NCBI RefSeq assembly: GCF_012844345.1
Contig: NZ_CP051625.1
Location: forward strand, 3,919,234-3,983,233
Direction of reading: 5' to 3'
From: Pseudomonas sp. gcc21
GTDB lineage: Bacteria; Pseudomonadota; Gammaproteobacteria; Pseudomonadales; Pseudomonadaceae
DNA length: 64,000 nt
Both the position numbers and the translations under genes were made by a program. Every line of letters begins with the position of its first letter. The first letter of the stretch is position 1. Under the pieces are notes generated by a model. The model ran no database searches and had not been told where the DNA came from. It saw only the letters and a list, made by a program, of their open reading frames with translations. Shown piece by piece: positions 1-64,000 of this stretch.

Positions 1-2
1 TG

Positions 3-1169
3 GGCGAGCCGGCCAACGGCACTGCACCGCGCATGCTGGATCTGCATACGTTACTCCAGACTGCTTCGGGCGCGCTTGAGCATCCGCAGCTGCAGCCGGA
101 CGATACCGCCGTCATCCTGTTTACCTCCGGTACGACGGGACAGCCCAAGGGCGTCATGCTCACCCACCGTAACCTGTACAGCAATGCGGCGGCTGCGGCT
201 GCCCTCGCTGATGTGGAGGACGAGCCCGCTGGCGTGACCCTGGGTGTTCTGCCCCTTGCTCATATCTACGGATTTACCACTGCCAACACCTTGTTCCTGC
301 GAGGCGGTGCGATGGTGATCCTGCCGAAGTTTGGTGTTGCGGAGGTCTGCCAGGCTATTCAGGAGCACAAGGTCCGCCGTTTCAGTGCGGTGCCTGCGAT
401 GATCCATGCCCTGGTAGCGGATCCGGTCACGGCTCAGTACGACCTGTCCAGCCTGGAAATCGTGGGGTCGGGTTCGGCACCCTTGCCGGTCTCGCTGATT
501 TCCGCATTCAAGGCGCGCTTCGGTGCAGATATATATGAGGGGTACGGCCTGTCCGAGGCCGCGCCTACAGTTTCTGCGCACCGGGTCGGTGAAACGCTCA
601 AGCCTGGCTCGGTGGGCCGGGCGTTTCCAGGCGTTGAGCTGCGTATTGTTGACGAGGCGGGCCAACCGCTGCCGACGGGTGAGATTGGTGAGCTGTTGGT
701 GCGGGGCGAGAACATCACACCGGGCTATTACCGCAACGAGGCAGCGACCAACGCGGCTATCCGGGATGGCTGGCTGCATACAGGCGATGTCGCGCGACTG
801 GATGAGGGTGGCTACCTGTACATCGTGGATCGTCAAAAAGACCTGATCCTGCGCGGCGGTTTCAATATCTACCCGCGAGACCTGGAAGAGCTTATCTCTA
901 CGCATCCGACCGTTGCCGAAGTGGCGGTGGTGGGTGTGCCGTCGGAGCGCATGGGCGAAGAGGTGATCGCCGTGGTGGTGCCCGCCCGCAATGCCGTCGC
1001 GAGTGAGTCCGAACTCCTGGCTTTTTGCCAGGAGCATCTGGCGAAGTACAAAACGCCGCGCGCCGTCATCTTCGTCGACGCCCTGCCGCGCAACGGCGTC
1101 GGCAAGGTGCTCAAGAAAACCCTGCGCGAGCAAGTCGCAGAGTGGGTGCCTGACCAGGCGCTGGCCTGA
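3..1169 (+). CDS. Acyl-CoA synthetase (AMP-dependent ligase), 5' end outside window
   Basis: The reading frame is open to the left edge, so the N-terminus is missing. The protein belongs to the ANL superfamily that activates carboxylic acids to acyl-AMP and then acyl-CoA. The phosphate-binding motif TSGTTGQPKG lies near position 125, YEGYGLSEAAP near 535, and the hinge and C-terminal motifs GDVARLDEGGY and DRQKDLILRGGFNIYPRDLE span about 785-885. The terminal PRNGVGKVLKKTLR carries the conserved catalytic lysine. The substrate cannot be read from sequence; medium- or long-chain fatty or aromatic acids are typical. A TAXI-TRAP importer follows directly, so uptake and CoA activation of the same organic acid is a reasonable inference. 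Confidence 0.88.
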   Translation, partial: GEPANGTAPRMLDLHTLLQTASGALEHPQLQPDDTAVILFTSGTTGQPKGVMLTHRNLYSNAAAAAALADVEDEPAGVTLGVLPLAHIYGFTTANTLFLRGGAMVILPKFGVAEVCQAIQEHKVRRFSAVPAMIHALVADPVTAQYDLSSLEIVGSGSAPLPVSLISAFKARFGADIYEGYGLSEAAPTVSAHRVGETLKPGSVGRAFPGVELRIVDEAGQPLPTGEIGELLVRGENITPGYYRNEAATNAAIRDGWLHTGDVARLDEGGYLYIVDRQKDLILRGGFNIYPRDLEELISTHPTVAEVAVVGVPSERMGEEVIAVVVPARNAVASESELLAFCQEHLAKYKTPRAVIFVDALPRNGVGKVLKKTLREQVAEWVPDQALA

Positions 1170-1195
1170 GCCAGACTGGTTGCAAAGAATCGATC

Positions 1196-1219
1196 GGCGG
1201 AGGCATCAAGGCCTCCGCC
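1196..1219 (+). other. Perfect 9-bp hairpin between acyl-CoA ligase and TRAP binding protein
   Basis: GGCGGAGGC and GCCTCCGCC are perfect complements around a 6-nt loop. No T-run follows, so it is a poor intrinsic terminator. It sits just upstream of a solute-binding-protein gene, where such hairpins often protect or process mRNA so the binding protein is made in excess. Confidence 0.5.
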
Positions 1220-1258
1220 AGGACTGAAGCAAACAATAACAAAACTGGAGAAGTATCC

Positions 1259-2458
1259 ATGAAGATCAAGTCGCTGAAGAACGTGCTCAGTACTAGCGTG
1301 TCCCTGGCTGTCGCGCTTGCGATGAGCAGCGCCGGCCTGGCGCATGCAGACGAATACAAGATGCCGCGTCTGCTGGCGATAGGGACATCGGGTACTGCTA
1401 GCGGCAGCTTCGCTTCAACCAACGGGTGGGGCCCGGTATTCCAAAAGGAAACCGGCTCCAATGTGCGGATCGTCCCGGTGGACAATGAATCCCAACGGTA
1501 TCAGCGGCTGACAGACCGCCGGGATCTCACCATCAGCTCGGTGTCCTCTGCCGAAATGCGTTTCCAGATCGAGGGGATTGGCAGCTATGCGGGCAGCAAG
1601 CCGGTTCCGCAGCGCGTCCTCTGGCACCACAACGACACGCCATGGGGTTTTGTCGTCGCCGGCAGTTCTGACCTGCACACCATGGAAGATCTCAAGAAGC
1701 GAAAAATCACCGTGTCACAGGGCGAGTTCTCGCCTCCCATGGTTGTCGCGGTAACCAAAGCCTTGCCTGCCTATCTGGGTATGACTGACGAAGAAACGTC
1801 CCAGAACTTCTCTTTTGCTTCTGCGAGCAGTTATGCGCAAAGCTGCCGCGCCGTGGTGGAGGGCCGGGCTGACGTCGCCTACTGCGCCCCGACGAGCTCG
1901 ATCCTTTCCGAGATGGAAGGCGCCCCGGGTGGCATCCGCTGGCTGAACATGGACCTCGACAACAAGGAGGCCTGGAACCGGTTCCTGGCACACCGCACCA
2001 TGGTCGTGCCTACCGAGATTGATCTTGGTGTGTCGACGGCAAAGGGTGTGGATGGCCTGGCCTCCAACTTTCTGTATTCCGTACCAGCGGATGCGGATGA
2101 AGAGTTCGCCTACAACATGGCCAAGTGGTTCCACCAGTCATTCGACAAATACAAGGGCACTCATCCACTGTCCGCACGTATGGATCTGAGTATTTTCCGG
2201 GAATACCTGAACCGCTCACCCTTGCCCGTTCATGAAGGCACGGTTCGTTACCTGAAGGAAGTAGGTGCCTGGACGGCTGAAGATGACACCTGGAACCAGG
2301 CCGCGATCGAGAAAATGGACCGCTGGACCGAGGCGCGGCAGGCAGCGCTGGACGAGGCACGAAAGGGGCGCATCCAGGCTAGCCATAACAACGAAGAATT
2401 CACCGCGATCCTGAAGAAGCACACCGAAGGGCTCGAGCCTTTCCGCACCCGGCTTTAA
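1259..2458 (+). CDS. TAXI-family TRAP transporter solute-binding protein
   Basis: This 399-residue protein has a clear Sec signal peptide: a basic start, a hydrophobic core, and AHA before the mature DEYK at about residue 30. The body has the TAXI (TRAP-associated extracytoplasmic) pattern, including IGTSGTASGSF near the mature N-terminus. It would bind a small organic acid in the periplasm and deliver it to the fused permease encoded 120 bp downstream. The start ATG follows the GGAG of an AACTGGAGAAG Shine-Dalgarno. The ligand is unknown. Family assignment is firm. Confidence 0.85.
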   Translation: MKIKSLKNVLSTSVSLAVALAMSSAGLAHADEYKMPRLLAIGTSGTASGSFASTNGWGPVFQKETGSNVRIVPVDNESQRYQRLTDRRDLTISSVSSAEMRFQIEGIGSYAGSKPVPQRVLWHHNDTPWGFVVAGSSDLHTMEDLKKRKITVSQGEFSPPMVVAVTKALPAYLGMTDEETSQNFSFASASSYAQSCRAVVEGRADVAYCAPTSSILSEMEGAPGGIRWLNMDLDNKEAWNRFLAHRTMVVPTEIDLGVSTAKGVDGLASNFLYSVPADADEEFAYNMAKWFHQSFDKYKGTHPLSARMDLSIFREYLNRSPLPVHEGTVRYLKEVGAWTAEDDTWNQAAIEKMDRWTEARQAALDEARKGRIQASHNNEEFTAILKKHTEGLEPFRTRL

Positions 2459-2490
2459 GCAATAGTCCTGACTGGGTCTGTTGTCGTGCT

Positions 2491-2514
2491 CGCGCCCTGT
2501 TCCTCCGGGGCGCG
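2491..2514 (+). other. 7-bp GC hairpin between TRAP binding protein and permease genes
   Basis: CGCGCCC pairs with GGGCGCG across a 10-nt loop. It has no U-tract. Its place between binding-protein and permease genes suggests a 3' stabiliser that yields more binding protein than permease. This is inference from position. Confidence 0.45.
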
Positions 2515-2577
2515 TAGCTGGCGGCAACAAATTCTGGCCACGCATCACCACCGTTTTTTTATTTGGAAGACAGTTCC

Positions 2578-4503
2578 ATGAAAGCTGATGCCGCTCCTGT
2601 TGAAAGTGTTGAGCACAAATCTGAAGTGACCCGACTGGGCGACGCCACTTCCTGGCAAAGCATCCTGTTTGTCCTGCTTTGTGTAGGCGGGCTGCTGGCC
2701 GGCATTGCCTATATTTTTGGATTTACCTTTGCCGGGCACCGGCTGCTCGAAGGTGAGTACTACTGGATTTTCATCGGCCTTTTCGGGGCGGCCGCATTCA
2801 TTGCGCTGCCTGCAAAAGCCAACCAGTTCAAAGTACCCGTTTATGACCTGGCTGCTGCCGCGCTGGTGCTGGGGGTGGGGATATTCTTCGCGATCAACGC
2901 CTGGGACATGGCGCAAGCCGGATGGAGCAATCTGTACTGGGGAATCGTGGTCTGGTTGTTGATGATGGAGCTGGCCCGGCGCAGCGGGGGCACTCCTTTC
3001 CTTCTGGTTGTTGCAGTCATCGGGGTATACCCCCTGATTGCCGATTACCTCCCCGGCTTGTTGATGGGGATTCCCTACCAGTTTGATCACATGATCGAAG
3101 CCCACGTCTTCCGCACTGAAGGGATGATGGGAATTACGACCAAGATCGTTGCGGAGATCATCCTCGGCTTCCTGGTTTTCGCCGGCATCCTGCTGGCAAC
3201 GGGCGCAGGCGACTTCTTCATCGACCTGGCAAACGCCAGCTTCGGTCGCTATCGCGGCGGTCCCGCCAAAGTGGCGGTGGTTGCCAGTGCCTTCATGGGC
3301 AGCCTGTCGGGTTCAGTTTTTTCAAATATCGCCGGAACGGGTTCCATCACTATTCCAACGATGAAGAAGGCTGGGTATCCGGCACATTATGCTGGTGCTA
3401 TCGAAGCGTGTGCTTCGACCGGTGGCGTTGTGATGCCGCCGGTAATGGGGGCCATTGCCTTTGTTATGGCCATCACCATCGGCGTCGACTACGCGGTCAT
3501 CATGATTGCTGCGATTCTTCCGTCGTTGCTGTTCTACTTCGGTCTGATCCTGCAGGTGGACGCCTACGCGGCCCGCACTGGCATGAAAGGTATGCCGGTC
3601 GAAAGCCTCCCTTCCACTCGCAAAGTCCTGATGCGCGGTTGGCCATTCCTTCTGGTACTGGTGTTCCTGATCTGGGGATTGCTGTACATGCGCTGGGAGT
3701 ACTACACCCCGTGGTACGCCTGCATCCTGATGATCGGCCTGTCTTTCTTCAACAAAGAAACGCGTATGACGCCGAAGCGGCTATATAGCGCGATGCGACA
3801 GATTGGTGTGCTGATTACGCAGACCGCGGCGATCATCCTGCCCATTGCGTTCGTCGTCAGCGCCCTGACCATCACGGGTGTGACAGGGTCCCTGACCTCG
3901 GGTCTGATAGGCCTGGGTGGCGATAATGTGTTCATGGTGATCTTCTTCGGTATCGTCGCCTGCTTTGTGATGGGAATGGCGGGGCTGGCGATCGTGGCGT
4001 ACATCTTCCTGGCGGTCACGCTGGCGCCTGCGATCATTGAAGTCGGTGGGTTGAACACCATCGCGGTGCACTTCTTCATCGTCTACTACGCCATGCTCTC
4101 GGTGATCACGCCGCCGGTAGGGGCTGCTGCGTTCCTGGCCGGCACCATGGCCGGGGCCAAGCCGATGAAGACGTCATTCACGGCCATGCGTCTGGGCATC
4201 GTGATCTACTTCATACCGCTGTTCTTCCTGTTCCAGCCGGCGTTGGTATTGCAGGGTGATCTGACACCGCTGTTGTATGTGCTGCCGTCGATCATCATCG
4301 GCATCATGCTGATCTCGGGCGGTCTGGAAGGTTATCTGCTGGGCGCCGGACATGTGAAACCCTGGCAGCGTATACCGCTGTTCGTCGCCGGTTTCGCCTT
4401 CAGCTTTCCGGGTCTGATGACGACCATCATCGGTGGTCTGGCATCGGCGGTACTGATAGCGCTTGTGTGGAGTCAAAACCGGATGAAGCCAAGCCTGGCC
4501 TAA
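2578..4503 (+). CDS. TRAP transporter fused permease (4TM/12TM, DctQM-type)
   Basis: This 641-residue, almost wholly hydrophobic protein fuses the small four-helix Q subunit to the twelve-helix M subunit, the usual partner of TAXI binding proteins. The M part shows the family pattern SGSVFSNIAGTGSITIP and later ASTGGVVMPPVMGA. It would use an ion gradient to import the ligand of the upstream TAXI protein. The ATG at 2578 is chosen because GGAAGA lies 7 nt upstream; an in-frame TTG at 2563 has no better signal. A bidirectional terminator follows the stop. Confidence 0.88.
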   Translation: MKADAAPVESVEHKSEVTRLGDATSWQSILFVLLCVGGLLAGIAYIFGFTFAGHRLLEGEYYWIFIGLFGAAAFIALPAKANQFKVPVYDLAAAALVLGVGIFFAINAWDMAQAGWSNLYWGIVVWLLMMELARRSGGTPFLLVVAVIGVYPLIADYLPGLLMGIPYQFDHMIEAHVFRTEGMMGITTKIVAEIILGFLVFAGILLATGAGDFFIDLANASFGRYRGGPAKVAVVASAFMGSLSGSVFSNIAGTGSITIPTMKKAGYPAHYAGAIEACASTGGVVMPPVMGAIAFVMAITIGVDYAVIMIAAILPSLLFYFGLILQVDAYAARTGMKGMPVESLPSTRKVLMRGWPFLLVLVFLIWGLLYMRWEYYTPWYACILMIGLSFFNKETRMTPKRLYSAMRQIGVLITQTAAIILPIAFVVSALTITGVTGSLTSGLIGLGGDNVFMVIFFGIVACFVMGMAGLAIVAYIFLAVTLAPAIIEVGGLNTIAVHFFIVYYAMLSVITPPVGAAAFLAGTMAGAKPMKTSFTAMRLGIVIYFIPLFFLFQPALVLQGDLTPLLYVLPSIIIGIMLISGGLEGYLLGAGHVKPWQRIPLFVAGFAFSFPGLMTTIIGGLASAVLIALVWSQNRMKPSLA

Positions 4504-4529
4504 GGGCCAGCGACTGCACCGGTAGAAGG

Positions 4530-4567
4530 AAAAAGCCCGGAACCAGTAACGGTTTCCGGGCTTTTTC
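4530..4567. terminator. Bidirectional intrinsic terminator
   Basis: Five A residues precede a stem in which GCCCGGAACC pairs with GGTT-T-CCGGGC (one bulged T) around AGTAAC, followed by TTTTT. It separates the rightward TRAP operon from the leftward TetR gene and suits both directions. Confidence 0.85.
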
Positions 4568-4591
4568 TTGTCAGGCGAGAAGAGTGTGCAG

Positions 4592-5299
4592 TCAGCTGGG
4601 CTGTGGCTCCGGCTGCTCTACAGAGTGTGCGAGCGTCTCAACCATTGCGGTAACGCCCGCAGCGACGGTATTGACGATGACGTCATCGTCAATATCCTGA
4701 TGCAGCCAGTCGCGTAGCGGACCGAAGCCTGCAAGGTAAATGATCAGATTCGAGATGATTTCCGCCCGGGGATCGTCCTCGGCAAGACCCGCTCGATGCC
4801 GGAATTTCTCGGCCATCTGCCGGATCACCAGCTGATCGCGCGATCTCATGGCGTCGCGGTCGTCCTTCTGCAGATGCGGCACTGTGCGATAAGCCAGTAA
4901 CGTGCCTTTGCGCTTCTTGGTCCAGGATTCGCTCAGGTACAACCTGACGCAGTCTTCCAGCGACTCCTGCGGGTGCTCTTTCATCAGTTCATGCAGATTG
5001 GGCACGCCCGAGCGAAACCAGAGCTTGTTCAATAATCGCCTGAGGATGTCGTTCTTGTTGGCGATATAGTCGTAGATGCTCGCCTGGTTGACCCCTGAAA
5101 GCGCGCAGATATCGCGCACCGTGGTCGAGGCGAAGCCTTTCTTGAGGAAGAGTTCGAGCGCTGCGTCGCATATCTGATCCCGGCGCTGCTCGGCGAGAGA
5201 AGTGTCCTGAATGCCTTCTAGCTTGGCTTCGAACAATTGGTCGGGCACATGTCCCGTAAATCCGGAACCTTTTTTATTCTCGTGCATCGCTTTGTCCAT
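4592..5299 (-). CDS. TetR/AcrR-family transcriptional regulator
   Basis: This 235-residue protein has an N-terminal TetR DNA-binding domain at about residues 35-85, including ALELFLKKGFASTTVRDICALSGVNQASIYDYIANKNDILRR in outline. The C-terminal ligand-binding part resembles regulators of fatty-acid and acyl-CoA genes. It is convergent with the TRAP operon, so it may control that operon (acyl-CoA-responsive repression) or its own promoter. The ATG at 5299 is used; an in-frame ATG at 5287 is possible and neither has a strong Shine-Dalgarno. Confidence 0.8.
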   Translation of the reverse strand: MDKAMHENKKGSGFTGHVPDQLFEAKLEGIQDTSLAEQRRDQICDAALELFLKKGFASTTVRDICALSGVNQASIYDYIANKNDILRRLLNKLWFRSGVPNLHELMKEHPQESLEDCVRLYLSESWTKKRKGTLLAYRTVPHLQKDDRDAMRSRDQLVIRQMAEKFRHRAGLAEDDPRAEIISNLIIYLAGFGPLRDWLHQDIDDDVIVNTVAAGVTAMVETLAHSVEQPEPQPS

Positions 5300-5333
5300 T
5301 ACAGGAAAACTTTTATCTCATACGGAAATCACG

Positions 5334-5354
5334 CTGTACTGACAGGAAATACAG
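5334..5354. promoter_or_regulatory. Inverted repeat upstream of the TetR gene (candidate operator)
   Basis: CTGTA-N11-TACAG lies 35-55 bp upstream of the TetR gene start, where an autoregulatory operator would be expected. The arms are short and assignment is by position only. The rest of the gap 5300-5623 holds no credible gene. It must contain the leftward TetR promoter and the rightward promoter for the next gene. Confidence 0.3.
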
Positions 5355-5623
5355 CCGCTCCGATGCCGAAAGTCTACCATGCCGGCGGCGCATCAACATG
5401 GCTCTGGCAGCGCGATGAGAACCTGTTTATAGGTGGCTTTATTCGCTTCGCGAAAAGCGGCTGGCAGTGTGGGAGAATGGTTTCAATCGGTTCCAAGACC
5501 TGACGGTTTGCCGCGCATTTCGTGTGTGTTTCTGGGGTCTGCGGCGTTGGGATGATAGGGTGGCCGGACACGCTGAAGTGAAGCAGTCGCGGTTTTTCAA
5601 GCGCAAATGAAGAGGTGTGCACG

Positions 5624-6145
5624 ATGTCTCAATACGACCCCTTGATCGATTCCGTAGCCGCCCGGCTGGGCAACGGCTTGCGGCGGCTGGGTCTGCAGGT
5701 CACCACGGCTGAGTCCTGCACGGGCGGTGGTATTGCCGAAGCCATCACGCGGGTAAGCGGTAGCTCGGCCTGGTTTGAAACAGGCTTCGTTACTTATGCC
5801 AATCGCAGCAAATCCCACTGGTTGGGCGTGCCGGAGGACATACTCGAAACCCATGGCGCAGTCAGCGAGCCTGTGGTCCGGGCAATGGCGCAGGGCGCTT
5901 TGCAGGCAGCCGATGCGGATCTGGCGGTAGCGGTGAGCGGTGTTGCCGGGCCTGATGGCGGGACGCCGGAAAAGCCGGTCGGCACTGTCTGGTTTGCCTG
6001 GGCTATTCGGGGCAAGGGCGTAGTCAGCCACTGCAAGCGCATGCAGGGCAATCGTCGTGAAGTGCGCGCGCATACCGTGCTCAAGGCACTGGAAGGCCTG
6101 GTTATCGAGGTTGAACGCCTCGCTGCGAACCGATCATCATCCTGA
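5624..6145 (+). CDS. pncC: CinA C-terminal-type nicotinamide-nucleotide amidase
   Basis: This 173-residue single-domain protein corresponds to the CinA C-terminal domain. It is expected to deamidate NMN to nicotinate mononucleotide in pyridine-nucleotide recycling. Visible motifs are TTAESCTGGGIAEAIT near residues 28-43 and SGVAGPDGGTPEKPVGTVW near 108-126. Start ATG 5624 has GAAGAGG 8 nt upstream and is preferred to an in-frame GTG at 5615. It lies directly upstream of recA, as in Pseudomonas and enterobacteria. Confidence 0.85.
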   Translation: MSQYDPLIDSVAARLGNGLRRLGLQVTTAESCTGGGIAEAITRVSGSSAWFETGFVTYANRSKSHWLGVPEDILETHGAVSEPVVRAMAQGALQAADADLAVAVSGVAGPDGGTPEKPVGTVWFAWAIRGKGVVSHCKRMQGNRREVRAHTVLKALEGLVIEVERLAANRSSS

Positions 6146-6186
6146 TCAAATAGGGGGGTAGGCGAGCTTCAGCAACTGTGGAATAA

Positions 6187-6206
6187 TACTGACCAAATAT
6201 ACAGTA
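6187..6206 (+). promoter_or_regulatory. LexA (SOS) box of recA
   Basis: TACTG-N10-CAGTA fits the LexA consensus, with CTG at 6189-6191 and CAG at 6202-6204. It sits 54 bp before the recA start, so recA is under SOS control. Confidence 0.92.
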
Positions 6207-6259
6207 GTTTTTCCAGTAGTCCGGGCGCTACCGCTCCCGCCACTCCAAGAGGATGCACA

Positions 6260-7297
6260 ATGGACGACAACAAGAAGAAGGCGCTTTCGGCGGCTTTGAG
6301 TCAGATTGAACGTCAGTTTGGCAAGGGCGCGGTCATGCGCATGGGCGATCATGAACGCCAGGCCATTCCGTCGATTTCCACCGGTTCGCTGGGGCTTGAT
6401 ATTGCCCTGGGTCTTGGCGGCTTGCCCAAGGGCCGGATCGTTGAAATCTATGGTCCTGAGTCGTCAGGTAAAACCACGCTGACCCTGTCGGTCATTGCTC
6501 AGGCTCAGAAGCAAGGGGCCACCTGCGCCTTCGTTGACGCTGAACATGCTTTGGACCCCGAGTACGCTGGCAAGCTGGGCGTGAATGTGGATGACCTGCT
6601 TGTGTCCCAGCCGGATACCGGTGAGCAGGCCCTTGAGATCACCGACATGCTGGTGCGTTCAAACGCGGTCGACGTAATCATTGTCGACTCCGTGGCTGCC
6701 CTGGTGCCCAAGGCCGAAATCGAAGGCGAAATGGGTGATCACCACGTGGGTGTCCAGGCGCGTCTGATGTCCCAGGCGCTGCGCAAGATCACCGGTAATA
6801 TCAAGAACGCCAACTGCCTGGTTATCTTCATCAACCAGATCCGTATGAAGATCGGCGTTATGTTCGGTAACCCGGAAACCACTACCGGCGGTAACGCGCT
6901 GAAATTCTATTCTTCCGTACGACTGGACATCCGCCGCACGGGTGCGGTGAAAGAAGGTGACGAAGTGGTTGGCAGTGAGACCCGCGTCAAGGTCGTCAAG
7001 AACAAGGTTGCGCCGCCGTTCCGTCAGGCTGAGTTCCAGATTCTTTACGGTCAGGGCATCTATCACAATGCCGAGATCATCGATCTGGGCGTGCAGATCG
7101 GTCTGGTTGAGAAAGCAGGCGCCTGGTACAGCTACAAGGGCAACAAGATCGGTCAGGGCAAGGCAAATGCTGCCAAGTACATGGCCGAGAACGTTGCGAT
7201 TGCTGAAGAAATTGAAAAGGCGATCCGTGAAAAATTGTTGCCCAAGCCCGGCAAGCCAGGTGCTGTGGTTGAGGATAGCGCCGAAGCGGACGCCTGA
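6260..7297 (+). CDS. recA: Recombinase RecA
   Basis: This 345-residue, full-length RecA is the ATP-dependent strand-exchange protein and co-protease for LexA and UmuD. Walker [10 protein letters not shown] is near residues 66-74, Walker [11 protein letters not shown] near 140, and loop-2 [20 protein letters not shown] near 193-212. An SOS box lies upstream and recX follows at 20 bp. The start ATG has AAGAGG upstream. Codon choice looks typical of a well-expressed core gene. Confidence 0.98.
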
Positions 7298-7316
7298 TCC
7301 GCTTCGTCACTGACAT

Positions 7317-7760
7317 ATGTTCGGTCGCAAGGGACTCGAGACCCCGGTAGCCATCCGCCGCACCGCGCTGGATTTGCTGGCGCGGCGAGAACATACCCGT
7401 CTGGAGTTGCAACGCAAGTTACGTCAGCGCGAAGCGCCGGCTGATTTGCTTGAAGTGGAGCTGGACCGTCTGGAAGACGACGGGCTGCTCAGCGACGAGC
7501 GCTTCTGCGAAGCCTATGTTCACGCCCGTTCCCAGCGAGGGTACGGGCCGCAGCGGTTACGCCAGGAAATGCGCGAGCGCGGTGTGGCTGAACATCTGAT
7601 TGATTCGATATTGCGCGATGAGGTCTATGACTGGAGCGCGCTTGCCCGCGAGACATTTCACAAGCGCTTTCCGGAAGGCGAGGCGCGGGACGCCAGAGAG
7701 CGCGCCAAGCAGCTTCGCTTCATGCAGTATCGTGGTTTTGCTGGTTATGAGGTTGATTGA
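7317..7760 (+). CDS. recX: RecA regulatory protein RecX
   Basis: This 147-residue helical protein inhibits RecA filament growth. It shows the RecX repeat pattern: ALDLLARREHTRLELQRKL at residues 14-32, LEDDGLLSDERFCEAYV and YGPQRLRQEMRERG in the middle. It shares the recA transcript. Its last 41 nt overlap the 3' end of the convergent LOG-family gene, so the C-terminal codons of both are read from the same DNA. Confidence 0.93.
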   Translation: MFGRKGLETPVAIRRTALDLLARREHTRLELQRKLRQREAPADLLEVELDRLEDDGLLSDERFCEAYVHARSQRGYGPQRLRQEMRERGVAEHLIDSILRDEVYDWSALARETFHKRFPEGEARDARERAKQLRFMQYRGFAGYEVD

Positions 7761-8829
7761 GCACGTCGATCAACGCGCGTAAACGTCCGTGATCGCGGCC
7801 ATTGAACACAAATCCCAGTCGTACCAGTTGTTTCAACTCGGGTTCGTCTGATTCGCTCGGTGAATCATGTGTTTGATGAAACCCGGGCTCCTTGCAGATC
7901 CCCGCAAACTCCTTATTGATCAGCTCCATTGCCGCTTCAGTCAGCGGGCGGTACAGCCTGATAACGTACTGACCGTCGACCCAGCGTGCTGAATGGTAAT
8001 TACTGTAGAACCGCAGGATGTGTTCCATGGCTTCGTCAGGCGAATGGGCCACGGTCATGAGATTCAGATCTGACTCGCCGATGTAGCCGGATTCACACAG
8101 TTGATGCCGGAAAAACTCCACCAGGCCACTCCAGAATCCGCCCTCCGGAAGATCCAGCAGGATAACCGGCACTACCGGACTCTTGCCTGTCTGGATCAGC
8201 GTCAGGAGCTCCAGTGTTTCATCCAGCGTGCCGAACCCACCCGGACATAGCACCAGCGCGTCTGCCTCCTTGACGAAAAACAGTTTGCGCAGGAAGAAGA
8301 ATTTGAACGGCAGCTCGTGATCGGTACCACGCACTATGTCATTCGAGCGTTGTTCGAAGGGCAGGGTGATGTTGAACCCCAGGCTGTTATCCAGCCCGGC
8401 GCCCTCGTGCGCGGCAGCCATAATGCCTGCGCCTGCACCTGTGATGGTCATGAACTCATTGCGCGCGAGCGCCGCGCCCATCTTCTTGGCGAGCATATAC
8501 AGCTCGTGGCTGATAGGCGTGCGCGCCGAGCCGAATACGGTGACCTTGCGCCGCCGTTTGAACAGTTCCAGCCGCGCGAACGCCTGTTCCAGTTCACGTA
8601 TCGTCTGCAGCATGATCTTGGCATCCCAGCGGTCCCGGTCAGCCTGGGCCATGCGCACCACAGTCAGGACCATTTCCTTGTATAACGCTGCGTTCTCGCT
8701 GCTGCCCTGGCAGGCGTTGATGAGATCATCGACCTTGTCCTGAATGCCGGTGTCTCCGGTGCGCAAGTGCCGGTTCAGATACCCCACCGTGTTCAGATCA
8801 TCCGACATATATCGCTCCTGCTCGCTCAT
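7720..8829 (-). CDS. LOG-family (TIGR00730) nucleotide 5'-monophosphate nucleosidase
   Basis: This 369-residue protein has a Rossmann-like lysine-decarboxylase/LOG core. The diagnostic phosphoribosyl-binding motif PGGFGTLDETLELL is near residues 190-205, after a helical N-terminal extension. Proteins of this fold cleave AMP, CMP or similar nucleotides to base and ribose 5-phosphate (LOG, PpnN). It is longer than minimal LOG proteins and shorter than E. coli PpnN (about 454 residues). Its exact substrate is unproven. It is convergent with and overlaps recX. Confidence 0.8.
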   Translation of the reverse strand: MSEQERYMSDDLNTVGYLNRHLRTGDTGIQDKVDDLINACQGSSENAALYKEMVLTVVRMAQADRDRWDAKIMLQTIRELEQAFARLELFKRRRKVTVFGSARTPISHELYMLAKKMGAALARNEFMTITGAGAGIMAAAHEGAGLDNSLGFNITLPFEQRSNDIVRGTDHELPFKFFFLRKLFFVKEADALVLCPGGFGTLDETLELLTLIQTGKSPVVPVILLDLPEGGFWSGLVEFFRHQLCESGYIGESDLNLMTVAHSPDEAMEHILRFYSNYHSARWVDGQYVIRLYRPLTEAAMELINKEFAGICKEPGFHQTHDSPSESDEPELKQLVRLGFVFNGRDHGRLRALIDVLNQPHNQQNHDTA

Positions 8830-8838
8830 GGGGGCTGA

Positions 8839-10242
8839 TCACAAGGTGATCTTCTGCCCTTGTTCCGGGAGTCTGGCTTGTATGCCCAACTGCTCCTTGA
8901 TTGCCGCTGCGAGTATCTGGCTCTTTTCTTCTTCACCATGCACCAGATATACCTCGGGGGCACTGGTAAAATGCTTTAGCCAACCGATCAGATCGCTTTG
9001 GCCAGCATGTGCCGAAAAGCCGCCCAGCGTATGCAGTTGAGCATTGACCGCCAGGCTCTGATGCACCACGCGAATCTGTTTCTCGCCATCCACCAGGCGA
9101 CGCCCCACGGTGCCCTTGGCCTGAAAACCGGGAAAGATCACATGACAGTTCTTACGCCACAGGTTGTGCTTGAAGTGATGGACGATTCGACCGCCGTTAC
9201 ACATGCCCGCTCCGGCAATGATGATCGCGCCGCTGGTGACCTTGTTGATCGCCATCGACTCATCCGGCGTCTGGGTGCATTTGAGTATGGGCAACCAGTC
9301 GCGCAGCGTGCCCTTGCCGCTGCCCTTGATCAGCGCCTGGTCTTCTTCGCTGAACTGGTGATGGTAGCGGTCGTAGATTCTGGTGGCAGCGATTGCCATC
9401 GGACTATCGAGGAACACAGTGTGTTGCTTGAGCAGTCCCGCCTGGTAGAACTTGCCCAGATAGTAGAGCAGGTCCTGCGTGCGGCCTACGGCGAAGGAGG
9501 GGATCAGCACGTTGCCGCCGTCCTTCCAGGCTCGTTCCAGGATCGCCTGCAGCTCTGTCAGGGTCTCCTGCTTGTTCCGGTGGTCGCGATCGCCATAGGT
9601 GGATTCCATCAGCACCAGATCCGCTTGCTCAAGGAAGGCCGGGTCACGCAGCAGCGGGGCGTCCAGCCCGCCGAGGTCGCCGGAGAACACCAGTCGACGG
9701 GTGCGTTCGCCTTCCTCATGCACGCTGATTTCCACGATGGCAGAGCCCAGTATGTGTCCTGCTTCGTGGAAGCATACCTCGATACCACGGGCGATCATGG
9801 TTGGCTGCTGATAATCGGTGGGCTTGCACAGTTCCAGCGCCGCGTCAGTGTCGGCTTGAACATACAAGGGCTCAAGCAAGGGTTTGCCGGCCCGCTGTCG
9901 CCAGCGATTTTCCCATTCCGTGTCGCGCTCCTGCAGGCCGGCTGCGTCCTTGAGCATCAGCCCCAGCAGATCGGTGCTGGCAGGCGTCAGATAGATCGAA
10001 CCACTGAATCCTTCGGCCACCAGTTTGGGTAGCAGTCCCGAGTGATCAAGATGGGCATGGGATATCACCACCGCACTCAGCGCAGCGGGGTCGAAGGGAA
10101 AGCGGTTGCGATTATGAAGCTCGTCGCGCTTGCCGCCCTGCGTCATGCCGCACTCGATCAGCACCTGATCGCCGTTGGCTTCCAGCAGATAGCAGGAACC
10201 GGTTACCTGTCGAACTGCACCGTGAAACGTAAGTGATGCCAT
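8839..10242 (-). CDS. MBL-fold/beta-CASP metallo-hydrolase (RNA-processing type)
   Basis: This 467-residue protein carries the metallo-beta-lactamase zinc motif SHAHLDHSG near residues 61-69, followed by a beta-CASP insertion and C-terminal RMMBL region (LGGFSAHAGQSDLIGWL). This combination marks the CPSF-73/YbcI-like exonuclease group, which acts on RNA, although bacterial members outside RNase J are poorly characterised. It lies 9 bp upstream of the LOG-family gene on the same strand and is probably co-transcribed with it. Zinc dependence is expected. Confidence 0.85.
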   Translation of the reverse strand: MASLTFHGAVRQVTGSCYLLEANGDQVLIECGMTQGGKRDELHNRNRFPFDPAALSAVVISHAHLDHSGLLPKLVAEGFSGSIYLTPASTDLLGLMLKDAAGLQERDTEWENRWRQRAGKPLLEPLYVQADTDAALELCKPTDYQQPTMIARGIEVCFHEAGHILGSAIVEISVHEEGERTRRLVFSGDLGGLDAPLLRDPAFLEQADLVLMESTYGDRDHRNKQETLTELQAILERAWKDGGNVLIPSFAVGRTQDLLYYLGKFYQAGLLKQHTVFLDSPMAIAATRIYDRYHHQFSEEDQALIKGSGKGTLRDWLPILKCTQTPDESMAINKVTSGAIIIAGAGMCNGGRIVHHFKHNLWRKNCHVIFPGFQAKGTVGRRLVDGEKQIRVVHQSLAVNAQLHTLGGFSAHAGQSDLIGWLKHFTSAPEVYLVHGEEEKSQILAAAIKEQLGIQARLPEQGQKITL

Positions 10243-10325
10243 GGATATCTTCCTGAGATTGGGAAAAATTGATTATCAATCCTTCCGCCTCCCTGTGACA
10301 TGACCTGCGTCATGCCCGCTTCAAG

Positions 10326-10724
10326 TCAGAGCGCCTGGCAATGTTCGGCAATGAAACGTTGGGTCAGGACCGGTTGCGTGGACCCGGTCAGAACGAAGTG
10401 ATAAGTCAGCGTGGCGCCCAGATCCATCAATCGGCGGAAACGCTGGTTCTCGCAGACGCTGGCCTGGAGCTGGGTGCGAACAACCAGCGGGTCGCCTTGC
10501 AGCTTTTTCGCATAAGCAGGCCGTACCGACAGGATATTGACCAGCTGTTTGCCATCGACCGTGAAGCCCTCGTCGGTGATCTCCTCGTTGATCGCTCGCG
10601 GGGTGCCTTCGCTACTGATGACCGCGACGTCCTCGAGCATTTTCTGCAACTGCATGTCGCGAAGCGACGCCCCGTGCGCTGGCACGACTACGGACAAGGC
10701 TAGGACAAGACTTAACCAACGCAT
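10326..10724 (-). CDS. PA3611-like secreted/periplasmic protein
   Basis: This 132-residue protein starts with a short signal peptide (MRWLSLVLALSVVVPAHG, cleavage after AHG). The rest resembles the small secreted family typified by P. aeruginosa PA3611, annotated as quorum-sensing-regulated virulence factor family. It has two cysteines (CENQ and EHCQ near the C-terminus) that could form a disulphide. The start at 10724 is chosen because GGAGA precedes it closely and the signal peptide begins there; the longer frame to 10862 lacks coding features. Biochemical role is unknown. The family assignment is from memory of the PA3617-PA3604 gene order and motif feel. Confidence 0.6.
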   Translation of the reverse strand: MRWLSLVLALSVVVPAHGASLRDMQLQKMLEDVAVISSEGTPRAINEEITDEGFTVDGKQLVNILSVRPAYAKKLQGDPLVVRTQLQASVCENQRFRRLMDLGATLTYHFVLTGSTQPVLTQRFIAEHCQAL

Positions 10725-10824
10725 GAGATCTCCATCTGCTGTAAGAAAGGTTCTAACTGTCGGACCGCGCCACAGGACAGTGGTTCGTTGGTCGGGGTCT
10801 CGCCGCTGGCGCGCTGCTTGCAGC

Positions 10825-11754
10825 TCAATGATGCCCCGCCGGTTCTTGCTGCACCGGGGCAACGGTACGGCGTCGCTCGAGGTAAATGGGTACGAGTTGC
10901 GCCAGCAGCATGCCGCTCAGCATCAATGCGCAACCGATAAGGCCGCGCAGGCTGAGTGTCTCGCCGAGGACCAGCCAGGCGGCCAGGGCGGCGAACACGG
11001 CTTCCAGACTCAGAATGATGGCGGCGTGGGAGGTAATAGCATCCTTCTGCGCGACCACCTGCAAGGTGAAGCCGATGCCTACCGCCAGCAGTCCGCCATA
11101 CAGAATCGCCGGGACGGCCAGGACAATATTGTGCCAATCCAGCTCCTCGAAGATCAGCGCCAGCATCAGACTGATGAGCGCGCAAACAACGAACTGCAAA
11201 AAGGCAACGCGGATCGGATCGTAGCGGCTTGCCAATGCACCGACCAGAAGCACATGGAGCGCCCAGCAGGCGGCGCCGATCAGCTGTAACCAGTCCCCGG
11301 GGGCTACGCTGTAATCCTCATTGATACTGAGCAGTAGCATGCCTACCAGCGCAAGCAGTGCGCCGATCCAGGTGCCCACGCCGGTGCGCATACCGATAAA
11401 CAGACCGAATATCGGTACGAGAATGACGTAGAGCCCGGTAATGAAGCCCGAGTTGGTTACGCTGGTGAACATCAGCCCGATCTGCTGAAGGTTGATGCCC
11501 AGCGTCAACACCGTGCCAAGCACGAGACTGCCGAGAACCATCGGTCGACTAAACTGGCGGTGAGGCTGGTCGGTCTGCGGTCGCGCCAGCAGGACCAGTG
11601 GCAGCACCACAAGGGCCCCGAGCAGGAAGCGCAGGCCGGTATAAAGAAAGGGCCCTATGTGTTCCATGCCAAGACTCTGGGCGACAAAGGTACTGCCCCA
11701 GATCAGGGCAGTAATGAGCATCAGGGCGTCGGCCCGATAGGTTCGAATATTCAT
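10825..11754 (-). CDS. DMT/EamA-family transporter
   Basis: This 309-residue protein has ten predicted membrane helices in two EamA repeats, the first beginning ALMLITALIWGSTFVAQSLG and the second near TWIGALLALVGMLLLS. It is likely an inner-membrane metabolite exporter, substrate unknown. The ATG at 11754 is chosen because the first helix begins just after it; upstream in-frame sequence is basic and non-coding in appearance. It is divergent from erdR with 190 bp between the starts. Confidence 0.8.
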   Translation of the reverse strand: MNIRTYRADALMLITALIWGSTFVAQSLGMEHIGPFLYTGLRFLLGALVVLPLVLLARPQTDQPHRQFSRPMVLGSLVLGTVLTLGINLQQIGLMFTSVTNSGFITGLYVILVPIFGLFIGMRTGVGTWIGALLALVGMLLLSINEDYSVAPGDWLQLIGAACWALHVLLVGALASRYDPIRVAFLQFVVCALISLMLALIFEELDWHNIVLAVPAILYGGLLAVGIGFTLQVVAQKDAITSHAAIILSLEAVFAALAAWLVLGETLSLRGLIGCALMLSGMLLAQLVPIYLERRRTVAPVQQEPAGHH

Positions 11755-11944
11755 GAACGACAACCGTCTGGAAAAGGCGGAGAGTATGAACCTCGAGGCG
11801 CGCGCAAAACAGATACAGTAGCGCTGTGATCGCGCCATGGCGCGCCGATGCGAATTGACGCCACTGCCGCCAGCTGGCACGCTCTCGCTGCTGTTTGAAG
11901 GACTAACCATTGATAACAATAACAGTTCAATTGGAAATCCAGGC

Positions 11945-12601
11945 ATGGGCCCCACTTACGACATTCTGATCGCCGACGATCATCCGCTTTTCCGCAGCGC
12001 ACTGCGTCAGGCGCTGAGCAACGGCCTCGAAGCAGAAGTGCAGCTGACCGAAGCCGGAAGCATCGTCGAATTACAATCGTTGCTTGAAACGCGAAAGGAT
12101 TGGGACCTGGTGCTACTCGATCTGAATATGCCGGGAGCCTATGGCTTTTCTGGCCTGGTATTGCTGCGCGGGCAGTATCCGCATATCCCGGTAGTGGTGA
12201 TTTCCGCGCAGGAAGAGGCGCCGGTATACAAGCGTGCCAAGGATTTCGGTGCCAGTGGTTTCATTCCCAAGTCGTCAACACTCGAGGGCATCCAGCAGGC
12301 CGTACAGGAAGTGCTGGATGGTGGCGTATGCTGGCCCCCTGCGGTCGACGACGCTGGCCCGTTGTCCGATGAAGAAAAGAACATCAGTGCCCAGTTGGCC
12401 AGTTTGACGCCCCAGCAATTCAAGGTGCTGACCATGGTCTGCGATGGTTTGCTCAACAAGCAGATCGCCTATGAGCTGAACGTCTCCGAGGCCACCGTCA
12501 AGGCGCATGTGACAGCGATTTTTCGCAAGCTCGACGTCCGCACCCGTACCCAGGCGGCCCTCGCACTGCAACATATGGAACTAACGCGCGCCGCGCAATA
12601 G
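11945..12601 (+). CDS. erdR: LuxR-type response regulator ErdR (CrbR)
   Basis: This 218-residue protein has a receiver domain at residues 1-125 with DDHPLF near the start, phospho-acceptor Asp59 in LLDLNMPG, and Lys in PKSSTLEG. A LuxR HTH follows at about 150-210 (LTPQQFKVLTMVCDGLLNKQIAYELNVSEATVKAHV). In Pseudomonas, ErdR/CrbR is the partner of the SSS-linked hybrid kinase MxtR/CrbS and activates acetyl-CoA synthetase and other acetate genes. That kinase type is encoded just downstream, after dgkA. Start ATG 11945 is preferred because the receiver begins there. Confidence 0.85.
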   Translation: MGPTYDILIADDHPLFRSALRQALSNGLEAEVQLTEAGSIVELQSLLETRKDWDLVLLDLNMPGAYGFSGLVLLRGQYPHIPVVVISAQEEAPVYKRAKDFGASGFIPKSSTLEGIQQAVQEVLDGGVCWPPAVDDAGPLSDEEKNISAQLASLTPQQFKVLTMVCDGLLNKQIAYELNVSEATVKAHVTAIFRKLDVRTRTQAALALQHMELTRAAQ

Positions 12602-12615
12602 CCAGGATCGAACGG

Positions 12616-12987
12616 ATGGAAGAAAACCCATACAAGGGCGTGACCGGGTTGCGTCGGGTGTGGCGTGCGACGGGTTATTCGCTGGACGGCCTGGCTGTGG
12701 CCTACCGGGGTGAAGCCGCATTCCGTCAATTGGTGTGGCTGGCCGCGGTGCTCATACCGGTGGCGCTGATCTTGCCGTTGGATGCTATTTCCCGCGCACT
12801 GCTGATTGGCAGTGTCATGGTTTCGCTCATTGTCGAACTGCTTAATTCAGCGATCGAGGCGGCCATCGACCGGATCTCGCTGGAACGTCATCCGCTTTCC
12901 AAAGCCTCCAAGGATATGGGCAGTGCCGCGCAGTTGATCAGCCTGAGCCTGATCGCGGTGGTCTGGGGATTGGTGCTGCTCGGCTGA
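12616..12987 (+). CDS. dgkA: Diacylglycerol kinase
   Basis: This 123-residue integral membrane protein has three transmembrane helices and the catalytic pattern ELLNSAIEAAIDRI near residues 75-88. It phosphorylates diacylglycerol to phosphatidic acid, recycling the lipid by-product of periplasmic glucan or lipid A modification. It begins 14 bp after erdR, the same order as PA3604-PA3603 in P. aeruginosa, and is likely co-transcribed. Confidence 0.93.
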   Translation: MEENPYKGVTGLRRVWRATGYSLDGLAVAYRGEAAFRQLVWLAAVLIPVALILPLDAISRALLIGSVMVSLIVELLNSAIEAAIDRISLERHPLSKASKDMGSAAQLISLSLIAVVWGLVLLG

Positions 12988-13089
12988 AGCGCCCGCGCAG
13001 CAACCCCGACTTTTGTCTGAACATGCCTCTCTGGGCAAAGCCCGGGGCCGCTGCCAAACTATGACTTTGCACAACAGGCCCTACTGCTC

Positions 13090-16587
<3,498 letters not shown>

Positions 16588-16659
16588 ACAGTGAAATGGA
16601 TTGCGTCGCGCAGGCGCACGACACACCCAGGTAGCGAGCGAACGCTGCGCCCCGGAGAT

Positions 16660-16724
16660 GTTGAGCGCCTGCTCAACGACAGCGCATCTCAGGCCTCTCC
16701 GAACTGTATCAACCCAACTGTATC
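16660..16724 (+). promoter_or_regulatory. Hairpin and paired 9-bp repeats upstream of azlC
   Basis: GTTGAGC-GCCT-GCTCAAC (16660-16677) is a perfect 7-bp hairpin, extended further out by GAGATG/CATCTC. It is followed by two direct copies of AACTGTATC at 16702-16710 and 16716-16724, 14 bp apart. The repeat pair lies 58-80 bp before azlC and resembles a tandem operator for a GntR/MocR-type regulator. The regulator is not in the window. Confidence 0.4.
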
Positions 16725-16781
16725 TTGAAGCGACGCGTATCGCGCCTTAGTCTTCCCGATTACCACGCAGAGTCAGTATTC

Positions 16782-17513
16782 ATGTCGTCGCGTTTCAAAC
16801 AGGCGCTGCTGGGTGCGCGGGACACCATCCCCATGCTCGTCGGCGCTGCACCCTTCGGAATCATATACGGAACCCTGGCGGTGTCGTCCGGATTGTCGGT
16901 GGCCGCCACCCTGGCGATGTCCGTCTTCGTGTTCGCAGGTTCCGCTCAATTCATTGCTGCAAGTTTGATTGCATCCGGCACCGGGCTGGCGGTGATCCTG
17001 ATCACCACCTTCATCGTCAATCTGCGGCACATGCTGTATAGCGCCAGCCTGCTGCCCTACGTCAAACACCTGCCGCAGCGCTGGCGCATTCCGCTGGCCT
17101 TCTGGCTGACCGACGAAACCTACGCCATTGTGCAAAACCATTACCTGCGCTCGCAGGGGCCGCTGGAACACCAGCACTGGTATTTTCTCGGCTCCTGCCT
17201 GGCGATGTACAGCAATTGGGTAGCCTGCACTCTGGTGGGCGTGCTGCTGGGCAGCTCGTTACCGGGTATGGCGGGTTGGGGGCTGGATTTTGCGATGGTC
17301 GCGACCTTCATCGGGATCGTGGTGCCCTCGCTGCGCAGCCGCCCCATGATTGTCTCAGCGCTGGTGGCGGCTGCGGTGGCGCTGGTTGCGCATACGCTGC
17401 CCTACAAGCTGGGGCTGATCCTGGCTGCGCTGGCCGGCGTGGTGGCGGGGCTGGTCGCAGAGCAGCTCAACCGCGCGGACCGAACCGGGGAGGCCGCTGA
17501 TGAGCCACGCTGA
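16782..17513 (+). CDS. azlC: AzlC-family branched-chain amino-acid exporter, large subunit
   Basis: This 243-residue membrane protein has the AzlC signature [18 protein letters not shown] near residues 18-35 and [14 protein letters not shown] near 49-62. With AzlD it forms a two-subunit exporter for branched-chain amino acids. The ATG at 16782 is preferred to the upstream TTG because the conserved part starts directly after it. It overlaps azlD by 14 nt, indicating translational coupling. Confidence 0.88.
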
Positions 17514-17826
17514 GATCCTTCTCATCGCCGGTATGACGGCGATCACCTTTGCCATTCGCTATACGCTGTTTGCCGTAGGCCATCGGGTGCGTTTCAGCCC
17601 TCTGCTGAGCAGGGCGCTGAGTTACGTTCCGGTGGCGGTGCTGACCGCCATTGTCGCGCCGGCGATGCTCATGCCGGATGGCGAGCATTGGCAGCTTTCG
17701 TTGGATAACGCCTATCTGTTCGGCGGCCTGGCGGCGATCGGGATTGCCGCCAAATGGCGCAACCTGTTAGCGACCATTGCCGGCGGCATGGCGGCCTTCA
17801 TGCTGTGGCGCTGGTTGTTCAGCTGA
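17500..17826 (+). CDS. azlD: AzlD-family amino-acid exporter, small subunit
   Basis: This 108-residue protein has four membrane helices and the AzlD pattern [13 protein letters not shown] near the start and [15 protein letters not shown] near residue 80. It is the small partner of AzlC. Its final 8 nt overlap the 3' end of the convergent MFS gene, leaving no room for a terminator between them. Confidence 0.87.
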
Positions 17827-19054
17827 ACAGTGTTACCCGGCCGCTGCGTACCGCAACGATAATCAACCCCACCGCAGCGACAGACACTACGGCCGTGAAG
17901 CCGAGTATCGAATTGCCCAACCCAACCAGGTCGCTGACGAAGCCCAGCGAAAGCACCACGGTAGCCATGGTCAGATAGGCCAGCAGATAGAACGCGGACG
18001 TGATGCCGCCGCGCTCAGCCGGCGGTGCGACTTCACTTACCGAAGCAATCGCCACCACGCCGGTTGCCCCTGCGCCAAAGGCGGTAGCGATGGTGGCGAA
18101 GGCGAAGATCCAGGGCGAGCTGAACAGGACCGCCGCCGCCATCGCCAGCAATCCGATCATCAGCGTGGACGGGCCCAGCAACAACATGCGGCTGACCGGC
18201 TGGCGCTGGCAGGCGAACTGGCTCATACCCGCCAGCAACTGCCAGGCCGCAGCGAACAATCCCGCTGTAGAGCGGTCACCAATTCCCACCAGATTGGTTG
18301 CCAACGATGGCCCGAGGGAACCGTACAGGCTGCCGGTTGACCACGCCAGGCTGATCGCCGCCCCGGCAAAGGCAAATACACCGAGCATTTCGCGCGGTAA
18401 TCTGATGGTAGTCGGGCGCCAGGTACGCCAGCTGAAATCCGCGCGTCGCTGACCAAGATGGGCCGGCCAGGGCGCTGTGATCAGCAGAGCGATGGTTGTC
18501 ACGCAGAGCACAACGATAAGCGCGAAGGGCCAGAATCCGGCATCGATATCCCAGCGCAACGCCAGAGAACTGACCGTTGGCCCGGCGAACGCGCCCAGCG
18601 TGAAAAACAGGGCAGAAAGCGTCGCGCCGCGCGCCCAGTTGCCATCAGGTTCCATCTCCACCACGGCGGCGGAGGCTGCGCCGGTGATGATGCCTGTGCC
18701 GATGCCAGTGAGCACCCGGGCCAGACCGAGATCCACAATGTCATCGGCAAACATGAACATGACCGAGCTGATGATCGTCAGCAGTAACCCCGGTACCAGC
18801 ACCTGGCGGCGCCCGAGCTTGTCCGACAGGGAGCCGAGCGTGATCAGGGTGCTGGCGACGCCAAATACGTAGACCGAGAAGATCGCCGTCAGCGCCATCG
18901 AGGAAAAGCCCCATTGCACCTGCCACACGGCATACAGCGGCGTAGGCAGATTGCTGGCGAAGATGGTGGTGAAGATCGCCATCAGCGCCGCCGTCATTGC
19001 CAGCCGGTTCCTGCTCTGTGAAGTTGCCTGGACGCTATCGCCTGTCATCATCAT
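17819..19054 (-). CDS. MFS transporter
   Basis: This protein of about 411 residues has twelve predicted helices. The MFS loop motif GSLSDKLGRRQVL is between helices 2 and 3, near residue 80, and GIGTGIITGAASA is in helix 4. It is probably a drug or metabolite effluxer; substrate not predictable. ATGATGATG at 19054 is taken as the start region, while an in-frame TTG at 19075 would add seven residues. Confidence 0.8.
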   Translation of the reverse strand: MMMTGDSVQATSQSRNRLAMTAALMAIFTTIFASNLPTPLYAVWQVQWGFSSMALTAIFSVYVFGVASTLITLGSLSDKLGRRQVLVPGLLLTIISSVMFMFADDIVDLGLARVLTGIGTGIITGAASAAVVEMEPDGNWARGATLSALFFTLGAFAGPTVSSLALRWDIDAGFWPFALIVVLCVTTIALLITAPWPAHLGQRRADFSWRTWRPTTIRLPREMLGVFAFAGAAISLAWSTGSLYGSLGPSLATNLVGIGDRSTAGLFAAAWQLLAGMSQFACQRQPVSRMLLLGPSTLMIGLLAMAAAVLFSSPWIFAFATIATAFGAGATGVVAIASVSEVAPPAERGGITSAFYLLAYLTMATVVLSLGFVSDLVGLGNSILGFTAVVSVAAVGLIIVAVRSGRVTLFS

Positions 19055-19111
19055 TGCTGCCCGTGTGCTGCGCAAAAGCGGCGATTATCGCAGAGTGCGG
19101 GGCTCAACGCC

Positions 19112-20194
19112 TCAGTCATCGGCGGCGCTCGGGTCGTTGGCAGACGGCGCGTCAGTCATATTCGCAGCCAGCGCCGCCATGGATAGCGGGTAATCCTGAT
19201 CGAAGGCCCGGCGCTTGAGGTCTTCCAGGCGTGACCAGTCCGCATCGGATTCCGGCCAGTACTCCACATGCTGAATCGGCTCGAATGCACCGGTTTCAGG
19301 GCTGCGTCTGGCCAGCGCAAAACGGAACGGGTGGTAGCCGGGCATGCCCAGGCGCAGGTCAGTGGCCACCCACTCATTCTCGATCAGGTCATAGCGCAGC
19401 AGGTCCAGGGTAAACCAGCGCAGCCGTGCGTGTTGCGGTGAGTTATCCAACGCGGGCATGGCGGCACTGGCATTGCGCGAAAGCCGCTCAAGTGTGGGCG
19501 GACGGCTATCCAGCCAACTGACCAGGCCTTCGTAATAATCATCTCCATCGACTGCCACCACGCGCCAAAGCAGCGTATTGAAGGGCGCGGGTGCGATGAA
19601 GGTGTGCTGCGGCACGATTGAGTCGCGCTGCAGCGCCTGGTTCAGATTGTGTTCGGCCATCTGCTTGCCAGCCAGGGTGCTGGCCAGATAGAGCGTGCTT
19701 AGCCCAAGTACGAAATACTGCAGGCGAATCCCGCTGCGCCTTAGTCCGAACAGCAGGCAGCCGAGCACTGCAACAAGCAGCGGCACGGTATATAGAGGGT
19801 CGATAATAAAGATGCTGGAAATCGCCACCGGCGGCGTCGGCAACGGCCAGAACAGTTGCGTACCGTAGGTGGTGAACGCGTCCAGCAGAACGTGGGTAAA
19901 CAACACCAGAGCAATACAGGCGAAGAGTCGGCGGGTTGAGTACTCGGCGTTTGGCCAGACCTTGCGTACCAGCCAGGTGAGCAGAACGGCGACCAGACCA
20001 ATGACAAACAGCGAATGGCTGAAGCCGCGGTGATAGGTCACATCGGCCACCGCGTCGCCGAAATCAATGACTACATCCATATCAGGCAAAGTGCCGAGCA
20101 TCGCGCCGAATACCAGCGCCTTACGACCTTGCCAGCGGCCCAACACCGCCCCCTGGATAGAGGCGCCCAACATCGCCTGCGTTATCGAATCCAT
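19112..20194 (-). CDS. YdjM-like inner-membrane metal-dependent hydrolase
   Basis: This 360-residue protein has an N-terminal YdjM/DUF457 domain: LPDMDVV at residues 36-42, HRGFSHSL near 55-62, and HVLLDAFTTYGTQL near 100-113. These His/Asp positions are the presumed metal ligands. Several helices occupy the first 180 residues, then a soluble C-terminal domain. The E. coli relative is LexA-regulated, but I see no SOS box here. Reaction is unknown. Confidence 0.75.
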   Translation of the reverse strand: MDSITQAMLGASIQGAVLGRWQGRKALVFGAMLGTLPDMDVVIDFGDAVADVTYHRGFSHSLFVIGLVAVLLTWLVRKVWPNAEYSTRRLFACIALVLFTHVLLDAFTTYGTQLFWPLPTPPVAISSIFIIDPLYTVPLLVAVLGCLLFGLRRSGIRLQYFVLGLSTLYLASTLAGKQMAEHNLNQALQRDSIVPQHTFIAPAPFNTLLWRVVAVDGDDYYEGLVSWLDSRPPTLERLSRNASAAMPALDNSPQHARLRWFTLDLLRYDLIENEWVATDLRLGMPGYHPFRFALARRSPETGAFEPIQHVEYWPESDADWSRLEDLKRRAFDQDYPLSMAALAANMTDAPSANDPSAADD

Positions 20195-20272
20195 TTTGCT
20201 TCAACCCTTGTGAGGAAGCGCACAGGATACTCAACCTGCAGGCGATTTGCGCCGGACGTTGCTGACCGTGGG

Positions 20273-20962
20273 TTACAGCGCGTGTTGACGATCCAGTTCA
20301 ATGCAGCGGTCAAGCAACTCAAGCAAATCCCGGCGCGCCTTCAATTTGGTGTTGCGATGCGCAGTCATGTTCAGCGAGCCGAGCTGGCGGGCGACTTCGA
20401 GGGCACGTTCCTCCAGGCTGTCGGCGGAAACCACGTCATCCAGGAAACCTGCGTTCATTGCAGCGTTCGGCTCGAACATCTCGGCATTGATAACCGAACG
20501 ATTGAAGGCTGCGGGCGTCAGTCGACCGCGGGCTAGCTCGGTGCCGACGTTGTGCATGGACATACCGATGGCGACTTCATTCAGGCCAATCTTGAACGGC
20601 CCTTCGACGCCGAGGCGGTAGTCAGCCGACAGCAGCAGGAACGCACCCTTGGCGATCGCATGGCCAGTACAGACCGCAACGACAGGGAAGGGGTGGGACA
20701 GCAAGCGGCGTGACAATGTCGAACCCAATTCAACCAGCGCCTTCGCCTGGTCCGGCCCGGACGTCATGACTTTCAAATCGTAGCCACCGGAGAAAATCCC
20801 CGGCTTGCCGCTGATCACCACCACCGCCCGGTCAGCTTCGGCCTGGTCCAGCGCCGCATTGAACGCCGCAAACACCTCCGGCGATAGGGCGTTGGCCTTG
20901 CCGTTGTCCAGATTCAGTCGGGCAATACCCTCAGCAAATTCGTAGCTAACCAGCGCGCTCAT
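20273..20962 (-). CDS. Crotonase/enoyl-CoA hydratase-family protein
   Basis: This 229-residue protein has a crotonase fold with the oxyanion-hole segments DNGKANALS near residues 17-25 and VISGKPGIFSGGYDLK near 50-65. It is shorter than fatty-acid-oxidation hydratases (about 257). The usual catalytic Glu pair is not clearly placed, so hydratase, isomerase or hydrolase activity are all possible. ATG 20962 is preceded by GAGGAAAAA. It is transcribed with the membrane hydrolase downstream. Confidence 0.8.
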   Translation of the reverse strand: MSALVSYEFAEGIARLNLDNGKANALSPEVFAAFNAALDQAEADRAVVVISGKPGIFSGGYDLKVMTSGPDQAKALVELGSTLSRRLLSHPFPVVAVCTGHAIAKGAFLLLSADYRLGVEGPFKIGLNEVAIGMSMHNVGTELARGRLTPAAFNRSVINAEMFEPNAAMNAGFLDDVVSADSLEERALEVARQLGSLNMTAHRNTKLKARRDLLELLDRCIELDRQHAL

Positions 20963-21158
20963 TGATTTTTCCTCGTTATAGGGGTGGCTTCCACAGGCCA
21001 CAATCGCCCAGCAGTGTACCAAGATAAATTTGACCGGCGAGTCCCGCTGGCGGCAGCCAAATTTATAGCGCTTTCAAGCAAATAGCGTTTGCCAAAGCGG
21101 GCATGTTTCGGTAAATTAGCGCGCCTTGGAGACAGGGGTTACCCTGCCTTCAAGATCC

Positions 21159-21249
21159 GGAGAGGTGTCCGAGTGGCTGAAGGAGCACGCCTGGAAAGTG
21201 TGTATACGTTAATAGCGTATCGAGGGTTCGAATCCCTCTCTCTCCGCCA
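21159..21249 (+). tRNA. tRNA-Ser (anticodon GGA)
   Basis: This 91-nt class II tRNA has acceptor GGAGAGG pairing with TCTCTCC, discriminator G and encoded CCA. The anticodon loop CTGGAAA sits between CACGC and GTGTG, giving anticodon GGA. The long variable arm is followed by the T-arm GAGGG-TTCGAAT-CCCTC. It reads UCC/UCU codons. Serine tRNAs are frequent integration sites, but I found no repeated 3' end in the window. Confidence 0.97.
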
Positions 21250-21299
21250 GATACCGTTGTAGATCAATAAGTTAGATAAAGTATTGATTTACACCCAAC

Positions 21300-21341
21300 A
21301 AAATACCCCACAACCTGGAAAGGTGATTGGGGTATTTTTTT
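21300..21341 (+). terminator. Intrinsic terminator downstream of tRNA-Ser
   Basis: AAAATACCCC pairs with GGGGTATTTT around a 19-nt loop, followed by further T residues. It lies 50 bp after the tRNA and probably ends its transcript. Confidence 0.8.
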
Positions 21342-21389
21342 GTCCGGAATTTCAGGTGCCGATACGGTCGCGTTTCAGCTAGATGCGCA

Positions 21390-21409
21390 GAAGCCCCGCT
21401 GGGGGCTTC
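21390..21409 (-). other. Hairpin downstream of nrdB
   Basis: GAAGCCCC pairs perfectly with GGGGCTTC over a 4-nt loop, 86 bp beyond the nrdB stop. It has no U-tract on either side, so it may be a 3'-end stabiliser or a Rho-dependent termination aid. Confidence 0.5.
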
Positions 21410-21494
21410 CGTCGCGTGAGATGGAAGTCCCAGTCAGCGCGAGATCACGCTGCCGTCATCCAAGGTTCCCTATCCAGGTACCAATCGTCGGCTA

Positions 21495-22553
21495 TCACCA
21501 GTCTAGCTGCGCGCTCGTCTGATATTCGATCACCCGTGTTTCGAAGAAATTCTTTTCCTTACGCAGAGTGGCCTGTTCATCAAGCCAGGGTGATACGTTC
21601 TTCGCACCTGGGAAAGGTTCTTTCAGGCCCAGGGTCCTTGCGCGGCGGTTGGCCACAAAGCGGAACTGTTCGCGGTGATACTCGGCAGAGTAACCCAGGA
21701 TGGGGTCGCGCAGGATGTAGTTGGCATAGGCGGTTTCGGCTGCATCTGATTCTTCCCACATCTCCTGTACAGCCCTGAGATCCAGGGTGATGTTCTCTTC
21801 CTCAATGATCTGATTGACCACCTTCAGGCCGAAAGAGAAGTGCATGGCCTCGTCCCGCAGAATGTACTGCAGCTGTTCGCCGGTCCCTCGCATCAGGCCC
21901 CGCCGTTGGAGCGCGAAGATGGGACTGAAGCCGTTGTAGAACCAGGTCCCCTCAAATACGGCGGCGAAGAAAAGATAGGACATGATGAATTCATGCAAGT
22001 CCTCCCGGTTGCGCAGATTAAGGTCACTGCGCATAGCGGCGTCCAATCGACGGTTGGCCATCTGGATTTTGCCGTAGATTTCGGGCACCACGCGGTAGCG
22101 GTTGTAGATTTCACTCTGGTCCAGGTTGAGAGTTTCGATGCAGTGCTGATAAGCCCAGGTGTGCATCGCTTCCTCATACACCTGTCTTGCCTGGTAAATC
22201 TGTAATTCCGGAGCGCTCATCTTTTCCATCACGGCCAGGCCGATGTTGCGCATGGCCAGGATGTCGGAGGTGGTGAGATAGGCCAGGACATTCTCGTAGA
22301 CGTGCTTTTCCGCGGGGTTGAGGCGGTGGTGGTAGTCGTGAACATCCTGGGCCATGTTCACATCCAGGGGTGTCCAGTGATTCTTGTTGGCGTTCATGAG
22401 ATATTCCCAGGCCCAGGGGTATTTGAATGGCGCCAGCTGGTTGATGTCAGTCTCGCCATTGATGACGCGTTTGTCATCAGCGTTGACCGGGGCTGGGCCT
22501 TCAGTCCGGGTGGTGGTTGATCGAGTGTTTGGTTCGTCGTCCCAATTGAGCAT
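21495..22553 (-). CDS. nrdB: Class I ribonucleotide reductase small subunit NrdB
   Basis: This 352-residue ferritin-like subunit generates the radical for NDP reduction. Metal and radical residues can be placed by motif: Asp97 (LTTSD), Glu128 and His131 (EEAMHTWAY), Tyr135 four residues after the histidine as in E. coli Tyr122, then Glu in FEGTWFYNGF and Glu/His in RDEAMHFSFG. The tyrosyl-radical position is therefore present, arguing against class Ic. It lies 115 bp downstream of nrdA on the same strand and is probably on the same riboswitch-controlled message. Confidence 0.93.
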   Translation of the reverse strand: MLNWDDEPNTRSTTTRTEGPAPVNADDKRVINGETDINQLAPFKYPWAWEYLMNANKNHWTPLDVNMAQDVHDYHHRLNPAEKHVYENVLAYLTTSDILAMRNIGLAVMEKMSAPELQIYQARQVYEEAMHTWAYQHCIETLNLDQSEIYNRYRVVPEIYGKIQMANRRLDAAMRSDLNLRNREDLHEFIMSYLFFAAVFEGTWFYNGFSPIFALQRRGLMRGTGEQLQYILRDEAMHFSFGLKVVNQIIEEENITLDLRAVQEMWEESDAAETAYANYILRDPILGYSAEYHREQFRFVANRRARTLGLKEPFPGAKNVSPWLDEQATLRKEKNFFETRVIEYQTSAQLDW

Positions 22554-22668
22554 TGTCGTTGCCTTCTCTTGTCTGGCCAGCAGAATTCGGTGTCAGGACC
22601 GGACCAGGTAGTGTTTGCCGAAAAGCGCTACCCGGCCCGTTCGTCGTGCTTTAGTGATGAGCCGGCGC

Positions 22669-25419
22669 TTACTGGCATGCCTCACAGTCAGGCTCGTCTA
22701 TCGAACACACCTGCGGTTGTGGCGCGGCGACCGGGGCCGTTTTTTCCGCGCCGGTGGCGCCAAGGGAGCGTAGGTAATAGGTGGTCTTCAGACCGCGTTC
22801 CCAGGCCAGCTGATACAGGGCGTCCAGTTTGCGGCCGTTGGGTTCTGCCATGTAAAGGTTCAGGCTCTGGCCCTGATCGAGCCATTTCTGCCGGCGGGCG
22901 GCTGCTTCCACCAGCCACCTTGCATCGATTTCAAAGGCGGTGGCGTAGCGGGCCTTCAGTTCAGTCGGGATACGGTCGATTTGCTGAACGCTGCCGTCGA
23001 AGTATTTGAGGTCGTTGACCATGACGTTATCCCACAGGCCTTCGGCCTTCAGGTCGCGGACCAGTGATGGGTTGACGACGGTAAACTCGCCGGAGAGGTT
23101 GGATTTGACGAATAGGTTCTGATACGCCGGTTCGATGGACTGCGAAACGCCCACTATGTTGGAGATGGTCGCGGTGGGAGCGATTGCCATGACGTTGCTG
23201 TTGCGCATGCCATGTCTGGCGATGAGCTCCCGCACCGGGGCCCAGTCAAGTCGAAGGCTGGTGTCGACACTCAAGTCGCCGTCGTTGCGGTATTCCTTGA
23301 GCAGGTTCAGGGAGTCGATAGGCAGGATGCCTTGATCCCACAGGGAGCCTGGATAGCTCTCATAAGCGCCACGTTCTGCGGCAAGCGTGGCGGAGGCGCG
23401 GAGAGCGAAGTAGCTGAGCTGTTCCATCGCGACATCAGCGAACTCTACTGCTTCCGGGCTGGCGTAGGGCACACCCAGTTTATAGAGCGCATCCTGAAAG
23501 CCCATCAACCCAAGACCCACCGGGCGGTGCTTGAGGTTGGAGTTTCTGGCCTGGGGTACGGCATAGAAGTTGATGTCGACGACGTTATCAAGCATGCGTA
23601 CCGCCGTAGTGACAGTCCGCTCCAGCCGTTGGACATCCAGCTCGCCGTGCTGCACATGGGCCGCCAGGTTGACGGAGCCGAGGTTGCACACAGCGATTTC
23701 ATCGTCGCTGGTGTTAAGGGTGATTTCGGTGCACAGGTTGGAACTGTGTACTACGCCGCGATGTTGTTGTGGTGAGCGTAGGTTGCAAGGATCCTTGAAG
23801 GTAATCCAGGGATGGCCTGTTTCGAACAGCACTGTGAGCATCTTGCGCCAGAGCTGCTTGGCGGAAATCTTCTTGTGGAGACGGATTTGCCCTTGTTCAG
23901 CCAGTTTTTCGTAGTGCGTGTAACGCTCTCGAAAGGCATTGCCGTATAAGTCGTGCAGGTCGGGCACATCGCTGGGGGAGAACAGGGTCCACTCCCGGTC
24001 TTCACGCACGCGCTCGATCAGCAGATCCGGCACCCAGTTGGCAGTGTTCATATCATGGGTGCGGCGGCGTTCGTCACCGGTGTTCTTGCGCAGCTCGAGG
24101 AATTCCTCGATATCCAGGTGCCAGCTTTCAAGATAGGCGCAGACCGCTCCCTTGCGCTTGCCGCCCTGGTTCACCGCCACGGCAGTGTCGTTGACCACTT
24201 TCAGGAAGGGCACGACGCCCTGGCTCTGGCCGTTGGTGCCCTTGATGTGAGAGCCCAGCGCCCGGACCGGAGTCCAATCGTTGCCCAGGCCACCGGCCCA
24301 CTTCGAGAGCAGGGCGTTGTCCTTGATCGCGCCATATATGCCGTCCAGGTCATCTCGCACAGTGGTCAGGTAGCAGGACGACAACTGAGAATGCCGAGTG
24401 CCGCTATTGAACAGCGTGGGTGTGCTGGCCATGTAGTCAAAACTAGAAAGCAGGTCGTAGAACTCGACTGCACGGGCGTTGGGGTCATCCTCCCGCAGGG
24501 CGAGGCCCATGGCGACGCGCATGAAGAACACCTGGGGTAGCTCCAGGCGAACCTGGTCCCAGTGCAGAAAGTAGCGATCGTACAGCGTCTGTAGTCCGAG
24601 GAAGCCAAACTGCTGGTCTCGCTCCGGTTGCAAGGCATTGCCCAGGCGGTCCAGATCGAAGGCCGCAAGGGCTTCGTCCAGCAACTCGTAACCGATGCCC
24701 TCGTGGATAAAGGTATCGAAGGCCTGGGGATAGAACGCTGCCAGGGAGAGGTTGACGGGCAGGTTGAGCGCTCCGGCGACTTCCAGGCGAATCTGCTCCA
24801 GCAGTAACCGTGCAGTGACCGCGCTGTAGTCTGGCTCCTGCTCAATGCGGCCGCGGGCGGTCATGATCAGAGCCGATAGCACGCCCGTCTCCTCAATGCC
24901 GTCGTAGAGGTTACGTAACGCGTCCTCCACCAGGGACTCGCCGTCGATGCCTTCCAGGCCCTGGGCAGCTTGCTCGACCTGATGCTTCATCAATCCAAGG
25001 TCCAGGGGCACGACTTCACCGTCAGCCTTTTTTACGGTTAGGTGAGGGTGCGCCTCTACTGGAGCATCCTGCGCGCGCTGGCGGGCGTGTTCTTCCCGAT
25101 AAAGCACGTAAGCACGGGCCACTTTCCGTTCGCCGCGTCGCATCAGCGCGAGTTCTACCTGGTCCTGGATGTCCTCGATATGCACTTTGCCGCCGGCTTC
25201 CAGGCGCCGGCTTATGGCTTGCATGACCTGAGAAGACACTTCCTGCACGGCACGATTGATATGCGTGGAACCTGCTGCCCGGTCGCCTTCCACTGCGAGA
25301 AAGGCTTTGGTCACGGCCACATTGATCTTGGAAAGATTGAACGCCACCAGCGTACCGTTGCGTTTGACGACCTGAAGTCTGGCTGTTGTCGCCGGGGTTT
25401 CTGCTAGAGCTGTGGACAT
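22669..25419 (-). CDS. nrdA: Class I ribonucleotide reductase large subunit NrdA
   Basis: This 916-residue subunit has two N-terminal ATP cones (about residues 12-105 and 122-210), the arrangement known from P. aeruginosa NrdA and linked to dATP inhibition. Active-site elements include SSNLCTEI, VCNLGSVNL and APTATISNIVGVSQSIEP. The mobile C-terminal redox pair is in DCEACQ. It reduces ribonucleoside diphosphates aerobically without B12. The start ATG has AGGAG 7 nt upstream; that SD can be masked by a leader hairpin, and a cobalamin riboswitch lies 0.2 kb upstream. Confidence 0.95.
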   Translation of the reverse strand: MSTALAETPATTARLQVVKRNGTLVAFNLSKINVAVTKAFLAVEGDRAAGSTHINRAVQEVSSQVMQAISRRLEAGGKVHIEDIQDQVELALMRRGERKVARAYVLYREEHARQRAQDAPVEAHPHLTVKKADGEVVPLDLGLMKHQVEQAAQGLEGIDGESLVEDALRNLYDGIEETGVLSALIMTARGRIEQEPDYSAVTARLLLEQIRLEVAGALNLPVNLSLAAFYPQAFDTFIHEGIGYELLDEALAAFDLDRLGNALQPERDQQFGFLGLQTLYDRYFLHWDQVRLELPQVFFMRVAMGLALREDDPNARAVEFYDLLSSFDYMASTPTLFNSGTRHSQLSSCYLTTVRDDLDGIYGAIKDNALLSKWAGGLGNDWTPVRALGSHIKGTNGQSQGVVPFLKVVNDTAVAVNQGGKRKGAVCAYLESWHLDIEEFLELRKNTGDERRRTHDMNTANWVPDLLIERVREDREWTLFSPSDVPDLHDLYGNAFRERYTHYEKLAEQGQIRLHKKISAKQLWRKMLTVLFETGHPWITFKDPCNLRSPQQHRGVVHSSNLCTEITLNTSDDEIAVCNLGSVNLAAHVQHGELDVQRLERTVTTAVRMLDNVVDINFYAVPQARNSNLKHRPVGLGLMGFQDALYKLGVPYASPEAVEFADVAMEQLSYFALRASATLAAERGAYESYPGSLWDQGILPIDSLNLLKEYRNDGDLSVDTSLRLDWAPVRELIARHGMRNSNVMAIAPTATISNIVGVSQSIEPAYQNLFVKSNLSGEFTVVNPSLVRDLKAEGLWDNVMVNDLKYFDGSVQQIDRIPTELKARYATAFEIDARWLVEAAARRQKWLDQGQSLNLYMAEPNGRKLDALYQLAWERGLKTTYYLRSLGATGAEKTAPVAAPQPQVCSIDEPDCEACQ

Positions 25420-25425
25420 GAGTGT

Positions 25426-25472
25426 CTCCTGTTACAACGCGTTAGGGCTGCTGACTTCGCGTTGCAGAGGAG
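25426..25472 (-). promoter_or_regulatory. SD-sequestering hairpin in the nrdA leader
   Basis: In the mRNA, CTCCT then CAACGCG (from 25472 downwards) can pair with CGCGTTG and then AGGAG, the nrdA Shine-Dalgarno at 25430-25426. This gives 7 bp plus 5 bp with a small internal loop and a 16-nt apical loop. It directly occludes the ribosome binding site. It is a plausible expression platform for the upstream cobalamin aptamer; the coupling itself is inferred. Confidence 0.7.
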
Positions 25473-25630
25473 AAACCCTGGCCGGAGGACGTATGCAAGA
25501 AAATACCGCGGCGATCAGATCTCCTGCTCGATCCCAGGGGAAGGGCAGGGCGATGCACCGACGATACAAACCATTCGTGGCCAAAGAGTTCTCTGCTTAC
25601 CTTATGGACGCGAAGGCGCAGTACTTTGTC

Positions 25631-25785
25631 CAGGGCAGGTCTTCGGACTCAGGGGCGTGAACCGGTCAGGCTCGGCCTCGCGGGCGACTTCCCGGCGTTA
25701 GCCAGTGTCGTGTTGCCCGCTCGTTCCCCAATACCGCTGCGCGTCAGTTCCGGATTCTCACCGGATTCCCTACTACCAAGGGATC
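25631..25785 (-). promoter_or_regulatory. Cobalamin (B12) riboswitch upstream of nrdAB
   Basis: Read on the minus strand, the segment shows the conserved cobalamin-aptamer blocks in order: TAGGGAATCCGGTGAGAAT, CTGACGCGCAGCGGTA, then ACACTGGCTAACGCCGGGAA as the B12 box, and finally GAGTCCGAAGACCTGCC. This is the same order and nearly the same sequence as the E. coli btuB element. It precedes B12-independent class I nrdAB, so B12 is expected to lower their expression when a B12-dependent reductase can take over. The leader between 25420 and 25630 contains only the SD hairpin and no gene. Confidence 0.93.
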
Positions 25786-25794
25786 TCGTTAATA

Positions 25795-25842
25795 TCTCTA
25801 TATATGGTAGTGCGCCAAGGACATAGGCACTATATACAGCCA
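25795..25842 (-). promoter_or_regulatory. Tandem NrdR-box-like sites
   Basis: Two imperfect copies of the NrdR consensus (ACACwATATATwGTGT) start at 25795 (TCTCTATATATGGTAG) and 25827 (GCACTATATACAGCC). By hand they match at roughly 11-12 of 16 positions. Their starts are 32 bp apart, three helical turns, the spacing usual for NrdR operators. They lie just upstream of the riboswitch, where the nrdAB promoter should be. Confidence 0.6.
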
Positions 25843-25876
25843 AGCTTTCGTCGGCAACCATAAAATACCGTGACTT

Positions 25877-26776
25877 TCAGGCGTCTCCCGCGCGGGCGCT
25901 TAGCGAGGCTATTTCGATAAAGGCACGGGTGTGCTGGTCATGCAGATCGTGTGTTCTGATCCCCAGATTGATGTGCTTGTGAATACCCTGCACCCCGAGC
26001 CGCACCGGGGCAATGCGCAGCGTCTCGGTGTATTCCTCCACCAGCCACAATGGCAGCGTCGCGACCCCACGGCCGGCGGCTACCATCTGCAGCATCATCT
26101 CGGTGGCTTCCAGCACCTTATGCTTTTTGGGCAGGCAGTTGGCGGGCAGCAGAAACTGCTGAAAAATGTCCAGACGATCAATTGCCACCGGGTATGTATA
26201 GAGGGTCTGGGTTGCCACCTGGTCGGGGGTAACCCAGTCCAGTCCGGCGAGCGGGCTGTCACGGCCGACGACCAACACCTGTTCATAGGGAAACACTGGC
26301 ACGAAGTGAATGCCTTGCCGGCGGATAGGGTCCGGGGTTACCAGCAGGTCGATATCGTGGTTGAACAGTGCCGCCATACCACCAAACTGGAATTTCTGGG
26401 TCACGTCCACATCCACACCCGGCCAGCGGGCCAGGAACGGATCCACCACCTTGAGTAGCCATTGATAGCAAGGGTGGCACTCCATGCCGATATTGAGTGC
26501 GCCCCGATCCCCCCGGGCGAACTGCAACAGGCGCTCATCTACCCGCTCCAGTTGGGGCAGCAGCCGGTTGGCCTCGCGCAATAGATAATCGCCAGCTTGG
26601 GTCAACTTCAGACCACGACCTTCCTTCAGCCAGAGGGGGGTGCCCAGTAACTGCTCCAGCCGGGTGATCTTATGACTAAGGGCAGATTGGGTCAGGTGCA
26701 GTGCGCGGGCGGCGGCGGTAAGCGAGCCCTGACGTTCTATTTCCCGCAATATTTTGAGGTGGCTTCGTTCGATCAT
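25877..26776 (-). CDS. metR: LysR-family methionine-biosynthesis regulator MetR
   Basis: This 299-residue LysR protein has an N-terminal winged HTH (GSLTAAARALHLTQSALSHKI, residues 17-37) and an effector domain beginning near residue 90. The MetR-like segment GMECHPCYQWLL is at about 97-108. MetR uses homocysteine as co-inducer to activate metE and other genes. It is divergent from metE with 105 bp between starts, the classic arrangement. Confidence 0.9.
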   Translation of the reverse strand: MIERSHLKILREIERQGSLTAAARALHLTQSALSHKITRLEQLLGTPLWLKEGRGLKLTQAGDYLLREANRLLPQLERVDERLLQFARGDRGALNIGMECHPCYQWLLKVVDPFLARWPGVDVDVTQKFQFGGMAALFNHDIDLLVTPDPIRRQGIHFVPVFPYEQVLVVGRDSPLAGLDWVTPDQVATQTLYTYPVAIDRLDIFQQFLLPANCLPKKHKVLEATEMMLQMVAAGRGVATLPLWLVEEYTETLRIAPVRLGVQGIHKHINLGIRTHDLHDQHTRAFIEIASLSARAGDA

Positions 26777-26785
26777 GATTAATTA

Positions 26786-26798
26786 TGAATCTGTGTCA
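26786..26798. promoter_or_regulatory. MetR-binding-site-like sequence in the metR-metE promoter
   Basis: TGAATCTGTGTCA matches TGAA-N5-TTCA with one mismatch. It is located 10 bp from the metR start and 84 bp from the metE start, so it could serve both autoregulation and metE activation. Confidence 0.45.
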
Positions 26799-26881
26799 TG
26801 GACTGGTGATATTTAACCATTTTTCGTCATGAGATACCGCCGCTATGCTCATCCCCGTTACCGTTTAACAGGAGCATCACT

Positions 26882-29158
26882 GTGGCAAAGGCACATAACC
26901 TCGGGTTTCCCCGCCTCGGCACCCGCCGGGAATTGAAGTTCGCGCTTGAAGACTATTGGAGGCAGAACACTACCGCGGATGATTTGCTGACGTCGGCCGC
27001 CGCGCTGCGGGCGCAGAACTGGGAGATCCAGGCAGACCTGGATCTGGTACCGGTAGGCGACTTTTCACTGTACGACCATGTGCTGGACATGAGCTTTACC
27101 CTCGGCCACCTTCCGGAGCGCGTAAGGCAGCTAAAGGGCACCGAGCTGGATCATTATTTCCGCGTTGCACGGGGCCGTTCCCCCGCAGATTGCGGTTGTT
27201 CCGGCGTCGCGGCCGGCGAGATGACCAAGTGGTTCGATACCAACTATCACTATATTGTCCCCGAAGTTTGCGGCGATACCGCTTTCCTGCTCAACAGCCA
27301 ACGGCTGGTGGACCAGATTGCCGAGGCCCGCAGCGCCGGTGTCACACCCAAGCCGGTGATCATCGGCCCGGTCACCTACCTGTGGCTGTGCAAGGCCCGG
27401 AGCGGCTATGACCGATTGCAACTCCTGCAGAACCTCCTTCCCGTGTATGGGCAGCTGCTGGAGCAACTGGCTGATTCAGGCGTGGACTGGGTGCAGGTGG
27501 ATGAACCCATCCTGGTCACTGAGCTGGACGCCGACTGGAAGCTGGCCTTCGAAACCGCCTACCACCATCTGAAAGGTAGCCGCGCGAAATTGCTGCTGAC
27601 CACCTATTTTGGTGTGCTGGGCGAAAATCTACAGCAAGCCTGCAATCTGCCGGTCGCCGGTCTGCATGTGGATGCCGTTCGCGGCCGGCAGGAGGTTAAC
27701 GCGCTGGTCGATTGGCTGCCGTCTCATAAAGTGTTGTCCCTGGGAGTGATCGACGGTCGCAATATCTGGAAGACCGACCTGAATGCTTTGCTGGAGTGGC
27801 TGGCCCCTATTCACGAAAGGCTGGGGGATCGCCTGTGGCTCGCTGCCTCATGTTCATTACTTCATGTTCCGGTAGATCTGGAACTCGAAACCGAACTCGA
27901 CCCGGAAATTCGCAGCTGGCTTGCCTTCGCCGTCCAGAAGCTGGACGAGCTCCGGTTGCTGCGATCCGCCCTCAACCACGGCACCGATGCGGTGGCCGAA
28001 CAACTGGCGGCCAATGCCCGCGCCATCGCCAGCCGGAGGGCTTCCACGCGCGTCCATAACCCGACCGTGAAACAGCAGGTTCAGGCCATCACCTCCGATC
28101 TGGGCGAGCGTCGGAGCCCTTATCCTGTACGGGCCGAGCGACAGGCCGTCGCGCTGCAGCTGCCACGCTACCCGACCACCACCATCGGCTCCTTTCCGCA
28201 AACCACCGATATCCGTAAAGCGCGACTGGCCTACCGTAAACAGGAAATCAGCCACGAACTCTACGTCTCCACCATGAAAGGAGAGATCGAACGTGCGGTG
28301 CGGGAACAGGAGAAGTTGGGGCTTGATGTTCTGGTGCATGGCGAGGCCGAGCGCAACGACATGGTGGAATATTTCGGTGAGCAACTGGAAGGTTATCTGT
28401 TCACCCGTTTTGGCTGGGTACAATCCTACGGCTCGCGCTGCGTCAAACCACCTATCCTGTACGGCGATGTCCAGCGCCCCAGCTCCATGACTCTAGACTG
28501 GACCGTCTACGCCCGCTCTCTCACAGACAAGCCGCTGAAAGGTATGCTCACCGGGCCGGTGACCATACTCAACTGGTCCTTTGTGCGCGACGACCAGCCG
28601 AGGCGCGACACCGCGCTACAGCTAGCCCTGGCAATCCGCCAGGAGGTACTGGATCTCGAAGCCGCCGGCGTCAATGTCATCCAGATTGACGAAGCGGCCC
28701 TGCGCGAGGGGCTGCCCCTGCGACGTTCCCAGTGGCAGGACTATCTGGACTGGACCGTGGACGCCTTTCGCATTACCGCAAACGGCGTCAGGGATACCAC
28801 CCAGATTCACACCCACATGTGCTACTCGGAGTTCAATGACATTATCCGGGACATTGCACGTATGGATGCCGACGTGATCACCATTGAAACCTCCCGTTCC
28901 GCCATGGAGCTGCTCGACGTGTTCGAGGAATTTCACTACCCCAACGAGATTGGCCCTGGGGTCTACGACATCCATACCCCGAACATTCCGACAAAGGAAC
29001 AGATGGTGGCGTTGATGAGCAAAGCGGCGGAACGCATACCGGCCGAACGCCTGTGGGTTAACCCCGATTGCGGCCTGAAGACCCGTCGATGGGAGGAAGT
29101 TCTTCCAGCCTTGGAGAATATGGTCGCGGCTGCGCGGGAATTAAGGGGCATAGCGTGA
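26882..29158 (+). CDS. metE: Cobalamin-independent methionine synthase MetE
   Basis: This 758-residue enzyme transfers the methyl group from 5-methyl-tetrahydropteroyltriglutamate to homocysteine. The zinc-binding residues are in [10 protein letters not shown] and NPDCGLKTR near the C-terminus, with a Glu between them; [10 protein letters not shown] and GPVTILNWS are also family motifs. The start is GTG at 26882, following AACAGGAGCATC. It is probably activated by divergent MetR. The adjacent nrdAB is also a B12-independent isozyme. Confidence 0.95.
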
Positions 29159-29376
29159 GGGCTGGTCTCGCTCAGTTTCGCAGGCAATCACCACAGGAGA
29201 ACATTTAGGGGTTGGCTGTACACGCTCGCCCTCTGGGCAGGCGTGTTGCGGAAGGCAGGCCGAGCGTTCCCATGACAAGCGTTCAGGCAGCCCGCGTTGG
29301 CTGCTGGAAAATCGTCATCGGATCGGCTTCCCGCAGAGCAATGGCGGGATGCCTATGTCTCATGCACGGGCCGTGA

Positions 29377-32300
29377 CTAGCCTGCGGTTAACACTGCCCG
29401 ATGCTTCTTGAAGTTCTCCGCCTGCTCGAATATCTCCTTGTACACCTCATCCTGGGCCACCGGCGGGTAGCCGTGGTCCGCCAACACCAGGATCAGCTCG
29501 ACCTTCAACTCAGCTTTTATGTCTGCCCGCTGATTCCAGTCGGTGTAGCGCACCTTGTCGTCCACCACCTTCTTCACTGCAGTGGCGAGGGTCAGCAGTT
29601 TGTCTTCGGGGTAAGTGAAGTTGTACTGGAAGGCCAGCTTCTTGAGGATGTCGTAGAAGGCTTTTTCCTCAATATCCACTCCGAGGTCGGCATAGGATTG
29701 CTGCTCGTCTTTCAGAGCATGAATCAGGTCTACGAACTCGTTGGTAATGTCGTCCCAGACTTCGCCGACATAGAGCGTATCGTCCTTGCGCTCATTGTAA
29801 TGATCCACCAGCCTGCGAAACTGCTCCGCAAAATCCACGCCCTTGGCCTTGTTGATCTTCCTGAAGTCCTCGATAGCCTTGGCCAGCAGTTGCTGCAATA
29901 GCTTGATGCGCGTATTCGGCAGCTTGATCTTCTCGATCTTCGCCAGATAGTCATCGTCGAAGATATCCATCTCGCCCGCGCCGTCATCGCCCAGCTTGAA
30001 GATTTCCTCCACGCCGTCTGCCTTCAGCGCCTCGGCGACCATCTCGCGCACCCGCGCATTCATCTGCGCGATATCCGGCGCGTTGCCCCTGGTCAGCTTG
30101 AAGACAATGGAGCGCACTGCGAGGTAAAAATGGATCTGGTCGCGCTCGCCCTGGCTGACGCCCTCCGAGCCGCAGCAAATGTCATAGGCCGCCTTCAGGC
30201 GTTTCACCAACGCCATGAAGCGCTTCTCTATCTTGTCGGTGATCTGGGCATACTCCGCCGCCCTATTCAGGCAGTTGAGCTGCTCCAGCGGGCTGCCGGT
30301 GTAGTAGAGGCGGGCGTCGAACTGATGAAACAGCTTGTTGAGCAGATCCAGGTGGTCCTTCACCACGATGATCGACTGGTTGATCTCTTCGATGTTCTGC
30401 TGGTCGGCCTTGTTGTAATGCGCCAGCGCCAGGTTCATCTGCTTCTTGATGCCGATGTAGTCGACTACCAGACCCTTTTCCTTGCCCTGGAACTTGCGGT
30501 TCACTCGGGAGATGGTCTGGATCAGGTTGTGGCGCTGGATCGGCTTGTCGATATACATGGTATCTAGGAAAGGCACGTCGAATCCGGTCAGCCACATGTC
30601 GACGACGATGGCGATCTTGAAGTTGGACTTGGCGTTCTTGAACTGGCGGTCCAGCTCCTTGCGGTATTCCTGCGTGCCGAGCATTTCGTAAAGCGCTTTC
30701 TCATCATCTTTGCCGCGGGTCATGATCATCTTGATCCGCTCCATCGGCTTGATTTCCTTGCGCTCCTGCTCGGTCAGCTCGACGCCTTCCTCGGCCGCCA
30801 GCACCTCATTCCACTCGGGGCGCAGCGCCACCACCTGTTGCCAGAAGGCATAAGCGATCTCGCGCTTGCTGCACACGAACATCGCCTTGCCCTTGAGCGT
30901 TGAGCCTTCTGCCACGCGCTTTTCATAGTGGTGCACAAAGTCGATGGCCAGCGCCTGGATGCGATCCGGGTCGCCGAGGATGGCGCTCATGTTGGCGCTG
31001 GCCTTTTTGCTTTCCTCGATCTGGTATTCGCTGGTGCCGTCTTCGGCACACTGGGCGTAATACGCCTCGATTTCCTTGAGCTTCTCGTTATCCAGCAGCA
31101 CCTTGGCGGCGCGGCCTTCGTAGACGATGCGCACGGTGATCTCGTCCTTCACCGACTCGGTCATAGTGTAGCTATCGACTACCTCGCCGAACACATCCAG
31201 CGTCGCGTCAATCGGCGTACCGGTGAAGCCCACATAGGTGGCATTGGGCAGCGAGTCGTGCAGGTATTTGGCAAAACCGAAGGTGCGCTTAACGCCCTTG
31301 TCGGTCACCCGCACCTTCTGGTCCAGATTTACCTGGCTGCGGTGCGCCTCGTCCGAGATAACGATCACGTTGGTGCGCTCGGTCAGAAGCTCCGTGTCTT
31401 CAGTGAACTTGTGGATGGTGGTCAGGAATACGCCACCGCTGTTGCGGCCCTTGAGCAGTTCACGCAGATGCGCGCGGCTTTCCACGCTGACCACCGTCTG
31501 GTCGCCAATGTAATTCTTGGCGTTGGTGAACTGGCCCGCGAGCTGGTCGTCCAGGTCGGTACGGTCGGTGATCAGCACAATGGTCGGGCTGCCGAACTCC
31601 ACGCTCTTCATCAGCAGACGGGTGAGAAACAGCATGGTGTAACTCTTGCCGCAGCCGGTCGCGCCAAAGTAGGTGCCGCCTTTACCATCGCCCAGCGGCT
31701 TGCGGTGCAGGCGGATGTTCTCGTACAGCCTGTTGGCCGCGTAGAACTGCGGGTAGCGGCAGGCGATTTTCTCCTGCTTGCGGGACACGTCCGGGAAGTA
31801 GATAAAGTGCCGAATCACCGCGCGCAAGCGATCCGGGTGAAACAGCCCCTCGATCATGGTGTGCAGAGCGTTGATGCCATCCTGCTCGATGCTCTCGTCA
31901 CCCGTGACCTTGCGCCAGGTGTAGTAGAAATCGTAAGCCGCGAAGACCGAGCCCATGCGCGAGTTCACCCCGTCGCTGATCACGCAGAGGGCGTTGTATT
32001 TCATCAGCTCGGGAATGGAGCGCACATAGCGCCTGGTCAGCTGTTCCCAGGCTTGAAAAATGGTCGCGTCTTCCCGCACAGCGCTCTTGAACTCGAACAC
32101 CACCAGCGGCAGGCCGTTGATATACAGAATCGCATCGGGGATGCGCTTCTCGGTGCCTTCGATGACGAGCTGATTGACCAGCCGATAGATATTGCCGGTG
32201 TGGTAATCCGCGCGGGGCTCCACGACCAGAGTTTCTACCTCGCCCTCGATCGGCACGCGCTGTTCGGGCAGGCCGCTGTAGTCGATCAGCTGAATGTAGA

Positions 32301-32613
32301 GGTCTTTCTGGCTGTGCTGCGAGTGCTCGCGCTTGAGCAGAAAACCGTCTGCCACGCGCTTGTGAATGGTCTTGTTGGAGTCATACAGATCCAGCGCTGG
32401 CAGGCTGTCTAGCTGCTGGATGACCGATTCGATCTCGCTCGCCGTGATGTTGTCGGCAGCATACTGCGTAGCCAGAAACTGGCGCAGATCATCCTTGATG
32501 AGGACTTCGCTGTTGCTGGCGCGCCGGATGCTGTCGCCAGTGAAGTGCGGATAACCCTGCTGCGCCAGCAAATCGATAATTGCCTGCTCCAGCTTGGCTT
32601 CGTTGAAACTCAT
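29377..32613 (-). CDS. hsdR: Type I restriction enzyme, R subunit (HsdR)
   Basis: This 1,078-residue motor-nuclease has an N-terminal PD-(D/E)xK nuclease domain (DAILYINGLPLVVFEFKSA, about residues 163-181). Helicase motif I is GATGCGKS near 318, motif II ISDEAHRS near 423, and later VGFTGTPID and a QTISRVNR motif VI. It translocates and cleaves DNA lacking the HsdM/S modification. Unusually, it is separated from hsdM and hsdS by about 2.7 kb of toxin-like genes, although all three hsd genes face the same way. Confidence 0.93.
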   Translation of the reverse strand: MSFNEAKLEQAIIDLLAQQGYPHFTGDSIRRASNSEVLIKDDLRQFLATQYAADNITASEIESVIQQLDSLPALDLYDSNKTIHKRVADGFLLKREHSQHSQKDLYIQLIDYSGLPEQRVPIEGEVETLVVEPRADYHTGNIYRLVNQLVIEGTEKRIPDAILYINGLPLVVFEFKSAVREDATIFQAWEQLTRRYVRSIPELMKYNALCVISDGVNSRMGSVFAAYDFYYTWRKVTGDESIEQDGINALHTMIEGLFHPDRLRAVIRHFIYFPDVSRKQEKIACRYPQFYAANRLYENIRLHRKPLGDGKGGTYFGATGCGKSYTMLFLTRLLMKSVEFGSPTIVLITDRTDLDDQLAGQFTNAKNYIGDQTVVSVESRAHLRELLKGRNSGGVFLTTIHKFTEDTELLTERTNVIVISDEAHRSQVNLDQKVRVTDKGVKRTFGFAKYLHDSLPNATYVGFTGTPIDATLDVFGEVVDSYTMTESVKDEITVRIVYEGRAAKVLLDNEKLKEIEAYYAQCAEDGTSEYQIEESKKASANMSAILGDPDRIQALAIDFVHHYEKRVAEGSTLKGKAMFVCSKREIAYAFWQQVVALRPEWNEVLAAEEGVELTEQERKEIKPMERIKMIMTRGKDDEKALYEMLGTQEYRKELDRQFKNAKSNFKIAIVVDMWLTGFDVPFLDTMYIDKPIQRHNLIQTISRVNRKFQGKEKGLVVDYIGIKKQMNLALAHYNKADQQNIEEINQSIIVVKDHLDLLNKLFHQFDARLYYTGSPLEQLNCLNRAAEYAQITDKIEKRFMALVKRLKAAYDICCGSEGVSQGERDQIHFYLAVRSIVFKLTRGNAPDIAQMNARVREMVAEALKADGVEEIFKLGDDGAGEMDIFDDDYLAKIEKIKLPNTRIKLLQQLLAKAIEDFRKINKAKGVDFAEQFRRLVDHYNERKDDTLYVGEVWDDITNEFVDLIHALKDEQQSYADLGVDIEEKAFYDILKKLAFQYNFTYPEDKLLTLATAVKKVVDDKVRYTDWNQRADIKAELKVELILVLADHGYPPVAQDEVYKEIFEQAENFKKHRAVLTAG

Positions 32614-32899
32614 CGGGTACTCCCTTCCTCAATGACGGCAGTTTCGGTCAACATCTCGCCCAATAGTGCCAGCATTGCCCCCAGCGGCCAAACGTTGGCG
32701 CTATTGAATACCGGTCAGCCATTGGTTCGATACAGATTCGAGCAGGGCGATCTGTTGTTGATGGCGGGCTGCATTGGTTGCGAGCTTTTCTATATTCATC
32801 AGCTTCCAACGTACAGCAGGTAACTGCGCTGCGGCGGGCTCATCAAATTGGCTATTCGCTGCGCGGCCAAAAGCTTGAATGGCTATCTATGATCGATGT

Positions 32900-32924
32900 A
32901 TAAACACATAAGCGCATAAACACA
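32900..32924 (+). promoter_or_regulatory. Two ATAAACACA repeats upstream of the antitoxin (candidate RHH operator)
   Basis: ATAAACACA occurs at 32900-32908 and 32916-32924, 16 bp apart and 17-41 bp before the antitoxin start. Short repeats at this place are typical operators for ribbon-helix-helix antitoxins. The rest of the gap 32614-32940 contains no gene I can support. Confidence 0.45.
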
Positions 32925-32940
32925 CATTTGGGAGAGTTCG

Positions 32941-33180
32941 ATGGATACCGTTCGCTGGAACGTAGCTGTCTCGGCTGACACGGATCAGTCCCTTCGTATG
33001 TTTCTGGCCAGCCAAGGCGGCGGTCGGAAGGGTGATCTATCTCGTTTCATCGAGGAGGCAGTGCAAGCACACATACTGGAACTGACTGCGGAGCAAGCTA
33101 AGGCCTCGAACTCGCATTTGAGTGAGGCAGAATTGGCCGAGGCGATTGATGAAGCGCTCCAATGGGCACGTGAACGCTGA
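32941..33180 (+). CDS. Ribbon-helix-helix-type antitoxin
   Basis: This 79-residue protein has a short beta-strand then two helices (VRWNVAVSADTDQSLRMFLASQ; KGDLSRFIEEAV), a CopG/RHH-like fold, followed by an acidic C-terminal tail that would clasp the toxin. The stop codon TGA overlaps the ATG of the PIN toxin by one base (TGATG), showing translational coupling. GGGAGAG lies upstream of the start. It should neutralise the neighbouring PIN RNase and repress the pair. Confidence 0.75.
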   Translation: MDTVRWNVAVSADTDQSLRMFLASQGGGRKGDLSRFIEEAVQAHILELTAEQAKASNSHLSEAELAEAIDEALQWARER

Positions 33181-33590
33181 TGCGGGTGGTGTTGGATACA
33201 AATATCCTGTTCAGTGCTCTGATTTCTCCCCACGGCGCACCTGATACGATTTATCGCGCCTGGCGAGCGGCGCGATTCGAGATGGTCACCTCGCAGGCGC
33301 AGCTCGATGAAATCCGTAGAGCAAGCCGCTACCCCAAGCTCCAGAACGTTCTTCAGCCTGCCAAAGTTGGAGCCATGATTAACAATCTGCAGCGAGCAGT
33401 AGTGCTGGAGCGACTGAAAATTGAGGTCGAAGCCACGGATCCAGATGACTCGTTCTTATTGGCCATGGCACTGGCAGGTGAAGCGGATTATCTGGTCACC
33501 GGTGATCGGCGCGCAGGCCTGCTGCAACGTGGGCACATCGAACGCACACGGATTGTCACGCCTGCCGTATTCTGTTTGGAAGTGCTTTAA
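33180..33590 (+). CDS. PIN-domain toxin (putative ribonuclease)
   Basis: This 136-residue PIN-domain protein shows the acidic metal ligands of the nuclease: Asp in VVLDTNILFSAL at the N-terminus, a central Glu near LDEIRRA, the DPDDSFLLAMA block and Asp in LVTGDRRAG. It matches the 'putative toxin-antitoxin system toxin component, PIN family' group. It would cleave RNA when the unstable antitoxin is lost. The operon stands inside the type I restriction locus, opposite to hsd transcription. Confidence 0.8.
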   Translation: MRVVLDTNILFSALISPHGAPDTIYRAWRAARFEMVTSQAQLDEIRRASRYPKLQNVLQPAKVGAMINNLQRAVVLERLKIEVEATDPDDSFLLAMALAGEADYLVTGDRRAGLLQRGHIERTRIVTPAVFCLEVL

Positions 33591-33686
33591 CCTCGACTTT
33601 TCTTTTTGTCTCTACTTTGTTGATGCCTACATATGAGTGGGGGCTTTTGCACCGTTTCGTGGTCTTGACAAGCGAGGTATTCAATA

Positions 33687-34072
33687 AACAAGCGCAATCT
33701 GTTCGACGAGATGATGCAGGGCGTCGATGAGATGGCGGCGCAGCGGGAGGCAAAATCCCCTTGCTCAGGTGACTGTCGAAAACCGACCCGCGCCCGAGGT
33801 AACGGCGGATGTGAAAAATTTTCATCTGATCCCAGTTTTTATTCGGTGACTGTCGCAGGCAGGCCCGCGCCCGAGGTGACGGCTGAGAGATCGTCGCTCT
33901 GAGAAAGAAAATGAAGATGTCACAACGGGTTTTCGCCATGCGCATACGAACCAGTGCTGAGACGCTGCGCAACTGGGAGCAGGACAAGTCCAAGCCGAAC
34001 GCCCAGGCGTCGCTGCTGATAAAGCTGGTCGAGTAGTACCCTGATATGGTTGATCGTCTGGCTAGTGTCTAA
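33687..34072 (+). pseudogene. Degraded XRE/NadS-like antitoxin gene
   Basis: Pieces of a small HTH antitoxin appear in shifting frames. The N-terminus NLFDEMMQGVDEMAAQR is near 33693. VTVENRPAPEVTAD follows in another frame near 33770, and a second copy VTVAGRPAPEVTAE near 33847. The HTH part MSQRVFAMRIRTSAETLRNW comes near 33920, ending LLIKLVE, then TAG, then YPDMVDRLASV. An internal duplication of about 40 bp, frameshifts and a nonsense codon show that it is dead. No partner toxin of this class remains beside it. Confidence 0.65.
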
Positions 34073-34243
34073 ACGTTTAACGCAGTCTGAGTCCCGTAAA
34101 TGAAGGTGAATTGTGGGCGTCCCGTGTCAGCATCAGAAACAATAATCCTGCGGTACTGATCGTATCGAGTTTACTTTTTCCACGATAGTCATACCCAAAG
34201 TATTGATTTTCCTCTTGGCATAAACTCGCGAATCGCTGGAGGC

Positions 34244-35245
34244 TTACCTGGCGGCAGAGGTCGGGGTGCTCAGCATATTCATGATCAGGCGAATCAGCGT
34301 TTCTTTCTGTTTCGGGTCGGACTCGGCAACCAGCAGTGTCAACGCCGCCAGGCCGGTGTCGTTGATTATCGGCTGGCCGCTGGTATTCAGTAGTCTGCCG
34401 TTGCGGTGCAGAAAGTCTACAAACAGAAAGGCGCCGCTGCGCTTGTTGCCGTCGGCGAAGGGGTGGTTTTTCACCACGAAATAGAGCAGATGCGCAGCCT
34501 TGCTTTCCACGGTAGGGTAGGCCGGTTCGCCAAATACGCTCTGATCCAGGTTGCCGAAAATACCGGCCAGTCCAGCTTCGCGCACCTGGGCGAACAAGGC
34601 CGTCGCTTCACCGCGTGCCATCAGTTGCTGCTTGAGTTCACCCAGCGCTGCCATCGCTTCATCTGCGCTGGGCAACTTGCCGCCGGACTCACCGTCGGGC
34701 TCTTCCAATAAGCCCTCATCGTAGCGCTGCAACCACAGGAAGGTCTGGGTATAGCGCGAGACAATGTCTACCAGCCCGCGCCCGGCATCGCCGCTCAGCT
34801 CGGGGCTCTGTGCGGCTTTCTGAATCAGCTTCAGCGCCTGTTCCAGTTCGGGGGCATTTTTTTCGAAGCGGGTTTGACTCAATGCGTAGCCGTGCGTCAG
34901 GTATTGCCGCAGAACCCGCGTAGCCCATTGGCGGAATCGGGTGGCCTGGGTGGAGTTCACACGGTAGCCCACTGAGATAATGGCATCGAGGTTGTAATGC
35001 TTGAGACTTCTACGTACCTGCCGCTTGCCTTCCTGGCGAACTACCGAGAAATCCTCGGTAGTTGCAGGCTCATCCAGCTCCTGCTCGCTAAAGATGTTCT
35101 TGAGGTGGAGGCTGATGTTGTCAGTCGAGGTAGCAAATAGTTCAGCCATCTGGCTCTGACTGACCCAAAGGGTGTCGCTGTATAACTGAACTTCTACCTG
35201 ATTGTCGTCGATCTGGTAAATTTCGATCTGCTTGTCGGTGGTCAT
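34244..35245 (-). CDS. RhuM-Fic fusion protein
   Basis: This 333-residue protein has an N-terminal RhuM-type domain (residues 1-130; YNLDAIISVGYRVNSTQATRFRQWA at about 84-108) and a C-terminal Fic/DOC domain. The full catalytic Fic motif HPFADGNKR is at residues 261-269. Fic proteins transfer AMP or another nucleotide part to a protein hydroxyl. No obvious inhibitory (S/T)xxxE(G/N) helix is evident by eye. The gene lies downstream of hsdS on the same strand, a recurrent position for RhuM and Fic genes in type I restriction operons. The biological target is unknown. Confidence 0.82.
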   Translation of the reverse strand: MTTDKQIEIYQIDDNQVEVQLYSDTLWVSQSQMAELFATSTDNISLHLKNIFSEQELDEPATTEDFSVVRQEGKRQVRRSLKHYNLDAIISVGYRVNSTQATRFRQWATRVLRQYLTHGYALSQTRFEKNAPELEQALKLIQKAAQSPELSGDAGRGLVDIVSRYTQTFLWLQRYDEGLLEEPDGESGGKLPSADEAMAALGELKQQLMARGEATALFAQVREAGLAGIFGNLDQSVFGEPAYPTVESKAAHLLYFVVKNHPFADGNKRSGAFLFVDFLHRNGRLLNTSGQPIINDTGLAALTLLVAESDPKQKETLIRLIMNMLSTPTSAAR

Positions 35246-35384
35246 CGGCTGTCCTGCCTCGTTAGTGCATGATGATTGGGTTCGCTGTGGCGAAACCGAT
35301 CACCCGCCTGAGGCGTATGAACCTGCCATTGCAGTGGCATATCCTACTCCCGCTCTAATCTGTCGTCCGCGACCTTGCGCAAGA

Positions 35385-36807
35385 TCAGATCACCTCGGCG
35401 AGCAGCTGTTCGGCTTCGGGGATGCGCAGTTGGCCGGAGAGGAGTTTGGGAAGGAGGGTGTCGCGGAGCTTAGCGAGCCCTCGTGATTCTTCTCTCAATC
35501 GCGCAGTCTTTTCGAAAAGGCAACATGTATGGCCATGCCACGCATCGAGAATATAAGTTCCAGGGTCCAAAATAGGAATACTTGCCAGCTCGCTCAAGCT
35601 GAAGTTGGCTTGAACCGCCTGGACTGTTCTGGAGTGCACGATGTCTTTGATCTGCTCTGATTTCAAAGTTTGGTGAATATAATGACAAGTCGTTTTTGAG
35701 GTTGGTCTTATAAATGCTAAAGCTTGATTGGCATTCGAATAATTTAACTCGTGAGTGACTATCGCGGTCCGCCCGATCGTTCCCGCTATAGAAAACAATA
35801 TATCCCCTTCTTTGAGGATCGATCTTTTAAGAACTCCTTCATGTATGCTCCGAGAAATTCTTTCTAACCCATCGATGTTTATTTCATTGTTATCGCTAAT
35901 ATCTCGCACCTTCAAAAACTGAATCTCAGGTTTGTCGGGCGCTAAAGTTACAGCGGACTTGCTAGGCGTTGTTCCTTTCGAAATGATCTGAGTGAACTCT
36001 GAGAGTCGACCATGCTTCCATCCTTCCGGCACCCAGCCCATGGTTTCGGTAAACACAAAGCGATCTGGAAACTGCTGGCGGATGGCGGCGGGTAGGGTGT
36101 GGGGGTGTTCGGGCGATTGCAGCTGTGCGGCCTTGGCGCGGCGTTCGGCGCGGTCGGCCAGTTCGTCGGGAATCGGATTGCCGGCTGCCAGTGCGTTGTC
36201 GATCACCGGATCGAAGTCCACAAACCAGCTTTTGAACAACGCCTGCGCCATGGCTTCGAGCGTGGTGTTCATCTGGCGGTTGAGTTCGATTTTGTCGTCG
36301 AGGGTGCTGAGCATGTACGCGATTTTCACTTGATCACGGAGAGGTGGCAGCTCTAATGGAAAACTCTTGAGACTTGTAAAGTTGAATACGGGCTGAACAG
36401 ATTTAGAATTCATCGCATGAATCAAATCTACCGTTCGCTGCCACGTAAAGTAATAGTAAACAAAGAGGTGATCAGCCTTGGCGGCGTTGACTCGTAATCT
36501 CATAGTGTTCGTTGATAGCAAATAATGCTCATCCCCTTGGCGTGGGGTAAGCACACCGACCTTGCCTATTGTGCCAACTTTCGGGAAAATCAAATCTCCG
36601 ATAAAACAATGGCTCCTTGGAATGGAATGGTATTTTTCTAGCGAAACGTGTCGAGTGTCAGACCAGTCGAAGCGCCGTCCTTGAATATTTTTACCCTGTA
36701 CGACTAGAGCCCCTAGGTCAGTGTAGTCAGAGGTCTTTAGATTCGACCCAAAGGGGGCATCGCCCAATTCGAGAGCTATATCCTCTACCTTGCAATGCTT
36801 AAAATCC

Positions 36808-36818
<11 letters not shown>
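35385..36818 (-). CDS. hsdS: Type I restriction enzyme, specificity subunit (HsdS)
   Basis: This 477-residue protein has two target-recognition domains (about residues 1-150 and 250-410) joined by the conserved helical spacer LPPLRDQVKIAYMLSTLDDKIELNRQMN near 155-182, with a matching repeat at the C-terminus. It directs HsdM and HsdR to a bipartite site that cannot be predicted here. The TRD-coding DNA is visibly AT-rich while the spacer is GC-rich, a sign of domain exchange. Its start overlaps the hsdM stop by 11 nt. Confidence 0.9.
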
Positions 36819-38382
<1,564 letters not shown>

Positions 38383-38736
38383 GTGTTTCGGCTTTGCGAG
38401 GGGTGCGTCGGACTGCGCGCAGTGCATGCGTAAGCAGGCCGGAAAAAGCGGGCGGCAGGCGTTCCGTTGCCGGCGTGCTGCGTCCTGGTTGATGTCGGGG
38501 AGCATACGAGAGCAGAAGTGGGGATGTCCAACAAAAGCAGGCGCTTAAGCACAGTCAAGCGCTGGGGGAGCGGGTAAAACCGATATGGCTTTCGGGCAAG
38601 CACTGGAGCGTCCCGGCAATATACGCCGCCCGGGGCGAAGCGTGTGCGGTGCTGGCTTCTCTTTGTGCGCGACTTCTCCGTAGTCCGGCTGTCCGGATAC
38701 GGAAAGGGTCATATTGCCTCGCCGTTTTTGCTCGTA

Positions 38737-38756
38737 TACTGTTTATCTATCCAGTA
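38737..38756 (+). promoter_or_regulatory. LexA (SOS) box of the umuDC operon
   Basis: TACTG-N10-CAGTA, with CTG at 38739-38741 and CAG at 38752-38754, fits the LexA consensus exactly. It is 20 bp upstream of the umuD start. The gap 38383-38775 otherwise holds the hsdM promoter region and no gene. Confidence 0.92.
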
Positions 38757-38775
38757 AAAAGCAAAGGCATGCGCC

Positions 38776-39213
38776 ATGAGCGAAGCAGTTATTCTTGCTC
38801 CCATCGGAAGCTCGGCGGTCGAGCTTCCGTTCTTTTCGGCCCGGGTGCCCGCCGGGTTTCCGAGCCCGGCTCAGGATCATCTGGAGAAAACGATTTCTCT
38901 GGATACCTTGTTGGATATCGATGCGCCGCATACTTATCTGGTGCGCGCACACGGTGACAGCATGATCGGGGCGGGCATCTTTGATGGCGATGTTCTGGTG
39001 GTCAGCCGGGCCCTGACGGCAAGGCACGGCGATATCGTCATCGCAGCGATCAATGGTGACAGTTTCGTCAAACGCTTTACTGTGCAAAACGGGCAGCTGG
39101 TGCTGTGCTCGGAGAATCCCCGCTATCCACCCCGGTACATCCTTGAAGGCGATGAGCTGCTGATCTGGGGCGTAGTCACGGACAGCATACGGCGGCACGG
39201 CAATCATGGCTGA
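38776..39213 (+). CDS. umuD: UmuD, autoproteolytic subunit of DNA polymerase V
   Basis: This 145-residue LexA-like peptidase is complete. The self-cleavage site is Ala-Gly in VPAGFPSP near residues 26-29, the nucleophile Ser in HGDSMIGAG near residue 61, and the general-base Lys in FVKRFT near 98. RecA filaments stimulate its cleavage to UmuD'. It overlaps umuC by 8 nt. Since umuC is broken here, it cannot form polymerase V from this operon, though it may interact with other partners. Confidence 0.93.
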
Positions 39214-39547
39214 GCGCAGCATTGCCCTGATCGATTGCAATTCCTTTTATGCATCCTGCGAGCGGGTGTTTCGCCCGGACCTGATGAAGACGCCCATCGT
39301 TGTGCTCAGCAATAACGACGGCTGCGTGATCGCCCGGTCCGCTGATGCCAAACCTTTCTTGAAGATGGGCGCGCCGTATTTTCAGATCAGGGACGTGCTG
39401 CGCCAGCACGGCATCCTCGCTTTCTCGAGCAACTACGAGCTGTATGGCGACATGAGCGAGCGGGTGATGACGGTGCTCGAAAGCATGGTTCCTGCCCTTG
39501 AGGTGTACAGCATCGATAAGAGTAAGTTGTATAGTGCGGACGCCTAA
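39206..39547 (+). pseudogene. umuC: umuC 5' fragment, interrupted by a GInt-like element
   Basis: The first 104 codons or so read as a normal Y-family polymerase ([33 protein letters not shown]). Homology stops at about 39517, inside the catalytic SIDE(C/A)F motif, and the frame runs into a TAA at 39545 with an unrelated tail KSKLYSADA. The remaining three-quarters of UmuC is not found elsewhere in this window. The second catalytic acidic residue pair is thereby lost. Confidence 0.9.
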
Positions 39548-39596
39548 GCTATTGAGTTCTATCTATGGACATTGTTAAGCGTCCCAGGGGCGTTGA

Positions 39597-40886
39597 ATGG
39601 CGACGCTAGAGCGCATTCATTTCGTGCCCCATTACCTCGTGCGCAGAGAGAACGCCGTCGCATACTCCCCCAGTAGCAGCCGGCCATCCATTGAGGGCTT
39701 GCCCCAAATCTTTTGGGCAGACTATGCACCTTGGAGGGAGGCAAACCTGTGGGCAGTGGAGCGAGCAACGACTGGTGACGCTTCTCTTAAGACCGTTGCC
39801 AGTAACATGAATGGCCTTCTCAATTACGCTAAATTTCTTGAATCTCGTGATTTGCAGTGGTTCGAGTTTCCCGCTCGCAAAGCTGACCGCTGCCTGGTGC
39901 TATACCGAGGGGCGTTGATCAAGATGCGCGATGCCGGCCAGATCGGCCCATCCACGGCGTCTGAGTACATGCGCAATTGCATCATGTTCTATCGGTGGGT
40001 AAGGCATAGGGAGCTTCTTTCTCCACACGTCCAGCTGTGGCGGGAAAAACCCTACGTCGTTAAATACTTCGACCGGGTGGGGTTCGAGCGAACGATCAGC
40101 GGAACCACCACCGACCTCAGCATCCCGAACCGTAAGCGCCCAGGCCAAACGCTTGAAGATGGGCTGTTGCCAGTCTCGGAGACCGATCGCGATGCAATTC
40201 TGGATTTCGCCGCAGAGAACGCCACGCCCGAGCTCTACCTCATGTTGGCCCTTGGATTTTTTACCGGGATGCGGCTCGGCAGCATCTGTGATCTCAAGAT
40301 TCAGTCTCTGGAGCGCGCCGCCCCCGACCCTTCCGCTGAAGGGCTTCTACGCCTTGCAGTTGGTCCAGGCGCAGCTCCGCCAGTGCACACGAAATTCGGT
40401 GTGACTGGCCAGGTCTGGATACCCGAAGCGTTGCGTGATGAATTGCTGGAATATGCCAAAGGCTGGCGGAGGATGGAACGAGAGGCGAAAGCCTCGCCCG
40501 AGAATCGTGATTTGCTGTTCTTGACCCGCTTTGGTAACGCCTATGGCAGGCGCGGCACCGATCAGTCATCTGCTGTGAATGTTGAGATGTCCGAGTTTCG
40601 AAAACGGGGCGTCAAAGCAGAACTACAGGTGCTCCGTAAATTCCGCTTCCATCAGTCGCGCTGCACCTTCGGTACCGAATTGGCACGTCTGGCGCTATCG
40701 GCTTGTGCCGATGTCGCTATTGTAATTGCGACGGTCAGCGACGCGTTGCTCCATGGGCCTAACTCTGAAGCCACCACCTTCAAATACATCCGATTCGTAC
40801 AGGCACTGCCGATCAAACAAGCCCTCTCAAATAGCTTCATGGCGGCATTTAGCGGGATCGGCGCTGGGGCGCGGCACGATGGATAG
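39597..40886 (+). CDS. ginA: GinA-like tyrosine recombinase
   Basis: This 429-residue tyrosine recombinase has a SAM-like core-binding domain in the N-terminal half and a catalytic domain after about residue 190. It shows the first Arg in FFTGMRLGSI, then HxxR as HQSRCTFGTE, then the final His and Tyr in HGPNSEATTFKYIRF. All catalytic positions appear filled, so it may be the main active subunit. It is the first gene of a coupled operon and begins 80 bp inside the element. Confidence 0.75.
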   Translation: MATLERIHFVPHYLVRRENAVAYSPSSSRPSIEGLPQIFWADYAPWREANLWAVERATTGDASLKTVASNMNGLLNYAKFLESRDLQWFEFPARKADRCLVLYRGALIKMRDAGQIGPSTASEYMRNCIMFYRWVRHRELLSPHVQLWREKPYVVKYFDRVGFERTISGTTTDLSIPNRKRPGQTLEDGLLPVSETDRDAILDFAAENATPELYLMLALGFFTGMRLGSICDLKIQSLERAAPDPSAEGLLRLAVGPGAAPPVHTKFGVTGQVWIPEALRDELLEYAKGWRRMEREAKASPENRDLLFLTRFGNAYGRRGTDQSSAVNVEMSEFRKRGVKAELQVLRKFRFHQSRCTFGTELARLALSACADVAIVIATVSDALLHGPNSEATTFKYIRFVQALPIKQALSNSFMAAFSGIGAGARHDG

Positions 40887-42609
40887 TTCCGAATTCGACC
40901 TCACTTTCCCGATGCTTGAGTATGGGGCCACTGAAACGCCCTGGGACCTCCGGCCGCTGCTGTTTCGCGGAGGTGCAGCAGCAAAGGTGAAGCATGTGGG
41001 CCGCCAGATCGCGCAGGGCGAACTCGGCAGTCCCTTGCCGGAACGTTTCGAGCTGGTGACGCAGCTGCATGAGCACATGACTGACGACCTTGCTGGTGGC
41101 GGAAGTCGCTTCTCGGTGCAGAACAAGATCAGTGCATTGCGCCGATTCTTTGCCTGGATCGATTCAGAAAACGTGAATCTCAGTCTCGAGACGGCGGCCG
41201 ACACGTTCATTCGTTGGACCGATCACTTGCTCCAGCGTCATCGAGTCGAACGCAATTTCAGCGATGGGTCCCTGTACGATCTCACCAGGCTCACGGCGAC
41301 GATGCTGGACCGAGCATTGGACCGCCAAGCAAGCCTGAGCAAGAGCACACGTATTCGCAAGCCGCGCGGCAAAGGCAAGGTACATACGAGCAAAGCGGAC
41401 AAGCAGAATCTGCAAAACACCTTCGCATTCGGACACCTTCTAGCTGACGTATGCGAGGCATTGACCTGGAGGGGGACAATGGCCCCCCTCCCAGTTTGTA
41501 TTTCGTTACGCACCGGCCAAGTGCTGGAACTATGGTCGGGATTGCAGAGCCCCGAGAAAGTAGCGGCCCGCCGTACCAGGCCGCAAAACCAAGCGCAAAT
41601 CGAAGCATCCCTGGCGGCGCGTGCCGCCCACGATGCAGATCGGACACTGCGGACCCGTTTCCCCATCGTCAATTTACGGATCGAGAGTGAATTGCTGATG
41701 TTCATCGCCCAGACCGGTCTGAACCTCCAGCAAGCACATACCCTGCGGGTTGAGCAGTTTCATTACACCAGCCACATAGACGGCTACCAGGTACGTACCT
41801 ACAAAAATCGACGGGAAGGAGAAGTGCTATTCGAGATCTTTGCCAGTTATCGAGAGTGGTTCGAGCGCTATCTCGAATGGCGTTCCGAATGGTTTCCCAA
41901 TGAGCCGGATGGTTTGCTCTTTCCGCTTATACGTAGCGGGGGACGAATCCTAGAAGAGGCGACGCAGTTCACGAACGTTACGCGCATCTGCCGCGAGCTT
42001 GGCATACCGATAGTGAGACCGCGAAAACTGCGCGGGACGCGCATCAACTGGTTGCTTCGGGAGTCCCAGAATCCCCAACAGGTTGCGGAGTTGGCCCAGC
42101 ATACGGTGCAAACGCTGATACGCGTATATGCCGACCCCCATCCGCAGATCGCTATGGTGGAAATTACGCGCTTCCATCAGCAAACCGATCCGTCCCTTTC
42201 ACCTCCTGCTCCTGGTAGATGTGTATCGGCCACACCTGAACCAGTGGGCACGATGCCGAAGAATGGTCCGCGACCCGACTGCATCAATGCTGCCGGTTGC
42301 CTGTTCTGTACCCAGCACCGGGATATCGAAAGTGAGGATCATGTGTGGTCTCTCGGTAGCTTGCGCCACCTCAAATCGCTTGAACTGGCACGCTACCGCC
42401 CATCCAGTTCGGGTAAGCACCTGACGACAGAGCATCCGGCCCTGCTGGTGATCGATCGGCTGACGGCCAAACTGCGCTTCTTCGAAGAAAGTAGCGAGGT
42501 CCGCAGGCTTTGGGTCGAAGAAGCCAGAGCGCGCATAAGTGAAGGTGACTACCACCCGGCCTGGGATGGCTTCATCCGATTGGCAGAACTGCGACAAAGA
42601 TCAGCATGA
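40879..42609 (+). CDS. ginB: GinB-like tyrosine recombinase
   Basis: This 576-residue recombinase starts at an ATG overlapping the ginA stop by 8 nt. The catalytic-domain segment FIAQTGLNLQQAHTLRV aligns with the usual TGxR block but lacks the Arg there. A KLRGTRINWLL segment stands where HxxR is expected, and AQHTVQTLIRVYADPH supplies the late His and Tyr. It is therefore probably catalytically impaired or an architectural partner. A late NAAGCLFCTQH segment could bind metal. Confidence 0.7.
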   Translation: MDSSEFDLTFPMLEYGATETPWDLRPLLFRGGAAAKVKHVGRQIAQGELGSPLPERFELVTQLHEHMTDDLAGGGSRFSVQNKISALRRFFAWIDSENVNLSLETAADTFIRWTDHLLQRHRVERNFSDGSLYDLTRLTATMLDRALDRQASLSKSTRIRKPRGKGKVHTSKADKQNLQNTFAFGHLLADVCEALTWRGTMAPLPVCISLRTGQVLELWSGLQSPEKVAARRTRPQNQAQIEASLAARAAHDADRTLRTRFPIVNLRIESELLMFIAQTGLNLQQAHTLRVEQFHYTSHIDGYQVRTYKNRREGEVLFEIFASYREWFERYLEWRSEWFPNEPDGLLFPLIRSGGRILEEATQFTNVTRICRELGIPIVRPRKLRGTRINWLLRESQNPQQVAELAQHTVQTLIRVYADPHPQIAMVEITRFHQQTDPSLSPPAPGRCVSATPEPVGTMPKNGPRPDCINAAGCLFCTQHRDIESEDHVWSLGSLRHLKSLELARYRPSSSGKHLTTEHPALLVIDRLTAKLRFFEESSEVRRLWVEEARARISEGDYHPAWDGFIRLAELRQRSA

Positions 42610-44645
42610 CGAAAAATATTCTTTCCGAACTTGGCCTCGGCATCGACTCGCCCCTAGCGATTCCTGATGCGCCGAACTACCGTCCGCCGTGCTGGCCACC
42701 GCAGCGTGATTGGCCGGTCATCATAGATGCCGCTGGCCAGGTGGTGAGCCGTTGGGGCGATGCCATTTGGCGGCTCGACCCATGGGCGGGAAAACGGCTC
42801 ACTCTCAATTTCGGCGATGGCCCAGCTAAGAAATATGTCGCCGCGATCGATCCTGCGAACGCCGATTTATTGCGGACCGTAATCGGCTGGTGGCTATACG
42901 GCCCCAATGGAGCCCGTGGATACCGAGGCCTGAAAACGCGCTTCGACCAGATGCGTCGGCTGTTCGTCTTGTGCACTCAAGAAGGCATTCTCGCATCCGA
43001 ACTGAGTCATTTTCCGCGCGTTGCCGACCGTCTCCCGGAGGTGCTCCAGGCTTCCCGGTCCGGTGAGTTCTTGGCATTGCTGCACGAACTGTACGAGCGG
43101 CGGGATGCGCTGGGGTTCACCTTGTTGGATCGCGCAGGGTTGGCACGCCTCGCAGCGGCCATGCCCGACCACCAGAAGCTCCAGACCCCCTATATCCCGC
43201 CCCGCATTTGGCACTATCAAATCACACGCTTGCGCGAATGCCTGGATGACTTTTTGGCGCATCGAGGCCAAGTCGAGGAGTGCTTCCGCTTCTGTCTGGC
43301 TGCCTATCGGCACAACTCTGCCAGTCTCCAAGGACAACGCAGGCCACAATCGTTCTATCCGTTTCAGTGGCCGTCGGATGGATCAAACGGAAAGTGGACT
43401 GGGCGGCAGTACTACGGCCCATTCATCGACACCGCGCATCGGTTTGGCATGGTGGAACTATTTCGTCGCTGGCTGGGAGTGAGCGACGACGAAATTCGCA
43501 TTCAAACTCTGAGTCGCTACCTCAACCTCGTGAGTCGATCTGGACTGTGCTATCTGCTGAACTTCAGCCTCATGCGAGTCGAAGAGGCTTGGAACCTGCG
43601 CGCCGATTGCTTGCACATAGAACGTGATCCGCAGTTTGGCGACATCCATGTATTGTGCGGACGAACGACCAAGACGATGTCGGATTCTGAGGCACTTTGG
43701 GTGACGTCCCCGTCAGCTCAGGTGGCAGTTGAAGCCATGCGTGTGGTCGCAGACCTCCGCGCAGAATGCGACTCTCCCCCCGGCGAGGCCTCGGTGCCGG
43801 ATGATCCGGCCAAGCGCTATCTGCTTGATTATTGCCTTGAACCGTGGGGAACGAAGTTCACCAAGATCAACCGCACGATTCGGCCATCGATTCCGAGCTA
43901 TGCCCATGTGCTTCAGTGGTTCGACAAGCTGTTCGACCGTGAGCAATTGCGCATTACGCCGGAAGATTTCGAATTGGCTCGGTTGGTGACGCCGACGCTG
44001 ACCGACGAGTTTGCGGTCGGCAAAATCTGGCCGTTGGCCTGGCATCAACTCCGACGAACCGGCGCAGTGAATATGCAGGCATCCGGGCTGGTCAGCGACG
44101 CTTCATTGCAGTTTCAGCTAAAGCACGTCGCCAGAGCGATGAGTCTCTACTACGGGCAAAACCATTCCAGGGTACGGCTGGAAGAGAAGGCCCATACCTA
44201 CTACGTCCGCACCATGTACGAAACTTTGGGTAGGCAGCTGCAACAGCTGACGAGCAACCGATTCGTCAGCCCCCACGGCGAGAAGCGAAAATCTGAGATT
44301 GTCCGCCTGATCTCAGCCTCTGATGCTAAGAAAGCGATCAATCTGGCTAAGAAGGGGACGGTCACTCATCGACCGATTTTGCTGGGCATCTGCACGAGCC
44401 GTACCCCCTGTCCCTATGGGGGCATCGACAATATCGCTCGCTGCGGAGGGGGCGACTCCCCCGGAGAAACCAAACCATGTGCGGACGTTCTCTATGACCC
44501 CGAGCAACTCGACGAAGTCGAAGTGTTGGAGGCGGTATTGGATGAGCGCCTGGCCGCTGCCGAGGTAGACAGTCCGCTAAGGACTTCGTTGGAAGCCCAG
44601 AAACGTAGTGTGGAGAATTATCGCCATGTCATCCGGCAAACATGA
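42606..44645 (+). CDS. ginC: GinC-like tyrosine recombinase
   Basis: This 679-residue protein overlaps ginB by 4 nt (ATGA). Recombinase motifs are the first Arg in NFSLMRVEEAWNLRAD, HxxR in AWHQLRRTGAVNM and late His/Tyr in FQLKHVARAMSLYYGQNH. A C-terminal cysteine-rich stretch (CTSRTPCPYGG, ARCGGG) may bind zinc. The size and order fit the third member of GInt operons. Confidence 0.72.
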   Translation: MTKNILSELGLGIDSPLAIPDAPNYRPPCWPPQRDWPVIIDAAGQVVSRWGDAIWRLDPWAGKRLTLNFGDGPAKKYVAAIDPANADLLRTVIGWWLYGPNGARGYRGLKTRFDQMRRLFVLCTQEGILASELSHFPRVADRLPEVLQASRSGEFLALLHELYERRDALGFTLLDRAGLARLAAAMPDHQKLQTPYIPPRIWHYQITRLRECLDDFLAHRGQVEECFRFCLAAYRHNSASLQGQRRPQSFYPFQWPSDGSNGKWTGRQYYGPFIDTAHRFGMVELFRRWLGVSDDEIRIQTLSRYLNLVSRSGLCYLLNFSLMRVEEAWNLRADCLHIERDPQFGDIHVLCGRTTKTMSDSEALWVTSPSAQVAVEAMRVVADLRAECDSPPGEASVPDDPAKRYLLDYCLEPWGTKFTKINRTIRPSIPSYAHVLQWFDKLFDREQLRITPEDFELARLVTPTLTDEFAVGKIWPLAWHQLRRTGAVNMQASGLVSDASLQFQLKHVARAMSLYYGQNHSRVRLEEKAHTYYVRTMYETLGRQLQQLTSNRFVSPHGEKRKSEIVRLISASDAKKAINLAKKGTVTHRPILLGICTSRTPCPYGGIDNIARCGGGDSPGETKPCADVLYDPEQLDEVEVLEAVLDERLAAAEVDSPLRTSLEAQKRSVENYRHVIRQT

Positions 44646-45090
44646 ATCCGCTGACCCGGCTAAGCGAATGAGTGCCGGCGAGCAGTATCGCGCAGCGTTC
44701 GAGCGGCTGAAGAGCAACAAGCCCGAACGACTGCCGAAGGGGACGCCCGTAAGTCAGAACAACGTTGCCAAGGAGGCCGGCAGCGACCCCTCTGCACTGA
44801 AAAAAGCTCGTTTCCCCCTACTGATCGCTGAGATCCAAAAGTACGTGGAAGGACACGCTGAGCAACGTCCGCCATCAGTGCGCCAAGTCAGCTTATTAGC
44901 CCGCAGAAAAAATCGTGGACTTCGAGAACGGATCGAGGAAATCACGCAGCAGCGTGACCACCTAGCCAGCCTACTCAGTGAGGCCGACGCCACCATTCTT
45001 GAGCTGTACGACCGTATTGCGGACTTGGAGCGCCAACTGCCGGCCTCCAATGTGCTTCCTCTTGATCCGCGAGGCCACAAAAAACTTTGA
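44626..45090 (+). CDS. ginD: GinD-like small coiled-coil protein
   Basis: This 154-residue protein has a basic N-terminal part with an HTH-like segment (VSQNNVAKEAGSDPSALKKARFP) and a C-terminal coiled coil (RERIEEITQQRDHLASLLSEADATILELYDRIADLER in outline). It starts 20 nt inside the end of ginC. A DNA-binding accessory factor or excision-directionality role is plausible but unproven. Start ATG 44626 is used; an in-frame ATG 18 nt upstream is possible. Confidence 0.7.
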   Translation: MSSGKHESADPAKRMSAGEQYRAAFERLKSNKPERLPKGTPVSQNNVAKEAGSDPSALKKARFPLLIAEIQKYVEGHAEQRPPSVRQVSLLARRKNRGLRERIEEITQQRDHLASLLSEADATILELYDRIADLERQLPASNVLPLDPRGHKKL

Positions 45091-45136
45091 AACGGAGAGC
45101 TCGCAATATTCGAAAGAAACACAGCCATGCCCGACC

Positions 45137-45159
45137 AGCCCGGCATGAAACGTCGGGCT
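45137..45159. terminator. Weak convergent hairpin between ginD and AAA ATPase
   Basis: AGCCCG pairs with CGGGCT around an 11-nt loop and overlaps the stop codon of the leftward ATPase gene. It has no T-tract. Confidence 0.35.
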
Positions 45160-47848
45160 AGCCGCCGAAGAGCTTCTTGCGTTGCGCGGTCCGCTCCCGG
45201 CGTAGATTCTCGTAGGCAGTTCGGCGTTTAGTCGCGTTTTTGATTAATTCCAGGACCTGGGCGATATCGCCGAGCAACTCCTCACGCGCGGGAAGCGGTA
45301 GTTGGCGCTCGCCTGGGGTGTCGTGGGCCTCGGTAGCTTCGCAGGCCCGCGCATACACTGCCAGCAACTGCTCCCACTCCTCTGCGGGGTGGCCAATGAC
45401 AGCACCAAATGCTTCTACGCTCACCACATCGCTGAACGGCTGGACGGTATTGTTCAAAAAAACCTCGCGTATGGCGCGCTCGACAGTGCCTCGGAGGCTT
45501 GAGTATCCCGATGCGATTTGCCGCTCAAGCTCATCATCCGGGTCGCTGCCGACCGGAACGTTCAGTGCTTTCGCACGACTTTCGAGATCGGCCAGGCGGG
45601 CCTTGGTGTCCATCGTCGTCCACGTCAGCCCCTCGCTCACTAGTCCCGGCGACTCGTCCCAACCGATGGTCTTGTAGCTGGCCGAGCGATCAGCGCGCTG
45701 AAGCGCCATCGCGAGCTCGGTCAGGAACACCGCATCATGGGTGAACACCAGCACTTGGCGGGTCTCAGCCAGCGCTACCAAACGCCGAGCTATGGCCCGA
45801 CGATATACGTGATCCAGCGACGTAGACGGATCGTCGAAAATAACGGTCGAAGTATGTGGCAGGGATTCGAGCTCGGCGAGGAACATAGCCATCCCCAACG
45901 CGCGCTGCTCGCCCTCTGACAGCACCTTGGAGGCTTTCGCCGTGATTTCCTGCAGGCGCAGCGTGACCTTGGTCACCCCCAGCTCTGTGCGCCCGCTCAG
46001 GTCGGGTTGCACCCGTCGCTTATAGCCCAGGGCTTTCAACTCAGCATTCATAGAAGCGGCCAGAGCCTCGGTCACATGCGTCGCCGCCAGGGACGTCAGT
46101 TTGCGTGACACTGCCGCTGGGTTGAGGGCGGCATGGCAGCGGCTCAATGTGGCATGGACCTGACTGTCCTGAACAAAGCGCTCCACCGCGCCAAGCTGGT
46201 TGGCGAGGCGTTGTCGGGCTTCTAGCTCTGCCAGTTCTTGGGTCAGCGCCAAGCGTAGAGCGGGATCGGCAGAGGTCCGCAGGGTATTGGCGTCGACTCG
46301 GAGCGAAGCAGCTTTGGCGGCGAAGAGACTATCGAGGTTTGCTTCGATAGGAAGCGGTTCTGACTCGGGGGACCAGTTTCCAGTTTGCAGGGCTTGGCTA
46401 ACCCAAGTATGCCGGGCGGTCCAGACCGATGCCGCTGCGGTGATGGCAGCGTGTAGGTCGGGCAGTCGCTCCTCCACGTCAGCCCGTGTTGGCACATCCA
46501 GAACGTTTAGATCGACAGCCTGCACCTTCCCTAGAGCGTTCATGCGCGCAAGCGTGGCGGCTTGCGCATCCGCCGTGGCGCTGTCGGCGACAAATGCCGC
46601 GAAACGCCGCATGCGCTCCGAGGCATCCGTTGAATAAGGTTGCTGGCAGAGTACGCAGTAAGCGTCCGGTTCCAGGTGCGGGAAGGGATGTTCAGGGTAT
46701 GCCGTCTGCTGAGAGAAAGCCTCAGCGGCTCGGTACATCGTTTGCCAGAGTTCAGCTCCTGTGCCTTCCAGCAGCGTGGCGGTGGGTGAGGACGTTACCG
46801 GCAACTCCATGGCGTTCAGTGTGTCTCGATCCTGAAGACGCGCTTGCGCCAGTTGCATGGCGAGATGCGCGGTTTTTTCCGTTGTAATCAGTTCCTTTGC
46901 CCGTGCTATGGCACGATCATTCACCCAGCGCTGGACTTCCTCGGCTCGACGCTGCGCCTGGTCCAAGCGTGTCGCCAAACGTTCCAAGGCCAGCGCCTGC
47001 GGCACAGGATCGCTTTCCAGTAATGTCCGCTTCAGAAACTCCAGTCGCCGGAGTTCATCGTCACCGACCGTCCCTAATCGAGCAAGCACGGCGCGGTCCG
47101 AGTCCCCACCTAATTTGGCGATGTAGCGGCCGACTTCGGTGTCACCCTTCAGCGGTTCGAATTGCCGGGTATCCAGAGCCAAGGCATTGCGTTCGGTCCC
47201 AATCCGTGCCTGTAAATCACGCTGAAGTAGGACCAGGCGCGTCAGATGAGTGAGTCCGTAGGGCTGAAATGCAGGGGTCCCTTCCGCGTCGATGTAGTCA
47301 TTGGCACAGGCCGCGTCGTAGACCGAGACCGAACTCAAATGCAAATGGGCCGGCCCGTTCTGGACCCAACGTGCGGTTTCCGGAGTGCCATCCACCAAAA
47401 TGGCGAAATCTGCTGATGGCAGTCTAGCTGGGGTTGCCGCCCCAAAAGCGTCGGGCAGGACCTCCACCCGATGCCGAGCGTTGCAGGCATTCTTGAAGAC
47501 GCGGGCGTAGCCGGATTTGCCGGCGCCGTTATGACCAAAGAAAATGGTCATGCCCTCCGGTGCGAGGTCAAAGGCACGACCGGACGGGAAGCCGTTTACC
47601 TGGTCTAGCCCCGAGACACCCACCAACCGCACGGTTGCGCCACTTCCGGCGCCTGGTACGTCGTCCAGCGTGAATGGCCGTGCTCCCCCCGTGGTTGCGT
47701 CTTCCCGTTCTTGCTCGCGAACCATTCGCAGAATGGTCTCGATGTCATCTTGGGTTAGTTCGGCCCGGGCAAATATCCGGCGCAGTGCTTCCTGCTGCCA
47801 GGGTCTGAGTCCGCCGGCCCACCCAATAATCTCGTCCAACAATGGCAT
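45158..47848 (-). CDS. AAA_13/SMC-like ATPase, candidate defence protein
   Basis: This 896-residue ABC/SMC-type ATPase has an N-terminal helical region (GWAGGLRPWQQEALRRIF), Walker A GHNGAGKSGYAR near residue 95, and a long coiled coil. A CxxC pair (AYCVLCQQPY) lies in mid-coil like a zinc hook. It also has signature LSEGEQRALGMAMFL, Walker B TVIFDDPSTSLDH and switch histidine VLVFTHDAVFL. The last 170 residues after the ATPase form an uncharacterised C-terminal domain. RloC and PrrC nucleases share this layout, but I do not see their ACNase triad. ATG 47848 has AAGGAG upstream. It is convergent with ginABCD. Confidence 0.75.
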   Translation of the reverse strand: MPLLDEIIGWAGGLRPWQQEALRRIFARAELTQDDIETILRMVREQEREDATTGGARPFTLDDVPGAGSGATVRLVGVSGLDQVNGFPSGRAFDLAPEGMTIFFGHNGAGKSGYARVFKNACNARHRVEVLPDAFGAATPARLPSADFAILVDGTPETARWVQNGPAHLHLSSVSVYDAACANDYIDAEGTPAFQPYGLTHLTRLVLLQRDLQARIGTERNALALDTRQFEPLKGDTEVGRYIAKLGGDSDRAVLARLGTVGDDELRRLEFLKRTLLESDPVPQALALERLATRLDQAQRRAEEVQRWVNDRAIARAKELITTEKTAHLAMQLAQARLQDRDTLNAMELPVTSSPTATLLEGTGAELWQTMYRAAEAFSQQTAYPEHPFPHLEPDAYCVLCQQPYSTDASERMRRFAAFVADSATADAQAATLARMNALGKVQAVDLNVLDVPTRADVEERLPDLHAAITAAASVWTARHTWVSQALQTGNWSPESEPLPIEANLDSLFAAKAASLRVDANTLRTSADPALRLALTQELAELEARQRLANQLGAVERFVQDSQVHATLSRCHAALNPAAVSRKLTSLAATHVTEALAASMNAELKALGYKRRVQPDLSGRTELGVTKVTLRLQEITAKASKVLSEGEQRALGMAMFLAELESLPHTSTVIFDDPSTSLDHVYRRAIARRLVALAETRQVLVFTHDAVFLTELAMALQRADRSASYKTIGWDESPGLVSEGLTWTTMDTKARLADLESRAKALNVPVGSDPDDELERQIASGYSSLRGTVERAIREVFLNNTVQPFSDVVSVEAFGAVIGHPAEEWEQLLAVYARACEATEAHDTPGERQLPLPAREELLGDIAQVLELIKNATKRRTAYENLRRERTAQRKKLFGG

Positions 47849-48150
47849 ATCCGTCTCCTTTCCAGATCCGCCGATTAAAGGCCGCGCCCAGTTGGATGGC
47901 AAGTGGCCAGCGCCTTCGAGGTGCTTCGCCGTGTTCCGTTTGCCTGCCTTCCTGACCGCCACCCTAGTGGCTTGTCCGGTCGTGACGCTACACGGGCAGA
48001 ATTTCTGCATGCTGGCCAGTATCAAGCCGCTCTAAAGTCCGCTACCGGAAAGCGCTGTTTAGCGGTGAGAGACGGGGAAAGTGCGGAAGCTACTACCGAC
48101 GCAAGCGATGTGGTGAGCAGTCCTCAGGTATGTGCGAAATTGCACTCCTC

Positions 48151-48202
48151 TTGACCACCAATTTGGGTTGGCGTTGACCACGGATTGCGTTCAACTTGAC
48201 CA
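48151..48202 (+). repeat. Three phased TTGACCA repeats
   Basis: TTGACCA occurs at 48151, 48174 and 48196, spaced 23 and 22 bp, about two helical turns. Multiple short repeats like this form the ends of IS21-family elements and some recombinase-binding arrays. The gap 47849-48318 around it has no supportable gene and probably marks a junction or an insertion-sequence end remnant. Confidence 0.45.
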
Positions 48203-48318
48203 GGGCGTGTCACTGTCACGACCGTCAGAGAACGGCCAAGAGCAGCCATTTACGCCAGGTTACCTTTCGCCCCTGAGCAGGCGTTGGATATTGGCCAGAA
48301 TCGGGTTGCCTAGTGACC

Positions 48319-49215
48319 TTATGCAACGTCCCTGAGCGGCTCTAACCCACCCCTCATATGGCGCATTCCGTCTAGAACCAACAAGCCGACCGCCAGCCAG
48401 ATGGGGATATAGGTCAGCCATTCGTGCGTCTGGATCTGTTCACCGATAAGCAGAGCCACTGCGACCATCAGCACAGGCTCCACATACCCCAGTAGGCCAA
48501 ACAGGCTGAATGAAAGGATGCGACTGGCGACCGTGTAGCACATGAAAGCGGCGGCACTGATGACCGCCAGTACGACGACCATCAAGAACAGGCTCGGCGC
48601 TTGCGCGAAGTGGTTGGTGGTCGATTGCTGCGCGACTATAAACCAGACAACGAATGGCAGTGTCAGCAGCATGTCAAACCAGAGTCCGCCTAGATGAGCA
48701 GTGCCCAGCTTGCTGCGCAGGACGAAATACAGGGGAAAGCCCAAAGCAACCAGCAGCGCTTCCCAGGAGAAACCGCCCACCTGATACAACTCATGGGCTA
48801 CGCCCAGTGCGGCGGCCAATCCGGCGGCCTTTTGAAGCGTAGAAAGGCGCTCGCGGTAGAACACCCGGCCGATCAGCAGCATGCTCAGCGGCAGCAGGAA
48901 GTAGCCCAGGGAAACTTGCAGGCCCCGACCGTTCAATGGTGCCCACAAAAAAAGCCACTGCTGGGTGCCGAGCAGCGCACTGCTGCAACACAGGCCGAGG
49001 ATCAGCCACGGGGTTTGGCGGAGGCGGGCGAACAACGCCACGACGTGCTTCCACTCCCGACCGATCAGCATAAACAGGGTGACGCAGGGCAGCGTCAGCA
49101 GCATGCGCCAAGCGAATACTTCCTCGCCGTTCAAGGGCGCTAGCAGGGTCGCGTAGTAGTAGAGGCCAGCAAACATGCAGGACGATGCAACAGACAAAGC
49201 GATGCCTTTGTACAC
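48319..49215 (-). CDS. rarD: RarD-type DMT/EamA transporter
   Basis: This 298-residue protein with about ten helices has the RarD-like start MYKGIALSVASSCMFAGLYYY and AWRMLLTLPC near residue 35. It is an inner-membrane drug/metabolite transporter; substrate unknown despite the historic link of RarD with chloramphenicol sensitivity. The neighbouring LysR gene is on the same strand 48 bp upstream, so they are probably co-transcribed or regulator-target linked. Confidence 0.78.
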   Translation of the reverse strand: MYKGIALSVASSCMFAGLYYYATLLAPLNGEEVFAWRMLLTLPCVTLFMLIGREWKHVVALFARLRQTPWLILGLCCSSALLGTQQWLFLWAPLNGRGLQVSLGYFLLPLSMLLIGRVFYRERLSTLQKAAGLAAALGVAHELYQVGGFSWEALLVALGFPLYFVLRSKLGTAHLGGLWFDMLLTLPFVVWFIVAQQSTTNHFAQAPSLFLMVVVLAVISAAAFMCYTVASRILSFSLFGLLGYVEPVLMVAVALLIGEQIQTHEWLTYIPIWLAVGLLVLDGMRHMRGGLEPLRDVA

Positions 49216-49263
49216 GAAGCCTCCGTGTAGCGAGTCAGTGGACGATGGGGAGAAAACTCAGGG

Positions 49264-50193
49264 TTACGCGAGCGCCCAGGGTGGGCCGTTGGCGAACTTG
49301 CGTTCGATCCACTCCTTGAAGGCCAGGGTGGTGGCCGGGGAAAATTTTGCCGAGGGCCTTACCAGATAAATCCCGCCTTGGCCATCCAGTGACCACTGCG
49401 GCAGCACGCGAACCAGACGGCCCTCGACCAGGTCGCGACTCATCAACCACTCACCCGCAGCCAATATGCCCACGCCCGCGCGGGCGGCTGCGAGCAGCGA
49501 CTCGCCGTCATTCGCTGTCAGCGCTCCCTTTACCGCCACCCGCTCCTGGCGCTTGCCGTTGCACAGACGCCATTCGGGGAAGTTGGCAAAGCCACTGAAA
49601 CGCAGACAGTTGTGACTGGAAAGTTCCTCTGGTGTAGCGGGACGGCCGTGTTGCGCGAGGTAATCGGCAGAGGCGCAGAGGATGCGCCGGTGATCGCTGA
49701 GCTTTTTGGCGATCAGCCGGTTGTCGTTAAGCTCACCGATCCGGATAGCGGCATCGAAACCCTCAGCGATGATGTCGACGAAGCGATCGCTGTAGTCCGC
49801 CACCACCTCTATTTGTGGGTGGCTCTTGAGGAACTCCGGCAGCAGCGGCGCGAGCCAAACTCTACCCATGGTCGCCGGCAGCGCCAGGCGCAACGTGCCA
49901 CGCGCCTCCATCGCACCCAGCGCCGCCTCTTGCTGAGCCTGCGAAATCAACGCCAGCGCAGCACGCAGGCGCTCTACAAGCTGCGCGCCTGCATGCGTCA
50001 GACGAACCTGGCGAGTGGAGCGTTCGATCAACCGCACGCCCAAGCGAGCCTCCATCGCCGCTACGCGCTTCGAAACAATCGAAGGATGACGCTGCAAGCG
50101 GCGTCCGGCAGCCACGAACGAGCCTTCGTCGGCGACTGCGAGCAGTGCGGCTATTTCATCGCTGTGTCGATTGTCGAGCAGCTCGGAGTTCAT
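49264..50193 (-). CDS. LysR-family transcriptional regulator
   Basis: This 309-residue protein has an N-terminal LysR HTH (EIAALLAVADEGSFVAAGRRLQ; HPSIVSKRVAAMEARLG) and a periplasmic-binding-like effector domain after residue 90. It resembles regulators paired with small exporters and likely controls the downstream RarD-type gene. Effector unknown. Confidence 0.8.
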   Translation of the reverse strand: MNSELLDNRHSDEIAALLAVADEGSFVAAGRRLQRHPSIVSKRVAAMEARLGVRLIERSTRQVRLTHAGAQLVERLRAALALISQAQQEAALGAMEARGTLRLALPATMGRVWLAPLLPEFLKSHPQIEVVADYSDRFVDIIAEGFDAAIRIGELNDNRLIAKKLSDHRRILCASADYLAQHGRPATPEELSSHNCLRFSGFANFPEWRLCNGKRQERVAVKGALTANDGESLLAAARAGVGILAAGEWLMSRDLVEGRLVRVLPQWSLDGQGGIYLVRPSAKFSPATTLAFKEWIERKFANGPPWALA

Positions 50194-50375
50194 GACGTAA
50201 AGGCGCTTGGCTGAATGTGGCTACAGTATGAGAGCGCTATTCAGAATGAACAATGTTGGTGATTTGCACTTCATAGATGCATGCGGTGCATCAATAAGTC
50301 TTGCCATACTACGAGTGGGAATGACTGCCTTTGGCCGGTTAGCGACGGTCTGACTTCGACCGTCGCAATATATGG

Positions 50376-50731
50376 TCAGACCTCGGTCTGCTCCGCCATT
50401 TCCAGAGCGTCATCGACCTCAATCCCAAGATATCGGACGGTGCTCTCAAGCTTCGTATGGCCGAGCAGAATTTGAATCGCCCGTAGGTTCTTCGTCCTGC
50501 GATAGATCAGCGATGCCTTCGTACGTCTCATCGTGTGTGTGCCATACATGGCAGGATCTAGGCCAATGGCTTTTACCCAGCCTTTGACGATACGAGCGTA
50601 TTGACGAGTGGATAGATGGTCTGATGTATGCAGCCTGCTCGGGAAAAGGCAGTCCTGGCTCCGGAGCTGTGCTTGATGTATCCAGGCGGCGAGAGCAGAC
50701 CGTGTTTCCCTAGTGTGCGCTCTCTTGCTTG
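50376..50731 (-). pseudogene. Truncated tyrosine recombinase/integrase (C-terminal fragment)
   Basis: On the minus strand an intact C-terminal catalytic domain can be read. It includes LFPSRLHTSDHLSTRQYARI, GTHTMRRTKASLIYRR (HxxR box as HTMRR), LLGHTKLESTVRYLG with catalytic His and Tyr, and ends DDALEMAEQTEV with TGA at 50376. An in-frame stop precedes the fragment near 50734, and the N-terminal half is missing. It is the remnant of a small phage- or island-type integrase, lying just upstream of the ptx operon. Confidence 0.72.
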
Positions 50732-50986
50732 GATGGCATTACGTTCTGGCCCAACGTTACTGTAGCGAATCCGCAGCAGTATCAATCAAAGCCTCCTGTA
50801 TCCCGCGTGAAGAAAGACGCTACGTTGCGCCCGTTCTTCCACGGCTTCGCTTGCCGCCCCGCTACGGCAGATTCGAAGTATTCATCGAAATGTCATCCTT
50901 TAGAAGCAGTGCGTTAACAAGGAATTTCTACCCTTTGCATCGCGAACCGCAATTGTGCGGCCAGCAATATTGCGAAAGGTGATCAA

Positions 50987-55392
<4,406 letters not shown>

Positions 55393-55434
55393 GGTGATGG
55401 ATGGTTGCGATCCAGCGCTTGGCTTGTCAGCCTA

Positions 55435-55803
55435 GGGAAACTCTGAAAAAGACTTTCTGATTTGGCAAAATACCGCGACCCCACCCACCGAGTTTCCCGA
55501 TGAAGCAGATGACCTTCGCCGACGCCGAGTACGCTGGCAAGCGCAAGCAAACCCGCAAGGAGTTGTTCCTGATCGAGATGGATCGGGTGGTGCCGTGGAA
55601 GGGTTTGATTGCCTTGATCGAGCCGCATTATCCCAGGGTGAAGGCGGTCGTCCGGCCTACCCGTTGATGGCGATGCTGCGTGTGCATCTGCTGCAGAACT
55701 GGTTCGGCTACAGCGATCCAGCGATGGAGGAAGCGCTGTACGAAACCACGATCCTGCGCCAGTTTGCCGGGCTGAACCTGGAGCGCATCCCCGACGAAAC
55801 CAC
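55435..55803 (+). mobile_element. IS5-type insertion sequence remnant
   Basis: From an end-like sequence at 55435 (GGGAAACTCTGAAAAAG) an IS5-family transposase begins at ATG 55500 with MKQMTFADAEYAGKRKQTRK. The frame breaks at about 55633, where one A is apparently lost (CCCAGGGTGAAGGC). It resumes as EGGRPAYPLMAMLRVHLLQNW and stops abruptly after IPDETT at 55803. Only the first third of the gene is left, so it is inactive and abuts unrelated DNA. Confidence 0.8.
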
Positions 55804-55900
55804 GGGGTGCTGCTGGTCCGCAAGTGACCCGCTGCGATTGAACGCCGGCGGCCAACCGGCGCTCACATCCGTAACCCTCACGGATTACGGAGGCACACGC

Positions 55901-57284
55901 ATGCTGGTATTCGAGTCGATCTACACCGAAGGTCTGGCGCAGATTTCCTATCTGGTGGGCGACAGCAAGGCCGCCGTCGCCGCGGTGATCGATCCGCGGC
56001 GCGACGTCGAGGTCTACCTCGACCTGGCGCGCGACAAGGGCCTGCGCATCGCCTATGCCATCGAGACGCACATCCACGCCGACTTCGTTTCCGGCGCCCA
56101 GGCGCTGGCCGAACGCTGCGGCGCCGAGATCATCGGCGGACTACGCCTTCGGGCTGCGTCAGGTGGACGACGGCGAGGTGCTGGAACTGGGTCAGGTCAG
56201 CCTGGAAGTGCTGCACTCGCCAGGCCACACCCCCGAGCACATCTCGCTGCTGCTACGTGACAGCCAGCAGGGCGAAGCGCCCTTCGCGCTGTTCACCGGC
56301 GATACGCTGTTCAACCTCGACGTCGGCCGCCCCGACCTGCTCGGCGAGGACAGCACCAAGCAGCTGGCAGCGCAGCTCTACGCCACGCTGTTCACCCGCT
56401 ACCTGCCGCTCGGCGAACGCATCGAGATCTACCCCTGCCACGGCGCCGGCTCGGCCTGCGGCAAATCCATCGGTGACCGTCGCCACTCCACCCTCGGCAA
56501 CGAATTGCTGTTCAACCCGGCGCTGAACCAGCGCCGCACCGAGCAGGAGTTTGTCGACTGGCTGCTCGACGGCATGCCCGAGCCGCCGCGCCACTATGCG
56601 CGGCTCAAGCAGCTCAACGCGCGCCCGCTCGAACGCCTGCATGGCCCGGCGCTGCCACCGCCGTTGGCGCCGGAGGAGTTCCGCCAGCGCACCGCCGATC
56701 ACGATGCCGTGCAGCTGGTGGATGTGCGCTCGATCCTCGCCTTCGGCGGCGGCCATGTGCCGGGTGCGCTGAACATCGCGCTGCGCGACGAGTTCGCCAG
56801 CTGGGCCGGCTGGATGCTCGACGACCAGCGACCGATCTACCTGATCGGCGAGGACAGTGTGGAGGTCCACCAGGCGACGCTGCAGCTCTATCGCATCGGC
56901 CTCGACCAGGTCGCCGGCTACCTGCGCAACGGCATGACCGACTGGCAGAACGCCGGCCTGCCGCTGGCGTGCGTCATGCAGTGGACGGTGCACGAACTCG
57001 ACCGCCGGCGCGGCGACCCCGAGGTCCAGGTACTCGACGTGCGCTCCCCCGAGGAGGTTGCGCAGGGCCGCGTGCCCGGCGCGCGGCATGCCTTCGTCGC
57101 GCACCTGCCGCAGCATCTCGAGCAGCTGGACCGGGACGGCATCGTCGCGGTCTATTGCGGCAGCGGCTATCGCGCCTCGATTGCCGCGAGCCTGCTCAAG
57201 CGCCACGGCTTCAACCGGGTCGCCAACGTGCCCGGTTCCTGGGCCGCCTGGCGCAAGCATGACCTGCCGGTGGCGCAGCGCTGA
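55901..57284 (+). pseudogene. MBL-fold hydrolase with two rhodanese domains, frameshifted
   Basis: ATG 55901 (GGAGG upstream) begins MLVFESIYTEGLAQISYL. The metallo-beta-lactamase motif is ETHIHADFVSG near residue 57. At about 56137 the frame shifts (…EIIGG to DYAFGLRQ), consistent with a 2-nt loss or a 1-nt gain. The second frame carries on with GDTLFNLDVGRPDL and two rhodanese domains, the last with an active-site Cys in AVYCGSGYRAS. Intact relatives are persulfide dioxygenase/sulfurtransferase-like enzymes of sulfur detoxification. The break may be a real mutation or a sequence error; all downstream codons stay clean. Confidence 0.75.
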
Positions 57285-57374
57285 ATTCGCCGCGGCACGA
57301 TCCGCATCAGCTGAAGAATGGCCAATCGCTTTTTCCACCGGCCAGAGGCACAGGTACTGCCGGATAAGGCTGCG

Positions 57375-57427
57375 CCGTTATCCACCCTACGCCCCGTCGA
57401 TCACCCGATGCGCAGGGTGGAAAACGG
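57375..57427. repeat. Extragenic inverted repeat (bidirectional hairpin)
   Basis: CCGTTATCCACCCT and AGGGTGGAAAACGG form 13 of 14 pairs around a 25-nt loop, between two convergent genes. It is similar in kind to palindromes scattered between genes in P. stutzeri-like genomes. It can act as a terminator or mRNA 3' stabiliser for both neighbours. Confidence 0.6.
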
Positions 57428-57447
57428 CCAGCGGCCTTTCCCACACG

Positions 57448-59043
57448 TCAGTATTCGACTTGCAGTTCGGCGCTGCGCGGTTCGGCTTGGCAGGCCAGCG
57501 CCCAGCCCTGACGCACCTCGCTTTCGCTCAGCACCTGGTTGCTGCGCATGCTCACGCTGCCCTCCACCACCCGGCACTTGCAGGCGGCGCAGACACCCGA
57601 GCGGCACGCGCTCGGCGGTTGCAGGCCAGCCTGTTCCATGGCCTCCAGCAGCACCTCGCCGCGCGGCACGTCCAGCTCGTGACGGCGACCGTCGAGCGCG
57701 ACCCGCAGGCGGCTGCGGCGCCCGCCCGGTGCGGCCGTCGGCGCTGCGGCGGCAAAGCGTTCCAGATGGATACGCGCCGCATCCACACCCCGCTCGCCCA
57801 GCGCGGCACCCGCGGCATCCATGAACGGTTGCGGCCCGCAGATGAAGGCGTCGGCGGCTGACCAGTCAGCGATCTTCGTGGCAATCGCCGGGCCGCTCGG
57901 CACACCCTGCTCGGCATCGAGCCAGATGCGCAGCTGCAGGCGATCGGGGTAACGCGCAGACCACTCGGCCAGCTCCTCGGCAAAGATCAGCGAGGCGGCA
58001 TCGCGGCTGGCATAGAACAGCCGTACCTGCCCGCTGCCCTCGACCAGCGCCGCCTGCAGGATCGCCATCAGCGGCGTGATACCGCTGCCGGCGCCGAGCA
58101 GCAGCAGATCGTCATCCAGGTTGCGCGGCACGAACACGCCGGCCGGCGGCAGCGCCTCGATGCAATCGCCGGCCTGCAGGTTGTCCAGCAGCCAGTTCGA
58201 CGCGCGGCCGCCGGGCACCCGCTTGATGGTGATGCGCAGCGCGCCATCCGCCTGCGGTCGCTGCGACAGCGAGTAGCAGCGCAGCAGCGCCGGCTCGGCA
58301 GCGGGCACCTTCAGCGTGAGGAACTGCCCCGGCTGCGCGGCAAAGCGTGCGCGCTGGGCGGCCGGCACCTGCAGGGTGAACGAGCAGCTGTCGGCGGTTT
58401 CGGCCTGGCGTGAGACGATGCGCAGACGGGTGAACTCCCCGGCGGCAGGCGCTGGCGCCGATGCGAACGCGGTCGCGACCGACGTCGTTGCCGGTGTCGA
58501 CGTCGAAGCCGAAGGTGCAGTCGAAGCCGGCCCCGCCTTGGGCACGCCGCGCAGCATCGGCCATACCGACTTGCGGCGGAACAGCAGCACATAGCCGACA
58601 TGCAGGCCGATCAGCCACAGCCCCAGGTTGGCGAAGAACTCGTGCACCTCCTCGGCATCGCCCATCCAGCCGATGAAATCGATGTCGCTGGCAGCGCCGA
58701 AGACATCCGGCCCCACGCCCGGCAGCGCGGCCAGCACATCGCCGTTATCGACCATGCCCAGGCCGACCAGGCTGGCGACGGCGAAACTGCCCAGCGCGCC
58801 GACCGTCAGCCACTTGCCGAGGCTCGACAGGCCGGGCTTGCTCCGCTGGCCCTTCGGCGGCAGCAGCTGCGGGAAGCCGCGCAGGCGCAGCGGCACGATC
58901 AGCAGGCGCCACACCAACAGCGCGACCAGGCCGTAGCCCAGCCAGATATGCAGCGTCTCGGCGTCGTCACCGCTGAGGTAGGCGCCAAGAAAGAAACCGG
59001 CCAGCAGCCAGTGGAACAGACGGAAACGATTGAAAGCAGCCAC
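57448..59043 (-). CDS. Cytochrome b561-flavin reductase-ferredoxin fusion
   Basis: This 531-residue, three-part redox protein has a membrane cytochrome b561 domain (residues 1-170, with His in FHWLLAG, LHIWLGY and GLHVGYVL). An Ala/Ser/Thr-rich linker (about 175-205) follows, then an FAD/NAD(P)H ferredoxin-reductase module (RCYSLSQRP near 262; LGAGSGITPLMAIL near 315). It ends in a plant-type 2Fe-2S domain with CRSGVCAACKC and a distant Cys. It would move electrons from NAD(P)H through FAD and Fe-S to heme b and on to a periplasmic carrier, probably the cytochromes encoded divergently. The protein is longer than plain b561 partners. Confidence 0.85.
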   Translation of the reverse strand: MAAFNRFRLFHWLLAGFFLGAYLSGDDAETLHIWLGYGLVALLVWRLLIVPLRLRGFPQLLPPKGQRSKPGLSSLGKWLTVGALGSFAVASLVGLGMVDNGDVLAALPGVGPDVFGAASDIDFIGWMGDAEEVHEFFANLGLWLIGLHVGYVLLFRRKSVWPMLRGVPKAGPASTAPSASTSTPATTSVATAFASAPAPAAGEFTRLRIVSRQAETADSCSFTLQVPAAQRARFAAQPGQFLTLKVPAAEPALLRCYSLSQRPQADGALRITIKRVPGGRASNWLLDNLQAGDCIEALPPAGVFVPRNLDDDLLLLGAGSGITPLMAILQAALVEGSGQVRLFYASRDAASLIFAEELAEWSARYPDRLQLRIWLDAEQGVPSGPAIATKIADWSAADAFICGPQPFMDAAGAALGERGVDAARIHLERFAAAAPTAAPGGRRSRLRVALDGRRHELDVPRGEVLLEAMEQAGLQPPSACRSGVCAACKCRVVEGSVSMRSNQVLSESEVRQGWALACQAEPRSAELQVEY

Positions 59044-59099
59044 GACGGCGATCCTCTTTGATGGATGCCGTCTTTGTATTCCCGCGAGCTTAAACGAAA

Positions 59100-59127
59100 C
59101 TGAACGCCACCGGCCGCTGCGGTTCAG
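59100..59127. promoter_or_regulatory. Inverted repeat in the b561/cytochrome c divergent promoter
   Basis: CTGAAC-N16-GTTCAG lies between the divergent starts at 59043 and 59183, flanked outside by two GCTTAA copies near 59089 and 59131. Symmetry and location suggest a shared operator, perhaps for a two-component regulator. No candidate regulator can be assigned by sequence. Confidence 0.4.
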
Positions 59128-59182
59128 CTTGGCTTAAGGCAGCGCGCCTAGGCTGCGCTCATTCCCAACCGGAGAGCGCACC

Positions 59183-59590
59183 ATGAAAGCCCGCTGGATC
59201 ATCCTCCTGTCCTGCTGCCTGAGCCTGCCGGCCCTGGCCGAAACCGAACACCCGCTGCTGGCCGGCTACGCCGCCCAGGCGCGCCAGGAGAATCCGAACT
59301 TCGCCGGTTTCTCCGCCGAGCGCGGCAAGGCGCTGTACTTCGCCGAGGAGCAGCGCGACGGCAAGACCATGAGCTGCACCACCTGCCACACCGCCGACCC
59401 GCGCCAGCCCGGCAAGACCCCGGCGCACCGCAAGGTCGATCCGCTGGCGCCGGCAGCCAACCCCGAGCGCTTCACCGACCTGAAGAAGGTCGAGAAATGG
59501 TTCCGCCGCAACTGCGACGACGTCTACGCCCGTGAATGCACCGCGCAGGAGAAGGGCGACTTCATCAGCTGGATCGACAGCATCAAATAG
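59183..59590 (+). CDS. SHP-like monoheme cytochrome c (DUF1924)
   Basis: This 135-residue periplasmic protein has a signal peptide (cleavage after LALA-like LPALA) and one heme-binding motif CTTCH near residue 66. The C-terminal NCDDVYARECTAQEKGDFI is typical of DUF1924/sphaeroides heme protein. SHP binds oxygen or small ligands and can bind a side-chain at the sixth position. It pairs with a diheme cytochrome downstream, the known shp-dhc-cyt b set. GGAGAG precedes the ATG. Confidence 0.87.
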   Translation: MKARWIILLSCCLSLPALAETEHPLLAGYAAQARQENPNFAGFSAERGKALYFAEEQRDGKTMSCTTCHTADPRQPGKTPAHRKVDPLAPAANPERFTDLKKVEKWFRRNCDDVYARECTAQEKGDFISWIDSIK

Positions 59591-59599
59591 GAGCCGGCC

Positions 59600-60124
59600 A
59601 TGAAGATTGCACCCCTCGCCGCCGTCGCCGGGTTGGGCCTGACCCTGGTACTGGCCGGCCTCAGCTTCGCCGATGACGACGACCATCACGAGCGCAAGGG
59701 CTACAAGCGGCCCAAGCGCCTGTCGGTACCCAGCGACGCGCCGCTGGTGTGGAAGGAAGAATGCGCGGCCTGCCACATGCTCTATTCCCCCGGCCTGCTG
59801 CCTGCCGATGCCTGGCGCGAGCAGATGCGCACCCTGGGCGACCACTACGGCAGCAACGCGTCGCTGGACCCGCTGCAGGAAAAGGAAATTCTCGATTTCC
59901 TGGTCCGCGCCTCGGCCGCCAACCGCCTGCCGGTGGAGCCGTCACCGACCGCCGGCGAGCCGCCACGCATCAGCCAGACGCGCTGGTTCGAGCACAAGCA
60001 TGACGAAGTCAGCGAAGCCAAGTTCTCCCGCGAGTCGGTCGGCGGCCGCTTCAACTGCGTAGCCTGCCATCGCGACGCGGAAAAAGGCGACTTCGACGAG
60101 GACCGGGTGAAGATTCCACGCTGA
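59600..60124 (+). CDS. Diheme cytochrome c (DHC-like)
   Basis: This 174-residue periplasmic protein has an N-terminal signal peptide (ending near SFA), an acidic/histidine stretch DDDDHH, and two heme motifs, CAACH near residue 55 and CVACH near 154. This fits the diheme cytochrome that donates electrons to SHP. It starts 9 bp after the SHP-like gene with GGAG upstream. Confidence 0.87.
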   Translation: MKIAPLAAVAGLGLTLVLAGLSFADDDDHHERKGYKRPKRLSVPSDAPLVWKEECAACHMLYSPGLLPADAWREQMRTLGDHYGSNASLDPLQEKEILDFLVRASAANRLPVEPSPTAGEPPRISQTRWFEHKHDEVSEAKFSRESVGGRFNCVACHRDAEKGDFDEDRVKIPR

Positions 60125-60218
60125 GGCAAAAATAACCGGAACATTTCGCCAACCGTTGCGTTATATCCCTGCGGCAACCCGGCCGGCAGCGTATGCGGTC
60201 AGCCCAGACGAGCGCTTA

Positions 60219-60779
60219 ATGAACGACAGCGAACAGGACCTCATCCAGCAGGCCGCGCGTGGTGATCGCCAGGCGTTCGGCACGCTGGTGCGCGTCCATC
60301 AGGCGCGGGTCTACCACTTCCTCCGTCGCCTGCTCGGCAGCACCGACGAGGCCGCGGACCTGACCCAGGAAACGTTCATCCGCGCCTTCCAGGCGCTGCC
60401 CAGATGGCGCCCAGAGGCACGCTTGCAGACCTGGCTGCTGCAGATCGCGCGCAATGCCGCGCTGGATACGCTGCGCCAGCGGCAGCGCTACGTCGACGTG
60501 GCGCCGGAGGAGCAGGCCGAACCGGTCGATCCGGCGCCGTCGCCGCTAAGCCGACTGCAGAGCGCGCGCGATCTGGCATTGCTGGAACGCTTGCTGGCCC
60601 GCCTGCCCCACGAACAGCGCGAGATCCTGCTGCTGCGCGAGGTGGAAGGGCTGGCCTACGACGAGCTGGCCGCCACGCTGCAGCTCAACGCCGGCACCGT
60701 CAAGTCGCGCCTGGCGCGCGCCCGCGAGGCGCTGTTGCACGGCTACCGTCAGGCCAACGGAGGCACCCTCGATGACTGA
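60219..60779 (+). CDS. ECF-type RNA polymerase sigma factor
   Basis: This 186-residue protein has sigma region 2 (LLGSTDEAADLTQETFIRAFQALPRW in outline) and region 4 (LPHEQREILLLREVEGLAYDELAATLQLNAGTVKSRLARARE in outline). It is the sort of sigma kept in check by the zinc-finger anti-sigma encoded next (8-nt overlap). ATG 60219 is chosen; an upstream in-frame start gives residues without family similarity. Targets are likely to include this operon and the cytochromes. Confidence 0.9.
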   Translation: MNDSEQDLIQQAARGDRQAFGTLVRVHQARVYHFLRRLLGSTDEAADLTQETFIRAFQALPRWRPEARLQTWLLQIARNAALDTLRQRQRYVDVAPEEQAEPVDPAPSPLSRLQSARDLALLERLLARLPHEQREILLLREVEGLAYDELAATLQLNAGTVKSRLARAREALLHGYRQANGGTLDD

Positions 60780-61200
60780 GCACCTGGACATGGCGACCCT
60801 CTCCGCCTACCTCGACAACCAACTCGACGCCGCCGAACAGCGCCACGCCGACGGCCACCTGGCGGTTTGTCCGCAGTGTCGCGCGACGCTGGCCGAGCTC
60901 GACGGGCTCGGCCAGGGCTTGCGTGCGCTGGCCTGCCCGGAGCTGCCGGCCGGGTTGCAGGCGCGTCTGCAGCGGCCCTTCGCGCCGCCACCCGCGCGCA
61001 GCGGGTGGGCCCGGCACTGGGCGCAGGGTATCGGCTCCGCGGCGTCGGTCCTGCTCGGCCTGCTGCTCGGCTATGCCCTGCCCGGCCAGCCGCCGGGCAG
61101 CTCACCCAGCCACGACCTGCTCGCCGTCCTCGGCAGCACCCCACCCGGCGCGCTCTGCGCGCGCCCCGAATTCTGCTACCTGAAGGTAAACCTGAAATGA
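60772..61200 (+). CDS. Anti-sigma factor, zinc-finger type
   Basis: This 142-residue protein has an N-terminal H-x3-C-x2-C anti-sigma motif (HLAVCPQC near residues 30-38) and one membrane helix near residues 82-98. A short periplasmic tail follows, with two cysteines (CARPEFC). It should hold the upstream sigma factor at the membrane until a periplasmic signal releases it. Its start overlaps the sigma gene by 8 nt and its stop overlaps the next start (ATGA). Confidence 0.82.
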   Translation: MTEHLDMATLSAYLDNQLDAAEQRHADGHLAVCPQCRATLAELDGLGQGLRALACPELPAGLQARLQRPFAPPPARSGWARHWAQGIGSAASVLLGLLLGYALPGQPPGSSPSHDLLAVLGSTPPGALCARPEFCYLKVNLK

Positions 61201-61661
61201 GCAACACCACCCTGCGCAATGCCCTGGTCCTGTCCGTGCTGGTCAACGTCGGCGTGCTCGCCGGCCTTGGCTGGCAGAAACTCAGTCGCGATGGCCTGCC
61301 GATGCCCTCCGGCGCACCGACCGAGCTGTCGCGCGAGCTGCAACTGAGCGCCAGCCAGCTGCAGCGCTGGCACGATGCCGAGGCGCCGTTCCTGGCCTAC
61401 CTGCGCGCCTCCAACGCCAGCCTCGGCGAACACCGCAACCGGCTGATCGAGGCGATCTTCGCCGAACAGGTGGACCGCACGGTGATCGACGCCGAGCAGG
61501 CGAAGATCGCCGAACTGCAGAACGAACAGCAGCGCCTGCTCATCGACCAGCTGCTGCAGGAGCGCGAGATCCTCGAACCGCAGCAGCGCGCGCGGCTCGC
61601 CCAGGTGCTCACGCAGCAGTCGTTCGGCGCCGACAGCATCGAGCAATTGCACCGCAAATGA
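61197..61661 (+). CDS. Membrane-anchored metal-sensor-like (CnrX/Spy-type) protein
   Basis: This 154-residue protein has an uncleaved N-terminal helix (NALVLSVLVNVGVLAGL) and a helical periplasmic part of the heavy-metal-resistance/Spy fold (LQLSASQLQRWHDAEAPFLAYL; QNEQQRLLIDQLLQ). With the sigma and anti-sigma genes it matches the layout of CnrYXH-type signal systems. CnrX-like metal-binding His/Met clusters are not obvious, so the signal could be a metal or envelope stress. Confidence 0.7.
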   Translation: MSNTTLRNALVLSVLVNVGVLAGLGWQKLSRDGLPMPSGAPTELSRELQLSASQLQRWHDAEAPFLAYLRASNASLGEHRNRLIEAIFAEQVDRTVIDAEQAKIAELQNEQQRLLIDQLLQEREILEPQQRARLAQVLTQQSFGADSIEQLHRK

Positions 61662-61753
61662 CGGATTGCACGGCGCGATGGAACAAAACCGTCGCGCCTG
61701 CGTTAGAACATCAGGAGCCGCACTTCGCCGGCTCGCTCAATGGAGTTCTATCG

Positions 61754-62236
61754 ATGATCCGCAAACCCCACGCTCTCGCCCTCGCCATCATCCTCGCCGG
61801 CACCCTCGGCCACGCCGGCACCAGCCTCGCCGCCACCAGCCATGACCACGGCCACGGCGAAGGCGCGCCGGCGCTGCAACTCGATGCCGGCAAGCGCTGG
61901 GCCACCGACGCGCCGCTGCGCCAGGCGATGGGCACCATCAACCACGACATGCGCCAGGCACTGCCGGCGATCCACGAGGACCGTCTGCCCGCCGCCCGCT
62001 ATGGCGAACTGGCCGAGACGGTGCGTGGCCAGGTCGCCTACATGGTGGAGAACTGCAAGCTGAGCGCCGAAGCCGACGCGCAGCTGCACCTGATCATCGC
62101 TCAGCTGCTCGCCGGCGCCGACGCCATGAGCGGCGCCCCGGCCGGCCAGCGCGACGGCGCGGTGACCGTGGTCGGCGCGCTGGGCGACTACGCCACCTAC
62201 TTCGCCGACGACGGCTTCAAGCCGCTGGAACACTGA
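61754..62236 (+). CDS. Periplasmic His-rich helical protein, function unknown
   Basis: This 160-residue protein has a signal peptide ending near SLA (residue 26), then the His-rich metal-binding-like stretch SHDHGHGEG and a four-helix body containing WATDAPLRQAMGTI and MVENCKLS. I do not recognise the family with certainty. It follows the sensor-like gene by 92 bp and may belong to the same response. The ATG at 61754 begins the signal peptide; a longer frame would start in non-signal sequence. Confidence 0.65.
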   Translation: MIRKPHALALAIILAGTLGHAGTSLAATSHDHGHGEGAPALQLDAGKRWATDAPLRQAMGTINHDMRQALPAIHEDRLPAARYGELAETVRGQVAYMVENCKLSAEADAQLHLIIAQLLAGADAMSGAPAGQRDGAVTVVGALGDYATYFADDGFKPLEH

Positions 62237-62246
62237 TCGCCGCCGC

Positions 62247-62394
62247 TCAGCCCTTGCCCGGTCGCGCCGGCGTGACCGCTTTCACCGCAAGCGGCACCCC
62301 GGCGGTCACCGCGTCCGACTCGCCCTCGCCGCTGCGATCGCCACTGGTGTTGGCCAGCAGGCTGGCGGTGGCGGTCTGCAGATAGGCGTGCAGC
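62247..62394 (-). pseudogene. 3' fragment of an unidentified leftward gene, cut by IS21
   Basis: On the minus strand an open frame comes out of the IS21 end and reads LHAYLQTATASLLANTSGD… to GKG and TGA at 62247. The rest of the gene is beyond the insertion sequence and outside the window. The tail is low-complexity and does not identify the protein. Confidence 0.5.
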
Positions 62395-62403
62395 TGTTGC
62401 CGC

Positions 62404-62456
62404 TGACCGAAAACTGACCCAGTAGAGACTGTTCTGCCGACTGAAAACTGACCCAG
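62404..62456 (+). repeat. Multiple terminal repeats of IS21
   Basis: TGACCGAAAACTGACCCAG (from 62404) and GACTGAAAACTGACCCAG (from 62439) are near-identical copies about 34 bp apart, the tandem transposase-binding repeats usual at IS21 ends. Confidence 0.8.
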
Positions 62457-62500
62457 GTGCTCAACTGCTTCTGCTCAATTTTTGAGCAGGAGAACACAGG

Positions 62501-64000
62501 GTGATCAGTATGGAAATGATGGGCAAAATCCGCCGGATGTATTTCCGCGACAAGCTGTCGCTGCATGAGATAGCCAAGCGCACCGAGTTGGCGCGCAACA
62601 CGATTCGCAAGTGGGTCAGAGCACCTGAGGCCAAGCCGCCGGTCTACCAACGCCGCGCGATCTTCAACAAACTCAGCCCTTTTCACGCCACGCTGGAGCA
62701 GGCGCTAAAAGCCGATTCGCTGCGGCCCAAGCAACAGCGGCGCAGTGCCAAGGCGCTGTTGGCGCAAATCAAAGCCGAAGGTTATGACGGTGGCTACAGC
62801 CAGCTCACCGCGTTTATCCGTGCCTGGCGAGGGGGACAGGGCAAGGCGTCGCAGGCCTTTGTGCCGCTGACCTTTGCTCTTGGCGAGGCGTTTCAGTTTG
62901 ACTGGAGCGAGGAAGGCTTGCTGGTCGGCGGCATTTACCGGCGTATGCAGGTGGCACATCTGAAGCTGTGTGCCAGCCGTGCGTTCTGGCTTGTGGCGTA
63001 TCCGAGCCAGGGCCATGAGATGTTATTTGACGCCCATACACGCTCGTTCGGCTCCTTGGGCGGCGTGCCGCGCCGGGGCATCTACGACAACATGAAGACG
63101 GCCGTCGACAAGGTCAATAAGGGCAAAGGCCGGACGGTGAATGCGCGCTTTGCGGTGATGTGCGCGCATTACCTGTTCGATCCGGACTTCTGCAACGTCG
63201 CCGCTGGTTGGGAAAAGGGCATCGTTGAAAAGAACGTGCAAGACAGCCGTAGGCGCATCTGGCTAGACGCCCAGGACTGTCATTTTCACTCCTTCGAGGA
63301 ACTCAATGCCTGGCTGGGCCAGCGCTGCCGCGCGCTTTGGAACGAGCTGACGCACCCTCAATACAGCGGGCTGAGTGTAGCCGAAGTGCTGGAGTTGGAG
63401 CGCGCTGAACTGATGCCTGTGCCAGCGCCATTCGACGGTTACGTCGAGCGGCCTGCGCGGGTCTCCAGCACCTGCCTGGTCAGCGTCGGGCGCAACCGCT
63501 ACTCGGTGCCGTGTGAGTACGCGGGTAAGTGGGTCAGCAGCCGTTTGTATCCGACGCGAATCGAGGTGGTGGCTGACGACGCGCTGATCGCCAGCCATGT
63601 CCGCTTGCTGGATCGCGACCAGGTCAGCTATGACTGGCAGCACTACCTCCCGCTGATCGAACGCAAGCCCGGTGCGCTGCGCAACGGCGCGCCCTTTGCT
63701 GATCTGCCGGCGCCGCTGCGTCAGCTTAAGCACGGTCTGGGACGTCATGCCGGCGGTGACCGGATCATGGCGCAAGTTCTGGCTGCCGTACCAGTCGCCG
63801 GGCTCGATGCGGTGCTGGTGGCTGTTGAGCTGGTACTGGAAAGCGGCAGCCTGAGCGCCGAACACATCCTCAATGTCGTGGCGCGCCTGGCCGCGACCGA
63901 ACCACCACCCAGCGTCGAAACCCACTTGTCGCTCAAGGAAGCCCCCGTCGCTAACACGGCGCGCTACGACCGCCTGCGTGGCCAGGCCGAGGAGGTCGGT
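62501..64000 (+). CDS. istA: IS21-family transposase IstA, 3' end outside window
   Basis: At least 500 residues are visible with no stop before the right edge. An N-terminal HTH (FRDKLSLHEIAKRTELARNT, residues 15-34) is followed by the DDE catalytic core: Asp in FQFDWSEEG, Asp in GIYDNMKTAVDKV, Glu in KGIVEKNVQDSRRR. A C-terminal beta-domain (VSVGRNRYSVPCEY) follows. GTG 62501 has AGGAGA 9 nt upstream; ATG at 62510 is the alternative start. The reading frame is intact, so the element may be active. Confidence 0.93.
   Translation, partial: MISMEMMGKIRRMYFRDKLSLHEIAKRTELARNTIRKWVRAPEAKPPVYQRRAIFNKLSPFHATLEQALKADSLRPKQQRRSAKALLAQIKAEGYDGGYSQLTAFIRAWRGGQGKASQAFVPLTFALGEAFQFDWSEEGLLVGGIYRRMQVAHLKLCASRAFWLVAYPSQGHEMLFDAHTRSFGSLGGVPRRGIYDNMKTAVDKVNKGKGRTVNARFAVMCAHYLFDPDFCNVAAGWEKGIVEKNVQDSRRRIWLDAQDCHFHSFEELNAWLGQRCRALWNELTHPQYSGLSVAEVLELERAELMPVPAPFDGYVERPARVSSTCLVSVGRNRYSVPCEYAGKWVSSRLYPTRIEVVADDALIASHVRLLDRDQVSYDWQHYLPLIERKPGALRNGAPFADLPAPLRQLKHGLGRHAGGDRIMAQVLAAVPVAGLDAVLVAVELVLESGSLSAEHILNVVARLAATEPPPSVETHLSLKEAPVANTARYDRLRGQAEEVG

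Follow-up and report, generated by a model that had tools for sequence, protein, structure and literature searches.

A cobalamin aptamer upstream of nrdAB in a pseudomonad: a proposed RNA relay to the Shine-Dalgarno sequence and signs of horizontal acquisition

Introduction

In Streptomyces, the class I ribonucleotide reductase operon nrdABS is reportedly repressed by B12, a class II enzyme then serving in its place; the system is ascribed to Borovok et al. 2006, the title of which is said to speak of control of transcription. Several further reports describe related arrangements. In P. acnes, the nrdAB promoter has an NrdR box and the operon is preceded by a predicted cobalamin riboswitch; the nrdDG leader is also annotated with one (PMC3848588). 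In delta-proteobacteria, a B12 element heads nrdDG, which encodes a B12-independent reductase, in genomes with NrdJ (PMC545781). Silencing of the B12-independent enzyme under B12 has been proposed both for the delta-proteobacterial nrdDG (PMC545781) and for the P. acnes nrdAB (PMC3848588), and 'Isozymes of B12-dependent enzymes' already form a class of cobalamin regulons (PMC3766115). In the translational riboswitch env8, the P13 loop kisses L5 on ligand binding and translation is repressed (PMC10907184). In P. aeruginosa, NrdR box 1 of nrdAB overlaps the -10 element (PMC4409342), and the effect of B12 is said not to depend on regulation by a B12 riboswitch (PMC5962746, PMC4409342).

Here we describe a leader found in a 64,000-nt stretch of the Pseudomonas sp. 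gcc21 genome (hereafter, the window). B12 riboswitches on B12-independent reductases are already known, and the leader in the window is a variant of them; what we add is the anatomy between the aptamer and a hairpin in front of nrdA, the NrdR-like boxes that overlap the leader, and a probable horizontal history of the locus. Among open-access papers, judged mostly by title and the start of the abstract, we recognised no report of this riboswitch in Marinobacter or Halopseudomonas.

Results

The minus strand of the window carries, in this order, a LysR-family gene (26776-25877), a predicted promoter, a cobalamin aptamer, nrdA and nrdB. The class I large-subunit gene nrdA (25419-22669) contains the ATP cone and the RNR all-alpha and barrel domains, and the small-subunit gene nrdB (22553-21495) shows 87-90% identity to nrdB at six Marinobacter loci; a preliminary description had named the genes downstream of the aptamer in the same way. 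The LysR-family gene adjoins the divergent metE (26882-29158, plus strand) and is metR by this position. Full-length metE matches in the genus are just 57-69% identical, and the metE neighbourhood may therefore be foreign too. The window also contains a type I restriction HsdR-like gene (29377-32613, minus strand) and a short frame that may encode a PIN-domain toxin (33180-33590, plus strand). An island bounded by tRNA-Ser (21159-21249) was considered and rejected: the final 16 nt of the tRNA have a single occurrence in the window, so that a second attachment copy was not seen.

The covariance model RF00174 matched positions 25834-25617 of the minus strand over its complete length (model 1-189), scoring 92.7 bits where the gathering score is 31.5, with an E value of 1e-21; the sole further Rfam match at the gathering threshold within the window was a tRNA. 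This score exceeds those of all five Marinobacter loci run against Rfam (78.4-89.0 bits). The nrdA start lies 197 nt past the Rfam 3' end on the same strand, so that the aptamer is located directly upstream of the operon for the B12-independent reductase. The btuB-like aptamer of the preliminary description is thus present, whereas the interval given for it (25426..25785) begins inside the aptamer and misses the 5' strands of P1 and P2 (from about 25821). Because the -10 element overlaps the Rfam 5' end, the transcribed part of the aptamer probably starts near 25821. Within the aptamer, we located the B12 box region GAGTCCGAAGACCTGCC (25650-25634) and P5/L5, CTG-ACGCG-CAG (25747-25737), the loop of which, ACGCG, complements the CGCGT of L13 described below and would pair with it.

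Twelve leaders of the window's type were compared. Eleven precede nrdA, namely that of the window, six from Marinobacter (L009-L013 and L077) and four from the window's genus (L091-L094); the twelfth precedes nrdD in another genome of the genus (G013). The predicted promoter of the window, TTGCCG-17-TATAGT (25857-25829), agrees with the consensus in 9 of 12 letters, shuffled sequences containing a mean of 0.4 such sites, and TTGnnn-17-TATAGT is present in 12/12 leaders. Two putative NrdR-like boxes flank the start of the aptamer: the core of box 1, CTGTATATAG (25839-25830), overlaps the -10 element, and that of box 2, CCATATATAG (25807-25798), lies 32 bp from it inside P2/L2. This distance corresponds to a 16-bp spacer between 16-bp boxes, which falls within the published range of 14-17 bp (PMC12051234). 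The two cores match the NrdR consensus in 18 of 20 letters; their spacing is helical, and an NrdR gene is present in the genome (234.8 bits). Across all 12 leaders the best pair of cores is 31-32 bp apart and scores 13-18/20 against this consensus, the best frame being shifted in L012 and L077; the best pairs before 10 other reductase leaders score 9-16/20. Identification as NrdR boxes would be strongest in the 7 of 12 leaders that reach 17-18/20, the window included. A strict NrdR-box pattern found no site before nrdJ. Upstream of one nrdJ (L008), two weak NrdR-like cores, CCATATGTGG and CTACAAGTAG, were read by eye 32 bp apart; since weak cores occur there also, NrdR may act on both reductases.

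Immediately before nrdA, the arms CAACGCG/CGCGTTG and TCTCCT/AGGAGA form a hairpin that is both the minimum free energy (MFE) structure and the centroid of 25475-25417 (-19.8 kcal/mol, z -3.26); only 1 of 200 shuffles folds as well. The Shine-Dalgarno (SD) sequence AGGAG (25430-25426) is buried in this hairpin, as had been proposed for it. We designate its 5' arm element C (TCTCCTCTGCAACGCGAAG, 25473-25455) and its 3' arm, which carries the SD, element D (CGCGTTGTAACAGGAGA, 25441-25425). Over the 12 leaders, 91.7% of the C:D pair cells are formed. Both sides have changed in 3 of 7 pairs, which 22 of 500 shuffles reach, and the covariation score is reached by 0 of 500, such shuffles leaving relatedness in place. 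In the window itself C:D is changed on both sides with pairing kept.

A second hairpin, P13 (25621-25593), begins at the 3' end of the aptamer, and 99.1% of its pair cells are paired in the 12 leaders. Its 5' arm is element A (CCTTCGCG, 25616-25609), element B (AAGGTAAGCAG, 25603-25593) closes it with A, and its loop, L13, begins with CGCGT (25612-25608) and complements L5. Element A is complementary to both B and C, and C to both A and D; the segment CGCGAAG of element C (25461-25455) is complementary to A and would pair with it as an antisequestor. All 11 nrdA leaders and the nrdD leader contain the four elements in the same order, with the patterns CTGC-x-CCTTCGCG from the aptamer 3' end (A), AAGG..GCAG (B), ..CGCGAAGG (C) and CGCG....AGGA including the SD (D). 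The A:C pair cells are formed in 97.9% of cases over the 12 leaders. No two-sided change was seen in A:C or P13 across these leaders; support for these two helices comes from conservation and position, and C:D alone covaries. In 10 of the 11 other leaders A:C is uninterrupted over 8-9 bp, a length reached by 1-10 of 1000 shuffles in each case. It is interrupted in L009 (longest run 4, reached by 1000/1000), and in the window, where the helix is one pair shorter through loss, its 7 bp are at chance (73/1000). The match between L5 and L13 consists of CGCG, which is self-complementary, plus one letter; in 7 of the 12 leaders L13 reads CGCGA. Outside the Marinobacter-type leaders no relay is claimed: in eight of the nine other leaders among the 80 loci described below (all but L026), L13 matched the stretch ahead of the SD over 5-7 nt at most, a length that 68-972 of 1000 shuffles also attain.

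The preliminary description had remarked on a gap of 160 nt between aptamer and hairpin. The distance from the Rfam 3' end to the hairpin is 143 nt and includes P13, and because P13/L13 and a conserved antisequestor were found, the gap becomes the spacer of a proposed relay running from aptamer through P13 and antisequestor to sequestor. The spacer proper (25592-25474) is variable in relatives, the distance from B to the core of C ranging from 41 to 239 nt across 11 leaders. In two Marinobacter loci it contains long inverted repeats (L009, 4733-4941; L012, 4820-4910); the two loci share one 15-nt piece, which is part of the L009 repeat. The gap is an elastic spacer, which would tolerate inserted palindromes.

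Folding energies do not settle which state would win. In the window the SD has a mean unpaired probability of 0.02 with P13 forced and 0.27 with A:C forced, and in 11/11 nrdA leaders (the nrdD leader not included) the stretch from SD to ATG is predicted to be cheaper to open in the A:C state. The unpaired probability of the SD in that state is at most 0.49, and it is nearly equal between states in four of the 11 (L012, L013, L091 and L093). Ensemble energies clearly favour A:C in only four (the window, L009, L011 and L012) and P13 in six (L010, L013 and L091-L094), with a tie in L077; because A:C is clearly better in so few, thermodynamics does not predict a ligand-free ON state in most leaders. 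When the window transcript is cut ahead of D, A:C is the better state by 4.8 kcal/mol at full length and by 10.1 kcal/mol for the platform alone. Once D is included, the full-length states lie no more than 1.2 kcal/mol apart at five 3' ends and the platform states differ by -1.0 to +4.3 kcal/mol, so that the MFE or preferred state of the window flips with the 3' end chosen. These values would fit a poised co-transcriptional switch, without proving one. As for intrinsic termination, no terminator-like site was found, a weak result given that shuffles average only 0.5 sites.

The genome is a single contig of 3.98 Mb with three RF00174 matches, the other two of which lie, by position, ahead of TonB-receptor genes resembling btuB; one of these heads a cluster that can be read as late B12 genes. 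NrdJ is encoded (558.5 bits, over the cut-off, with an RNR barrel domain), as is MetH, and no NrdD match was found. Of NrdAB and NrdJ, only NrdJ needs B12. Because CobI/CbiL stays under the cut-off (two pieces of 26-27 bits within one 489-aa frame), the organism probably does not build the corrin ring and probably salvages B12 by uptake. MetH is encoded, yet metE is headed by none of the three RF00174 matches.

To place the leader among relatives, we used 80 nrdA loci of GTDB-representative genomes, which ranked as the best 80 among at least 588 relatives. An aptamer precedes nrdA in 15 of these best 80, comprising six Marinobacter, one Porticoccus MAG, three Bradyrhizobium, one Afipia and four beta-proteobacteria; these 15 were among the sequences on which the search model was built, and their matching is by construction. 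The 11 of the 15 that were run against Rfam (cmscan) all exceeded the RF00174 gathering score. The other 65 gave no aptamer match, including the P. aeruginosa PA7 locus (L027), and at least four of the 65 have less than 500 nt upstream. In the Afipia MAG, a second aptamer match (L081:1418-1563, plus strand, 82.6 bits) precedes the one at nrdA by about 3.2 kb.

Among 37 genomes of the window's genus, this nrdA with its leader occurs in five (G000, G020, G027, G028 and G031). Because the nrdA start of G013 is identical to that of Halopseudomonas pelagia CL-AP6 (L018) over 887/887 nt, we place the genus as Halopseudomonas, in agreement with the earlier view of the host as a pseudomonad. A quick tree was built from 90 NrdA N-termini of no more than 330 residues. 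In it, the five genus proteins join six Marinobacter rows (SH-aLRT 100), and supports of 87-94 place them inside this group; five other members of the genus and H. pelagia group with Pseudomonas. A constraint of genus monophyly was rejected (p-AU 1.7e-41), the group having been named after the tree was seen, and long branches, above all L026, leave some placements unsure. The tree suggests that nrdAB and its leader were horizontally acquired from a Marinobacter-like source, a direction that is suggested rather than fixed. G000 has no second NrdA match, which points to replacement. A different nrdA type (372-391 bits) is present in 19/37 genus genomes, and RF00174 was absent upstream at the five loci of this type that were scanned. 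Apart from the nrdA genes with this leader, six nrdA genes of the genus (L099-L104) have no RF00174 upstream. NrdJ occurs in all seven genus genomes with a riboswitch-headed reductase, yet it exceeds the cut-off in 32/37 overall, and its presence is therefore not discriminating. In G009, a complete single-contig genus genome, the only TIGR02504 match is NrdJ; this genome perhaps lacks a class I NrdA, or the model missed it.

Two further genomes of the genus contain related arrangements. The nrdD gene of G013 (Pfam NRDD, 578.7 bits) follows an aptamer (L106:2321-2527, minus strand) that shares 86% identity with 171 nt of the query, in a leader that also has the promoter, the NrdR-like boxes, P13 and the proposed relay; no RF00174 match lies upstream of this genome's own nrdA. 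Genome G005 also gave a hit, L096, with an E value of 7e-4. In G036, a cobalamin aptamer with a canonical-type L5 (L107:8880-9093, minus strand, 107 bits) is situated between tmRNA and a different, low-scoring nrdA class, and is a second, separate pairing of a B12 riboswitch with nrdA in the genus. The exact L5 signature was found in 5 of 398 family genomes, the same five that carry the leader, and in G013 with one mismatch. Five of 12 signature matches (L108, L109, L110, L112 and L118, two mismatches each) had no aptamer by eye and were rejected as chance.

Discussion

How might the aptamer act on nrdAB? We consider it likely that this RF00174 riboswitch represses NrdAB translation by a three-step RNA relay, that NrdR adds control, and that nrdAB and its leader came from a Marinobacter-like source. 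When coenzyme B12 is bound, L5 would kiss L13 and hold P13 (A:B) closed; element C would then be available to D, the helix between them would bury the SD, NrdAB would not be made, and deoxynucleotides would come from NrdJ. Without B12, A would pair with C, possibly before D is transcribed, and the SD would be easier to open. At the DNA level, NrdR, if it binds the tandem boxes that reach from the promoter into the beginning of the aptamer, probably adds further control. Repression by B12 is what we infer from this arrangement. The RF00174 match, the hairpin over the SD and the B12-dependent reductase NrdJ were each found, and the earlier reading, in which B12 would shut off NrdAB translation so that a B12-dependent enzyme takes over, is supported at the level of sequence.

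Other explanations deserve consideration. Control might be mainly transcriptional, with B12 stopping translation and Rho gaining access to the leader or nrdA, the masked SD being only the trigger. Such a route requires no intrinsic terminator, in keeping with our failure to find one, and in P. acnes much of the nrdAB transcription stops ahead of the first gene (PMC3848588); however, the SD of the window is itself covered by a conserved, covarying hairpin, and we regard this route as unlikely. The coupling of aptamer and SD hairpin might also be simpler, as in the preliminary description, without an antisequestor, A:C being a by-product of CGCG-rich elements. The lack of covariation in A:C, its chance-level length in the window taken alone and its disruption in L009 would agree with this, but 8-9 bp recur at an equal position in 10 of the 11 other leaders, and without A:C no link leads from P13 to the hairpin, which makes the simpler scheme improbable in our judgement.

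The SD hairpin could instead be P13 itself, its loop docking on L5 directly, which is how the studied translational cobalamin riboswitch acts (PMC10907184). We find this scarcely credible here, because the loop of the SD hairpin, AAGTCAGCAGCCCTAA, contains no complement of the L5 ACGCG, and a P13-like hairpin whose loop contains CGCGT already begins at the 3' end of the aptamer. It is also very unlikely that the leader is a decaying remnant without effect in the window's species. The A:C helix that has lost a pair and is by itself at chance, and the 19 of 37 genus genomes with another nrdA type, free of RF00174 upstream at the five scanned, might be taken as signs of decay; against this, C:D has changed on both sides and still pairs, and the aptamer outscores those of five Marinobacter loci. 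The three-step relay is therefore the reading that we retain.

We further speculate, with somewhat less than even confidence, that the leader is a compact mobile cassette with two inputs, NrdR on DNA and B12 on RNA, which has moved between Marinobacter and Halopseudomonas and can head nrdA or nrdD, and that in the window's lineage a riboswitch-controlled nrdAB replaced the native riboswitch-free one. The reductases behind it, nrdA in the window and nrdD in a sister species, are non-homologous. If this were true, about 60 bp would be read twice, as DNA for the dNTP state and as RNA for the B12 state, because one NrdR-like box lies on the -10 element and the other inside P2/L2 of the aptamer. 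The proposed relay suggests how an apparent B12 salvager picks between two routes to DNA precursors according to the B12 supply, and it would be a translational cobalamin riboswitch in which an antisequestor carries the action of P13 over a distance. A natural experiment is on offer in closely related species that have or lack the nrdA switch, together with a similar switch on another reductase class.

With regard to known systems, Streptomyces nrdABS resembles the window in that B12 reportedly represses a class I reductase and a class II enzyme takes over, which for the window is only proposed; it reportedly differs in acting on transcription, to go by the title, whereas the window has an SD sequestor and no terminator-like site. 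P. acnes nrdAB has a single NrdR box and apparent early termination, whereas the window has tandem boxes, one of them in the aptamer, and an SD sequestor; the delta-proteobacterial nrdDG follows a similar logic with a class III enzyme in place of the class I nrdAB. In env8 the RBS lies in the P13 loop, whereas in the window P13 (25621-25593) is about 160 nt from the SD (25430-25426), the RBS is not inside the P13 loop, and an antisequestor is proposed to bridge the distance. P. aeruginosa nrdAB is like the window in that NrdR box 1 is positioned on the -10 element and NrdJ is present.
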